Shown here piece after piece: positions 1-64,000 of a stretch of 64,000 nt of DNA. This DNA comes from Salvator merianae (lineage: Eukaryota; Chordata; Lepidosauria; Squamata; Teiidae), in contig QVOM02000073.1 in the NCBI GenBank assembly GCA_003586115.2, positions 61,427,512-61,491,511 of the forward strand. The letters run 5' to 3'. A model generated the notes under the pieces. The model was not told the origin of the DNA. It did not search any database and was given only the letters and a program-made list of their open reading frames with translations. The translations under genes were made by a program, and so were the position numbers. Each line of letters opens with the position of its first letter. Position 1 is the stretch's first letter.

Positions 1-66
1 TGAGGTCTTCTACAGCCTAGAATGGTACTGTGATACCATTCTAGGCTGTAAAGTGTGAACAGGCCC
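1..66 (-). mobile_element. Family A MITE terminus with perfect 17-bp hairpin (cut by window edge)
   Basis: Positions 51-66 read AAGTGTGAACAGGCCC, the inverted form of the family A end GGGCCTGTTCACACTT. Directly inside it lies a perfect inverted repeat: arms 11-27 and 34-50 (17 bp each, starting TACAGCCTAGAATGG), loop CTGTGA. The rest of the element lies outside the window. The copy at 4624 has the same subterminal motif with a weaker stem. It is assigned as a non-autonomous DNA transposon end from the shared terminus and hairpin position. Confidence 0.6.
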
Positions 67-734
67 TAGTAAATGACAATGTCTAAGGGACTGATTGATT
101 TTTATATTCATAATTGGAGACTCTCCTCTCTTGGGGAACTGAGGCAGAATGAAAGAGCTGGAACTCTCTCAACTGTGATAATCCTTCTAAGAAGGTTACC
201 AGAAGTTCAAGCTGATGCTGTTTTGGTTCAAAACAAAACCGTTTTAAAATAATTCTAGGCAGAATAATAATTGAACCAAAGCAATAAAAAAATTATATTT
301 CCTGTCTTTCCAGAATGTCAGCTGGTTACAAGGAGACACTTTCATGAGCAGTTTTTGCTACATATTCTTGGCTTTTATTGTATAGAGTGTTTTTCTTTTA
401 TTTTTTTCTGCTGCTTTTGCTCCTTTGGAATAGTACCATATAATTGAAACACCAGTAGCAGTGGCAGTAGTTTTCCAAAGTGACAGGCCTACAGGGAATT
501 CATGAGCTTGGTTTGTCACTGCTTAAAATACTTCAGAATTATAGTACCAATGCTTTGGCTGGTGCAGGCCCTGCCACAGCTCAGACTGCAGGTCATGGTT
601 CAATAAAATGTAGAATGAAAGGATGTTCATTAGTCTTGCTGCATCCCTGAGGCCAGGATGCCTATTTTGCGAGGCTGCTGCTGTAAGTCAAATAACAATA
701 CTGTTGCTTGTTGAGAGTGCCACTGTGAAACAAC
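67..734. other. No recognisable feature
   Basis: AT-rich sequence with short poly-A and poly-T runs and no long open frame. I see no exon signature and no repeat family I can name. Confidence 0.5.
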
Positions 735-1220
735 GGACCTGTTTGCACTTACTACAGTAGAACGTTCTAACTAGCATGGTTTGGGGTGGTCAGAATTGGG
801 TACGGTGAGGAGTGTATGCACTTGTCAGCGCTGGAATGCTCAATGAGCCGACCAGCTGGGGAAGAAGTATGAATAGGAAAGCACTAGTTTAGTAGCTGTG
901 TCCAGAACAGCCACCAGGGTCCGGAGCCCAAAGTCTGAGAGCTGGGTTTGAATCGTTGGATGGTGCCTGTGTGGCCACACAGTCCCTGTCCCATCGCCAT
1001 TCCAAACCAGGAAGTGGTGCGAATGCACCACTCCTGATCCGCACCTGATCACAATAGTTAGCTTGGAGACTACAATTTTGTTGACCACAGCTGGTCACCT
1101 TCAGGCGAGTTTCAGGTGGGCTTCAGTGAGTTTCCAGTCAGCTGGAGCAGTTTGCGGGTGCGAATGCTCCATTCCAGCAAGTGACCTGTAATGTTCCACT
1201 CGCTAAGTGCAAACAAGCCC
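735..1220. mobile_element. Family A MITE, about 486 bp
   Basis: It opens with GGACCTGTTTGCACTTA and closes with TAAGTGCAAACAAGCCC, imperfect terminal inverted repeats of about 17 bp. Sequence next to both ends (ACTAGCATGGTT near the left, a TGTTCCACTCGCTAAGTGC-like stretch at the right) matches the short copy nested at 5004-5103, which therefore looks like a deletion derivative of this form. No clear target-site duplication is visible. Two small open frames inside are non-coding shadows. Confidence 0.6.
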
Positions 1221-2161
1221 ATGGTTCTAACATGAACCAGTGTTAATCCCCATCCTACCCAAACATTCCCCAGCTACAGTGTGCACGCGTGTTGTGCACG
1301 TGCGGTTTAGATTACACTGTAACTATGCTAGCCTGTTAATCCTACAGATCAAAGAGAAATTCAAAGACTTCAAAATTTTGAATGGATTTTAGGGATCTGC
1401 GATGATTAATTTTCTATTTATATGAACTTCCTTTCCTGTAGATTTGTTGCCTTTTTTGTAAATCAATGCATGTGAAGATAAGAAAACCCATGTCCACAGA
1501 GTTTGAACCCAATATGACTTCATGTATTGGGTATATAATGGATCATAGATAAACTGATAGGATGACAGAATTGGAAATGGAACAGAAACTAATAAAAATT
1601 AGTGAGTAAGAAAATGAAAACTTTTTTGAGGGTGCTTAGAGCCTGATTGGACATATTCTATGGTTGAATGACAGTTCTGGGTAGGTTGGGACACACACAC
1701 ACACACACACACACAATGCAGTGGTCTTACTGTTCACCTGCTGCTCTCGCAAGTGATGCCCAGAAGTCACAAGCAGCTACAAACTCTTTGCACAAGCACT
1801 GCAGGGCTTATGTGTGAGCCACACGGTTTTCTACATCACAAGCAGCTGCCTACAGATTGGGAGCATGGGGTTGGCGAGGAAGACACCATTTGGAAACTTC
1901 ACTTTGATCTTACAGGTCCACTTTTTTGTGCTGTGGGCTAAAATGAAGTTTGACAAAATGAAAGATAGTCTTCCAACCATTTGAATTACCAAGCATCCTA
2001 AAAGCAGCTAGTGCTAGCTTGGGTACATATTATGCCTGTCCTTTAGCAGCTGCACTAGTTGTTTATTACCTACTGGGTCAGATTCAAGATTTTATGCCTA
2101 ATATATAAGGTCCTAAAAAACCTGGAACCAGGGTACTTGCTAGATCACCTTCCCTATTATA
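1221..2161. other. Unassigned stretch with a CA microsatellite
   Basis: Apart from an (AC)n run at about 1691-1715 I recognise nothing here. The 62-codon frame at 1753-1941 has no domain or splice context to support it. Confidence 0.5.
1691..1715. repeat. (AC)n microsatellite
   Basis: About 12 uninterrupted AC units, the common vertebrate dinucleotide repeat. Confidence 0.9.
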
Positions 2162-2635
2162 GGGCCCTTTTGCACTTTCCACCATGGAATGTTTGCCAGT
2201 GAACATTCCACGGTGGAATAGAACTCACAGCATGGAGACTGTCCGCACTGTGAGATCTTGGAACAGAATGCCAGCAGGATACTAGCATTTGCAGCGCAAA
2301 TGCTGGCATCATGCCACTGTTCTGCACCATTACAATGGACAAGTTTCTGGCTGCTGCCATTGCAATCAGCAATGTCAGGCGATCATGCAGGTGCAGGCAC
2401 AGCTGTGCTGTGTCATTGTACAGGCATAGGCACAGCTGTGCATTCACACCCAGAAGAGGGTGCCAATGCAGTGTACCAGAAGCAGTCCAGCAGTCCAGCA
2501 AGATTTTGTGCTCTATAGCACATAGGAATCAGGAGCAGCTGTAATCTGCCCTTGGTCACCAGAGCCTCTGCGTGGTGCGGATGCACTTTACTAGTGAGTA
2601 TTCTGGCACTCACAGTGTAAAGTAACAACAGGTCC
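2162..2635. mobile_element. Family A MITE with subterminal hairpin
   Basis: The left end is GGGCCCTTTTGCACTTT; the right end is the inverted GTAAAGTAACAACAGGTCC, a degraded match. Immediately inside the left end lies a hairpin with arms 2177-2193 and 2202-2218: 16 of 17 positions pair and the loop is 8 nt. The stem (TTCCACCATGGAATGTT) is unrelated to the stem at 11-50. The open frames of up to 114 codons on both strands follow from this hairpin-rich, stop-poor sequence and resemble no protein I know. Confidence 0.6.
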
Positions 2636-2748
2636 TGAGTCTCTTGGTGAATAATAATTCAGTTAATCACTACAAGGTTCTCTGTTTATGCTTTTGTTGT
2701 AATTATAGTTTTAATGTTTTATTTGTCAATGTGAGCTTTTTAAACTAA

Positions 2749-3225
2749 GGGCCTGTTTATACTTTCCAACTGAAGCACTCCAATCCACTCGCTGGTCAGG
2801 CCCATCTGCACGCAAATGTTGCTGCACCTCGCTCAGATTTGCGTAACCCTTCCCAGAAGTGAACCTGCAGTGGACAACTGAAAAGCATTACAGGCTGACC
2901 TGGAGTGGCTGGATCCCTCTTGGGCAGGTGGTTCTGCACCTCTTCTGAGTGCTGCATGGAGACAGGGCATGGGCTGTGCAACTGCAGCTGTACAATCATT
3001 TGCAGCATCCAGATCACCATGGCAATGTCCAATCACACACCAGCATCTGCTGGTTTGGACTCTGCCATGGCAATCTGGCCGGCCCATTTGCACTGCGCAT
3101 GCTGCTGGCCAGCTACCGTGCTAGTCCAGTACGTGCAGTGTGAATGGCCCCCCAGTGTGCTTCCACTTCACCTGGTTGGTATGGTAATAGTATACCAGAC
3201 CAGGCAAGTAAGGGTGAAAAAGCCC
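2749..3225. mobile_element. Family A MITE, hairpin at right end
   Basis: The ends are GGGCCTGTTTATACTTT on the left and the inverted GGGTGAAAAAGCCC on the right, flanked by TAA and TGA (imperfect 3-bp duplication). A hairpin with arms 3171-3182 and 3192-3204 (CCTGGTTGGTAT paired with one bulged base) lies just inside the right end. Open frames of 64-107 codons overlap on both strands here; none looks like a real gene. Confidence 0.55.
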
Positions 3226-4444
3226 TGAATTTAAAATAAAAGACAATGAAGTATACAATGTAAGGGGAAAGTGCTTATTTTGTAAATTATGCAAGTGGTG
3301 AAATTTAATTTCTCTAGTCTGTAATTTGACATTTGTTCAAAATGTAAAATATTATGGTACAGAACTTGATGCAGTGCAGCAGAATTTAAACACCTGTATT
3401 TAGCTTCCTGTTTGAAATACACACACATACACGGCACTACCTATTCTGATCTTTTAAAACACCCCCCCTTCTGAACTAAGAACCTATTCTCAGTTAACAA
3501 CATTCGTAAAAGGCAAGACATCTGTGTTTCTTTAACTCTGCTTATTCAGATAAATGCTCTCTGTATCCATTTGCCAAAGTTATGTCCTTAACAGGTGACT
3601 TTTCATTACTTTTTAGCATGCCTAAGATTTATTCACTTCACAGGTATTTTTAAAAGGCATTTGCCTTATAACCAGTCTTCCCCTACTTAGGAAAGATTAG
3701 GAGATCATATTTCATGGGCTGTCCTGGATCCCACTTCTAAAGCCCTAATGAACTATGGTTGAGTGGGCACAGTAATCCACTATTTGCAGGAGCTTGTTAA
3801 AAGTCACTGATTCCATTATAATAACCAGCTACATATGATCAGATTACTTAGTGGAATAACGGCTCAGGGAAAGATGTTAGGGCCTGAACTTGCTGTCACG
3901 GGCTGAATGGGAGCTTTCCTGTTTGCCTCAGTGAAGTTCATGCTGTCTTGAAAAACAGATGATATGATGAATGAGGACTGCGTTCCAAGCCAAGAAGCAT
4001 AATGCTTTCCTTTCATTTGCTTTTCTTGGCAATTCTACCAAGTAGGCAAGCAATGGTATTCTAACAAGCACAGTTGCTGGGATATGGCTAACACTTCTTT
4101 ATCACCTAGTCCCTGCTCCCCATTAGAAAGTCATTCACGGTTAGAACAGGAATTCTATTGTCAGTTTAGAGTAACTCGCTTACCTGGTGAACAGCCACAT
4201 GGACAAACCGGTAATAGAATGGCATCAGCTTTGTCGTACTGCTTGCTTGCATTTGAAAAATGGTAGTGGGCTCTTTTGCTGCAGAGAAATGGAGTTCAAA
4301 ACAAAAGAAACAAACAACAGTATTATTTAAACCATGGCACACATACCATAAAACAGCTGGCTAATCGTATTGTACCTAGACACTTCACTGCAGCAGAAAC
4401 AAACGCACAAGGAAAATAAAAGAATGGAAAATGTAAGTCCATTC
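3226..4444. other. No recognisable feature
   Basis: AT-rich sequence that looks single-copy. The frames at 3231-3437 and 4084-4266 are short and carry no motif. I see no repeat end or exon. Confidence 0.45.
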
Positions 4445-4447
4445 TTA

Positions 4448-4620
4448 GGCTGCATCCACGTGCAAATAAAAAAACAAAGGTGTGGCTCAAAAGCAGCTTG
4501 GTAGATGTGCATTTCTGGCCTTTAATGTGGATTAGAAGCAGGATGGGAACACAAGCCACCACATGCTCCAACCTCTGAGGCTCTTTTAACCTGCTTTTTA
4601 AAACGTGTGTGATTGCAGCC
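4448..4620. mobile_element. Family C MITE, 173 bp, TTA duplication
   Basis: It starts GGCTGCATCCACGTG and ends ACGTGTGTGATTGCAGCC, an imperfect terminal inverted repeat. TTA flanks both ends (4445-4447 and 4621-4623), a 3-bp target-site duplication. A 3-bp TTA site is the classic PIF/Harbinger target preference (family knowledge). The right-hand TTA is at the same time the left flank of the next element, so the two inserted back to back. Confidence 0.7.
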
Positions 4621-4623
4621 TTA

Positions 4624-5156
4624 GGGCATTTTCACACTGACCAACCTAGAATGGTGTGACAATACCATTCGAGACTGGTGAAGACTTAGAGGTATGGTGA
4701 CCATTTGCACTGTGGGGTTAGAATAGCCCCGTATTGGGCCACCAGCACTTGCAGTGCAAATGCAGGCCTGATTGCTATGACAGCGCCCATGGCAATGCCT
4801 GGACATTACCATGGCAATCAGGACACAGCATGTGACTTTGCAGCTGCAGCCTCCCTGCCCACCCACTCACAGCATTCACATCTGAAAGATGGTGCAAACA
4901 CTGCTGACTGGGAGCCATTCCAGCTGCTCCCAGTTAAGCTGTGGGCATTGTTTTAGTTGTCCACAGCTAGGAGTGGTTGTAGACATGGGCATGTGGACAC
5001 ACTGGGCCTGTTCGCACTTACAACAGTATAATGGTATAACTAGCATGGTTCGGGCCAGTAGGGTTTGTCCTGAAATGTACCATCGCTAAGTGCGAACAGG
5101 CCCACTGATCTAGTGAGCATCTGCTCACTCACTAAGGGTCAAGTGTGAAAAGGCCC
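4624..5156. mobile_element. Family A MITE, complete, TTA duplication
   Basis: The ends are GGGCATTTTCACACTGACC and the inverted GGTCAAGTGTGAAAAGGCCC, matching in about 19 of 20 positions. TTA flanks both sides (4621-4623 and 5157-5159). A subterminal hairpin (about 4646-4674, core AGAATGGT/ACCATTC) resembles the perfect hairpin at 11-50. The element is interrupted by a second, short family A copy at 5004-5103. Confidence 0.75.
5004..5103. mobile_element. Nested 100-bp family A MITE with perfect 17-bp inverted ends
   Basis: It runs from GGGCCTGTTCGCACTTA to TAAGTGCGAACAGGCCC, perfect inverted repeats of 17 bp. ACT is duplicated at 5001-5003 and 5104-5106. The perfect ends suggest that this is one of the youngest copies in the window. 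It lies inside the family A copy 4624-5156 and shares both subterminal regions with the long copy at 735-1220. Confidence 0.8.
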
Positions 5157-5194
5157 TTACTGACATTTACAGTTATTCAAATAATTGTTCGGCT

Positions 5195-5312
5195 TTTTTT
5201 CTCCAGGGACTGCACACTATTGTTATTAATTGCTGTGGATCTTTATGCATTTAAATGGTTGTAACTCACTCTGGGACCTCAGAGCAAAGGGTGGGGTAGA
5301 AATGCAACAAAC
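5195..5312 (+). mobile_element. L2 LINE 3' end fragment
   Basis: It contains the motif order typical of squamate L2 tails: a GTAACTCACTCTGGGACCT stretch, then AAAGGGTGGGGTAGAAAT. The same end appears at 13450-13500 (inverted), 19840-19890, 23730-23770 and 34740-34790. No coding part remains. Confidence 0.6.
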
Positions 5313-5324
5313 AGGAGTGGCTGG

Positions 5325-5404
5325 ATAATGGACCACCATGTGTTATTCAGCCCCAGCTCCCATAAACCCCAGTCAGTCTGGAGAGCCATAGTTTGGCCAC
5401 CCCA
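5325..5404 (-). mobile_element. hAT-like MITE terminus, truncated
   Basis: The right edge, read inverted, is CTGGGGTGGCCAAACTATGG, a typical hAT-type end (CAGGGGTGGCCAAACT). CTCCCATAAACCCCAGTCAG inside it fits the common squamate hAT interior. The left end is lost. Confidence 0.45.
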
Positions 5405-5541
5405 GTTTAAAGATATTTAAGCATGGCACATAGGGCTTGCTGCTCCTGTCATTTTTTTTTCCCAAATATATTTATATGTTGAAATTGCCTTGACTGTTTA
5501 AGAAATCACTTTAGGCATGCCTCTGCCAAACTTCTGCTCTT

Positions 5542-5679
5542 CAGGGGTGCTCAAACAACAACCTTCCAGATGTTCATCAACTGCGACTCCCACCATTTCT
5601 TACCATTAAGGCAATCTGACTAGGGCTGATAACAACTACAGTTTAATAACATCTGGGGGACCATGGTTTGAGCTTCCAG
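5542..5679. mobile_element. hAT-like MITE, 138 bp
   Basis: The left end is CAGGGGTGCTCAAAC. The right end read inverted is CTGGAAGCTCAAACC, then a shared CCAGATGTT and AACTG further in, so the element is largely palindromic. No 8-bp duplication is recognisable, as expected for an old copy. Confidence 0.55.
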
Positions 5680-5884
5680 TTTTTAATGCTTTTGAGTCTC
5701 CTCTTGAAATATATGGGATGTAAAGACTGTCACTTTAACTGGGTATACAAAATCAGGTAATTCTGTTTGGCAACCCTTTCTTCTGACAAAAGACGGTGCA
5801 TCAGTGCATTTCACTTGCACATTGTTCTAAATGTATCACACTGCACTGAAGGGCACTAGTATCATAAGAAATTAGGGCTTTTTT

Positions 5885-6066
5885 TACTCATGACATTCAG
5901 GAAGAGACTAGGTAGAGCAAGAGCAACTAGGGGCAGTTTTAGACCCATATGGGAGAGGCTGGAGAGACATTGGTCTGGGATGGTTTAGTGAATCCTGCAC
6001 TGAGCAGGGGATTGGACTCGATGACCCTGGAGGCCCCTTGCAACTCTATGATTCTACAATCATGAC
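5885..6066 (+). mobile_element. CR1 LINE 3' end fragment
   Basis: It carries the CR1 3'-UTR signature: TGGTTTAGTGAATCCTGCACT, GAGCAGGGGATTGGACT, GATGACC and finally CAACTCTATGATTCTAC. 5'-truncated copies holding only the 3' UTR are the usual form of CR1. No coding sequence remains. Confidence 0.75.
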
Positions 6067-7628
6067 TCTTGGGGCACAGTTAGACACAGCATTTAATCAG
6101 TCTACAGGCTGTCTTCAGTTCTGACTGTCCTGACAAGATATTACCTTACCGTTCTTTTTATAGACTAAATTACCCAAATTAGGACTATTCTGCATTTGGT
6201 TTAAGTAAGTTCTCAGCCTGTTTCACATCGTTACCCCATTTTAGTTTGAAAAGTGAGAATATGGAAATAGACTGGGGAGGAAACCATGCTTTTTGGGTGA
6301 GCAGAGGGAGGGCTCCCCATTTCCAATAACAGACTTTGTTGTGGGTGTTGTACTCAGGAGGGTAAGAACATCACTACTAGGTGGGAAGAGAGCACAACAC
6401 CTGGCATATATTTCCCGGTTTCCACCACGTTGTCCCATTTGGCGCCTTCAAACTGTTTGATTTTTATTACTATTTGAATTTTTTAATAAAGGGGAACACA
6501 CAGTAGAAACTATCCTTTGCCTTTGGCAGCACTCTGTTCTACAATTGGCTGGGCACCACAGTCTACTCTCAAAATGCATGCCTCCTCTTTCTCTCCATTC
6601 CCTGTAAGGAGAAGGACAATGTATCTCCACTTTTCTTTCTCTCCCATCCCCACAAGGACAAGGGCACAATGTCTCATCCCTTTTCCTTTTGCAATGCACA
6701 AGGGAAACAATGTTTCCTTTCATTAAAAGAGGACTTTTATGCAAAACTGGTGCTGTGCTTTTGTGGTTCTAGGGCAAACAGCACAGTATGGCTTATCAGT
6801 TTTCTTTAAGAATGCTGGGGGTGGGGGGGTATGCTGTTTGGTGTACATCTTGGCTGCATCTGTTTGGGGGTGCAGTCCTCTTACCTCAACAATGACCCAT
6901 ATCACATCATGTTTGCCATTTGCACCACACAACTTCATTGTGGGACACGTACCACCATGGATGTCCTGGGGGGAGATGAGGTGGAATCCATTTGCTGACC
7001 ACTAACTTCACTATCAAGATTATTGATTCTTCCACATGTTACCCCCTTATCACTGAGTTCTCCTCCCTTACATGCTGCTTTGAAATTGCACAATCATGCA
7101 AAACTGCAATTACAAAGGAGAAAAAATTGAGATCTGGCATTCAAGAAGCTTTATTGTGTGGTAGATGTAGAACTGAAGTTGTGCTTTGGCAGATACAGGC
7201 TGGAATGACCAATAATGCCGCCAACGGAATCCAAGTTCTAACGCAACAGTGGGGAAATACGGAGGGTAGAGTTTGACTTTCCCACTCCTGTAACGTCAAG
7301 ATTTAAATCTTGGGATTGCATCCAATTGCTAACCACTAAGGGAGGGGAATTTGGTGAGAGGTAGAGAAAGGTACAGTTTCCTCATGCTGAGCACGGGAAA
7401 AGTGAGCAGTGAGAACAAGCAAGTCCAAAATGAGTCCGCATTATAATACAAACATGGGAACAACCGGAACACATATTCAATCCTTGTTCCCCCCCATATG
7501 GATTATCCTTATGATGTCTGAGCGTGTCTTTGGTAATTACATGGAATTGTCTATATAGCGTTTTGACCAACACAGAAGTGATTTTCCATTGTCTTATTCC
7601 AGAACCATGCTTTAGCTTTTTGAAGTGC
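6067..7628. other. No recognisable feature
   Basis: Several frames of 60-98 codons overlap on both strands at 6241-7276, but none shows a domain, a codon-use signal or splice context. The sequence is unassigned. Confidence 0.4.
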
Positions 7629-8040
7629 TTTCAGGTGACAAGAGGCAATTGCAGAACCTAAAGAAGACAAGGGAGGCAATTCTGGGCTTTTACCTTTTGG
7701 CTGCTGACTCCTCTCATGATCCTCTCGTTCTCATTCTCGTGCAAATACCAGGAAGCCAAGCAAGCTTGTGAAACAACAACAAAGGGAAGTGGGCAGGCTC
7801 TTGGCTGGCTTCTAGGTATTTACAAAAGAATGATAACAAAAGGAGCTGGCAGACAAGAGGTAAGTGATCGCTATTATGGGAAACGTGGCATTGTGGATGG
7901 ATTTCCCATAATAACGATTATTACCAGATATCGTCTCAATATCCCAGGACTAGATTGCAAATGCAACAATTACATGTGGCATTCCCAATATAGTCCCAGG
8001 AGAATTGTAGGTTTTATTCATGTCTGGAGGCACCCCTAGT
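7629..8040 (+). mobile_element. Family B MITE with covarying hairpin
   Basis: It aligns by eye with the copy at 63434-63878: AAATACC, GGTATTTAC, AGAATGATAAC and GAGGTAAG occur in the same order. The right end GTCTGGAGGCACCCC matches the family end inverted. The internal hairpin has arms 7872-7883 (TATTATGGGAAA) and 7902-7913 (TTTCCCATAATA), extending outward with mismatches to about 7858 and 7926. The loop contains GGCATTGTGGATGG. The 107-codon frame on this strand is a by-product. Confidence 0.6.
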
Positions 8041-9027
8041 CTAGTTTTCAGTCCTGGAATTTCATAGTTGTCTCTCATCCCAGAATAAACATATCTTATG
8101 CTGCTTATATTTTTTAAAATCACTACAACAGTCAAATAGATTGTCCAAAGTGGTTTATGAAGCATTTCCATTGTATCCAATACATGAAGAATGACGAAAA
8201 ATGAATAGATTTGCCTTCTCAATTCCCACACGGCTAGGATCATATTTATTTATAGTATCCCATTCATCTCATTTCGAATTGAGAAACAGCTGAAAGTAGT
8301 TTTCCTTTCTGTACTCCCATTGTGCCTGAACACATACACAAAATAGTTGCTTTGTCTAAGAAATCTTCAGAGCAAGGCATTCCTTTTGAGAGAGAAAAAA
8401 TGTGTTTGTAAGACATTAGACTCTTCTGATCTGGACAATAACAGGCTCTGTCGGAGAGCTGTGGAATAATTCCCCAAAGGTACCACCCAAGTCTAGAGGA
8501 CTATACTTCTGTACTGTAATTAAGGATCTGCTACTGATAAGGCTGCTGACCTAAGCCAGTTTCTGTTAGGCCCAGACACATGGAAAAGGCCAGTGAACTG
8601 AGTGTACATTACCTTCCACTACTAATAGGATCTCCCAGTTGTACTGAAATTGAAAGAGACATAAACAAATGAAAATGTGTCACTGTAATGGGCTCAGATC
8701 TTTAATCTATGGGAACTGGAGAGGATAGAGATGGCAGATGGTCTGTATATGTAACTCAGGATCACAGTTGTTGACATTTATTCAGTTTGGATTGTAAAAT
8801 AGCAGCATTTGCAAAGGGGGTGGATTTAACACAGCCTAGAGCCAGAGCTGGTATTGATAACTTTTTTCTTGGATGCTACTCAAGTGGCAAAAGGAACTAG
8901 GAACTAGCCAGCCCATTTCTACTATGCTGTGTTTTTCAAGTCTAATGTCTATCCAGTCCAATTCTATACATCTACTCTAATGCACCATCTACAGAAGCAG
9001 AAAGATTGGTTTGGGTCGGGCATCGAT
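8041..9027. other. No recognisable feature
   Basis: AT-rich sequence. The frame at 7950-8243 starts in the neighbouring MITE and has no motif. No repeat end is recognised. Confidence 0.45.
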
Positions 9028-9415
9028 GGGCATTTTCTCACTTTCCATGTTAGAACTATCCTGTTCTAACATGGAATGGACCACGTGGCGCAGACACCGT
9101 CCACATTGTGGGGCTTTAGACTAGAATACCATCCCACACTGCATGCTTCATCCCCTTGCTCCCTTTGAAGCTAGGGAATGAAAGTTCTCCAGGTGTGAAG
9201 AGACAGCATGTATGTCTTTTTCAATGTACCAGAGATGGTCCTGGAAAGAAGTCATTTTCTGTGTGACAAAAAAAGTGTATGGGTGGAGCCCAGCCTAGCT
9301 AAGAGGTTCTTGAGGCCTCCGTATATTTACCAGCAGCAGCATGAGTGCCTCAGCACAGTGAGTGCTCTCAGAGTCCTTATTGCCCACTCCGTGGCCCAGA
9401 CTCCAGAGCCATGAC
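9028..9415 (+). mobile_element. Family A MITE with 14-bp perfect hairpin
   Basis: The left end GGGCATTTTCTCACTTTC is followed at once by a perfect hairpin: arms 9043-9056 (TTCCATGTTAGAAC) and 9063-9076, loop TATCCT. Further in, CTTTGAAGCTAGGGAATGAAAG also occurs in the element at 33593, so the two belong together. The right end is not clear and its coordinate is approximate. Confidence 0.5.
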
Positions 9416-11494
9416 ATGAAGGAAGAGACAGTGGGGCTAGAGCCAAGCTAGAGCCATTTTGTCCCTTTTGCTTTTCCAACTTAAATCTGGAGTTATCTCC
9501 CAGCCCTCTTCTAACTATGAGGAGAGCAACAATTTAACATATCCCTTATGGAAAGCACTAGCGTGGCAGCATCTTCTAAAAGCACAGGAAATGCAATCAT
9601 TTGAGACAAGGCAGCCTGCCAAGGCCTTGTAACAGGATTAGGAAGTGGCTTGTCACCACAGCTAGAGCAATTATAGCAGTCACAGCCTTAGTCTTGACCT
9701 ACTGAAGTGTTCTCAGCGTTCACCCAAGATCCCTGGCTAAGTTCTAGAATTTGAAGGTTTTTCCTATAAAAGACATCAGTTTTAACTACGTTTTGCATTA
9801 ATTACTGGGATAATTGCTTGACTGTGCTAGGTTACTCCTAGTAGCCAAGAGACAGGGTAGACCTCTTTGTCAATCCCTCTCCAGAATTTCTACTTCATGA
9901 GACTTTTTAAAAACCATTTGAAGAGAATAGAGATCTTTTATTCTTCTCTTCTGTTCTTGAAATTTTTAGTGGGACAATCTACTTTTGATTTAGGTAGAAT
10001 CTACACAGGAACTTCAACTCGCCACGGGACTGCTCTGGAGGCATGCCACCCGCACATCTGTGTGGCTGAAGAGTCCCCCTAGGAGCTTGTGCTGTACCGT
10101 TAGCACTAATTGGAGTGCTCTAATAGTAAATCTCTGAGGAAAACTTTGAGAGCGCTTCCACAGTGGTTTAAGTGAGGTCAAAGTGTCCAGACTTGCATGG
10201 TCCATCACTTTCCCTCACTGAGCACTGGAAAATGGCCAACTTCCCTGACCACTTCCTGTGCTCACCCAGGGAACCCCAGGTGGAAATACGAAAGTGAGGA
10301 ACAAAGGTTACCTGTTTCAGGTGTTCCTCTCATGCAGACCAGCAGCAGGTGTGCAAACAGCTTGCCACTGCCATTGCGAGCAAAGGGGGGACTAACAAAA
10401 ATTGTTCTAAGAGCGATCTTCATCTAGAGCACTGTTGATGCCCTAGTGTGGAAGTTGCCTTGGTTTGGCAATTGTTCTGGCTTTTCTTATAGTACCACCA
10501 CCCCATGAAATCCTTCATGCTGCATAGAGTTCATTTGAAAGACCTTCGTTTGCTTATGTTAGTATTTGTGAGAGATAATAGATTTCCCTATTAGTATACA
10601 AATTATGTTGTGTGTCTCTGATTTTGGGTTGAAACTTTCAGAATGTGCCATGACCAAAATGAAAAATTACTTTTTGGTATGTGCTTCTAAATATGCACAA
10701 AGTGCTTGGGCATATGTTGCAACATCATCCTCTCTCACCTGAAACTTGCCTAGATGTCCAGGACATCCACTTGCTAACTATTCTCTTTACCATAGCTAGT
10801 TTTCTTTTCTTTTGGTTTTTTTGTCTCCTTGAGGGCAGAAGCCAAGCCCCTCTAACTATTTTAAATGACATCCTAAAGATACCTAGGATATGGAATGTGG
10901 TTTCAATAGCCAAAGAGTGATTTATATGGTCATACAATCACCTAAAACTGATAAGGAAAACTACTAAGACAAAACCACCATGTGACTTTTGAAAATATTC
11001 TCAGTATTGCACCATCCAGCCAAAGAAAAGGCCAAGGTTCTTGCTCTTTGCTTGTAACCTTTGGTTTCAGCATTCGTCTGTAGTTACAGCATTTGTCTGT
11101 TATCTACTGGTGCCTCCACGCTGTAGCAAAATAATCCATCACTCCACATCTCCTTTAGAAATTGTGGAACCTGAGGATAGCTACATGCCAATAATTTAGT
11201 TTGAACCTGTGATATGTTTCATACCCATAACCAAGTCAGATAGTTTGAGGGAGCCAGTTTAAATGATGCAATCCATACACCTGAGTTTGTACAGTGAGAG
11301 CAGGAATGTCATATGAAAAGGAGGAAATGCCTCAAGCACTTCCTCATTGTACATTCCAGTGCCCCCCTCCCCCCCCCCAAAAAAAAATCCACACTACATC
11401 TTTGCTTGTTCAGAATGTCATAGTGGTAGCAATTGGGTCCATGAAGAACAGTCAGTGGTTCCAAACTGGTAATGATTTAATGTGCACCTGGGTC
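9416..11494. other. Mostly unassigned sequence
   Basis: Two kilobases without a named repeat or exon. A C-run followed by an A-run sits at about 11363-11388. Short frames (60-80 codons) carry no recognisable domain; the Phe/Leu-rich frame at 10681-10920 merely reflects T-rich sequence. Confidence 0.45.
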
Positions 11495-11785
11495 ACAGAA
11501 CCATAGAATTGAAAAGGGCCATTTAGACTATCAAATGTAATGCCTTGTTTCATGGAGGAATCAAAATCAATTCATTTCCAGGCAATGGCTATCCAGACTT
11601 GCTTTGCTTCCCCTTGTCAGTCTTAACTCTCCTGCTCATCAGCTTCATAGAGTGGTCCAGGGTTCTAGTGTTGTGCAGTAGAGAAAAGAATTTTTCTCTG
11701 TCCACTTTTTCCATACCCTGCATGATTTTATATACTTCAGTCAGGTCACCTCATAAACATTTCTCAAGGCTGAAGAACCTAGATG

Positions 11786-12211
11786 TTACAGTCTGATTTC
11801 ATAAGGAAGATGTTCTAGCCCCTTGATCATTCTGGTTGCCCTTTTCTGCACTTTTTCCAGTTTCACAATATCCTTTCTGAGGTGTGGTAACCAGAACTGT
11901 ACCAAACATTTCAAATGAAGTCTCACCATAGATTTATAAAGAGGCATAATGATGCTTGCTGATTTTTCTATTCCCTTTCTAATTACCCTTAACACTGAAT
12001 CTGTTTTTTTCACTGCTGCTGCACACTGGGTTGATGCCTTCATTGAGTTGTCCACCAGAACCTCAAGTTTTCTTTCCTGGTCTGCCACAGAAAGTTCAGC
12101 CCCCATCAGATTATAGGTGAAATTGCGGTTCTTTCCTCCAATGTGCATCACTTTGCACTTGCTAAGATTGAAGTGCATTTGCCACATCACTAAGCACTCC
12201 ACCTCCCCCAC
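11786..12211 (-). pseudogene. CR1 ORF2 remnant: endonuclease start fused to RT C-terminus
   Basis: One 141-codon frame. The first nine residues (GEVECLVM after the initial codon) match the CR1 endonuclease start, where MGELECLV is usual. From WQMHFN onward it matches the CR1 RT C-terminal region: SKCKVMHIG, then LEVLVDNSMK, then PLYKSMVRLHLK, and DIVKLEKVQKRATRMIKGLEH. The deletion point at about 12185 left the frame intact. The first codon is GTG, so it is not a real start. The RT catalytic motifs are gone, so the product could not act as a polymerase. The call is firm on motif order. Confidence 0.85.
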
Positions 12212-12503
12212 CCCGTTTTGGCTCAGAGGCTTCTAGTATTTGCATACGTACATTTGTATTCACTCCTCTAGTGCAAGTTCTGCCCTGTAGGTTCATGTGA
12301 AATTATGGGCTGCCTTTTGCATCTCTCTGCTTGAATACTACTGACTAGTTTCCCATTCAACTCAGTATTATGGGCATAATTCCAGTCCTCCTCACTCATA
12401 TGTACTTTTCCTTGAACCAGATGCTGTCCAGCCCCTGTCAGCTTTCCCCCAGGGATCTGTTTAAAATGTCCCTGAGTACTGCTTGTTTAAGTGGCCCTGT
12501 GCG

Positions 12504-12827
12504 TTAAACAGGTAGCATTTCTGAGAATGCAACCTTGGAGATCCTGGACTTCAGTTTTCTACTTAACAACCTAAATTTGGCTTCCAGGACTCTTTGCTTA
12601 GCCTTCTCAATGTCATTGGTGCCAACATGTACCAAGACCACTGGCTCCTCCCCAGCACTGTCTACTAACCTATCTAGATGCCGTGTGATGTCCACAACCT
12701 TTGTACCTGGCAGGTAAGTCACCATGCAGTCTACCTGCCCACCACAAACCTGTTTCTCTCTATTTCTAATAATTGAATCACCCACTAAAAGAAGCCCCCC
12801 ACCCATGGAGGAATATCCTTGGTGCAA
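12504..12827 (-). pseudogene. CR1 ORF1 esterase (SGNH-type) domain remnant
   Basis: 107 codons, still open. Near residue 16 comes GDSIIRN, the block I nucleophile motif of SGNH hydrolases; then LPGTKVVDITRHLDRL; then VVLVHVGTNDI, with the conserved Gly and Asn; then SRKLKSRISKVAFSEMLPV. Esterase domains in ORF1 are an established feature of CR1-clade LINEs; a role in lipid or membrane interaction has been suggested. The catalytic Ser and the GTND block are present; the C-terminal Asp-His block is not seen. It lies just upstream of the endonuclease start at about 12200, as expected for one element. Confidence 0.8.
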
Positions 12828-13160
12828 GAGGATACAGGCACATCCTCTGAGAAAGTGGTCCCAACTAAGGGACCCTGTCCCTCTTCCTCAGCTAGATGTC
12901 ATCTCTGCTTGAGACCTTTACTCTCCAGGGCAGCTGGAGGGCTGCACACCAAGGAACAGGATGTTCCTACTGCATCCTGAAGGCCTCAGCCTCATGCCTC
13001 TCTCTCTGTCTCTGCTTCTCCAGGTCTGCTACCTTGGCTTCAAGGGAGAAGCCCATTCCCTGAGAGCTAGGAGCTCATTATACCGAGCACACAACCATGA
13101 CTTCTGCCCAGCAGGCAGATAGTCATACATATGACACTTGATGCAATACACTGGAAAGCC
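12828..13160 (-). pseudogene. CR1 ORF1 N-terminal remnant
   Basis: Minus-strand translation gives CHMYDYLPAGQKSWLCAR near 13130-13080, then NELLALRE, then EAKVADLEKQRQRE. This is the CR1 ORF1 pattern of a Cys-rich segment followed by a short coiled coil. Stops and frame changes break it. It precedes the esterase domain in the correct order. Confidence 0.65.
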
Positions 13161-13179
13161 CCCCTCCTCCTGCTGGCTA

Positions 13180-13420
13180 TGTTCCTTCATTATTTTAAAA
13201 TTATTTTATTTTTGGTATTGTTTAAATTGTTTTACTTTTTTAAATTACTTAAATCATTATTTTAGTTTTGGTTACTATTTAAAATCTTTTTGTTTTAATT
13301 ATTTAAATTATTCCTTTAGTGCATATTACTATTTAAATTATTTTACTATTTAATGTTTTTATTGTTGCTATTTAACTTATTTAAATTTTAAACTTATTTT
13401 TACTTTTTATTACAATTTAA
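13180..13420. repeat. AT-rich low-complexity tract
   Basis: A run of TTTAAATTATTTTA-like units, over 85% A+T. It sits between the CR1 ORF1 remnant and the L2 tail and may be an expanded L2 3' tail, because it directly follows the AAAGT repeat of that tail in L2 orientation. Confidence 0.7.
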
Positions 13421-13702
13421 TTTTACTTTACTTTACTTTACTTTACTTTCAATTTCTACCCCACCCTATACTGAAGGGTCCCAGGGCAGCTTACAAAACA
13501 TACCAAAAAACTATTACAATAAAACATCATAAAAAGGTTTAAAACAACATAAAACATACAAAAGGCTTACAAAGCTTATAAAAACTATACAGTAAAAACA
13601 GTATAAAAACATTATAAAAAATATTACATGGCCCCCACCACAGCCCACCCTCACCCAACGATAACAGCAGTCCAGCAGCAAAGAGGGGGGCTTCTCAGAG
13701 GG

Positions 13703-14074
13703 TCAAGGCCCATATGCCTGGGCAAAGAGAAAGGTCTTTACCAGGCACCAAAACCCAAATAGGGATGGCGCCTGGCGAATCTCAGTAGGGAGGCTGTTCC
13801 ACAACCTGGGGGCAGCCACAGAGAAAGTCCTCTCCCTCACCTCCACCTCCCGCACTAATGCAGGGGAAGGGACCACCATGAGAGACTCTCCCTGTGATCT
13901 CAGCATGCAGGCAGGCACATATGAATGGAGGCACTCCTTCAGGTAGGCAGGGCCCAAACCATTTAGGGCTTTATAGACCAAAGTCAACACCTTGAATTGA
14001 GCCTGGAAACGTATTGGAAGCCAGTGAAGACTTTTCAGAATCAGTGAGATATGTGCACGGCCTGGTTGACCCAA
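13703..14074 (-). pseudogene. L2 reverse transcriptase C-terminus
   Basis: 123-codon frame with LKSLHWLPIRFQAQFKVLTL, YKALNGLGPAYLKE, FSVAAPRLWNSLP and a final VKTFLFAQAY, the standard L2 C-terminal sequence. The natural end of ORF2 lies close to the 3' UTR that follows. Confidence 0.88.
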
Positions 14075-14216
14075 TAGCAGACGAGCTGCTACATTCTATA
14101 CCAGCTCCAGTTTCCGGACCATCTTCAAAGGTAGCCCCATGTACAGTACATTACAATAGTCCAAACGGGAGGTTACCAGGGCATGCAGAACAGTGGCCAG
14201 GTCCCCAGAGTCCAAA

Positions 14217-14501
14217 TTACGGGTGAAGCTGCCAAACTAGTCGGAGCCTCTGATAGACACCCCTGGCCACCGCCGCCACATGTAATTCAAGGGGCAGTGA
14301 TGAATTCAGGAGAACCTCCAGGTCTCGCACCCGGCCCCTGAGGGGAAGAACATTCCCATCCAGCACCAGGTGTCCCGAGATGACCAGAACATGGGGGCTC
14401 CGAACCCACAGAACTTCAATTTTGTCTGGATTCAGTTGGAGTTTATTGGTCCTCATCCAGCCCAACACTGGCCCAGGCAGGAGTCCAGCACAGAGAGTCA
14501 C
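14217..14501 (-). pseudogene. L2 reverse transcriptase, thumb region
   Basis: WMRTNKLQLNPDKIEVLWV is the conserved block after the YADD box in L2 (WM..N.LKLN..KTE). It is followed by RVRDLEVLLNSSLPLELHVAAVARG, matching the usual LGVLLDSSLSLEAQV region. A frame change separates it from the catalytic core. Confidence 0.85.
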
Positions 14502-14838
14502 CTGACTCTGCTAGAATTGAGAGGTAGAGCTGGGTGTCATCTGCATATTGATGGCACCCAACCCCAAACTCCCTAATGACCTTCCCAAGCGACTGCATGT
14601 AGATGTTAAACAGTAGTGGGGACAGCACTGAGCCCTGGGGAACCCCACAAGGGGGTTCCCATGGCTGTGAGCGCTGGCCACATACCACCAGTCTCTGACT
14701 CCTCCCCCAGAGGAAGAGCCACCAGTCCCTGAAGCCGGTCCAGGAGAATACCATGGTTGATGGTATCAAATGCAGCCGACAGGTCCAAGAGAGCCAACGA
14801 GGAAGCATGCCCCCTGTCCCTCTCCCGAAGTAGGTCAT
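14443..14838 (-). pseudogene. L2 reverse transcriptase, catalytic core
   Basis: It carries VPQGSVLSPLLFNIYM (RT motif B) and YADDTQLYLSI (motif C, the YADD box with both catalytic Asp). Upstream the frame overlaps the N-terminal half at 14606-15352; downstream it shifts to the frame at 14217-14501. Catalytic residues are intact although the gene as a whole is broken. Confidence 0.88.
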
Positions 14839-15352
14839 CCATCAGGGCGACCAAGGCAGTCTCTGTGCTGTAGCCCCGCCTAAAACCAGATTGAAACGGG
14901 TCTAGATAATCAATATCCTCCAGGAATGTCTTCAGTTGCCTCACCACCGCCGTCTCCAAGATCTTGCCCAGGAAAGGGACGCTAGCTACTGGGCGATAGT
15001 TGCCCGGCACCGTGGGGTCAAGGGAAGGCTTCTTAAGGAGGGGGCAGACCACTGCCTCTTTAAGGGACAATGGTACTACACCCTCCCCTGGCGACACGTT
15101 GACAACGCTCAAGACCCACTCAGCCATCCCTCCCTGGCTCGATTTAATTAGCAAAGACAGACAAAGGTCTAGGAGGCAGGTGGTAGGCTGCATTCCTGCA
15201 AGCAGCCTGTCCACATCCCCAGACCGCAACAACTCAAACTGATCCATCAAAAACTGACAAACTGGAGCCCTGGACACCTCCACAGAATACTGTTCAAGTG
15301 TGGTATCCAATCCTGAGCGAATCTGAGTGCCTTTGTCCCTAAAGTGCCTCAT
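14606..15352 (-). pseudogene. L2 reverse transcriptase, N-terminal half
   Basis: 248-codon open frame. It contains the blocks EAVVCPLLKKPSLDP, GNYRPVASVPFLGK, FQSGFRRGYSTETAL and LDLSAAFDTINH; the last is RT motif A with its catalytic Asp (AFDT). The order and spacing are those of L2/CR1-type RTs. The frame is lost after about residue 205, and the sequence continues in the frame at 14443-14838. The pattern is clear enough to be sure of the LINE assignment. Confidence 0.88.
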
Positions 15353-15355
15353 AAA

Positions 15356-15639
15356 AATGTCACAGCAGATATTTTTAAAAAAATCTTAGGGTTTTATTTT
15401 TTTGTTATTGTATATATTTCACATGCCATTATGTGTTTGGGGTGCTCCTCCCAGTCACCTCTAGCAGCTAATCCTACCACACCAAGTACCCAACACCCTC
15501 TCCAAAACCCAGAGGACTCACCCCACAAACTTACCAGACCCTAGCAGTTATTTCTTCAAATTCCTCTGCCAAATTCCTGTTACCTTTCCTTGGTCTCAGG
15601 AGAACAGACTTCTTCCACTTGAATATACATTCAAACATT
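15356..15639. other. Unassigned spacer between L2 and R4 remnants
   Basis: AT-rich, then a moderately CA-rich stretch (15440-15600). It could be 5' sequence of the CR1 into which the L2 may have inserted, but I cannot match it with confidence. Confidence 0.35.
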
Positions 15640-15930
15640 TTTAAAAAAAAATTGAAGAAACTGGTGTACAATTAAAAAATAGCAATATCATAAAATCTTT
15701 GGCCATAGAAGAAAGCTATAAATATTTAGGAATATTAGAGTTGAGTAACAACTTGCATGATAAAGCTAAAAAGAAAACCAGTTCAGAATATCTAAAATGA
15801 GTCTGGAAAAATTTAAATTCAATGCTAAATGGTGGAAATATTATTAAAGTCATAAACACACAGAGCATACCAGTAATCACATATAGCGTGTGTGAATACA
15901 GTCTATTTCAGCTATATCAACTGCACATTT
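15640..15930 (+). pseudogene. R4/Dong-type LINE RT fragment, C-terminal region
   Basis: Plus-strand translation gives IEETGVQLKNSNIIKSL, then ESYKYLGILE, then SSEYLK followed by an in-frame stop, VWKNLNSMLNGGNIIKVINTQ and IPVITYS. This order (YKYLGI, EYL..V.K.L.S.LNGGN, INTWAVPVIRY) is typical of vertebrate R4-clade elements. The fragment is 5' truncated; AT-rich sequence follows to about 16130. Confidence 0.72.
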
Positions 15931-16229
15931 CCAAATAAAAAAACCCTACTTTGCTCAGCACCTGTTATATTTTAAAATATTTGGATAATTCTTAGGTTCC
16001 TGGCTGGAACTTGATTTTTCAGAGAAAACCATTTGAAAATGTAATTTTTAATTTAATTTAATTTTTTGGTTTCCTCTTATTGCTGTGTTATGTTCTATGG
16101 AACAAGAAAAACAACAATAAAAAGAATCCGGATTCCCTAAATTTGGACCAAATCATAATAGCCATCTGCAAAAAAGCAGCAGTGCTAGACTCAGTTTAAA
16201 TAATTCTTAAACCCTTTGCTGGAGCTTAA

Positions 16230-16875
16230 ATTGTGAAATTAAAAACCAATAAATCAACTAATGTACTATATAAAATAATTATAATAATTATACAACTAGC
16301 AAAAATTTAATGAAAGACCATGAACAAGATGCTGTATCAAGCAACCAGAGAACAATAATCTGCCTCCCCAAAATGTTTAAACTTCTGACAGGAATAATAT
16401 CAGATGCAATACAAGATCACTTAGAGAAGAAAACATTCTGCTACAGGAGAAGAAAATGGAAAGTTGTGGGAAACAGGAGGTGCAAAAAATCAGCTGTTAA
16501 CATAAAATGAACCTAGAGCAAAGGTTCTTAACCTTTTCTAGATCATGGATATCTTTAAGTTGATGACAACTAAGGACCTCCTCCTATAAAAACACTCATG
16601 AAAAAATTCAGAGAAAATATTGCACTTCATTTTTTTGCAACAAAAATGGATAGGTTTCACAGTCTCCCTGAAACCTATGCATGGACTCCCAAGTGATCCA
16701 TGGATCCCAGGTTAAGAAACCCTGTTCTACAGAATTACAAATGAAGAAAAACCTTTTTATACTTTGCTTGGATTGATTTAAAAAAAGTGTTTGACTCATT
16801 ACCACCTAATTTGTTTTAAAATATTTAGAAATGAGCTAGTGACAAAATCAAAATATTAAGAAGGCAATGAGAGTA
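16230..16875 (+). pseudogene. R4/Dong-type LINE RT fragment, N-terminal region, split by a MITE
   Basis: NLMKDHEQDAVSSNQRTIICLP, then KMFKLLTGIISDAIQDHLEKK (16300-16440), matches the R4 start of the RT (NYRPITCLP..YKLLTGII). After the MITE at 16519-16724 the frame resumes in sense with AWIDLKKVFDSLPPNL (about 16760-16808), the R4 motif A, normally AWIDYKKAFDSVPH. Stops are frequent. The fragment lies downstream of the C-terminal fragment at 15640, so the two are not collinear. Confidence 0.7.
16519..16724. mobile_element. hAT-like MITE, 206 bp, inside R4 remnant
   Basis: The left end is CAAAGGTTCTTAACC and the right end read inverted is CAGGGTTTCTTAACC, both followed by an ATCATGG or ATCCATGG block. 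The flanks ACCTAGAG (16511-16518) and TTCTACAG (16725-16732) are a degraded 8-bp duplication (5 of 8 match). Removing the element restores the continuity of the R4 remnant, which independently supports the boundaries. Confidence 0.75.
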
Positions 16876-16886
16876 TGGAAGACTGA

Positions 16887-17152
16887 GGGCGTTTTTGCAC
16901 TTAATTATCCTGTTCTACGATGGTATGGACCATGTAGTGCAGACACCATCCCCATTGTGTGGCCCTAATCCTTACCTTCAGAAGGCTACTGGCTGGTAGC
17001 CTTGCTATGTCTTTACCATGGCAGTGGTGGGGAAGCATCCAGCCAGTGCCGTGGTGTCTGCCAGTGCTGTGCAGTGTGCAGGCGCGATTGGGCAATCACA
17101 TAGACCCGGTCACCATGTGCTGTGTGGCAGCCATGGTAAGTGCAAACTCACT
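16887..17152 (+). mobile_element. Family A MITE, short form
   Basis: It starts GGGCGTTTTTGCACTTA and ends with an inverted TAAGTGCAAACTCAC. The interior from TATCCTGTTCTA to about 16960 follows the copy at 9028 closely, but the first hairpin arm is missing, so the subterminal hairpin is lost here. It abuts the 3' limit of the R4 fragment. Confidence 0.55.
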
Positions 17153-18072
17153 TTACTGGGAGCTGGATACCAATTTTATTGTCGCTGGTCCAATTTTATT
17201 TGGATTGGTTGATGGCCATAGCAGGCCCAGATGGCTAGGAGTTTCCAAAGCCACTCGCTCCACCTGCCCCAAACTTTCCATCTCACCCCAACAACGATAT
17301 TTTGATGTCTGCAGAAAGGATGCGCAAAAAGAAGTTTGGAGACAAGGTAAATATCTTTTTTATATTTTCTATCTGTCTATAGTACTTCAAATGCACCTCA
17401 AAGGCACCTGCTTTAGTGTGTTTGAACATACCCAAAAGTGCTCCTAAAGTGCAGGATACACGCAATCCTGTGCCCTGGGAGCACTCCCTGCACCATTACT
17501 GCTTGTTAGGCTGCTATAATGGCAAACCACTGAGGAAAGCTCTGACTGAGCTCCTTGGCAGTTTACCTAAGCCCTGCTGTCTGGACCTACCTGGACCAGT
17601 GAAGTCTTTGACAGAGAGCATAGGAAAATGGCTGACTTCCATGGCTACTTTCTCTGCTCTCTGAAAAGACCCTGGACAGAAACACTGATCCAGTGAACAA
17701 AAGCTCCCTGGTTTAGCTTCCCCTTTGCCTGCAGAAGTGGCAGGTATGAGGATAGAACACTGCTGTTGCTGTGGGAGATGTCACTAAGCCTGCATTAGAA
17801 ACCTTCAGGACAGGTCCTGAAAACCCCATTTTCAAATTATTTCTCTCTATTCACATTCCTGTAACTAAGTATAGAAAGCAGCCGGTCAGAAGTTCACTTA
17901 GCTCTGACCCACTTGGCGCACGCCTGCTCAATTTAAGCTCCCTAAGTCTCCTAGATTTTCTGTCTTCTGCCCTCTTCACCCAATGCAAGCCCTTCTCTGT
18001 TACACTGTTGCCAGGCCAGCTTAGAGGACTGGCTTGCTTTTAAGAGTAATTTTTGGCCAGACTGCCAGAAAT
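17153..18072. other. No recognisable feature
   Basis: Mixed-composition sequence. The 162-codon frame at 16959-17447 begins in the MITE and has no domain; the frames at 17416-18043 are likewise without support. Confidence 0.4.
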
Positions 18073-18141
18073 GTTTTTCCTTGTCATTTAAAAACGTTTT
18101 TCCTTGTCATTTAAAAACGTTTTTCCTTGTCATTTAAAAAT
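18073..18141. repeat. Tandem repeat, three exact 23-bp units
   Basis: The unit is GTTTTTCCTTGTCATTTAAA plus AAC, repeated at 18073-18095, 18096-18118 and 18119-18141. The third unit differs only at its last base. The unit junctions create AAAAACGTTTTT palindromes. The near identity implies recent duplication. Confidence 0.9.
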
Positions 18142-18974
18142 ATAGTATTTTAAAAAGTTTAAAAAGGCAGTCAAATACCTTTTTAGCTCTCAGACATCAT
18201 TCACCTTAGATATTGTGTTCTTTGTACTAAAGTCTTTTGCTTTTGTAATCAATTGTGTTGTTCCATCATTTGTTTAATAAATGCTTTATGTTTTTGTTAT
18301 TATTATTAAAACCATAGTGGCTCAAATCTTCACTTCACATTTTCCTTTGGATGCAGATAATTGGTTATGTACCCATGAAACCAAACCCACACACAGTAAA
18401 CAAAATCCATGTATTGGAGAATGTGGATGCAGTGGCTCAGAGAATTTCCCATAATACTGGGGAAAGACTGATCTTGAAATTAAAAACAAAATCAGGAAAC
18501 CATTCCAAAAAGTGTTGTAGTGACGGCTTCAGTTGCCTACATGCTAGATGGGTGAATGTTTGGTCTGGAAATTAGATGAAAGTTAAATACTCGGATGCTC
18601 TTCCTAGAATAACTAGTAACAGAACCAACAAGACGAGAGATGAATGGCAATTTAATCTTAAATGAAGCCCAAGATTTGGCACAAAGCATAGCCATTGCTG
18701 AACTGATTGGAACTACGGTACCACAGAACTGTCAAATATAATACTTTTTCTTTTCCTCAGAGGAAAATGTTATAGATGAGAGAAGGAATTTGAAAGGGAA
18801 TGTCAAAGGGATTAAACCTCTTGTAGAATCCATGGAATCACAGCAAAGCTCTACCATGTTGCAGGATGATGTCATAGCTCATCAACATCCCTTCTCATGC
18901 CTATTGGAGCTTCTGGAGGACCACACTGATTCTCCCTCCCCCAATGGAGAACACTTACCTGAGGCAACCTCTGT
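18142..18974. other. No recognisable feature
   Basis: AT-rich to mixed sequence directly upstream of an L2 fragment. The frames at 18351-18575 and 18790-19014 are not recognisable; the end of the latter overlaps the L2 start in another frame. Confidence 0.4.
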
Positions 18975-19906
18975 ATTTTTAGGACATCCAGCTGTATCTC
19001 TCTGTTCCTTCTGAGTCATGTGAGGTAGACAAAGTGCTGGAGGCAGTAATGGGCTGGATGTGAACCAATAAACTGAAACTGAATCCAGATAAGATGGGGG
19101 CTCTATGTGTCACGGAACTCGAATCCAGGAAGTTAGACAGCATCTGATTCTCAACAGGGTTGTTCTGCCCCAGAAATAAAGGGTGTGTGATCTGGGGATG
19201 CTTCTGGATTCACCTCTGCTTCTTGAGGCTCAGGTGGCAGCGGTAGCCATAAGTGCTTACCTCCATCTCCAACTGGTTCCCCAGGTTCAGCCTTTTCTGG
19301 ATAGGGATAACTTGGCCACAGTGAGCCATGCTCTGGTAACCTCCAGACTCATCTACTATAATGTGCTGTACATGGGGCTACCCTTGTGGATGGTCTAGAA
19401 GCTGGAACTAGTGCAGAATGCACAACTGCAGACAGGAATTTCTGACTGAATGCACATCCCAACAGGCTTGAAGGAGCTGCACTGGTTACCAATGATCCAT
19501 ATAAAGCCCTAAATGGTTTGGGTCTTGAATAGCTGAAGAAGCGCCTTTTCCCATTTAGATCTGCCTATGCCTTAAGATCACAAACTACCCTCAGAGCTGC
19601 AAGGGGCTGCAGTGTGTAAGAGGGCCTTATCTGTGGCAGCCCTCTGGGCTTTGGAAGAACCTTCCAGTGGAGGTATACCAGGCACAAACTTTATATGGTT
19701 TACAGCACTTGGTTAATACATACTTCTTCACCCAGGTCTTCCTCTAAATGTAGCCCTGCTGGGGTAGGAGGGAGAGAGGGTAGGTGGGCAGGTTATATTT
19801 TAAATACGTTTTAGTGTTCTATGTTCTATCAAAAGCTGTGACCCGCCCTGGGACCTTTGGGTGAAGGGTGGAATACAAGTGTAATAAATAAATCAATAAA
19901 TAAATA
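18975..19906 (+). mobile_element. L2 LINE, 3' part of RT plus 3' UTR
   Basis: Plus-strand translation starts just after the YADD box (DIQLYLSVP), then MGWM and NKLKLNPDKMG (18985-19095), then the region giving LQLVPQVQPFLDRDNLATV (19265-19320), the sequence read out by LHWLPIRF in other L2s (here in another frame near 19470), and RPWQPSGLW-like blocks. It ends with CCGCCCTGGGACCTTTGGGT and a (TAAA)n tail at 19885-19905. Many indels and stops are present. It is 5' truncated inside the RT. Confidence 0.82.
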
Positions 19907-21190
19907 CATTGGTGATCTGTACATAGTGCTTTTAGTACATCCTGTTTCATCCCTTAAAAAATACTGTGTTTTGGATTTTTTCAGAACTACACCATATTTC
20001 CCATGACATAATTCCCCCTTCCTCTTTTCTATTCTTCATCACCTAAAATCAGCCTATACAGCTTGTGATTTCAAGATATCGTATCTGGCAATAAAGCAAG
20101 ATTCGAGTGGAGGGAATACCCTCCAAAGACCTTATCTAGCTTGTACACTTAATCGTTCTCTTAAGAGGCACCTACTTAATTACTCAACCTTTCCTGTTGT
20201 ACTGTTTAAAGCGAGGTTTTAGAAAACCATTCTTAGTGTGATCATTATCAAATCCTCCTCTCTCTGTCTCCCCCTTTTCTTAATCACCAGCCTGGTGCCA
20301 GGGCCTACTTCGCTTGCCTGCCAAGGGATCTGGCGGGAGCCAACCACTGGGTTGTTTTGGTCAGCATCCCCCATTCCACAGCCTTCCCCTGTCTCTTCCA
20401 CTTCAGAGCTCCACCAGTGAGAAAAAGCAGATATCCCTGCTCCACCCCCGGCTCTCCACTGCAAAGTGAACTGCTGTCAGAGTGACACGCATTGACCTCC
20501 ATGCTGCAATCTTGGCTGGAAGAAAACGAGGCATACAGGGGAAGGAGAGAGTATTGTATATTAAAGAGGAGACATTACAACACCACTGCGGCATCACTGG
20601 AACCCACATTTCCGGCAGGAGGGATCATTATTACAGCTTTACATTTGTTTTCATGGGCCAACTGCATAGCTTCAGGTTTTAAAGGGTCCACAATGTTTAG
20701 TTGCAAAGGATCTCCAATATTCAGCTGCCACAGAAATGAGATAAATGGATGCAATGCTGCTGCTGTCATGGTGGGGAGATAGAAGTGTGAAGGAAACAGT
20801 AGCGGGGCTGGACAGAAGGGGCTGAACACTGCTGGAGGCAGCTAATTCTTATTTCTAACTGTCTCTGGGTTAGTAAGCTTTTAGCTGTCTGGAGATCTCT
20901 TGAAAACCAACACAGTGACTGCATGTTACTATGAATTTGCTCCTCCTCTGACCAGGGGAATCATCCCACTTTTTGTAACTAGCATCACAATTAGAATTTA
21001 TCTTATAACATTGATAAATATTGTGCAGTGTGACTGAAAATGAAAGTTGCTTATTGCTACTTAAGTGAAAAATACAGATCGCTACTGATGTATGTGATTT
21101 TTTTATCTGTGCAATTTTGCCCAGCATCACAGAAGAGTCTTTCATTTAAAAAACATTAACAATGGCAGATGAAAACATTTAGGCCTCATA
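19907..21190. other. Apparently single-copy sequence
   Basis: No repeat ends recognised. Frames of 60-96 codons overlap on both strands at 20219-20829 but contain no domain. The segment 20470-20780 has balanced composition and no low complexity, so a conserved non-coding element is possible; nothing in the sequence proves it. Confidence 0.35.
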
Positions 21191-21760
21191 GGGGGCTTCC
21201 ACACTGGCTGCTGGCCCACACCAGCAGCTCACAGGGAAAGCCATGTCTGTGTGGGAGACTATTCACCGGAAGGACAGCCTCCTGGGCAGCGGCCTGTCTG
21301 TCTGCATGGGACCAAGTGTTGGAGTGGTCCCCAACATGAATATTCCACTGGAGCCTGCTCCACGGGAGACCACTTTAAAGTGGGTCTCCCCAGTGTTCCT
21401 AGTGGTGCACCAGACCAGCTGTCCACCAAGCAAACAGCTGGGCCAGCCCACCCAGCACATGGAACCCAGTGGCTTTTCACTGAGCTCCCAGAAACAGCCC
21501 AATTCCATGGCCATTTCTAGGTGTCCAGTGAAAACAGCACTATTCAGCAACTTCAGAGGCTGAGAACCTTTGCTCCCAGCCTTTGAAGTTGAGCCAGCCT
21601 GGGACAATATGGATGGCTCATGGTGTGTGCTGCAGGCTGCCACTCCAGTCTTTGCCTGAATTGCTCAATCTGCACCAAAATCAGACTGCATGGTGCACAC
21701 CAATGAGCGCCATGTGGAAGTTTCCCTACTCTCTCATGTGGTCCTAAGAAATCTAGGGAA
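21191..21760 (+). mobile_element. Family A-like MITE, long form
   Basis: The left end GGGGGCTTCCACACT is followed by a perfect 8-bp hairpin, GCTGCTGG (21207-21214) and CCAGCAGC (21221-21228), loop CCCACA. The interior has a segment near 21360-21420 (TGGGTCTCC...GTGGTGCACCAGACC) that recurs in the elements at 30080, 39440, 42260 and 59300. Overlapping frames of 73-126 codons on both strands come from this inverted structure. The right end is uncertain. Confidence 0.45.
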
Positions 21761-22074
21761 GTGTGCATAACTGCTTGTCAACATAAATTGCTGATTGCTT
21801 GTTCAGATATACTACTGTGGCCTTAAAACACTCATTCAAGTATTCATGGGAAGCTTAAGGAGACTCATAAAGTGTCTATAGTTCAGTTCCAAAATAAAAC
21901 ATTATTATTTTCTCAGGAACTGTGGATAAGTATACACTGTATAAGTATTCTCTTTTATGTTTGTTATTATTGTGGCAAAAATAATTGTGTGCGTGTATAC
22001 ATTATTTTTCTTAGAAACAACGTAAGACGAGGTTTTCTATTACCATCTTTGAGGATATTTTTCAGTCTTGTCTA

Positions 22075-22535
22075 AAGTCCTAGTCAGCCTCCAGACAGCG
22101 AGAGGAAAATGGAAGGTTGTTTTATCCCACAATTGCTCCTTGCCATCTTTGGCAGACAGAAGGGCAAAATCATGAGGCAAGCTCAGGACCTTACCTTGTC
22201 TGGTGCTTGTTCCTGCAATGGCACAGTGGGTATTTCTGGATATTCCAGTGGCAGAAGTGCACAAGCAGTGAGTATTTTAGCCCAGGTTTTGCCACTGTGC
22301 TTGGGCAGTGGGTATTTCCAGCATGCAAAATTGTGGGAGAAAGTGTCCAGACAAGGTAAGCTACATCTCTATTTTGGGAAAACGCAGGTTTCGGAGTTCT
22401 TTTTCCTAATGATATTCCAGGATTTTACCCCTATATCCCAGAGCTAAGTTGGGTTTGCCATTGATACATGTGACAGTCCCAATATAGTGCCAGAATAACC
22501 CTAGGTTTTAGGCCCTGCCTGGACACAGCCCTAGA
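22075..22535 (+). mobile_element. Family B MITE
   Basis: It begins near TAGTCAGCCTCCAGACAG and ends near CCTGCCTGGACACAGCCCTA, an imperfect inverted pair. A CTATTTTGGGAAAAC segment at about 22357 corresponds to the hairpin left arm of the other copies; the right arm (TTCTTTTTCCTAATGAT) pairs only partly. A terminal ACATGTGACAGTCCCAATATAGT stretch is shared with the copies at 7629, 36480 and 63434. Confidence 0.5.
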
Positions 22536-23394
22536 ATTTCCTAGTTGTTGCTCACTGAAGTACTCAGGAGGTCCAACCCTGGAATAGGTTACCTACTTAG
22601 CTTGCCAAGATCAGCCAAGGTGAATTAGATTCTGTCATGTGCCAATGCTTTATGCTGCTAAACCATTTGCTATCCCAGAGTTAGTTCCCTAGAACTAAAA
22701 AGTTTAGAATCCAGAGCTCACAGGAAACTGCAACATTTTGTGGCTGAGTCTTCACAGGACATTCAAAATGCATTGGAGGGGCATTGAATTGTGCATGTCT
22801 CCAACCGCACCTTCGCATCCCACTGAAAAGGCTTGAGGGGACATGGAAGGACTCCAATGGCCCTTCAAGGTGAAAAAGGTTTGGGGTCCAAGAGGCAACA
22901 CTGAGGCTACTTCTTATACACTGAGTTAGGCCCTCACTCTGGTGAAGTGGGCTGCATTTGTGTGAAGGCCTGCTGCACCTGCACATGGACAGCAAGGTCC
23001 ATGAACAGGCACCAAGATTTGAGAACCATGGCCCTGGCAACAGCAGTGAAACAATCAAGCTCCTCATCAAGGCTGCCTGAGGTCACAGGGCAGCCCAGTC
23101 TGGTGGAAATGTCTTCCCTAAGCATCTTCCCCCTGCCCAGAGAAATGGAAACACGCCTTAAATCTCATTGATAGCAGCTCACAGATTGGAATCATCTTCT
23201 TGGTGCAGAAGGGGAGACATCCTAATAGGAAGGCTTGCTCCGAGTCTCCTGAACTCTGTTTTGATCCACATTAGATCATAACATGATTAAATGTATTCAA
23301 AATAACACTGATAATCAGGGCTTCTTCTTTCCCCTATGATTATCTCAGAAGCACTCTGCAAATCACTGCTTTTTGATTCCAGTCAAGTACTGTA
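22536..23394. other. No recognisable feature
   Basis: Moderately GC-rich stretch at 22680-23170 with frames of up to 129 codons (22681-23070, minus) that show no known domain. Confidence 0.4.
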
Positions 23395-23560
23395 GCTTGA
23401 ATCAGGAGACACACAGCAAAAAGAAGCAGTTCAAAAGTGCCTCAGAGCCGGTAGCGTGTGGCCCTTGTGTTCTCATTTCATCTCTAATCCACCTTCTCTA
23501 GGCTAGAATGTTCATGAGAGGGGGAGGGGCAGACTGGAGTTTGAATTATCCCATCTGCCA
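23395..23560 (+). mobile_element. Family C-like MITE fragment
   Basis: AAAGTGCCTCAGAG, GGTAGCGTGTGGCCC and GCTAGAATGTTCATGAGAGG match the interior of the family C copies at 38515 and, inverted, at 61600. The ends are degraded. Confidence 0.5.
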
Positions 23561-23599
23561 ACTGTCTCTAACTCTCTTTAGAGGTGTTTTTAATTTTTT

Positions 23600-23800
23600 T
23601 TTAACTGCATAGTCTAGTAGTCCTGCCAGGGTGGGAGGGAGGGAAGGAGGGAGAGAGTGTGGATGAGTTATATTTTAAATATACTTTAGTGTTTTGTGTT
23701 TTATTATATGCTGTGATACACACACACGGGACCTTTGGGTGAAGGGCAAGATACAAATGTAATAACTAAATCACTAAATATAAATATAAATAATGATTCA
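23600..23800 (+). mobile_element. L2 LINE 3' end fragment
   Basis: It matches the tail of the L2 at 19740-19905 almost word for word: CCTGCCAGGGTGGGAGGGAG..., then TTATATTTTAAATA, GGGACCTTTGGGTGAAGGG and a TAAATATAAA tail. An (AC)n stretch has arisen inside it. No coding part remains. Confidence 0.75.
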
Positions 23801-26030
23801 TTTCAATAAGGAAGCCAATCCCCAGAACTGAAATTTTAAAATGTTCAGCTATTGATGTGATTTTTTGTTTACCCTCATGGCAGTCAAATATAGCTAGGAG
23901 GATGTGTTCAAATTTCCTTATTAAATTTTTTGGTTCCAAGTACAAAAAGAAAAGCACTTTTTTTGCTCGTAGACAATTCCTTAATGTATGTATTTATTGT
24001 AAGTCTTTTCTTTTTTAAATCACTTTTTGGTTACAGTGCTAACACTGTTCATCTCCATGTTCTTTTAACAAATGGATTCTAGCTTGTTTTACTGGAACGT
24101 AATATGCATGGTATATACCTGAATATCACTATCCAAAATGTATTAATAGCATTGTAGAAGAAATGTGACCATCCACTGCACATATATGAATTTTTGTTAC
24201 CTCACATACAATGAGAGCCATTGCAGTCTTTTGGCTAATGTCCTCTCACTGCTTATTATATAAATAATATAAATAACTCGTCCTCGGACTTCAAACATGC
24301 CATGTCAGATGTATGGCAGGAGATTACAAAGTTCGTTAATACTCAGGTCTTCAATCATCTGGGCAGCTTAGAGGCTGTTAAGTAAAATAGAGATCAATGC
24401 TTCAGTTTTATGGGGGGCCTGTCCCATGTGACCAGACCCAAATCTTTTAGTTTATGGCTTGCTTATACATTCCTGGTGAAAAAATGGTTTACATTTTGGG
24501 GCTCAGCAACTCTCCTAAATCAGCTGCCAGGTTTTTGCAGCTGGTAGTGAAGGAAAATGCTGTCAGCAGGCTGCCCAGAGGTGAACAAATGAGCCGAGAG
24601 GTGGGTTAGTGACGGCCTGAACAGGGGCACAGAACAGCTCTCTTCAGTGCAAAGAGCTGCTACTGAGCCCGGCCCCCGGAGCTGTGCCTTCATAAAAAGG
24701 ATTGTTGTCTAGCTTACAGGGTAATGGCAGGCCTTTACACCCCAAGACATCACTCACATAATGTCAGTGCAGACATCATTTCAATGAAGGTGGCAACACT
24801 GAGCTATACAGGCTGGCTGCTGACCGGTTTTTCATTTTGCATGCTGAATTAGGGCTGCTTAGGGTGGGTTGTATAGGCAACACTTGGGTTAGAGGCAGCA
24901 GAACAAAAAGCAAAGCGATAGGAAACCTATTGACTACAAAACAGAGGGGGGCTGCTGCCCAAGTAAAACAGAGGGCAATGCAGTTACTGGAAGTGGTGCC
25001 AAGGATCAAAACAAGTGGAGCTAACAATAAGGGAGACACTGGCAGCATCCATATGGGCACCTAAGATGCCTCCTACCTGGCCTACCACTCTCCACCCACC
25101 CTGCAGAGTGGGTTCTCTGACTCTGAGGGTGAATGACTTCGTGGCAGGTGATTTCTCCCCTTCTGTTCCTCTACACGCAGGGGAAGGAAGCCCCTGTGGG
25201 GACCAGGAAGTGTGGCATCTTAGCCTCCATGCCTCTCACTGAGGGGTAGCGCAGGTGTGTTTCATGCAAGTCACTGCATCAGTGGGTTGCATCCCAAACA
25301 TGTGGGGATGCAGCCGTTATAAGGCTGCAGTTCTGTATAAGCTCATATAAAAATGAACACCAATGGGCACAGTGTGCCATGCACACATTATCCAGCCCTG
25401 AACTGAAAAATAAATGGAGGAGAATAGGAACTCAAATTCTCAGCTACTATGTATACTAGTGACCTGCTTACATTGCCATTATGGGCCAGTCAGATCTTCT
25501 GTTGAGTAGCTGAACTTCTTTTCCTTTTTCATCAAAGGAAATATGGTTCAAACGTCTTGATCTCACTCAGAAGGTGGCTTCTGTTTTTGCTGACTTCGGG
25601 CATCTATTAAGCAAGCAAAAAAAGCAACATTAGGTTGGAAGTCTCTAAATGTACAAGTTGTTATCTGGCTCCATCTCTTCTGTATATATCTACTTATTCA
25701 AGGGTAACTGTAAGTGAATGTAAATATAAACTATTGAGTTGTTTGTTTTAGTCATTATTTCATTTTTCTTTTCATTTTCTTCCTAATTTGGGTTCCAACA
25801 TAATTAATGACAATAATTTAGCATATCAAATCATTTTTAAAAAATATCTTTAAAACCAGCTGAAAGTGTAAATAACATGAGCTCCATCCACATTGTGAAT
25901 GAGACCAGAAGCCACCATGGGGTCAACTGAAACAATGGGCTATTATGATATATGCTCTATAACTTGGACAAATGTAGTGAATGTACAAGGAATCTGAATT
26001 GGAAGGGTTCAATGACCATTGAAGGGTGGA
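23801..26030. other. Mostly unassigned, AT-rich sequence
   Basis: No repeat ends or exons recognised. Frames at 24776-25242 on both strands are short and featureless. Low-complexity AT stretches occur near 24250 and 25700-25850. Confidence 0.4.
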
Positions 26031-26097
26031 ACTATAAAAGCTATAGAAGCTATAGCTATAAAAGCTATAGAAGCTATAGCTATAAAAGCTATAAAAG
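26031..26097. repeat. 24-bp tandem repeat built of CTATA/AGCTAT units
   Basis: ACTATAAAAGCTATAGAAGC is repeated with AGCTATAGCT palindromes at the joins, about 2.7 copies of a 24-bp unit that is itself two 12-bp halves. Inverted it translates as repeated SFYSFYSY, an artefact frame. Confidence 0.85.
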
Positions 26098-27661
26098 GAG
26101 GACGTGACTACAATAATCATCCCCCCCACCTTGATCCACTGACCCTATGCAGAACTACCTCATAGTGTCTGCTTCCCCCAAAAAATCTCCCTTTGTTTAG
26201 CTGATTGTGCCACAAGATCAACTTAATTCTATGTGAGCAAGAAGTGTCTATGCCCCAAACAAGAGAACTGTGACAATAAAATTCAAAGTTGGACACCAAA
26301 GTACAGTTCAAAACTTGATTTAATCACTGCACCTTGTTTACCTGATCTGGAAGCCTGAATGTATACAAATCTTTTGTTTCCTGTTTCCTTTCAAACATCT
26401 GTCCTTACATCCCGAGGACACATTTTGGGGTATAAGAATAGGTGCCCTCTTTCAGAGCATGTCCTTGATCCTGTCAAGGTTCACCAGAAGACTCTGTGTG
26501 TGTGCACGTGTGCGCGCGCTGCACCAGAAGACTGCATCCTTGTTTCTTGATCTTGTCAAGATCTACCAAGAGCTGAACTGTGTGCATGTGTCTGCTATGT
26601 GACTGGATTCCCATTGTCACAAGGACTCTCTGCTGAAATCATTGCTAACTGAAGGAAGAGGTTTGAGCTGCTTCCTCTTCCATGAGACTTCGAACTGTTT
26701 TGTTGTGGTTAAGATTTGGGGTGGGTCAACCTTCAACTACTGGGTACTAGCAGGGTAAAGTCAACTGGACTTCAGGTGTTTAATCACCCATACATGACGT
26801 CTCACTTCAGCTCATCCAAGGAGACATGCACAATTCGTTATTCTTGAGGTTTCACTTTCCCTTCCACTCTTTCTCCTTTCTCTTGTTTTCCTTCTTTCCC
26901 CCCCCCCCTGCTTTCAGTTTACTGCTTAAATTTTTAAAAGCTCAACTCCTATTGTAGAAGGGAATTGGAGCTTGGCTAGGCTGTCCCTATTCATTTTAGA
27001 GGTTCAGTTGATGAGTCAGTGTGGGGAACAGTTGATATATGATATATGTGTGTGCAGGCATCAATTGATGGAGGCTTAAACCAAGAAGAGTTCATTAGTT
27101 TGAGCCACTGTGATCCAGAGCACTACCACTTCCCAGCTCCAAAAGTGAGCTCTCTGAACTTCTTGATACTCCCTGAACTTCTTATCCTGTAGTCTGCCTT
27201 CTTTTGCCTAGCAACTTGTGCTGATTGGTTAGAAAAACTCCTTTGTCTCCCTAGCTTCTCTGGCTTCTCTGTTTTGTTTCTCCTGCCTTGTATAGCTACT
27301 AGGATAGGTTACTTTTGTTCTAAGCTTATTCTGTATATTTTTGCCATGGCTGCAGTTAAAACAGCTCCACTTGATACATATTACCGATCAATTTTGTTTA
27401 TTTACTTTAACTGATTCTCACTTTGAGTTGCTGCTACCATTGAGTTAAATTCTTCCCCATTTTGACACTGTTTCTATTTTTGACTTGAAATAAAGTTATT
27501 TTATGTGTTTCCTACTCTAATAAAAGTTTACCTTGTATTTGAATTAACCTAGTTATTTCACTTCCCTTGAGGATCAACAGCCAAACCAAACCTTTAGTAC
27601 TATAAAAATCCTGAATGTGAGAACACTATTAGATACATGTCCAAAGTTGTTTTCATAACAA
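26098..27661. other. Unassigned, possibly an old LTR in part
   Basis: A diffuse repeat occurs at 26465-26570: GATCCTGTCAAGG then CACCAGAAGACT appears twice with variation. A TATAAGAATAGG box at about 26430 and AATAAAA at about 26274 are present, but I cannot define ends. The rest holds nothing recognisable except a C-run at 26899-26908. Confidence 0.3.
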
Positions 27662-27769
27662 GGCGTGTTCCACAGTGGCTACTAACCTTCAAAGGAATGC
27701 TGCTGCGACGGACACCCCCCCACACACACACCTCCTTGATGCTTGCTAGTTACAAGTGCGAACAGGCCC
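27662..27769. mobile_element. Family A MITE, short
   Basis: The right end, read inverted, is GGGCCTGTTCGCACTTG, essentially the family consensus. The left end GGCGTGTTCCACAGTGG is a weaker match. No duplication is visible. Confidence 0.5.
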
Positions 27770-28468
27770 AATGTGTGCTACCTTGAATCCCAGAAGATAT
27801 GAAAGTAATGTGGCAATCTTTTCATAATAAACCGTCATCAATATGGCTTGTTTTGTATCTTCCCTTTTACTTGGCTGGGGTACAAAGTCACCCCACATGT
27901 ACTGAGGTTTTATTTTGTCACTGTGCAGGCAGCCAAAACATCTCAAAGTCACCAGGCTGACAAAGACTGTCTACATTCTTGTTCTTTCCAATAGTTGTAT
28001 TGTTCCTCTTATAAACTAAGGCATGAAGTGAATGAGTCTGTGGCACCACCCAATAATGCCTCAGTCTGGGTGGATTGTGTGTAGCTGTGACTGGGGCTGG
28101 AGGCGGAAGGCCAAACAGCCTTGGTTCCAATGTGGGCCTTACAGTGTATGTGGCTTGGAAGTGAAAGCTTTGAGTCAGCATCAGGAGATGTGACAGTCAC
28201 ATGTCACCTCCACCCTGGCCCCACCATCATGTGGTGACTTCAGAGTTGTTTCTCCTGCTTTCATGGGAAGTCACTCCTTTTGGTGATTGGGACAGGAGGC
28301 AGCTGCATCTTGTACAGGTCATGTGGTTGTCCCTCTCTCCTTGCCAGCCTTATGTTTTAGCCATTATTGTCCATAGAGAAACAGCCTCTGTTTAATGACG
28401 AGGGTTATTCCTTGCATATTCCATGAGCAGTAGAACCTGCTAATAACGAACTTACAGCTTACTATGTA
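27770..28468. other. No recognisable feature
   Basis: Frames at 27746-28395 on both strands are short and without motif. Confidence 0.4.
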
Positions 28469-28931
28469 CAGTAATCCCTCATTATTCACATGTTTAATAT
28501 CTACAGGTTTCGTATTTCTACAACTGTAGCATTGTATAAGGTTTTGACATCTGCATCTTACACATTCACAACCTAGGAACAGAGACTAGCCCTTTACCAC
28601 ACTGTTGTTGTTTTCCTTGTTGTAGGTGCAGGGCTTGAAACTAACTTTGGTCAGTTCAGAATTTTGGAGCTTTTTAAAGTTTTCAGTTCTGGAACTTCTG
28701 AGCCAAGATACTGTTCACTTTTAAATTGGAAGTAAGTTGCATCTACTTAGCAATAAATCCTATGACTTTGGGAGATATTAGGAACAAGATGCATCTTTTT
28801 GCCTCTTTTTCTTCTATGAAGGAAGGTTTCAGAAGTTACTTCCTCAATCTCCATTTTCCCATAGGTACAATGATTTACTATTTACAAATTTGAAATTCAC
28901 AAGTTTTCTAGCAAATAATTTGAGACTATTG
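28469..28931. mobile_element. pogo/Tigger-like DNA transposon remnant
   Basis: The left end is CAGTAATCCCTCATTATTCAC and the right end read inverted is CAATAGTCTCAAATTATTTGC, a degraded inverted repeat of about 20 bp. TA flanks both sides (28467-28468 and 28932-28933), the Tc1/mariner-type duplication. Tigger-group ends read CAGT.GTCCCTC..TATCCGC. At 463 bp it is non-autonomous; no transposase is recognisable. Confidence 0.65.
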
Positions 28932-29854
28932 TACTTTAAAACAATCAGAAGAACAAAGGCCTACGTGAATTTCCTTCCCTCTCACACACTCTAATGTTCT
29001 AGTTAGGGGCAGAGGAAAGAACAGGATGGTTTCATTCCAAATTAAGCTAGATTTGATTTAGCCAAAGCCAATTTTTTATAACTGTGCAAACAGCTTGCTA
29101 ACAAGCTGAAGTGAGTACATTCACACTTGGAAATGATTACAGCCAGTTATCAATCATTGCCATGAAAAGAACAGAGTTACTATAAATGCAGTTAAAGCCA
29201 TTAATGAGTATTAGGCAGGACGTACCTTCAATGGTTTCCAGATACTCTCATTTTGGAATTCAATTGTTTGGCCTATTTCCATCTTCTAGTTTTGAACAGG
29301 AGAGAGCTAATTTTTGGCAGCAGAAAGGCTCAGCACCAACTAACAATGCAAAGAGAGCGCGCACTTGTTTCTCCTTCCCTTAAGTTTAGCGCAAGCCTTC
29401 TTGGGTTTAGAACTTCTGTTGCTGGCTGAGATGGAAACTGTCCTTGTAAGTGTCAACCATAAACAACCCTAAGTAAGGTCAAGTAACTGTTTGAAAAAAT
29501 GGAACATCCTTGCTCCATATATTGCAAGAGTGTGAAGGAAAAGAAGATCTGATAACATCAGAGCCAATATTTGTATTGTACCAGGTTGTAATGAAATCAT
29601 ATGATTAAATATCAGATATAACACAATAATGATTACCTCTTATTTGCTCTTCCAAACCTTACACTGCCTTGGATAGTAAAAAATATGTATTTTTGATATG
29701 CTAGTTGGGCTAGAGGGTCTGTTCCAACCTGACATGCAGTCCAGGGCAGTGGAAATTCATCAAAAGGCACCAATATCATTGTAGCAGAAAGTTGCCTTGA
29801 ATGATCAGACAGGCTATTATCATACATATTAATTTTCAGGCCCACTGAGTACCA
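28932..29854. other. Apparently single-copy; candidate conserved segment 29050-29250
   Basis: The segment 29050-29250 is AT-rich but complex, with homeodomain-type cores (ATGATTACAG, CCATTAATGAG) and no repeat ends. Such features are common in vertebrate developmental enhancers, but also occur by chance. The remainder is unassigned. Confidence 0.3.
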
Positions 29855-29859
29855 ATTTT

Positions 29860-30310
29860 TTATTGAGAGGATTTGCACTTACCTCTTTAAACTTGGGGCA
29901 GAGTGGGTCGCCTGTTCCAGAATACACAATAAACCCCCAAGCTGGGACAGGTTGCTTCTGGTGTGGGACAACGTCATCTGCATTAAGATGGCCCATCTAA
30001 TACCAGTTCTGATGCTGGCACTGAAGCCCATGGCATGAGTGCTGAGGTGTCCAAATGCTCTGAAGGCCAGGAACAAACGTTTTTAGCCTTTAGAACTCCA
30101 GGGGGTGGTATTTCAGCAGTGTGCCCTATTGCACCACTGAAAAAGGTCCCTGGTGGTATACCAGACTATGGAGGCTTGCCATTCACACACCTCCTTGGCC
30201 TGGTATACTACCCCTAGCATTCTAGTAGACCTCATTGTTGAAGTCTACTGGTAAACCAGGCTAGGGCTCCGTTTTGGGCATCCTAGCCTGATCTATAGTC
30301 TATTCTGTGC
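29860..30310. mobile_element. Probable family A-like MITE, long form
   Basis: TTTGCACTTACCTCTTTAAACTTGGGG at the left resembles the family end. The interior TATTTCAGCAGTGTGCCCTATTGCACCACTGAAAAAGG corresponds to the internal hairpin found at 39460-39500. GCCCATCTAATACCAG also matches the copy at 42009. The ends are not precise. Confidence 0.4.
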
Positions 30311-31263
30311 AGATGGAGTATGCTAGAAGGGAGTGAGGCCTCCCATAATCCTCACTAGTACGCAGAAGGGAGGTCTCTAAACCTGTTCTTATCACAGGAC
30401 AATGTCCCATGCAGAAAGGCCTTATGATAGCTATTTCCTCATACCAATACTTATATTGGTTTGATAATATTGGACATTCTTTCCTTGTAGTACCTTCAGA
30501 TGGTTTTATATTTATGAAAAAAAGGGCAGGCGGCTTGAATCCCACCTGAAAATAAGAGGGATGGCATCCCACATTAAGCACTGTTCACTTCCAAAGCACT
30601 GCAAATTACACAGGAATTTCTGTTGTTCTACCATTCTTTCATACCCTAAGAGTCAAAATACTCTGCGACCTTCTCAAAGGTTTAAATTTGCCTGTGGTAT
30701 TACATTGATGTCATTAAAGAAAGGTTTCAGCAATTTTCAGAAGAAGGTCCAGTTTCAATAAGGCAATGGGATTTCCACATCTTGCTGCAGCAATGTGGCT
30801 GAGGCCTGCTGCTGCTACCTGTGGTGGGGGATAGGGCAATTTATCTCAGAGCAGGATTTCTCACTATGAAGTAGCCCATTCCTATTCCCATTCAATTCAC
30901 TTCACTGTAGCTAATTAAACCATTGAGAGCAGAAGGAAGCAGCCCTGGCACCCATGCAGCAGGGCTGGCTGTCATGGCAGCTGCAATGCCCCCCTGCCTA
31001 AGGTCCGACACTCCTTAGACCAATGGCCTGCTGGGGAGACCAGGTCACACTAAGCCAGCTCTCCCTCCAGCCAGCTCCATCCTATTCCCCTGCAGACTTA
31101 GACAAAAATCACTGTCTTCAAACAGCTGTTTATGAAAACAGCTGTATTGATGGCTATGAAATACAATTACATAATTCTTTTCTTTACAACACCTGAGGCA
31201 ACAAAATGCTAAATACAAGTGCACTATTTTGTAAAATAAAGCCCAAAAGTAAACTGGACATTT
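30311..31263. other. No recognisable feature
   Basis: Mixed composition, short frames only. Confidence 0.4.
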
Positions 31264-31620
31264 TTATTTCATTTTGCGGATTAGTCTTCTGCTTGTGGGA
31301 ATTTGAAAAAACACATTTCTCACAAGTGGCCTTTTGTGTTCGGAATCAGTGGGTCTAAAACATCCATGTCCACTGATTCTGAACATGGGAAGGCACAGGT
31401 GGGATGGCACTGGTCCAGACCAGCCCACATCGTGGCCCATTCCCACATCTCCGAAGGATAGTCTTGGGGCCCTCTGGGGGACACATTTCAGCATGCTATG
31501 GCACACCATTGAAATGTGTCCCACAGTAGCTCTGAATATGGGAAACATGCCTTCTGCATGCTTCCCATGTTCTGGATCAGGACCACTGGTCCCAACTCCT
31601 ACTGGTAGACCCAATTAAAT
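31264..31620. mobile_element. Possible family A-like repeat with internal inverted repeat
   Basis: CAGTGGGTCTAAAACATCCATGTCCACTG and CACATTTCAGCATGCTATGG...CCATTGAAATGTGTCCC form internal inverted repeats like those in the long family A copies. Frames of 94 and 116 codons overlap on opposite strands for that reason. No terminal match is clear. Confidence 0.3.
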
Positions 31621-32440
31621 GTCCTCACTGGGCTTACTGGCAACTTCTGAGGGACAAGATCTACCCTCAGAGAAGACCTATATGCAGAATGTGATAAAGC
31701 ACTCTAGATTTCACCCTCATCAGCTCCTGATACCAATGTAGATTGACAGCAGTGTCAGCATCGACTTACCAAGGGCAATTTCTGCTTGGTTCAATTTAAT
31801 GCCAGACAGAAAATGATCAACTTCTGTGGCCGTTCCCTGTCCAGCACTCAGCCATGCTGGGCAGAAATGCTGATGCTGCAAAACAATTTCCCCACAGCTT
31901 CAAAGTTTCATAGGCCAGGAGGTGCTGGTCATGCAAATGACCCACCTCTTGCCTGGGGGAGGGGGGGACCTCACACTCCAGTTCCTCAGACAGCCTTTTT
32001 TTGTAGCCTTGTGGGTCCAGCCAAAGCGAATGTTCATTTTTTAATAGAAGTGTTCTTGTGCAGGAGATTTCCCTCTTTACTGATTATTGTTTATTTGCTT
32101 CCACTCTTGCCAGTCTGTGTCTGTTGCATGTGCTGAATCCTGCTTCAGCACTTTGAGGGGGATGGGTAACAAGACTGGATTAGATCCGCATATAGGATAT
32201 GTCTGCAAACCGTAATCTTTCCCCGTAGCCCAACACTACTGTCTTACTTCGTAGTGTTCACCTTAGGCTTTAATCCTCTTGGTACCTTCCAGGCTAGCCT
32301 GAAAATTTAAGCAAGATTATAAGCTACCCCAAATTGACGGAAGTTGTATTTCAAACCTGCACCACTCCTGTTCAATATTCTGAATATTGTTTTTAAAAGG
32401 TAAATTAAAGACTGACTTTTCCATTAATGCATGTTTTTCC
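31621..32440. other. No recognisable feature
   Basis: The 116-codon frame at 31786-32136 is not recognisable; composition is mixed with a C- and G-rich patch near 31950. Confidence 0.4.
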
Positions 32441-32560
32441 TCTAAATATTATTTGTATACCACCTTTCTTTAGAAGAGCTTAGGGATACACACATTTCCT
32501 CCTCTTGATTTGAGAGGCAGTGACTGACCCAAGGTCATCTAATGAACTTCCATTGCTCAC
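32441..32560 (-). mobile_element. Old LINE/SINE 3' tail fragment
   Basis: TTATTTGTATACCACCTTTCTT followed by GACTGACCCAAGGTCATCTAATGAACTTCCAT is a widespread amniote repeat pattern (ATTTATATACCGCCTTTCT ... AAGGTCACCCAGTGAGCTTC), here on the minus strand. The exact family is uncertain; L2-related tails look closest. Confidence 0.4.
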
Positions 32561-33592
32561 TGATCCTATCTCTTATTTTATCTGGATCACATACTTGAAA
32601 AGCTGGGAAGAGATCTGTGTTGAGATGACCATAGAGTGGATCATGTGATAGACCACAATTCTGCCTATCCTAGCCATATGAATGGCAGTTCTGTTAATGG
32701 TAGTGGACAAAGTCATACCACCAAAAATCATTGGACCCAGTTCAGAATTGCTCCTTAGGTTCTCTGTTAGATGAAGTGATTAAAAAGAGAGACTTACTAT
32801 ACCTTTAGCCCTCCACCCCCAGTCAGCTGGCAGCTGAAATTTATTGTCTTGTGAACTTAAGCAATGATACTGAAAGGCAAGTGAAATAAATACCTTCTTC
32901 CTGAAAAATAACTCATCTGTCTTCATAAATGTACAGCACTGAGCCCATTGCCTTGCTAGAGCTAAACAGGTCTAGGTCAGCTCTTGGGTACTCTATGGAA
33001 ATCAAAAAGTAGAACAGAAATGCAAAACAGTAGAAATAATTTATATCTTTTTCTTTTACAGATTCTAAGGCTGTATGCATGTAGTTCCCAATCCAAGACT
33101 CATGCTTGTTTGGATTTTGTGAGGGGATGGGATCATGTTCCATCAGATCGTATAATATGACACAGAAAAGGCATCCCTGTGCAAGATAATAGGTTGTCTT
33201 TTAGAATTTTGTTTGACAATTGCAATTTTATATCTTAGCAAATCATCTGTCTAGATATCTTCCTTTCTCATTTTGCATTGACTAAATCCCATATTGAGTT
33301 AGCCTCTAAAATGTAGCTGAAAAGCGTATTTGCACTTTTAGGAAGTAATTGCATCCAAAGAACACATCTTGAGAGGAAACAAATATTTTTGCAGATTTTC
33401 TTAGCCTGCAGACCTTACTTACATGTTATTGCAAGCTCTTAAAAAGAAAGAATGATCGTAAACTCTGGCAGTTTTAGCTGGGCAAATACTGCTGCTGTAA
33501 TATTTAAAAGCAGCACTTGTGTGGAAAAATATAGGAAACACATGTTTTTCCAGATGGTCCCCTTAGAATTTGATTTACAAAAATAGAGATTA
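32561..33592. other. No recognisable feature
   Basis: AT-rich sequence with short frames only. Confidence 0.45.
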
Positions 33593-33990
33593 AGGTTGCA
33601 TCTACACCATGGTGGATTGTAGCGTCTTACTGGCAGGGCCCTTGCTCCCACTCTAGGGAGCAAAGTGAACGGTGTCTTTACACCACATGCCTCATTCCTC
33701 ACTCTCCTTGAAGCTAGAGAATGAAAGTTCCCCAGTTGTAGCATGGCAAGAACCTTCCATCATACTGGAAATGGCCCTAGATATCAGCCATTTCTGGTGC
33801 GTTAGAAAATTTCAGCACCAGTGTTGTTCCTGTTGAGTAACTACACAGAGAACCTGAGGGCAGCAAGTGCCCTCAGAGGACTTTTCCTACTCTGTGGGAT
33901 CCTTCTGGCCTTAAAGTGCCCTTGGCAGAGTGTTGTAGACCTGAGGGCACTGCTGGTGTGCAGATGCCATGCCTTTTGGGCCCCCACCAT
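33593..33990 (+). mobile_element. Family A-like MITE related to the copy at 9028
   Basis: CTCCTTGAAGCTAGAGAATGAAAGTTCCCCAG is nearly the same as at 9160-9195, and AGTGCCCTCAGAGGA matches AGTGCTCTCAGAGTC further in. GCTCCCACTCTAGGGAGC forms a small hairpin. The ends are poorly defined. Confidence 0.4.
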
Positions 33991-34734
33991 GTGCTTTTTG
34001 TCACCTGTGTGGCTACAGCATAAGATGCTAGGGTGTTTTATCGGCTTCTAGAATGTCAGAATTCTTTTCAGGCCATGGTTATAAAAGTAAGCATTCAAGA
34101 TTCTCAGACTGAGAGCTCCTGTGAACATGGCTGTCTGATCGGCTAGGTATGCTATTCCAGTTATAATGCTAAACTGCTGAAAAACCAGGGCCCCATTGTA
34201 TTAATGGAGATGTGCACAATGGCACTGGGTATTCCAGCTGAGGAGGGGCATGGGAAAGGAGCCCTGCCTTTGATCTCATTCATTATCAATATGTGGTTCA
34301 GAAAGATCAAAGGTGAGGCTGTAAGCTGAATTCTTCCTTTCCATCTCCTTCCTACCAGTTGTGCTATAATGTGGTTCTAAGGACAGGATAATGCACAGAT
34401 GGCATATTGCCTTACGCTGTGTCACAAAGTTACTCAAAAGCATGCAGAACGTGTTATTCCCCCTGGAACTGTGCTATATAGTTTGCCACTCACCAACACT
34501 CCCTAGTCAGTGGCAGAGGAGACAGTCTGCCGCTTTGGCAAGAATAAAGTGAAACTGTACCCTCCAGCCATTTTACAAAGCTAAGTGGAGCGGCAGCCAA
34601 GATTAGCTCAGGATTTGGGTGGTAATGGCCATTAGCCTGAATAGTTTTAACAAGGGGTCAGACAGGTATATCAATGATTACTGAAACTAATGAATAGGTG
34701 CCATGTCTGGGTTGGAGAGACAGGCAGGATGCTT
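33991..34734. other. No recognisable feature
   Basis: Mixed composition without repeat ends or domains. Confidence 0.4.
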
Positions 34735-34790
34735 CTTATTGTTACCCATCCTGGGACCTTTTGGTGAAGGTGGGACATACATTCTTAAAA

Positions 34791-34825
<35 letters not shown>

Positions 34826-34827
34826 AT
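34735..34827 (+). mobile_element. L2 LINE 3' end with (AAAT)n tail
   Basis: TTACCCATCCTGGGACCTTTTGGTGAAGG followed by an (AAAT)n run at about 34788-34827. It is the same terminal sequence as the L2 copies at 19840 and 23720. Confidence 0.75.
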
Positions 34828-34874
34828 GCCATTTGCATGTGAAGGTTTTGCCTTTGTCTTCTGCTTGACAGTGT

Positions 34875-34975
34875 CCAGCAGCAATGGGTGGACCAATGTG
34901 TGAGACAGGATGATGGACTAGATGGGCTGTGGTCTGATCCAGCAGGGTTCCTCTTATGCTTTTATTTCTTATCAG
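34875..34975 (+). mobile_element. CR1-type LINE 3' end
   Basis: GATGGACTAGATGGGCTGTGG then TCTGATCCAGCAGGGTTCCTCTTATGCTTTTAT. The GACTAGATGG, CTGATCCAGCAGGG and CTTATG blocks are the 3' end of the CR1/L3 group. It lies just downstream of the L2 tail. Confidence 0.65.
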
Positions 34976-35877
34976 TATGGCCAGTACTCCACCACACCTG
35001 GTGGCCCAGACCTTGAACTCTCTTCTTTTTCTCCATCTTGCAATTTAACCAAGCCTAACTAGAACCTATAAACACCTATGCAACTGATAGAAAAAGGAAA
35101 TTACCTTAAGGGGAGCAAAAAAATAAGCAGAGTATAGACGTGCACATGGCTGAAAAGCAATCAATAAATCAAGCAGAGCATCAGAGTACAGTCTGATAAT
35201 TGCTGTCACAGAAACGGGATCCACGTGGTGCTTTTATAACACTGTGAATCCACCATGAGATGGCAGGATCCACACAACCTGCTTCTTCATTGTCCATTTG
35301 GTACGCTGGATGAGTGCAGCATCCACGTGGACCCACACCAGTCCCACCTTCATGCTGCCCAAAGCACCCCTTAGGGCACTTGAACAGCAGAGCTGGAGGA
35401 AGAACCTCATTAGCCCTGCTGCCGCTATGCCACTTCCACTCGAGGAGACTTAGCTGTTTGAGCTATCAAGATGAAAGCTGCAGATTCCCTGGCTTTGATC
35501 TTGATAGCTGAGAGGGGGAAGACTGCCCCTGGCCATCATGCCAACTGCATTCATGACTGCTGTGGGCAGTGGGCAGCATGCAGACTGACCTCTGGATCTT
35601 TCCACAATTTAGAGACCAGAAAAAGGTAAACTCATCAAGGCAGACATGATAGTTGCACTCATATTGGGAAATTTTATCAAGAAATACTAACAGCAATCTC
35701 AAGCCTGAAATCATTGGCCGAGAGTGCCCTCTTGAACTTTCTTATACTATGAATATAGGTAGATATTCCAACAGAGTGACCCACGCACCTAACTGCGATT
35801 AGATAATAGAGCACAAATTACATTACAGGCATGGAATTCCAGATACTGTGACAAAGATGTCTGTAGTATTACCTTGA
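34976..35877. other. No recognisable feature
   Basis: Frames at 35314-35714 lack motifs. GATGAGTGCAGCATCCACGTGGA at about 35310 also occurs near 50884, so an unnamed low-copy repeat is likely here. Confidence 0.35.
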
Positions 35878-35983
35878 GGTAAATCTGCACTGGCTGGTAT
35901 ACCAGACCACCAAGTTTATTAGGAGCCTTGGAACCTCCTAATACACTTGCTGGGCCAGAATACTGGCCAGTGCAGAGTTGCCC
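35878..35983. mobile_element. 106-bp foldback MITE
   Basis: The left half GGTAAATCTGCACTGGCTGG and the inverted right half GGGCAACTCTGCACTGGCC pair over nearly the whole element, down to TTAGGAG/CTCCTAA at the centre. The TCTGCACT core links it to the family A foldback at 39164. Flanks TGA and TAG do not form a clear duplication. Confidence 0.65.
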
Positions 35984-36479
35984 TAGAATTTTTACATGGA
36001 TTTTAAAAGTTAATCACAAACGGTGACTATACTTAACTTTTAGAAAATCGTAGGAGAAAATTTTCAGTGGCTGGGGAGGTCCTGAGAAATTCCGAGCAGT
36101 TCCTCTTTCAGTGTGTATTTGCAAGGACTCAAACCACTGAGTTTGCTGCAAGAAACCCTGGTATAACTCTAGTACCCTGTAGTGCTTTAATTATAAAGGG
36201 CAAAGGACTCAGTGGAAAATTATGCTGCTAATCTTTGCTCGCTTGTATTGGCCTGTTCTAACTCTTCTGTTCTGTCTGTTGAGGCACATAAACATGCCGT
36301 GGATTAGACCCGTCTATAGCTTGTACCTTGATTAGATTATAGGAATTATTTATCTCTTACACAGCTGAAATGTCCATTTAGACCTGACATTTGAGAATTA
36401 TGACCAACCTATGCTGCTCCAGACATCCTGTGAAAATCATGCAATTTAGCGATTTTCTAGAGTAAAGGTCGTCCAAAAT

Positions 36480-36860
36480 AATATCTTGTTGCCCAGACAA
36501 CTGGGCAACAGTGAAGGCAAGTGCCTGATGCGATGCACACATCCAGGTATTTTGACAGCACGAAATACTCAGAAATGTATGCATGCTGGTCTCCACACAT
36601 GCACAGTGGCCATTTTCGTGTCAGATTCGGCCATGCATGTGTGCAGGGAGGCATTTTATTCAGCAGGACCATGCTGCCGAGCTTCCAGACAGGTAGGTTG
36701 TAGCACTATTTTGGGAAAACCAGAACTGAGAGTTGGGTAAGGTGAGATTTTACCCTTATAGCACACGGTTATGTTGGGGTTGCCACAAATACATGAGGCA
36801 ATCCTAGTATAGCCACAACATAAAACTGCTTTTTAACCCCTGTCTGGACCACCTCTACAT
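36480..36860 (+). mobile_element. Family B MITE
   Basis: It contains CAGACAGGTAGGTTGTAGCACTATTTTGGGAAAACCAG (36686-36723), the family B hairpin left arm, then ACATGAGGCAATCCTAGTATAG and the end CCTGTCTGGACCACC. The left boundary is uncertain; a hairpin TTGCCCAGACAACTGGGCAA lies at 36489-36508. The right hairpin arm is degraded. Confidence 0.5.
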
Positions 36861-36879
36861 TCTTTCTGTGGGTATAATA

Positions 36880-36985
36880 ATATCTTGGTGTTTACCCAGC
36901 ATTTTTCATAAGTGCTCAATGCTCTTCATATGTATCATCCCACAACTCTTTATAACAGCCCTGGAAGGCAGCCTTCTCCAATCTG
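36880..36985 (-). mobile_element. Old LINE/SINE tail fragment
   Basis: TTACCCAGCATTTTTCATAAGTGCTCAATGC and ATCATCCCACAACTCTTTATAACAGCCCTGGAAGGCAG resemble the common tail repeat at 32441. The family is uncertain. Confidence 0.3.
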
Positions 36986-38511
36986 GTGCCCTTCATTTCT
37001 TTACCAGCATGACAAATTGCAGAATGCAGTTGTAAGTTACACTTATATACAATAGTATAATAATATAAATGCATAATATGATGGAACTATGTAACATTAT
37101 AAAGTGATTTGCCCTTCTGCTAAAATGGGTGGGACTGAGAGGGGGAATCTGAGGTTGAAGCTGAGAATCATAACCTCCCTAAGGCCACCCAATATAAGGT
37201 TCCCATTTCATAGTTCATAGACCATGTACTGATCTATTTTGCTACTCCAGAATAATAGGGCTGCCATTGGGAAAGACTGGCTTTCCACCATTCAGTCACC
37301 ACTTATAACTGGCTGGCTGGTCTATGTGTTTCTGATTTGGCCAGCTACTGAGCTCCATGTTTATTTACTATTACACTCTATGTATGCTTTCAGTCACAGT
37401 ATGCATTGGATGGGAGACTTCTTGCTCTGTTTCCTTCAGGCCCATTCCACCCTAGCTACACCCCTGTACACTATGTCTATACACTTCCTAAAATAACTGT
37501 TTTACAGTTAATTTCTACAATTTACCCAATATCATATGTTATCCCGGAAAAGACAGTTCAGTTTTCTGCCTCACATTAAATTTTTCTAAAATGTTTTACA
37601 GATTCCTTCCTTAATTTAGGTTTTCCACCTTGGGAGAAGTTCAAATAGAATGTAAGATGGGTAAAGATGTGCTGTGCTGAGGTATCTGGAGACAGTTATG
37701 TGACCCGTCCTTACCAGGAAGACAAATGGTTGATTAGTTTTTTCCTAATCTAGCCACTTTGGGAAAAATTGTTTTGTTCTCATCCTGTTTGAAAGAATTT
37801 CAAAATTGCTTCAGTCTAGACTGCACCAAGATAAATTACAAATCTAAAGTGCTGCTATAAACCTCAGGGGAGAAGAGATTATTTGAACAAAAGGAATCAC
37901 ATTTATAACAAACACATGTAATCTTTCATCATAGATCATGATTCTTCTGTAGGGTGATTTTTACATGCGATGCAAATTGCAGATTCCCTTATTTAGTGTG
38001 AAGCTGCCTTACTCAAGAAGACCACATTATGTTAAGATATTGCTAACAATGGAAACCCAGTAGTTCAGGGATGCAGGCAATTGTGTGGCTTCCCCTAATG
38101 CAATTTAAACACGGTGATGACTTTTGGAAGTATAACCACCATACTATGCAAGGAATGATTGTATACACTTCTTGATATCCTTGTTCCTGCTTCCTCAACC
38201 CAGATTCTGACCGTTACTAGTGGGGCAAATATGGCACATTGAAATGGTGCCGTTTGACTAAAAGTGCATCCTATCAGTGGAGGTCCACAGTCCTAAATCT
38301 GTGAAGGTTTTTTTATGCATAGAGAGGGAGGAAGAGAGTGGGCAGAGAAGGTAATAAAGTGTGTAACAAATATATAGATAGGGCTGGCTTATGCAGTGGG
38401 TCAGAGAACAAACCCTTTGAAAAATCTCAATAAAAGCCAATATTGTGATTTATTTTTTTTTGTCCCTAATGATTTTGTTTGGAATTGCTGTAGTCATGAC
38501 AGGGGCAGAGC
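36986..38511. other. No recognisable feature
   Basis: GCCTTCTCCAATCTGGTGCCC at its start resembles a hAT-like MITE end; otherwise unassigned AT-rich sequence with short frames. Confidence 0.4.
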
Positions 38512-38629
38512 TTAAGCTACTTTCACACGTAGCAAAAAAGCAGCTCAAAAGCACCTTAAAGACAGTAGCATGTGGCACTTCTGTTCTCTTCCCACCCAAT
38601 CCATGTTGTTTATCCTAGAATGTTCATTG

Positions 38630-38875
38630 TTATCTAAGTCAACTATCAAAGAATTCCACACTGGAGAATTGGAAAAAGGTGATAAAAGTTATGAAGGAAA
38701 GAAGAGGGGATGACGTTCAACAAGGAATTGTACAAATAATCTCCAAATTGACACGTGTGGGTAATTGACATTAAAGGCTAACCCAGTGTTGCGAGGGAGG
38801 GGGGAGAAAAAAAATAATGATGTGATATGGATATGTAATTTAAAATAAAGTTAAAATTTTAAAAAAGAAAAAAAA
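38630..38875 (+). mobile_element. L1-type LINE 3' tail inserted in a MITE
   Basis: The segment interrupts the family C sequence between AGAATGTTCATTG (38617-38629) and AGAATTTTCTTG (38876-38887), an imperfect 12-13-bp duplication of the target. It ends in AATAAAG, T-rich sequence and an A-rich tail. These are the marks of target-primed retrotransposition; the L1 assignment rests on the duplication length and A-tail, since no coding sequence is left. Confidence 0.6.
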
Positions 38876-38968
38876 AGAATTTTCTTGAGAGAAGGAGGGG
38901 CAGAATGATATGGGAACAACCGCACCTGCCAACCGTAGCTACGCCTCATCTAAGCTACTTCAGAGAGC

Positions 38969-39035
38969 CTTCCTTCCTTCCTTCCTTCCTTCCTTCCTTC
39001 CTTCCTTCCTTCCTTCCTTCCTTCCTTCCTTCCTT
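38969..39035. repeat. (CCTT)n microsatellite
   Basis: About 16 uninterrupted CCTT units in the right part of the family C element; the other copies have a T-run at the same place (61772-61790). Confidence 0.9.
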
Positions 39036-39052
39036 GTATGAATGCAGCCTTA

Positions 39053-39747
39053 GGCTATTTCCACACTTGCAGGAGCTGCACTGCTTTAACTGGACCTTCT
39101 CTGACTGGAACGGATCCCTGTTGGAGCAGTCCAGCTATCCTGGAACAAGCCCATCCACACTTAGGCCCTTTCTGCACTTGGCTTTATTCTGGATTATATC
39201 CAAGAATAGAGGCCTGCTATTCACATGCTAGTGCAGATTACAGCAGGCCCTGAGTGGGGCCTGCCATAGTTTACACTAGCATGCAGATGGCAGGTCCCTA
39301 TTCCAGGATATAATCTAGAATAAGACCAAGTGCAGAAAGGGCCATACACTTGGATGACCTGTTCTGAGATAGACCCAGTGATACAACAAACTTCAGAGCC
39401 TACTGTGAGGGCTCCAACAGCCAGGAACAAAACTTCCAGGCCTTGGAGCCTCAGGGGGACTCATTTCAGCAATGTATTTTGGTGCACCACCAAAATGGAT
39501 CCCCCTGCTAAATCAGAACAGGGAGGCATGTGCCCTTCCTCATGCCTCTCTGGACCATTGGTCCAAGTCCTGGTCTAGACAGACATTTTGGCAGTCTAGA
39601 CAAGGCTACACTGTGTCCAGTGCAGAGACAGTGTACTAGTAGGGGGCATGACCTCTCTCTTCCGCTTCAGAGTGTGGAAGAGAGATGCTCAGAAGTGGAC
39701 TAGGGCTTGTGCTGAACCACTATACTGGCCAGCGCAGAAAGGCCCTT
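39053..39747. mobile_element. Family A-like element hosting a foldback MITE
   Basis: Left GGCTATTTCCACACTTGC follows the TTA at 39050; right end CAGCGCAGAAAGGCCC at about 39747. The interior TTGGTGCACCACCAAAATGGATCCCC (39479-39504) is an internal hairpin shared with the long copies at 29860, 42009 and 59100. The 180-bp foldback at 39164 sits inside. Boundaries are inferred from the ends only. Confidence 0.4.
39164..39343. mobile_element. 180-bp near-perfect foldback MITE
   Basis: GGCCCTTTCTGCACTTGGCTTTATTCTGGATTATATCC at the left pairs with the inverted right end (two mismatches over that span), and pairing continues to the centre at about 39255. It is flanked by TTA (39161-39163) and ATA. 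The copy at 62290-62450 keeps only the right half. The transcript would fold into one long hairpin. Confidence 0.8.
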
Positions 39748-40588
39748 TTTCTCATACAGCGGAGCTGCGCAATTTTGTGCAACACAGTCCACAGTGACAC
39801 AGAACTACCCATTCCAAAAGCACTGCATTTCAGGAAGCCAGAGGGTTGTTGCTGAAATGGCACATATCTAGACTCTTGCATTTCCGTTCCACAATTTGAA
39901 ACTACCGGATGACTCAGAAGTCTCCACCAGAATACTCTCAATGACTTAAGTACACAGTTTGTGGCCACAGTTAGATGGGAACTGTGTGGAAACAGGTACC
40001 GAGAAGCATGAGGTTTTGCTTTGCACCACATCACAAGCTGACAGTGCACACCATGGCACCTGAGAAGAGATGCTCCAGGGGCTAAGAATACTCTAGCTTT
40101 TAAAAAGGCATTGGCAGGTCCAGAGGAGTCCTAGGACAATAGCTGAACTGTGGTCCTTACTGCACTGGGAACTGGAGCGGAGGTCAAGATGAGCCCTGCC
40201 ACAGGGGCAGTCTGAAATAAACCCTGGTATGGAAGCTAGGCTGTGGAGGTGTATGTGTGTGTGGGGGGGGAGTAGGACAAGCACAGTTGCGTCAGCAGAT
40301 CCAGAACCTCTGCCTGCTTTTTCATCTACTTCCACTCTGCATTGACATCCTCCTAATGGTCATGTTAATGCAAATTTGAATTCGGGGGGCGGGTAGGGAA
40401 CTTATAAGATTCATAGTTAAGGAACAGGTATTTTGCTTCTCCCCCACACTAAATATCTTTTTTACTTTTTGACCATTTGTATTATCTCATGATAACATTC
40501 ATATCCATTACACAATTCAGTTTTCCCTTCTCCCCTCCTGCACTGCACATTTTTATGTGCCTTATGGTGGCAAGATGCTTATCACTGT
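39748..40588. other. No recognisable feature
   Basis: The 109-codon frame at 39720-40049 (minus) starts in the adjacent repeat and has no domain. Confidence 0.4.
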
Positions 40589-41030
40589 GTGTGTTGTTTC
40601 TACTATCTGGAACGCAGCCTGACCGATGCCAGCTTGTTAACTACATCTAGATGGCCCAAAATTTCCTTTCATTGTATTGTTTATAATTTCAGCCAAATCT
40701 TCAGTGCTGCCAGAATGAGTAGAAGATGGAAATCCATTTCTCACTTCTATAGCCATATCTGCCCTTCCGTGTACATAATAATATACCTTATCTGTTCCGA
40801 ATCTGAACGTACGTCTGAAATGAGCCTGAGTCTTCAAAGAGACAAGAATGACAGCTATCGCGGCTCTCCAGGATTTAGATGGTATATACACTACAAAGAC
40901 AAATGCCTTCAAATTGCTTCAGAATTTCACCTCTTCGTCGTTGTCACTCTCTCTCAAAGTCATCTGCTATCAAACTAGTGGAGCAGCCTCATCAGCTAAG
41001 CAGCATAAATTTAAATCCTGCAGGCTTTGA
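40589..41030. other. Unexplained segment open on both strands; candidate conserved element
   Basis: A 129-codon frame on the plus strand (40589-40978) overlaps a 91-codon frame on the minus strand (40637-40912). Neither shows a domain, signal peptide or membrane segment I recognise. The segment contains several CpG sites (GAACGTACGTC, TATCGCGG), is free of low complexity, and has no family A, B or C ends, although CATCTAGATGG near 40649 and TTTAGATGG near 40877 recall family B ends. It could be an exon, a conserved enhancer or an unknown repeat; I do not assign a function. Confidence 0.3.
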
Positions 41031-41654
41031 AGTTTGAAATGAGGACAGTTGTTTTTGTTTGTGGTGTGTCTTATCGCTCCAGTGCAGCCTTTCTTGTCTC
41101 CATAAGGGCCGTCTTCTCAACCTAACCTAGTTGCTCTGTCCTAGCAGGCCTTGCTGCCAGGGACCATAGTGCTGCCAGAGAGCACTGATAAGGATGATGG
41201 ATGAGGAGGACACTGGCTCCACTATGGCCCAATGGCTTCCTGGGAGCTTGAGACAGTCTCGCTGTTCCAAAGCCCACTGGAATGCTTGTTTAGACGCTGG
41301 TGAGCAGCACTAAGAGGGGAGGGGTGTGGATAGAAAGATGCATCTCCCGCTCCTCTACAGATGAAACCCAGATGGAGCTTCAGCCCAACATTTGATTGTA
41401 GATTTCAGCACTCTTCTACTGCAGTGATTTGCTCAGATGTTGACAAGGTGCCCTTTCAGCATGGTAACCCATTATTTGGCAGTGCTGCTCTTCCTGCCTA
41501 ATAGTACTGTCTGCGTCTTGGCTGTTTTCCTACATACCATGTAGCGAAACACACATACATTTCCAATCTGGTGCAGTTTGCTGCAGCTTTATTTCTGATG
41601 TCTGTTTCAATCAGCTCTCCACAGGCTGAGTGATCTGGTAGAAAAACAACTCTA
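41031..41654. other. No recognisable feature
   Basis: Mixed composition, short frames only. Confidence 0.4.
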
Positions 41655-41867
41655 AGACTGCATCTGCACACAAGAAAAAAGCTGTTTGAAAGTGATTTAG
41701 AGGTGGTAGAATGCAGACACTAGTTTCCGATCCCACCTCTAAACCACATGAGAAGCCTTTGAAAGTGTGTTTTCTGACCTTTAATGTGGATTGGAGGCAC
41801 TAGAATGCAGCTGCTACCCCCTCTAACCCACTTTCAAGCCACCTTTTTTTTTTTACTGTATGTTACT
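41655..41867. mobile_element. Family C-like MITE fragment
   Basis: AAGACTGCATCTGCACACAAG at the left resembles the C end. GACCTTTAATGTGGATTGGAGGCACTAGAATGCAG matches the interior at 4518-4545 (GGCCTTTAATGTGGATTAGAAGCAGGA). A T-run replaces the right end. Confidence 0.5.
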
Positions 41868-42008
41868 TTTAAATGGATCAACAGAAAAACAGGAAGATTG
41901 ATAGACATAGGCATTTTTGATATGTATAGATTAGAAATATTATAGCAGTCAGACTCAGTTAATTGTAATTAGGAACTTAAGAAGTTGCTTTATGCTGAAC
42001 AGACCCTT

Positions 42009-42490
42009 GGTCACTTTCTGCACTTATGCACAGTGTTCCAGAGCAGGGTGGCCTGCTCTGTCCTGAAACAAGCAACCAGTCCCAATCTGGGATGGTTTGC
42101 TGGTGGGATGGAACAGGCCTGTGCACATTCAGATGGCCCATCCTGCTGTAGCCCACACTGCTACCTTTGGAGAGCTCTCAGAGATAGTGGCGACTGCTGA
42201 AGGCCAGGAATGAAAGTTCCCAGCTCTTGGAGTTTCTGGCCTGGCTGGTTCTGCGGCAGACCCACTTCTGGTGGTGCTTCCTGGAGCACTGCCAAAGAGG
42301 GTCTACTACACTTGCACTGAACCTGTTGTAGACCTCTTTAGAGAGATCTACACCTATACTGGCGTCCTAGCCCAGTCCATGGTTTTTGCAATGCAAGTGA
42401 AGCATGACAGGGGGGCAGGGCTTGGCCTAGTCCATACTAATTGTGCAAACTGCTGCTCTTGTTCTGGAATTTGGTCTGGAATAAGGAGTA
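42009..42490 (+). mobile_element. Family A-like MITE, long form, 9-bp hairpin
   Basis: Left GGTCACTTTCTGCACTTATG is followed by a perfect hairpin, CAGAGCAGG (42039-42047) and CCTGCTCTG (42052-42060), loop GTGG. The interior GATGGCCCATC and a GGAGTTTCTGG ... TGGTGCTTCC block are shared with the copies at 29860 and 39053. The right end is approximate. Confidence 0.45.
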
Positions 42491-45479
42491 GTAGTTCAGC
42501 TAGTTCACATCTGACTTAATGTTTGTACAAATTGGCAACAGCATTCCTGAGTAGAGGTCTGTAGAAAAAACAAGACTGAACATTTTAAGTTCCATTGATT
42601 TCAAAGAACACAATTTAATCATTTATATAAATCACTCTGAGCATTTGGGAAAGATGGGTTATAATTCATTGACCTTTCAAAGAGAAATATTCATACGTGT
42701 TGTTTCCGGTCTCCATATGTAATAATGGACTAGATCAAGGCTGTTGATTTTTATTTCCTCCCCATTATCTTCTCATGCATGTTTCAAATGCAGGTATCAA
42801 GTGTACAGTCATGTTTCAATGTGCATGTGGAATAGGCTGCTCGCAAATGGCACACAAATGGAAACCACGCAGATTGAATGACACATTTCAATAAAACTTA
42901 GGGGTCCCTGCTCCAATCCAGTGGTCTGTCCCATTGCCTCCTTTTTCAGCAGTTTGATCACAAACAGCCCCTGAGTGACTGAGGTTCCTTCTACTGCCTC
43001 CTGCTTCATAGCTCTACTGCCCCTGCAGCAGCTGGCATGTGGTTCTCCCATCTTTTTTTTAATGATCGGATCACTGCAGGGTCAGCTTTCCCCTTCAGAT
43101 CACCCTCTGTCCCTCCTCTGTCCTCAAACCCATGAATGGAGATGCAGGTTCAGTAATAGTCCATACCAGCCACAGCTGCACCTCCTCTTCAGCCCGACAG
43201 CCTCTGGGATTTGGAACCAAACCAAGTTATAGTGGATCAGTGGGGATGCATAAAATGAGAAGAGTCCTAATTAACCAAATGCACAATAGCAAAACTGCAC
43301 TGATAGAAATAGCATCAATCAAGATGCGACTGTATACTGAAAAGTCAGCCCAATTACACATCATCAATTATTTTATTATTATATGTTCTATACTATATAG
43401 AGATAGCCTATTTAGGAACATACAATTACAAAATAATTGGTGATGTGGGGTTGGGCTCCGCATATCTCCAAAGTTGGTATTCCGAATTACTTCTGTATCC
43501 TTGCCAAGAAGACTGTATGGATGTACGTCTGGAGACTAGAATTACTGCAGGATAGGTTGCAATGACTTCCTGTTGCTAGTGATGACATTGCTGACCTTTT
43601 TATTCTGGACTGTAGCATTTTTAACTGTTGTCTGTTAATTGTGATGTTTCTTTTTTTTTTTTTTTTTAATTGTAGTGCATTCCGAGATCTTGGATGAAGG
43701 TTGAGACAGAAATGAAAATAAAGGAATAGGTTTTGCCAGCTTAAACTGTGCATATTTGCTTGGACCTTTACTGAATGCTACTTTGTCCATACAATTTGAT
43801 CTTATGTGTAAGCTGGAAACTGACATATTTAAAGCATATTTTATTTGCTTTAAAATGTTGGAGTTGTTTTTGCTTCATTCTGGCAACCTGATATTATTGC
43901 ATAAAGAATGGGCCTAAAGTACATTAAATAAATAGCAAAGCAACCTGGGCCTCAAGGTCTGTCAGGTGAGAGAGGTCTGGGTACAGCAGATCTCTTCCAC
44001 TCAAGTTTATTTCAAGAAGCGACATTTCTTGGTATACGTCACTTTCCTTAGCTGATGCCAGTATATTGTACACTGATGTAAGTTACCCCGAAAGTCTGTT
44101 CTCAGAGTGTGGAGGAGAGGGAGGAGGCATAGGATAAGACCTGCTGCATCAAAATCTCTTTATGTTTCAGCCTCACCAACAGACCTTGTGTACTTTACAT
44201 TGTCTAAAAATGGCTAAATTAAATGATATCCCATAGGAAACAGTCAGACAAACTTTTTAAAAAACAGGGTTGTTTTCTATACGGCCTTCTGAAAGAAGGT
44301 TGACTATAACATTACACCAATGTACGGGTGCATTCACACCCTATATTTAATCTGATTTCAGGTCATCCTCTATTCTCAGGGATCACACATCAAAATGCCT
44401 TTCAGTTTCTTCTCTGGACTATCCACCCCCAATTGAAACTCACTGTATTTGGATTATCCTAGCACTAAGACCAAAAGAACAAAACAAGGTGCACCTATCC
44501 CTCCAAAGCTGGGTTTCCCCTGCACTTTAGGACATGGGGAGACCAGGAAAGGCCACACAATGGCATCCCTAACAACTTCTTTGGAGGGGCAGAGGTGAAA
44601 CTTCTGCCTGGCTTTCTCCCAAGCACCTACAGATGCAAGGTGTGACAAGAAGGCCCACATTCCTCTTCCCCCTTGCAGTGGCAAACCTAAGGATCAGCTT
44701 CCCCTAGGAGGAAGCTCCCTCCCAGTCCATCAATGCTTGTCACTTGTTCAGATGTCTCTAAGCTGTACTTGGAGCATGACATCCAAGTGGGCGTGGGACT
44801 TCCCTGGGCATGCCAGGCAGGACTGCCAAAAGCTGTAGAAAACCTGCCAAACATCAGATACACCTGTTTTTCTTTTTGTTCAGTCTTTTCTATAGCTAGG
44901 TTAATTGGTCTGGCAATTTCTGTGGCCAGCCTGATTCCAGGCATAGGCATGCTGATTTCTGCCCTGCTTGGCTGCAACATGGAGGGCAGCCTGTGGGTTC
45001 TAAGGTCCACAGTCAGAGGGAACAACCGGAACTGGCCTGTGCAGCATGCCCTTGTCAACCCACTGTGAGTCACAATCTGGTTGTGCCGCCCTCGGAGCCA
45101 GCCTCACTTTGCCTTGCCCTGGGAAGGGTGTTCCGTTTCGAGTGAGTATTGGTGTGAACAGACCCCAAACGATCTCAGTTCCCATTCAGTCCTAAAATGG
45201 ACTATCATGTTGCAGTGTGATCAGGCCCTACCTGGCATTGTGGATTGCAATGTAACGACAGTGAAGGATGGGTTGGAATATTTGTAATCGTCTGCTTGAT
45301 TTAATTGGAACCATTTCTGTAGACTGCAGGAAGGGGGCACACCCTGGGACCATGGTTGGTGAGATGGGAAGGTATTGCAATTGGAGATGAGGAGGCGTTG
45401 GAACCAGTGAAGTGTCCACCCCCTTTCTTTTCACACACCAAGCTGGCTTCTAGGAATCCCTTGTGAGCCAATCACATAT
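42491..45479. other. Mostly unassigned sequence
   Basis: A T-run lies at 43649-43668. Frames at 44687-45073 (minus, 128 codons) and 44733-45068 (plus, 111 codons) overlap but have no domain. Inverted family A-like ends occur near 45152-45166 (GTGTGAACAGACCCC) and 45222-45238 (GCAGTGTGATCAGGCCC); the matching left ends are not seen. Confidence 0.35.
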
Positions 45480-45690
45480 GCTGCTCACCAGATGTGCAGG
45501 TAAGAGGGGCTATTATGGGAAATCTGCCATTGCTGCTAGATTTCCCATAATAGCACTCCAACATGCTTTTTTACCATTGCAATCTATGTTCGGTATGCCT
45601 TGGGTATGACTGGCATCCTCAATGTGGTGCTGAGAGGCTTGCAAACAAATTTTACCTTGCGTCTGGTGGCAGTCTAGGTAACAAAGGAAC
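45480..45690 (+). mobile_element. Family B MITE part with perfect 17-bp hairpin
   Basis: Arms 45509-45525 (GCTATTATGGGAAATCT) and 45538-45554 pair perfectly around a 12-nt loop, GCCATTGCTGCT. GCAGGTAAG precedes it as in the other copies. Stem core and loop match the copy at 7629. The end near 45680 (TCTGGTGGCAGTCTAGG) is uncertain. Confidence 0.55.
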
Positions 45691-46527
45691 AGAATTTGAA
45701 AGAGTTCTGGGCTGCTTTGGCTAAAGGTCTTGGAAGTTGCATTTCAAGAGATTCCGCAAAGAGCAACAAGGAATGCTGCAACAGTGAGGTAATCCTCTAT
45801 GTCTCTTTCTTGTTTTATATTTTTGTAGTTCCTTCCCTGCAAACAAAAGGGAAAAATAAAAATCCATACAAAAACTGTATGAAAAAACAAACAAATGCAT
45901 CTTTATTTTCAAAGCAGCAAATGGAAGTAGTTGGTTGGCTAAGAAAATAAGAAGAAAGTCATTTAAAAAAAAATCCATACATTTCTGACAAGTCACTTAT
46001 TATCTCTTATGTTCATGCTTATGGAGGGTGGGTCTGGACTCATAAGCTGTAGGAGCAGACCTATACTTGTTTGGTTAGCAATCTCACAAAATCTTGACAT
46101 GTCTCTAGAGCTAGCCTTGCCTCTTGCAATGGAATGAGGAAAGGCATTGATTTTCATCAGCTGCTGCCTGTAACAGGCTGCAAAATTTTGAGCTCCTGAC
46201 AGGTAAGAGGTGTGTTGTCTGAAGTGATGACGTGTCGGCCCTGCAGTGGCTATCATACAACTTGATAGCTGAAGAGAGTGCAAGGCTATGTGTGGAAAGA
46301 CTGGTGGGTGCAGGAAGACCCTTAACATGTCATGTACTGGATTCAGAGAAGCTTAACTGGCAGGCAAGTAGGTTAAATATGGTATTTCAAGCTAAGCAGG
46401 ATTCTCTATACACAGATTCTCTTTCTCAAAATTGTACCCATAGGGATTCCTGCTACCTGCTTTTGCCAACTTTGACTGCTAAAAGGAACCACACTCATTT
46501 TTGCTGAGCTGAGGGTGTAAACACTGG
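45691..46527. other. No recognisable feature
   Basis: Frames at 45696-46507 on both strands lack motifs. Confidence 0.4.
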
Positions 46528-46602
46528 AGCTGCAATCCTGTATCCAACTAAGCAGGAGTAAGTCCCACTGATCTTCTGAGTAGATCTGAAGAGATTGAAC
46601 TG
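46528..46602. mobile_element. Palindromic squamate-type repeat fragment
   Basis: CTGCAATCCTGTATCCAACTAAGCAGGAGTAAGTCCCACTGATC, then CTTCTGAGTAGATCTGAAGAG. CTGCAATCCTATAC and GAGTAAGTCCCATTGA are hallmarks of a very common lizard repeat whose halves are inverted copies. The class is unresolved; the right half is degraded. Confidence 0.5.
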
Positions 46603-47763
46603 TTTTTTGTTGTCCAGCTTGTTTTCTGCTTAAATCTACCAATGCACCATTTTAAATCTTAAACATTTGTCTCCACTTGCAAATTTAGCTCACAACTAAT
46701 TTAATCCCTTAGTCATAAAATTTTAACTCTCTTGAAATGGCAAGTGCCACTCTAGGGGAAGGCAGGATTTGGGTTGGAAATGCTCCATTGATAGACTGGG
46801 GTTAACAGATCCTTTATTTATTTGTTTCCTGGATAAAATCAATCCCTCAGTCTAAAGCTGTTACATCTCTTGTAGGAAAAATGTCATCTTCATCACCTGC
46901 CTTTCTAGTCAGTGTCCAAAATAGTTTATAAGCAGCACAGATTAAGCAGCATTGAACAAGTATATTGCAATATAATGATATAACAACAACAAAAAAAAAC
47001 CCAGAAAAAATGCAAGGCAGGGGGTCAGCTGCACAGGACCAAGGAGGGGTGGTCCTTGATACCCAACCAAAGCTGTTTGTCCAAATGGCTAAACCCGCTC
47101 AGGTCTTGTCCTCGGATGTCAATTCTCAACTTTCCTATGTGCTTCCCAATGGATACAGTTATCCATTTAACCATCCTAACAAAAACAGCATGTTAACGAA
47201 ACCATAAAACTACTGTACTTCAATCAAACATGATCAATATCAAGGCATTGGACACTCTCCAGCTTTATAGTGACTTTACCTTGAAAAGTCACTATTAACT
47301 TTTCAAAATGCATAAACTGTTTTTTTTGTTGAATGGAGCTATTTTTTTGTTTTGTTTTTGGAAAGCTATTGGACAGTATAGTTTTCCCATTCTGACACTA
47401 AGCAGCAAATTCTCATGCGGATACCAAATCTGCATGCTAAAGAAAGATTCCTGCATTAGTCACTATTCACCTCACATCATTGCTATTTCAGTCCAAGTGA
47501 TGAATCTGCACAACGCCAAGCCCTGTGGGACGTGCTCATCCATGAGCTGCAGATGGGCAGGATTCAGTGCCTTGCCCAGTAGATTTAGGAGCTTAAGGGG
47601 GTACACTGGAGCCAGCAGGGCAGGACTTGGGGATGGAGGTGTATAGTCCTATTCAGCAGAATGAGCAGAAAGTCCACCACTCCTTGAAGTAACCCACAGT
47701 TTAATATAAAGAGAAAAATGTCCGTCTGTTCACACAGTCACTAAGAAAATATAAACTCTACCT
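46603..47763. other. No recognisable feature
   Basis: AT-rich sequence with A-runs (46990) and T-runs (47320-47360); short frames only. Confidence 0.4.
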
Positions 47764-47835
47764 GGAGTGGCTGTAATTCAGTGGTAATGCAAGCAGCCTG
47801 GAAATCAGAGGGTTGCTGGTTCAATCCCTAGCCTC
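47764..47835 (+). mobile_element. tRNA-derived SINE head (Sauria-like)
   Basis: GGAGTGGCTGTAATTCAGTGGTAATGC holds a recognisable A box, and GGTTCAATCCC 50 bp on is a perfect B box. The form GGCTGTAGCTCAGTGGTAGAGC ... GGTTCAATCCC is the head of the squamate ACA/Sauria SINE. The anticodon region does not fold as a real tRNA gene. The tail is not evident. Confidence 0.6.
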
Positions 47836-48035
47836 TTACCATAGCAGTAATTAAGAAACAGCAATGACAAGAGAAACAGGAACGCTACAGCCAAGCATGA
47901 GCCTTGCCCAATATTTCTCCCTTTACAACAGCTCAGAACACTTGGCTCACATCCATGGTTAACTAACGTTCCGCGATTTAAGTCAGGTTGACCCTATAGC
48001 TGAACTGCATACACATTTACAAAGAAGAAAAGAAT

Positions 48036-48092
48036 CACCGTAGCCCAGTGGTTACAGGATTGCCAGTTCAATCCCCAGTGTCCCCCTAAATG
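48036..48092 (+). mobile_element. Second tRNA-derived SINE head, shortened
   Basis: CACCGTAGCCCAGTGGTTA resembles a degraded A box and CAGTTCAATCCCCAG is a B box. The spacing between them is about 20 bp shorter than in the copy at 47764, so an internal deletion is likely. It directly precedes the poly-T edge of the L1 fragment. Confidence 0.45.
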
Positions 48093-48752
48093 TTTTTTTT
48101 TTAAATTATTATTATTATTTTTCTTAAAACTTTTATTTGGAATACATTATATTACAGAGTAGGACCACACTTTAACTTATATTTTATAACAATATATACA
48201 TTTGTACAAAAGTTTACGTGCACTTCCAACCTTTTGGTTGCTTTTATTCTACCAGGCCCTTCTGTATTATTAAAAATGTTGTTTTCCCTGGGATATATTT
48301 AGAATCAATGTTAGAAAACACTTTAAATAATGGTTTCCATGTTGATTGACAGCTGTTTTTTTTATGATGCCTTACATATTTCATTTTTCTGTTATTATTT
48401 CATCCAATAACATTTCCCAAGTCTTAGTATACCATTTTCCAATGATAGCCTATCAGCATTTTTCCATTGCTAAGCCATTACAGTTTGTGAAACTGATGTT
48501 AGAAATTTGAGAAACTCTTTATTATCTATACTTTGATTACCTCTGCAAAATATTCTAGCATTGCTAACTCCATTGTCAATCTGTATTTCACCTTAAACGC
48601 TCTGTTTATTTCCTCTTCTATTTGTTTCCAAAATTCCTAACCCTGTCACAGAACCACCACATGTGTATATTATATCCTTTTTCTGGGTACTCTCTCCAGC
48701 ACTTTGTCGAAATATTTTTGTTGATCTTTGTTAATCTTACTGGTGTTAAATA
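48093..48752 (-). mobile_element. L1 LINE, ORF2 C-terminus and 3' UTR
   Basis: Minus-strand translation from 48752 gives WYLTPVRLTKINKN, STKCW, HMWWFCDRVRNF and, after a one-base frameshift near 48630, WKQIEEEINRAF. WYLTP.RL, KCW and H.WW.C..V..FW are the L1/Tx1-type ORF2 C-terminal blocks. The 3' UTR and A-rich tail (T-rich on the plus strand, 48093-48140) follow. It is 5' truncated, with several stops. Confidence 0.78.
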
Positions 48753-48895
48753 CCATTTATTTATTTTTATTTCTATCCTGCCTTACACCCGAAGGCCCCA
48801 GGGCGGGTCACAACATGTGTAAAAACAATAACAGATTAAACAGTATAAAACAAATTAAAACACTAAAAACAATCTACAAAAGTACAAAGTGCATA
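48753..48895 (-). mobile_element. L2 LINE 3' end
   Basis: TTATTTCTATCCTGCCTTACACCCGAAGGCCCCAGGGCGGGTCACAAC is the inverted L2 terminal sequence; further A-rich material (48820-48895) is L2 3' UTR. It touches the L1 fragment on the same strand. Confidence 0.7.
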
Positions 48896-51239
48896 TAACA
48901 TGGTTAAGCGCATCTCCTTTAATTTAAATTTTCTGTTCAATGTCCAGGCATTTCTGCTATTTTTATCTGTTCTTCGTCTTCTGGTGCTGCTTCTGAGTAC
49001 CAGCAAAATGGCATAGCTTGGTACATCAGTCCATGACCCATGCATTGTCTGCACATGGGCTGTGGGCTGGTATACCTGGGTAGAATGCTTTGTGGACTGC
49101 TTCTAAGCATTCCAAGCTAAGAGTGGACTACAGCACCATTTTTGAGCTACACCCCTCTCCAAAGTGGCCTCCTGGTCTATAGTGCAGATGAGGCGTTCTA
49201 GAAGAACTGCTGGGTCAGTCTGCTGCCCCAGTGCAGGCATGGCCTTAGTGGTTTCAGCTGACCTCTAGGCCTGTCAGCCAAAAGGGAGCAAGGTGATAGT
49301 GTTTTCAGAGTGGGTTATTGCAAACTAGAGCAAAACCTGTACCTTTTATAATTTTGTATCAACTGCTGGAGTCTATGGAAAAGCTAAGGGGTGAGATGTG
49401 GGCAAGAAACAATGCATATCTCTAGCTTGGGCCAGGACAAATAAGTAAATAACAATAAGTATCCAGATCTATGTCTGAATGCTTCTGCCTCCCAAAGAAT
49501 AAGCAGTTTTACCTGTGTTGCTTTTTGTCTAAACATGTGTGTATTCCATATCCACAATGAAAACTTGCTGGGTATAATGCTAATGGGATTTGCCTCTTGG
49601 TGCTTGAGTGTGTGATTGATTTGATGGATAACTCCTGGCAATTAGTTATGCAAAAGAAACACTGTTACCCCAACTATGCCCATTGGTACACCAAACATAA
49701 AACAGAGGCAGCAACAAGGAAATTAAAAAATGGGCAAGGAAATGACAAATGATCTCAGTCTTGCTCTTGGCTTTAGCTTTCCTGCTTCCACATTCTTTCC
49801 TCTGCTTCTGAAATCTCAGGCTTATGGCTTCTGCTCTCTTAGGCAGTCAAACTTTCATCCCTCAGAAAGGGCTGCTTTCTGTGGAGCTGACAACAAGAAA
49901 CAGAAAATATGGGAGCTTTTTCTACCAATCAGTTATGTATGCCACATTTTTAACCATAGTGGTTTGGCAAACTGATTTACCTGTGTTTTCCTTTTGTTTC
50001 CTTATGTTTTAATCTACAGAAGCCAGTCCCCACTTTTGCATTTCCATGACCTGCCTAGCTACATCGCAGGATGTCCTTGTTATACAGGAGCTTTGATGGG
50101 CAGCCAACATGCAGCTGCTATTTTTGGTAAGAGATATAAAACAACAATACGTCAGCTATATCCCCTTTCATGCCAGTAAGCCTGGTAGAGGGTGGCACTT
50201 CGTCAACACGCTCTGGCCGATTAAGCTGGAGCTTCTCACTGCTGCTGCCTGGGGCATGCTGACAATCACTGGTACCTCACATGTCACCATCAGATGCAGG
50301 TGCGGGCAGCCACTTCAGGTGTCTTGCCATGTATCGATGGAAAGTGGCTAGATACTGAAGGTGGCAGTGTCATTCCTCACACTTTGGCTTTCAGGTGCTT
50401 TTCCCGGGTTTGGGGGCATTAGATTCAGCGGAGGGAGAAATGGAGGCATGCCATTCTGGGGATTCAGGAAGAGTGCCTCTACCCCAGAATGGAGCGGCAA
50501 CCACTATGCTGATGTTAACTTAACAGGAAGAATGTTTTGCTAATACAGGAGACTCATCCTCTTCTCTTTTTGACTGTGGAGTCTTTATTTGATTATCTCC
50601 TAATTTCTGTCAGTGGCACAGATTTTGTGAGGTCCCACCCCTGGGTAAGCAGAATAATAGCTAAATAGATGCCATAATTTTGACTTCCCTGGTTTGTGTT
50701 TCTTCAGCACAATTAGCTAGGTATTGTTAGCACTTCAAAATATAATTTGAAGTATACTATTCTAACAAGACTTTATGTCTGCCACAAAACAATTTAAGCA
50801 GAATTTGCAAAACACATTTATGAGTGAACCATGAATAGCAGGGTCTTCACAACCCTCTTCTCCCACAGCGCATTCCTTGTGCTGGATGAATGCAGCATCT
50901 GCATGGATCTGCAGGCATTCAGCCACCTTGCTGCCTTAAGTGCTCCTTAAAGTACTTGAACAGAAGAGTAGTAGGAAGAACTCTGACAGCTCTTCCTATT
51001 GTTCCCATTGGCAGCCCTGCCACCACCCTGCCACTGCCACTCAAGGAGACATACCCATGGGGCCATTTTCTCTGTTCCAGGATCCCCTCCCCCATCTGTC
51101 AGCACTGCACTTCGATGTTACTGTGGGGGGACAAGGGGCAGCTTGTGAATAGCATGCTGCTGCTTTAGGATTGCACCGCAAGTGTAGTGCTCATTTTAAT
51201 ATGTAAGGAGAAAAGCATTATGCTTTTAGCACCCTTCCC
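48896..51239. other. No recognisable feature
   Basis: Mixed composition. The motif GGATGAATGCAGCATCTGCATGGATC at 50883 recurs near 35307, suggesting an unnamed repeat at 50830-51180. Frames of 60-92 codons are unsupported. Confidence 0.4.
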
Positions 51240-53689
51240 TCTGCCATGTGAATGTTGCTTTAGCAATTCCTGCTTTTTGAAGCCACGCTACTCCTATTAT
51301 CGTGCTCATGTATGATATTAAACTTGGCTGTGAAGCTCTTGTTTACGATTTTATCTTTTTCTTTCTGCAGTAGTATTTCTGCCAGTAAACATGTCCAAGA
51401 ACAGACTTTTTTTTCTTGTTCCAGGATTTTTTCCAAGTACCATACATTAGAGCAGTCTATTTTAAATGAAAAACATAGCACACTCTTGTGAATGCATTGA
51501 TTCCAGCGTTTATAGCTTGCTTGCCTTAGAAACAACTTTTGCTGATTTCCCCCAAAACCTTTGCAACTTTTTTTTGGCACATATCAACCTGTACAAATAT
51601 TAATTGGAGAGCCCCATTCAGAATATGAGAAACTTGGATGGGTTTTCCCTAGATTATAAATATTTCTTTTTAGAAGGAAATACGGAAGTTATGTTTGTAA
51701 TAAAGTTAAGTATCTTGGCTCTCAGGGATAGGGCAAAAGGAAATTTTAAAATGTTTTAAAAGCAATAGCTTTGGCAATTTTGCATTTAGAACAATTTGTG
51801 AATTTAAATGGTAGTTTTAAAAATGGTACTTTTTCTTTTAGAATCAAATAAAAATATGTACAGTGTATTGAAGGCAGTCTGCTCCAATATTCCTCACCCT
51901 CTTCCCCAGAAAAAGAGCTTTCTAATACAGAGAATGGATTCATAATGTTAAATTTCAGGAAAGATTATAAATGATGCACAAAGACGTGCAAATCTTGAAA
52001 GAGAGAAATGCATTCCTTGTGGCTGCAGAATGTTGTCAGACTCATATCTCATTCCAGCGAGCACAGGAGGCAAGCAGAAATGGCTATACACAGCTTTCAA
52101 CATCCATATCTCAGCGCATGCTGTTATCTAGTGCTTATAAAAACAGTGCCTTTGATAAGTTTTGATTAAAGATCATGGCAGTGATAGTCCCAAAAAGGAA
52201 CTTAACCCAAACTCCCTTAATTTCAAACCTAAGACTGTAATGGGAAGAGATAGCCCTACTGCCAATATTCAAACTTAGACGGAAGCAGCAAAATGCTCCA
52301 GAAATGCCAGTAACCACCAAAAGCTCTGTTCAAATGCATTTCCTTTGTTTGACTTGTAATATCAGCATTTGTATCTTAGATGGACTGCCAAAGAATTAAA
52401 CCCAGTGCTTGCAGGTGCAAAAATGCTGCAAAATGAAGACACAGGCCTTCTTTCTTCCACAGAAGAATGCATAGTCTGCAGAGAGCTAATGACAGACCAC
52501 CTTTTTGCTATGAACTATGGACAGATAGATGGATTGATGTACCTATATTTTGCAGGACTTGTTTCTGCAGCAAACTTTCTTCTTTCAGCTTACACGCAGT
52601 CCCATGGAATTATGGTGTGGCATAATCCTGTAGACTGATTTACGGTTTTCGTAATTTGCTTAAGAATAGTAATCTTAATTGTTTGGGGCATTTTTGATAC
52701 TTTTGTTGGGATCTCATGACTTGTTCTTCAAGCTTGGAAATCTAGCAAGTTGGCTCAGCCATGAACTTGAAGGACATCCATGTTTTGGGATCTGGAGTTC
52801 ATCAAAGCTGAGAAGTTAGTTGAAGTTTGGCACCATCAATATGGGCACCTTATGGCTCCCAAACACCAAGAGGGCAGGGTGTTCAAATACGTGGGTGTCC
52901 AGGAGCCTGAGTGTCTAGATGCTCCTGCCACCTACCAGCCCATGAGCCATTCCACCCCCCAGACTAAAGCAACCTGCTGTTAATGCAATTGGAATAATCC
53001 ATCAGGGGGATTAATCTCCCCCCACTCATGTGGTTGCACAGAGGGGCGAGGAGATGACTCAGTGGGCTCAATCATGCCCAGAATTGCTGCTGTGGAAGGT
53101 GCCATTATGACAGGATTCTAACTGCTGCAAATGGAAATTCTGTTCCCACCAGGGTACTTGGAGCTGCAACCAGGTCCACCCCTTCAGTCACTCCCATGGC
53201 AGCTCTCAACCTTCTGCACCACATCCCACCCCTTTTCAGGGCCATATGGATGAAACCTTTGAGTTCCAATCAAACAAATTTACCAAAATTCAGTTTAAAT
53301 TGGACTAACGTCAAAATTCTCATCCATATTTTAGTGGCTGTTGAAAGAAATCTGTGGGAAGAAAATGAACAAAACAGAGAGCAGAAGACATACATATCAC
53401 TTTCTCTAGTTGGTATGAATATGTGTAAACTTCTGCTCCCATTTTTCTACTGTATTCCCTAAACTGTGTCTTTTTCCTTAATAAATTTAATTCTAACTTG
53501 TGTGCTGCTTACAGTGAACGTCTGCCTTGCTTATAAAAAGAGAAGCTAAAGAACAGATTATCCCAACACAGCACAGAAAGGATATTGGACAAACATTAAA
53601 TTTAAATTACCTCGTAATATAACACTGAATTGCTGTGAAATACCAGAAATGGCACTGCCCCCCCCCCAAGTATTAAACCAGTTTCAGTT

Positions 53690-53850
53690 CACCTTCAGAA
53701 TGAAAGAACACATCAGCAATATTCACAATATTTAACCAACTGTGGATTTTCTGAATTATATAATGTTGAAAGAAAACAGCTTTCACTTTGCTGATGTATT
53801 TTCTCACTCTAAAAGTAGACCGAAACTGATTAAAACTTAGGTGTGACCAT
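53690..53850 (+). repeat. Old low-copy repeat, copy 1
   Basis: TTCTGAATTATATAATGTTGA, GAAAACAGCTTTCACTTTGCTGATGTATT, then CTGATTAAAACTTAGGTGTGAC match 54660-54775 with about one change in six. TTTCTGAATTATATAATG and TGCTGATGTATTTTCTC are the best blocks. The class is unknown. Confidence 0.6.
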
Positions 53851-54587
53851 CAGCTATTTTTTGGAAAATTCCAGATTTTGCCAAATTATGGAACCCAGGA
53901 ACAAATGCCACAGTTCAATACGTAACATTCTGTCCTTCACTGCCCAATGGGACAATGTTACAGCAGAAATTCAGTGTACAACAGAAACTCAGCAGTGAAT
54001 TCTTAAACGACTTTTTTCTAAAGATGCATTTACTGGTTTGTATGGTTGTTGTCCCCCCCCCCACCCCAGTTTAGGGAGAAAAAAATTAAGCCATCGTTTT
54101 GCAAAGATTAGATGGAGTACAAAAGAAGTGCCTTTCTCTGCTGGTTAAAGAGCCCACTCTTTGGCCCATAAATCTAGCCAGAGTGAATTCTGTTTATTCT
54201 GTTTACTGCAATTACCTAACCTGTACGCCTGTGCATAAATCACTGGGAGCCATGATTTATGAGCAAACACATTCACCTCAGATAATGTGCACAATGTCCC
54301 CACACAGAAAGCTTTTATAGAAGCTATTTTCCTCTGGAAAACAAGGAGAAGAGAAGAATAATGAACAATGTTCTGCTTTTCTCTGTCCTGTTACTGTCTC
54401 TTAATAGCTCAGCATCAGAACCAAGTAAGCTATTTAGGAAGCAGAGGAACCACATCCCGGCTACTTGTAAATCTTAATGGATAATTCACAAGATGGAGAT
54501 GGTTTTAAGCCTCCATTGTATGGATAATTTGATTGTGAAGTGTGAACTTTAATTCCCCATTTCATAGCATCAGAGGGCCCAGTCACA

Positions 54588-54775
54588 TCTAAGTTTTAAT
54601 CCAGCTTCAGCCCAACACATCAGCAAAATGATTAATCATTTTCTTTCCACATTATTTAACCCAAAGGTGGATCTTCTGAGTTAGATAATGTTGAGAGAAA
54701 ACATCTTATTACTTCACTGATGTGTTCTCTCTGAAAGCAGACCAAAGCTGGATTAAAACTTAGATGTGACTGAAC
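54588..54775 (+). repeat. Old low-copy repeat, copy 2
   Basis: It begins CATCTAAGTTTTAATCCAGCTTCAG and ends CTGGATTAAAACTTAGATG, so it is bounded by imperfect inverted repeats of about 20 bp and is itself a candidate MITE. The interior matches copy 1 at 53690-53850. GTCACATCTAAG and CTTAGATGTGAC are exact inverted ends of 12 bp. Confidence 0.65.
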
Positions 54776-55399
54776 CCAGAGACAAATCTAGGCCCAGGTG
54801 ATGGAACCTCACATTCTCTTGGAAAATAGTTCCAAAGCTGGATTTGCAAAGTAAGTATATGTTGTGAAGCCAAGAGCATTTTAAGGGAAACACTGGGAAC
54901 TGGGTTAGGAGATGCTTAACTTTTCTTGCCTGCTGTTCTTTGCATATCCCTCTAGCTGCGACTGAGCAAGTTACCATTCTTAAGCAGCCTCTGTGTGGCA
55001 GCAAAATTATGGCATCAGGGGGGCAGGAATGTGGGCCTCTCCCAGAGATAGGTGACATGTTGTTTGCCCACCCCTCGCCTTCAGAAACACCCTTGGGAAC
55101 AGAAGTGGGACCATTTAGCAAAGTGCAGGAAATAGTCCCAGGAGTGGATCATTTTTTGCAATTTGGTAAGTGGCTTCAGGCAGATGGTGCAACAGCTAGC
55201 ACACTTGTACCCACTGTTGTCTATTTACACAATGGTGGCATGGACAGTGTGAGTGGAAAGAGTCATCACTTCTGTGAACCACTTTTTAAAAAAAAATATT
55301 AAAGGTAGGCGAATTTTCTTGGGAAATAGTGTTTCAAAAAGCAGCAGGAGGGAACTGAACCATGTAAAGATACTCAGTAATAAACATCAAACCCAAATA

Positions 55400-55812
55400 G
55401 GTAGGTTCATAATAAAGGTCAGCTCCAGATGCCAGCCAAATACAGCAGCAACAGGTGATATTCTGGAGAAAAGCCTCTCCAAAATGATTGCCTGTTGTCT
55501 GCAGTGACAGAACTGGCACAAAATACCCAGAAGTACACAATCGCAACGACTGTGCATGCATGGACACCTTTTCAGCCCATTTGCATGCGCAGTGGGCAGA
55601 ACAACAATGGCGGCTCCATCTACAAGATCAATTTTAGCGCTACTTCAGGAAAACCCACGACAAGAGTTGGGTTTTCCAGAAATAGGCTACTGCATGTTTT
55701 AGGGGGATATAGTGTAGCTACGGTAGAGTTGTCACAGATGCGTGTGGCGATCCCATCATAGTGGTGCCATATTGGCGCTATATTCCCCCTGTCTGGACAC
55801 AACATAAGGCAG
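55400..55812 (+). mobile_element. Family B MITE with long hairpin
   Basis: The hairpin left arm CTACTTCAGGAAAACCCA (55640-55657) and right arm TGGGTTTTCCAGAAATAG (55668-55685) pair with three mismatches. TAGTGTAGCTACGG, GCGATCCCATCATAGTGGTGCCATATTGGCGCTATATTCCCC and the end CTGTCTGGACAC match the inverted copy at 62943. The left limit is approximate. Confidence 0.55.
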
Positions 55813-56225
55813 GTTCCTTATGATGGCAGAATCTGTGTAGTAAGCAAAGAGCACTCCTGGGGCTGATTATTGCTCCAGAGGCTGTGTGCTGTTTGCATTG
55901 CCTGCTGCTGCTCCTAACACCTGTGCTCTGCAAAATGAAGAGCCCTGTACCAGGTAAGTGAGAACAGTGAGGGAAGGGGGAATGTGATGGGAAGCACTAT
56001 GAAAGCGTTTCCCATCGCTCTGCCAACTAAACTCTCTAATGAACACTTACAGTGCAGTGAGCATCTCCAGGGTGCAGGAGGGTATGTATCATGTGCCCCA
56101 GTAGCATTCATGTGGGGCAACAAGGGCTTCTAGATATGTAGCTCCTACACCATCAGAATGATCCCACAGTGCCGTTAAGGCCCCATGCGAATCTTACATG
56201 AAAAAACTGTTTGCCTCAGTAGCAA
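55813..56225. other. No recognisable feature
   Basis: Mixed composition; no repeat end or exon. Confidence 0.4.
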
Positions 56226-56882
56226 CTACAAAATTTCTGCGGAACTGAACAAATCTTTGAACAAGTCGTAATCTCTTCCTTCCTTGTCTTCCCAGCATAT
56301 CTCCAGAGGGGGTCCACAACACTGCAAGCAATCTAAAGGGGATAGAGTTACCACTTGTGTGTTATCAAACAGGAAGAAATGCTCCAGGAGCTCAAAAAAG
56401 GGACACAGATCTGCATGAAATATACACCTTCTGATCGTCTGCACATTTGGAAGTACTATATAACAATTTAAATAGAAATATACTTCAGCATAACCTAGAG
56501 GGCAAGACTTGTGATCAGGTGGTTTGTGTGCTGTTCTGTCTATTATCAAGGTTTCACACAGCCAACAGGTAATTTCAAGCCTATGTACTACCTTCTTACG
56601 GCACTGGTAGCCCTTCCAATGAAGAACATCCCACAAGGAACTGTCCTTCCTATGATTAGACTTGTGATCATTCTGGCTCCCTATTGTCAGGAAACCAATG
56701 AAAAGGATATAGATCATTTCAGTTGTAATGATAGTTTAGTCAATAAATTATGGTTCATTAGCCCAAGAATAAAACATGTACCCAAGCATTCCTTCCTCGC
56801 TCTTTCACAAAATGTTCATCAAAATGTTAAAAGTTTTCCGCTACTTCCAAATTACGAAACTAGTTTGATCACTGTTTGCTAA
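56226..56882 (-). other. Unexplained 163-codon open frame with antisense open frame
   Basis: The minus frame 56226-56717 starts at an ATG and runs 163 codons; the plus frame 56511-56882 overlaps it for over 200 bp. The minus product is rich in Cys and His (about 10 Cys) with a hydrophobic start, but shows no spacing typical of a zinc finger and no domain I know. The sequence is not GC-rich and has no repeat ends, so the length is unusual by chance. It may be a remnant of an unknown mobile element or a conserved non-coding segment. I make no functional claim. Confidence 0.3.
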
Positions 56883-57305
56883 CCATGATATGCAATCAAG
56901 ATCAGACGCTATTAGATACTGAACTTCTTTACATTGACTGGATCTGCCCAAACGTTTTTAGTATGCATGTGTGTACGTGTGATAATCTGATGCCGTTGGA
57001 AGCGGTCAGAGTTTATTTACAGGAAATGGATGTCCAGATCCCTGAAAGGTTCTTCTAGACAAGAAGGTGCCTGAACTGATAAGACCCCCTGCTGATCTTC
57101 CTTTGAAGGCACAGATGGCAAGCAAACCTTTCTCACCTGATAGCTGCTTCTTCCTTGTAAAGTGAAACTGATAGGCCATCTACTTCCAGATGATAGCAAC
57201 CAGCTGTTTCTTACTGGCTCTTCTGATTTAGCAGGGAGCCTCTTGGCCAATACATTTGGGGGGGATCTACAAATATTGTTGAAAATACAAATACAGCCAT
57301 AGATT

Positions 57306-57329
57306 TTAATAATAATAATAATAATAATA
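57306..57329. repeat. (AAT)n microsatellite
   Basis: About eight AAT units. Confidence 0.85.
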
Positions 57330-57464
57330 TGCAAGAATAGAGGCTTTCACAGCTGGTTATCATTTCATTCATTAGATTTTCTGGGATGTTCTGCCATGGT
57401 CTAGAATTTATTTTGGAACCTGAGCTTTTGGATATAATTGCAATACCCATCTTCAGAGACATGA
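57330..57464 (+). mobile_element. Unclassified reptile repeat fragment
   Basis: AGGCTTTCACAGCTGGTTATC, then TTTTCTGGGATGTTCTGCCATGGTCTAGAA, then CCATCTTCAGAGACATGAC. The block order GCTTTCACGGCTGGA, TTTTCTGGGCTGTATGGCC..GTTCTAGAA, GGCATCTTCAGAG belongs to a repeat common in lizards, possibly a Penelope-like terminal repeat. The class is a guess. Confidence 0.45.
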
Positions 57465-57498
57465 CTGTGTGAAGAGTGGCAATTGACTCTTCACACAG
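57465..57498. other. Perfect 13-bp hairpin
   Basis: CTGTGTGAAGAGT (57465-57477) and ACTCTTCACACAG (57486-57498) pair perfectly around an 8-nt loop, GGCAATTG. It directly follows the repeat fragment at 57330. Confidence 0.85.
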
Positions 57499-58329
57499 CC
57501 AGCAAATCTAATAAATGAAATAATAATAATTTGAAATGGAAGTAGGTGAAGTCCCAAGAATGTGATCCACTTTTTATTTCAGAACAATTGAACTAATTCC
57601 CTTGATGTACATGTAAAACATTTATCTGGTTCTCACTTGGCTATTTTTTGACTGAGGTCATGTCTCTACTTGACGATGGAGGTGCCTGCTGCTGCCTGAG
57701 AAAGCACCTGCTGATGCCATGTCTCCATTTGCAGTGGCAGCAGGTGGCTTATGGCAATTGCACCATCCCATTTCTGAATGCAAATGCTGATGGAAGCACC
57801 ATTGTTGCAGGGTGTGATTTTGTACCTTGAACAGAGGTGCTTCCGTTCACCACAGGAAAGATGCTTCCTCACTTGGAAGTGATGGAGACAGAGGAGGAAT
57901 CTTTTTTAGCAGTGATTGTGAGTGTGCACCTTGTAACAGTCCACCTTGTTGGGTAAATGGAGACCCAGCGTAAGTCTGTAAAAAACAAGACAAATTTTCA
58001 GGATAGAGTTTCATCTGCATCCTAAAGTCCTAATTTAGCTTCATTTCAATCCACCAGTCCAGCAGCTTTAGGGAAGCAATTCTCACTCAGCATCAATTTC
58101 CAGTTGCTACTATAGGCCTACTGCAATATGGCAGGGGTCACACTACCAGAGGACAATCCATTTGAGGGCAAAATGGCAACTCAGACTATTTTGGGCAAGT
58201 TCAGACACAGTTCTAACTCAGTTTTGTCTTTCTTTGTCCACACTGTTAAGTCTACCTGGCCTGAGTGTGGTGGTGGAGATTTTTTGTCCTCTCCACCCTT
58301 CTCCTCCCAGTGCCTCTGTGATTGGATGC
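57499..58329. other. No recognisable feature
   Basis: Mixed composition; short frames without motif. Confidence 0.4.
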
Positions 58330-58421
58330 AGAGAGAGGGAGGGGGGAGAGGGAGAGGGAGAGGGAGGGAGGGCGAGAGAGAGAGAGAGAGAGACAGAGAG
58401 ACAGAGAGAGAGAGAGAGACA
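58330..58421. repeat. GA-rich simple repeat
   Basis: (GGGAGA)n passing into (GA)n with GACA interruptions, all purine on the plus strand apart from a few C. It opens three frames at once and explains the 176-, 125-, 119- and 84-codon frames around it. Confidence 0.9.
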
Positions 58422-59099
58422 TTTGAGTGTCCCACAATCCCTCCGGAGCCTGAAGCAAACTTCTATTCATCCTCGCACACCCAGGCATGCAGAGCACATC
58501 AGTCCCAGAGTGACCATGTCCACCCTGCATCCACCATAGCTCGGATAGCTTCTCTGTCCACCGGGAGGAGCAGCATTGTCCCTGACTCCCTTCCCCCTGG
58601 CACGCTGCCACAGGTCGATCCTAGGCTAGCCAGCTCCCACCCTGCCTTCAAGGGATAGGCTGCCCCTGCTCCTGGCTGAATGGGCATTGCAGGCTGTACT
58701 CCTGGGCAAAGAGAGACAGGGACAACACTGCTTCTTGCCAGTGGCCCTAGACCAAAGTGTGGGTTGCAACTCACTGGTGGAACATGGAGAATTTTAGGTG
58801 AGCAGCAGAAACTTTTAGAATATCTCACTGAATTTTTATAAAATAAAATTGATATGAAAAAGTTACCATTATTTCACACCACATCCAGACACACCTATAA
58901 TTTGCCGAGGAATATCTGAGAAATATAAATTAAAAAATAAGATGCAGGGTGATTTTTAGGATAAATTATTTTAGCCAAAATGTAGCAAAATCTGGCAAAA
59001 GATAAAGTATTTTTGAAGCAAGGAGCAGAGATTGTTGGAGCAACACATTTTTGGGTCATTGATTGGTGGGTGACAAATCACTAAAGGTTGGAAAACCCT
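58422..59099. other. No recognisable feature
   Basis: GC-richer at 58440-58760, then AT-rich; no repeat ends or domains. Confidence 0.4.
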
Positions 59100-59540
59100 T
59101 GAGCCTTTCTGCATTTACCTCTGTTCCAGAACAGGATCATTCGTGGTACTCATCCGCATTAGTGCAGATCAGTGAGGCTTGCCCAGTGCTGGTATGGAAC
59201 ATAATCTAGATCAGAGGTCCCTGATCTGGATTACTGGCAGATCTCAACATCAAAAACTGGTCTGGAACACAGAGGCTTGCAGAATGCACACCTCCATTTT
59301 CCAGACTACTAGGGGATCCAATTTGGCAGTACCCCGAAACATGCCACCAAAATGTTTTACCTGGGGGCATCAAGGCTAGGAACTCTCATTCCTACCCCTT
59401 TGGAGCCCTTGGAGCCAGCCCTGAAGCTTGTGCAAGCTTCAAGGCCAGTGCAGGGGCTGGTCTGGAGCAGCGTTGTCCTGCAGACGGCAATGTTACAGAC
59501 ATGCTGTGCCATGATCTGGACTAACAGCACAAGAAGAGCA
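59100..59540 (+). mobile_element. Family A-like MITE, long form
   Basis: GAGCCTTTCTGCATTTACC at the left resembles GGCCCTTTCTGCACTTGG. The interior GGGGATCCAATTTGGCAGTACCCCGAAACATGCCACCAAAATG matches the internal hairpin block at 39450-39500. A CTGTTCCAGAACAG hairpin lies near the left end. The right limit is approximate. Confidence 0.45.
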
Positions 59541-60639
59541 GAAAGTCTTCCTGTCTTTGATTATTTAAGACCTTAAAGGTCACCATAAGAACTTTAAAAT
59601 GGGGAAGGAAGCAATCATATGGCCAGTGTTGGTGTTACTGGATACCACTGAGTTGTGTTTCTTGTTGACTGTGTGGGCATTTCTATGCAGTTTTCTTGGC
59701 AGAGATGCAGAAGAAGTTTGCCATTGTCAACTTCCAGGGAGAGGCTGCTAAATTCCATAGCTGCTAAAGCTTTCAAGGTAGTTCTATGTAAAGCTCATTG
59801 CAGTAGTATAATCTGGATGTGACCAGAACCCTTATACTGTGGAAAGATTTGCATTCTCGATATAGGATAGAAGTTGAAGGTTTCTTGTGGAGCTGTTTTC
59901 CATTTATATACTGCCTTTCTCTCAAAGGATGCATTCTAAGATTCCATTCTGGTTGGGATTAGGAATAAGGCCTTGCAGAGCAAACCTGAACACTCAGTTA
60001 ATGCGTCGCTTGGTATCTGGGACTTGCCACTGTTTGCATAAAATATTGAAGTAGTGCAAATATTCATATGATCCCATTAAGGTTACATATTTAGAGTAGC
60101 AGAAAATTTCTAGGGTCTTTCCCCCCCCCCCCCAAAAAAAAAATAATACGCTTGCAAATGCTGCTGGGGAATTTGAAGTGGTTGTGACAGCTGAAAACTC
60201 TACAAGGGAAAACTGGTCATGTGGATTATTGTCCCGCCTTCAAAATAAAAAAGGATAAAGAATAAATTCAAGGGCAATAAGAGAGCCGTGTGACTGTGGA
60301 TCATCCCACAAAAGCCATCACCATCTATCATCGTGAGGCCTTTTTGCTAAAAGAAAGGATTCTTAAATCCTTCTCGTGTAGCACAAGGTCAAGCGACCTG
60401 TTTCCTCAGGTCTCCCAGGCAAACCAGCAGCATCCCCTGCCACCAATCACGCAGACACACAAAGGCTGCCTTCCCTGCCCCCACCCCCGTGCCGGCCCAC
60501 TTGTGAGTTGCTGCCAGTTTTGATGCAAACCATTGCATTTGAAAAAAACACCACCCTCGTTAGCAGGAATGCTGTCATGGTGATTTCTCTCCACAGCCTG
60601 AGTCCTCTCCTTCTATAGTGCTCGCCCTCAAACAAGAGG
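59541..60639. other. Mostly unassigned sequence
   Basis: CATTTATATACTGCCTTTCTCTCAAAGGATGC at 59901-59932 is a LINE/SINE tail scrap on the minus strand. A C-run then A-run lies at 60121-60143. Frames at 60290-60635 lack domains. Confidence 0.4.
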
Positions 60640-61114
60640 AAGAAGGAGGGAAAGATCAGACTGGGTCTTGGCTGTTTAGTCTACCAATCAGAATGGTGAC
60701 AAGGAGTCTAGCAACTGGCATGGAGCGCTTTTGTGAGCGCACCCCTTACTGCCACTTTCACGTTCTCCTTTCACAGGAATGAGAGAAAGTGAAGAATTTT
60801 TTTTCTTCCTTAGAAGAGGGGCAAGACATTAGCTGAGCAAGACAAAGGCATTACAACCTATATTTAGATCAAGCCAGTCATGAGCAGCAGTAAAAAAGCC
60901 ATTCATTCCAGCGTCTGTGTCAAAATGCAAATACAATGGCCTAGTTAGTTAATACAATGATTCCCTGAGAACAAGATCAAACATTTTCTGAACAACAAGG
61001 AGATGTTAGAGATACAAATTACCATTGGCACACCGATAATAAAATGGATAAGATACACTGTAAGGCCAACTCAACGCCCAGTGACAGGCTGAATTCATTA
61101 ACAATGATTAACAC
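60640..61114. other. Candidate conserved non-coding segment with OCT/SOX-type site
   Basis: The sequence is complex, lacks repeat ends and is rich in factor-type motifs. The octamer ATGCAAAT (60925-60932) is followed after no gap by ACAATGG (60933-60939), a SOX core. Homeodomain-type cores (AGTTAGTTAATAC, GTTAATAC, CATTAACAATGATTAAC) lie nearby. These motifs are short, so regulatory function is only a suggestion. Confidence 0.3.
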
Positions 61115-61117
61115 TGA

Positions 61118-61255
61118 GGCTGCATCCAGATGTCGCTTATTTATTCCACTATATTTGGATATTCCAGAATGACGTATGGATATTCTGGAATATTCATGTT
61201 TTATTCTGGAATATTCAAATATAGTGAAACAAGTAAGCAATGTCTAGATGCAGCC
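61118..61255. mobile_element. Family C foldback MITE, 138 bp, TGA duplication
   Basis: It runs from GGCTGCATCCAGATGTC to TGTCTAGATGCAGCC, with pairing continuing inward through CACTATATTTG/CAAATATAGTG and GATATTCCAGAAT/ATTCTGGAATATTC. TGA flanks both sides (61115-61117 and 61256-61258). It is almost fully palindromic and structurally well preserved. Confidence 0.8.
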
Positions 61256-61258
61256 TGA

Positions 61259-61596
61259 GCTGACTCTCATGGGGATTATGATGGTTTAGGGTCCAGTAGG
61301 GGCAAGTCTACAGAGATTAAAGGCACAAGGAGCATCCAAATGTGAGAATACCCAGCCTTGAGTTGGCAAGGGTCACCCTAGGTGCCCAGGAGCATGAAAC
61401 TGAATGGACAAATTCATTAGTTTTGTTGGCAAAGATACAGAAGACCTACTGCCTTCTTCCAGGGGCATGCTGAGGATTAACCCTGACACCTTCTGCATTC
61501 AGAGTAGCTACTCTACCCCTGACCTATGCTTGCTCTCTAATGGTGATCTACAGCTACTCAGATTAATGAGAGATAGGCACCTGCATTCAAAAGATG
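61259..61596. other. No recognisable feature
   Basis: Short spacer between two family C elements; the frame at 61404-61637 runs into the next element and has no domain. Confidence 0.4.
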
Positions 61597-61599
61597 TGA

Positions 61600-61811
61600 G
61601 GCTGTGCTCCCATGCATTTTTTAAAAAGTGCCTTTGAGGGAGCTTAGAGATAGTAGAAAGGTGGGATCATTCACATGCCAGTCTGCCCCTCCCCCTCCCA
61701 TGAACATTCTAGGTTGGAAATTGTGGGTTAGAAATGGGACGTGAACACAAGGGCCACACACTTCTCTAAGACTTTTTTTTTTTTTTTTTTTTGCTACAGA
61801 AGAATGCAGCC
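61600..61811. mobile_element. Family C MITE, 212 bp, TGA duplication
   Basis: It starts GGCTGTGCTCCCATGC and ends GAATGCAGCC, flanked by TGA on both sides (61597-61599 and 61812-61814). The interior CTCCCATGAACATTCTAGG and ACAAGGGCCACACAC is the inverse of the copies at 23395 and 38515. A T-run lies at 61772-61790 near the right end. Confidence 0.75.
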
Positions 61812-61861
61812 TGAGATGCAGTATCTGGGCCTTTGGCTAAAGGAGCACTTATCTTCTTCCT

Positions 61862-61976
61862 CTGTGTACTGCACATCTTTTATTATTTTAAAAATTTGCT
61901 TTTGTGTATTTTAATTGTTTTAACCTGCCCTGAAACCTGAGGGTATAGGGTGGGATATAAATATAAATAAATACGA
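61862..61976 (+). mobile_element. L2 LINE 3' end
   Basis: TTTTAACCTGCCCTGAAACCTGAGGGTATAGGGTGGGATATAAATATAAATAAATA is a standard L2 terminal sequence with its tail. No coding part remains. Confidence 0.75.
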
Positions 61977-62289
61977 GGAAGCTGTATTTAACTTCTGCTT
62001 GGTACAACAAAATTTTCTTTTGCAGGGAAAACCTTCACTGATTTCCAACTCTTCCAATATTAATGAATCCCTTATTCCAAGGCATACCTGGGTTTGCTTC
62101 ACTCTTGTCCTGTTATTACACTATGCCCATTTAGTATCTGTGCCTGTTGATGAAAAACACCACAGACAACAGGATGCTGTTCTGCAGAACAAGTCCTCTG
62201 TCTTGATGCTCAGAAAGTTAAGGTGTGAGGCAAAAATGCGCCAACAAATATAACTTTAGAAAGAAGTCAAAGAAGGAAATATGGTTTTA

Positions 62290-62450
62290 GTTTCTTTGCT
62301 GAAGCAGAGGAATTTCTAGCATGCTTTGATGTGTTGAGTGGCTCCTGTTAACACTTCCAAGCAGGATTTGCCATAGTCTGTACCACCATGTGGATGGCAG
62401 TGCCCTATTCTGGGATATAATCCGGAATAAGGCTCAGTGCAGAAAGGGCC
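62290..62450. mobile_element. Family A foldback copy, right half
   Basis: GTGGATGGCAGTGCCCTATTCTGGGATATAATCCGGAATAAGGCTCAGTGCAGAAAGGGCC matches the right half of the foldback at 39164-39343 with few changes. The left half is degraded, so only partial pairing remains. Confidence 0.65.
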
Positions 62451-62942
62451 TATGACTATATCTCACAACTATAATGTTTTGATTCAGTAATTTGACACAA
62501 GCGAGAAGAGGCTCTACACATAAGACAGGGTCCAGATTTGCCTCCTCTGTATGTCAAAGTCTTATGCATGTATCTCAGTTGATATGTAAATCATGGCCTC
62601 ATTCATTTCAGCTGTATGAAGGGTAAGAGGCATGGCGGCTGGATGCTGGGGAAAAATACACACGCATGAAGTTCATATGTTCTTTAGATGTCTGACACTG
62701 CTATTTGAATCAGTCATGTCAGGTTCTTGCAACATAACTACAACATATTCAGGAAACAGGATTTTGTCTCAAGATATCAACAGTACCTTAAAGAACCCCC
62801 TAAGAATCTTGAATTAGCTCTATAAAAAGTTTACAAGTCATTCAGAAACTAAACAGTGAATTAAAATAACACAAAAAGTTAAACCAAAGTAAGAGTAGAG
62901 CCAGATTAACGATTTGCAAAGCACACAGATTTCCTCTTAGAC

Positions 62943-63385
62943 CACATCTAGATGGGGGAAATATAGCACCTCTATGGTGCCAATATTGTGGGATTGCCAC
63001 AAGTATTTGCCATAGCTACACTATATCCCCCCAAAATGCGTGATAGCCTATTTCAGGAACACCCACCTCTGATGGCACTATTACTTACTTTCCAGCCAGA
63101 GCTGCCATTGTTGCTCTGGTCACTGCGCATGTGCAGGGGCAAAAAAATATGGTTGGGCATGTGTGGTGGTCATGATCGCACATTTTGCGCTGGCAAAATA
63201 CCTGGATATACGCATTACTAAAACATGCACAGACAGGACAGGCCCCCATGCTGTCTATGCAATAAGCAATAGTTTCAGAGGGACTTTTCTCCAAAATATT
63301 GCTTGCTGCCATGATATTCGGCCGCCAAATCACAGGAACAGAAGTGGGCAGAAAAGTTAGGGGGAGGTACAACCAAAGCCTATTG
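62943..63385 (-). mobile_element. Family B MITE, inverted
   Basis: ACATCTAGATGGGGGAAATATAGCACC and ATGGTGCCAATATTGTGGGATTGCCACAAG are the inverse of the copy ending at 55812. TATTTCAGGAACACCCACC (63037-63071 region) corresponds to its hairpin arm. A separate perfect hairpin, CCAGAGC TGCCATTGTT GCTCTGG, lies at about 63098-63121. Right limit approximate. Confidence 0.55.
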
Positions 63386-63433
63386 CATCTACAATTATCA
63401 CCATGCTTCTGTGTGTTTGTAAAGGGCAAGAGA

Positions 63434-63878
63434 AAGGGTACCTCCAGATGGCAAAAGGAAACTGTGGAATCTTCTTTAGATTCCACAATCACCTCTCACA
63501 GCCTGCCAGATGGCAGGAGGCAATCCCAGGACATTTCCAAGCACTTACCTCATCCGCTAGCTATTTGCATTATCATGGCTGCTCCGAAATACCCAGCTGT
63601 TGGCAAGCGCCCACCCACTTCCCTTTGTTTTTTTCTCACACTTGCTAGCATCCGGGTATTTTAACAGAGGAATGATAATGTGAAGACCTGGCAGATGGAG
63701 GTAAGGAATCAATATTACAGAAAACCTGACATTGTTGATGGATTTTCTGTAATACTAATATCTCAGAGTTTTGATCGACTAACCTGGGACTATTCCAGGA
63801 TTGTCACGATATGTGAGGCAATCCCAATACAGTCATGGGAGAATTGCTGTTTTTTACTTCCATCTGTAGGAACCTTTT
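63434..63878 (+). mobile_element. Family B MITE, complete, covarying hairpin
   Basis: Left end AAGGGTACCTCCAGATGG and inverted right end AAAGGTTCCTACAGATGG match in about 15 of 18 positions. The hairpin arms are 63713-63724 (TATTACAGAAAA) and 63743-63754 (TTTTCTGTAATA), loop with GACATTGTTGATGG. A second hairpin GTGGAATCT/AGATTCCAC lies near 63462-63485. Frames of 65-135 codons here and just upstream are by-products. Confidence 0.7.
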
Positions 63879-64000
63879 AAAGAGCTATTGATGAAGGTTA
63901 AACTGGTGTATGTGTCTTGTGTACTGAAAAGTACTCCTGCGTGTTAAGGGCCTGGGTTCAAGGCTTCACGGAAAGAACAGCCTGGTGTACTGTGGCTCAG

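What the first reader, a model, noticed from the sequence alone, without database searches (positions are those of the whole stretch)
7858..7926. Internal hairpin of family B MITEs shows compensatory stem changes
Three copies keep a hairpin at the same place. Copies at 7872-7913 and 45509-45554 have the core stem TATTATGGGAAA/TTTCCCATAATA; the copy at 63713-63754 has TATTACAGAAAA/TTTTCTGTAATA. The 12-bp stems differ at three positions on each arm and all three differences restore pairing (T-A to C-G, G-C to A-T twice). The loops stay similar (GGCATTGTGGATGG, GCCATTGCTGCT, GACATTGTTGATGG). Changes in stem with conserved loop and pairing are the mark of selection on structure, or of arm-to-arm correction. 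A transcript hairpin, a transposase-recognised cruciform, or a precursor of a MITE-derived small RNA are possible explanations.
Basis: partly seen in the sequence, partly recalled or inferred. Interest (0 to 1): 0.8.

Follow-up and report, generated by a model that had tools for sequence, protein, structure and literature searches.

The report
Hairpins beside transposon ends stay paired
Short hairpins inside old, decaying mobile-DNA copies of an animal-like genome have changed letters on both arms in step so that the arms still match; a second, unrelated family in the same window shows it too, which points to a DNA-level process or a structural need at transposon ends rather than to a special RNA gene.

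Summary
Observation confirmed: the three hairpins and their three two-sided changes are exact. I found four more copies of the element (seven in all). The hairpin (HP2) is well paired in c1, c2, c3 and c6, decayed in c4, and has lost one arm in c5 and c7. c6 adds a further two-sided change (A-T to T-A). Independent evolution of the arms from a paired ancestor is rejected: at most 1 of 8000 simulations matches, even after choosing the best-paired 3 of 7 copies. HP2 is one of several palindromes in a palindrome-rich MITE-like element; arm co-evolution is clear in HP2, suggestive in palindrome P1, absent in HP3. A second MITE-like family with no detected similarity has a hairpin abutting its inverted-repeat end and shows stronger compensation (8 of 16 columns, 4 of 7 copies). 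Compensated changes are not enriched for wobble-reachable types (20 transitions, 23 transversions), and no Rfam family reaches its cut-off, so a transcript or microRNA role is not supported. Best reading: ordinary MITE hairpins whose arms are kept alike by templated arm-to-arm copying, perhaps with structural selection in active copies. The two could not be separated: the host-genome search did not complete.

The parts
7872..7913 (+). HP2 of copy c1, core stem TATTATGGGAAA/TTTCCCATAATA, 18-nt loop; with outer pairs 7867-7918
45509..45554 (+). HP2 of copy c2, perfect 17-bp stem, 12-nt loop
63713..63754 (+). HP2 of copy c3, stem TATTACAGAAAA/TTTTCTGTAATA, 18-nt loop
55640..55685 (+). HP2 of copy c6, stem CTACTTCAGGAAAACCCA/TGGGTTTTCCAGAAATAG (two mismatches), 10-nt loop
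22370..22412 (+). HP2 remnant of copy c4: 5' arm TATTTTGGGAAA, 3' arm decayed (9 of 17 register columns paired)
36707..36718 (+). HP2 5' arm of copy c5; 3' arm deleted
63048..63060 (-). HP2 3' arm of copy c7; 5' arm deleted
7844..8030 (+). c1 module R-HP2-HP3-R' (covariance model R1 match; the model contains this copy)
45483..45669 (+). c2 module
63686..63870 (+). c3 module; inverted end repeats 63441-63462/63849-63870 (73% complementary)
22342..22525 (+). c4 module
36680..36850 (+). c5 module
55613..55799 (+). c6 module
62945..63112 (-). c7 module
7690..7863 (+). c1 palindrome P1, arms 7690-7764/7800-7863
7937..8007 (+). c1 hairpin HP3, arms 7937-7968/7975-8007
11..50 (+). family E copy e1 hairpin, 17/17 pairs, next to AAGTGTGAACAGGCCC
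2177..2218 (-). family E copy e7 hairpin, 16/17 pairs
4640..4679 (-). family E copy e6 hairpin, 13/16 pairs
9043..9076 (-). family E copy e4 hairpin, 14/14 pairs
5000..5107 (.). family E copy e3: end motif 5000-5020 repeated inverted at 5087-5107 (95%), the evidence that the motif is a terminal inverted repeat

Best explanation
The hairpin is one of several palindromes of an old, non-coding, MITE-like DNA element (about 0.4 kb, at least seven copies here) in an animal-like genome. Shown: the two arms of HP2 evolve together within each copy or subfamily, beyond shared ancestry, and the same holds for the hairpin beside the inverted-repeat end of a second family. Inferred: while the elements were active, and perhaps also in resting copies, one arm was repeatedly copied onto the other by templated DNA synthesis (template switching or hairpin-templated repair), giving two-sided changes of any base type in one step; the hairpin may also have been favoured in active copies because structure near the ends helped mobilisation. 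Inserted copies then decay, or lose an arm by deletion. No RNA product is needed.
For: HP2: quartet counts summed over 10 copy pairs give 23 'by copy', 0 'by arm', 1 'cross'. Independent-arm null: 0 of 20000 runs in each of 20 settings reach the observed low mismatch with high divergence (3 of 7 copies), 0 of 15000 in each of 16 settings with c4 included (4 of 7), and at most 1 of 8000 when the best-paired 3 of 7 are picked. Family E (4 of 7 copies): 8 of 16 columns with two or more Watson-Crick types, 20 of 32 changed comparisons fully compensated, mismatches 4 of 61; 0 of 5000 in each of 12 settings and 0 of 8000 in each of 5 settings after picking the best 4 of 7. Compensated comparisons 20 transitions to 23 transversions, like family B flanks (467 to 548), so no sign of a G-U route. 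Copies either keep the stem or lose an arm (c5, c7 and family E copy e5). Template switching is reported to repair stems and make multi-base compensations (PMC8794818, abstract and passages).
Against: HP3 in the same elements shows no arm co-evolution (16 by copy, 20 by arm, 22 cross), although its loop is shorter, so a general correction process should have reached it. P1 is strong in four-way alignments (13:2:2, 11:1:1, 12:2:0), but in independent pairwise alignments within-copy identities 0.80, 0.77, 0.68 overlap same-arm ones 0.69-0.81. Another palindromic family (39119-39388) is less alike within the copy (72%) than between copies (80%). c1 and c2 share the identical 12-bp stem although their flanks are 47% identical, which arm copying alone does not explain. 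Against sister-pair flanks (56% transitions, 122 to 95) the transversion argument is weaker but points the same way. Comparisons between copies are not independent.
Confidence: 0.5

Rival explanations
1. Selection for DNA structure in the active masters: the hairpin near the end-like motif is a shape signal (cruciform or single-strand hairpin) for the transposase or a host factor; each subfamily kept pairing by selection and inserted copies only decay.
For: The hairpin sits at a fixed place next to an end-like motif in two unrelated families while its letters vary; HP2 pairs better than HP3 in the same copies; flank identity of 39-69% means that much divergence predates or accompanies subfamily splits.
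Against: No transposase, excision or insertion evidence here; HP2 adjoins an internal copy of the end-like motif, not clearly a terminus; three of seven copies of each family lack a good hairpin, though loss after insertion is allowed.
Confidence: 0.3
2. Selection on an RNA: the element is transcribed and the hairpin is a transcript structure or small-RNA precursor.
For: Single-strand folds of the minus strand are more stable than shuffles (z -5.5, -3.7, -4.1 for c1-c3). When each hairpin is read towards its neighbouring end-like motif, G-U type pairs outnumber A-C ones 27 to 11 (HP2 5:2, HP3 19:9; family E 3:0 read).
Against: That orientation was chosen after seeing the counts, and cells shared by descent are not independent; on the element plus strand the count is 21:14. 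No Rfam match at gathering score. Transversion-type swaps are as common as in flanks. Any palindrome folds well.
Confidence: 0.1
3. Chance, shared ancestry, or unrelated sequences: the three copies are different families whose stems only look homologous.
For: Flanks are only 39-69% identical, and c2 is distant everywhere outside conserved blocks.
Against: Module order R-HP2-HP3-R' and local sequence are shared by all seven (model R1 bits 98-164, built from these same seven, so not an independent test); blastn links c1-c3 at 1e-22 and c1-c2 at 6e-8. Ancestry alone fails the simulations.
Confidence: 0.07

Closest known systems
MITEs / foldback-type non-autonomous DNA transposons (general class, recalled)
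   Same: Short, non-coding, repeated, end inverted repeats (c3 63441-63462/63849-63870; e3 5000-5020/5087-5107), palindromic interior
   Different: Superfamily unassigned: no transposase, and no certain target-site duplication; hairpin letters vary with pairing kept, which I did not find described for MITEs in nine paper searches
Template-switch-maintained hairpins (Monttinen and Loytynoja 2022, PMC8794818; abstract and passages seen)
   Same: Multi-base compensatory changes in stems, perfect stems restored
   Different: Shown there for RNA genes; here in non-coding mobile DNA, and one-step origin is not shown because no ancestral reconstruction was possible
MITE-derived microRNA genes such as hsa-mir-548 from Made1 (PMC1784062, abstract start seen in search listing)
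   Same: Palindromic MITE giving a hairpin
   Different: No Rfam family at its cut-off here and no expression data

Membership tests
MITE / non-autonomous DNA transposon | Several dispersed copies of a short non-coding element | tested here: met
   Seven copies of family B; the ORF across c1 has no Pfam match
MITE / non-autonomous DNA transposon | Terminal inverted repeats | tested here: inconclusive
   c3 ends 73% complementary over 22 nt, others not measured; family E copy e3 95% over 21 nt
MITE / non-autonomous DNA transposon | Target-site duplications | tested here: inconclusive
   Looked for by eye; nothing certain in copies this diverged
MITE / non-autonomous DNA transposon | Autonomous partner with a transposase | not tested
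   Host genome search unanswered; in the window 5 of 88 ORFs were scanned against Pfam, the one match being a reverse transcriptase
microRNA precursor | Match to a curated family at gathering score | tested here: not met
   0 matches in the window; mir-2001 22.7 bits against 74
microRNA precursor | Processed small RNAs from the arms | not testable with these tools
   No reads available
Template-switch-maintained hairpin | Compensated changes beyond independent evolution | tested here: met
Template-switch-maintained hairpin | Clustered two-sided changes arising on one branch | not testable with these tools
   Needs orthologues or near-identical copies; copies here are 39-69% identical in flanks

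The most novel reading that the evidence does not exclude
In this genome unrelated MITE families carry a hairpin beside an end-like motif whose pairing, not sequence, is the conserved feature: a structure-coded transposon-end signal, rebuilt by arm-to-arm copying during each round of mobilisation.
Probability: 0.2. Interest if true: 0.7.

Novelty: new member of a known kind. Interest (0 to 1): 0.4.

Why it matters
Covariation is usually read as proof of a functional RNA. Here it is strong in non-coding mobile DNA, in two families, without the marks of RNA selection, so palindromic repeats can give false RNA-structure signals. If orthologous copies show the same two-sided changes, these repeats would let template switching be measured in an animal genome; if only active subfamilies do, the hairpins would be candidate structural signals for transposition.

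Tried and rejected
Whole-genome copies: the genome search 'own' was sent 11 times in the same form and never answered. Scan of viral contigs for the c1/c2 stem pattern: 0 matches. Rfam: nothing at gathering score; permissive scans gave only weak hits. tRNA scan: none. Loop inversion between subfamilies as a template-switch footprint: not supported, the best inverted score is not clearly above the direct one. Strand-specific wobble as an RNA test: inconclusive. A covariation count on the MAFFT alignment A1 favours the structure (76.7% paired against 71.2% shuffled; covariation 0.213 against 0.152, 0 of 500), but sliding by -1 gives 13 pairs with two-sided change against 15 for the true register, and c6 and c7 are misplaced in A1, so I relied on hand registers. 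Target-site duplications: nothing certain. Host identity: squamate-like repeats is my recollection, not a call.

Rows dropped before counts: HP2 tests use 5 of 7 copies in quartets (c5 and c7 lack an arm), 3 of 7, 4 of 7 (c2 left out because its core stem equals that of c1); family E tests use 4 of 7 (e2, e3, e5 have no comparable hairpin). simulates this choice.

Full report
What is there. The three hairpins are at the stated places with the stated letters. They belong to one element family. Sensitive blastn and nhmmer with the first copies found more, and a covariance model of the module, built from the seven copies, ranks those seven at the top with 98-164 bits; the next hits are 32 bits or less, mostly reverse-strand echoes of the same palindromes. 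The copies are c1, c2, c3, c4, c5 and c6 on the plus strand and c7 on the minus strand. Their flanks are 39-69% identical, so this is an old or deeply subdivided family.

Anatomy. From left to right: a left hairpin that differs between copies, a long palindrome P1 (c1 arms 7690-7764/7800-7863), a motif like CCAGACAAGGTAAG (R), the hairpin of the finding (HP2), a second hairpin (HP3), and an inverted R. Folded alone, the R-to-R' module commonly gives an outer stem with hairpins inside; HP2 appears in c1, c2, c3 and c6 on both strands, while details differ between copies and strands. In c3 inverted end repeats lie at 63441-63462/63849-63870. The ORF across c1 has no Pfam match.

The hairpin across copies. 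In a fixed register of 17 columns Watson-Crick pairs are c1 16, c2 15, c3 15, c6 11 and c4 9; over the 12-column core they are 12, 12, 12, 10 and 8, the c4 figure resting on one hand-placed gap. c5 lacks the 3' arm and c7 the 5' arm. Stem types are TATTATGGGAAA (c1, c2), TATTACAGAAAA (c3), TACTTCAGGAAA paired with a TATTTC-type 3' arm (c6; c7's surviving arm agrees with the latter), and TATTTTGGGAAA (5' arms of c4 and c5). c6 against c1 has two two-sided changes, A-T to T-A and T-A to C-G, plus two one-sided ones. Within-copy arm identity is 0.94, 0.88, 0.88 for c1, c2, c3 but 0.65 for c6 and 0.47 for c4 over 17 columns; between copies the same arm averages 0.73 (5') and 0.58 (3').

Is it more than ancestry? 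I simulated a perfect stem whose arms evolve independently. With c1, c3 and c6 no run of 20000 in any of 20 settings had 2 or fewer mismatches together with 19 or more between-copy differences; the chance of 4 or more columns with two Watson-Crick types alone was 0-0.0025 for branch lengths up to 0.2 and rose to 0.06 at 0.5. With c4 added the joint event was again never seen (15000 runs, 16 settings), while the column count alone had probabilities up to 0.045 at the longest branch. Since well-paired copies catch the eye, I simulated seven copies and kept the best three: at most 1 of 8000.

Controls inside the element. Quartet patterns (by copy: by arm: cross) are 23:0:1 for HP2 over 10 copy pairs and 16:20:22 for HP3 over 15. 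P1 gives 13:2:2, 11:1:1 and 12:2:0 in four-way alignments, but separate pairwise alignments show only a modest within-copy advantage. So the effect is not uniform along the element. A different palindromic family in the window is less alike within a copy (72%) than between copies (80%).

A second family. Perfect inverted repeats are common in this window (14 against 0, 0, 2, 0, 0 in controls). One led to family E, with no blastn similarity to family B. Its end motif (GGGCCTGTTCGCACTT, read inwards) is repeated inverted in copy e3 (5000-5020/5087-5107, 95%). Directly inside the motif lies a hairpin: e1 17/17, e7 16/17, e4 14/14, e6 13/16; e2, e3 and e5 have none comparable. Anchored on the end motif, 8 of 16 columns hold two or more Watson-Crick types, 20 of 32 changed comparisons are fully compensated and quartets sum to 20:0:0; no simulation matches the joint statistic, also after picking the best four of seven.

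Mechanism. RNA selection normally leaves a bias to changes reachable through G-U: in RNA genes 61.0% of instantaneous compensations were of that type and 78.5% of two-step ones affected G-U pairs (PMC8794818, passages). Here 20 of 43 compensated comparisons are transitions, as in the flanks (46%; 56% for sister pairs). These comparisons are not independent. Wobble cells on the element plus strand are 21:14; read towards the neighbouring end-like motif they are 27:11, a lead in favour of a strand-specific constraint that was chosen after seeing the data. Rfam gives nothing at its cut-offs. I therefore favour DNA-level arm copying, with selection for structure in active copies as a serious rival. 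The fixed place next to an end-like motif in two families, and the failure of HP3 to show the effect, speak for some role of position; the losses of single arms and the variety of base changes speak for a mutational process.

Limits. All evidence is from one 64-kb window; the host genome search did not complete (11 calls) and nothing here is experimental. The host group is not established. No paper describing compensatory stems in MITEs surfaced in nine searches of an open-access library, which is weak evidence of novelty.

Noticed in passing
1-68, 2158-2226, 4620-4688, 9025-9082, 730-794, 4999-5063, 16883-16930: Family E, a second MITE-like family with a hairpin abutting its inverted-repeat end and strongly compensated stems; three of seven copies lack the hairpin.
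   Followed up: yes
61110-61261: Palindromic element with 72-nt arms 81% complementary, 2 nt apart, with the inner perfect hairpin ATATTCCAGAAT/ATTCTGGAATAT; flanked by CTGAG on both sides by eye.
   Followed up: partly
39119-39388, 62357-62452, 30341-30422: Another palindromic repeat family, less alike within a copy (72%) than between copies (80%): a contrast to the finding.
   Followed up: partly
14606-15385: Reverse-transcriptase fragment on the minus strand (Pfam RVT_1, E 1.4e-11), part of a LINE-like element; 13893-14479 and 19035-19582 hold inverted related stretches.
   Followed up: no
45509-45554 and 7872-7913: c1 and c2 share the identical 12-bp stem although their flanks are only 47% identical; unexplained.
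   Followed up: partly
HP2, HP3 and family E hairpins: Read towards the adjacent end-like motif, G-U type mismatches outnumber A-C type 27 to 11; post hoc, not independent, but worth a genome-wide test.
   Followed up: partly
62945-63870: Two copies of the family (c7 minus, c3 plus) lie head to head close together.
   Followed up: no
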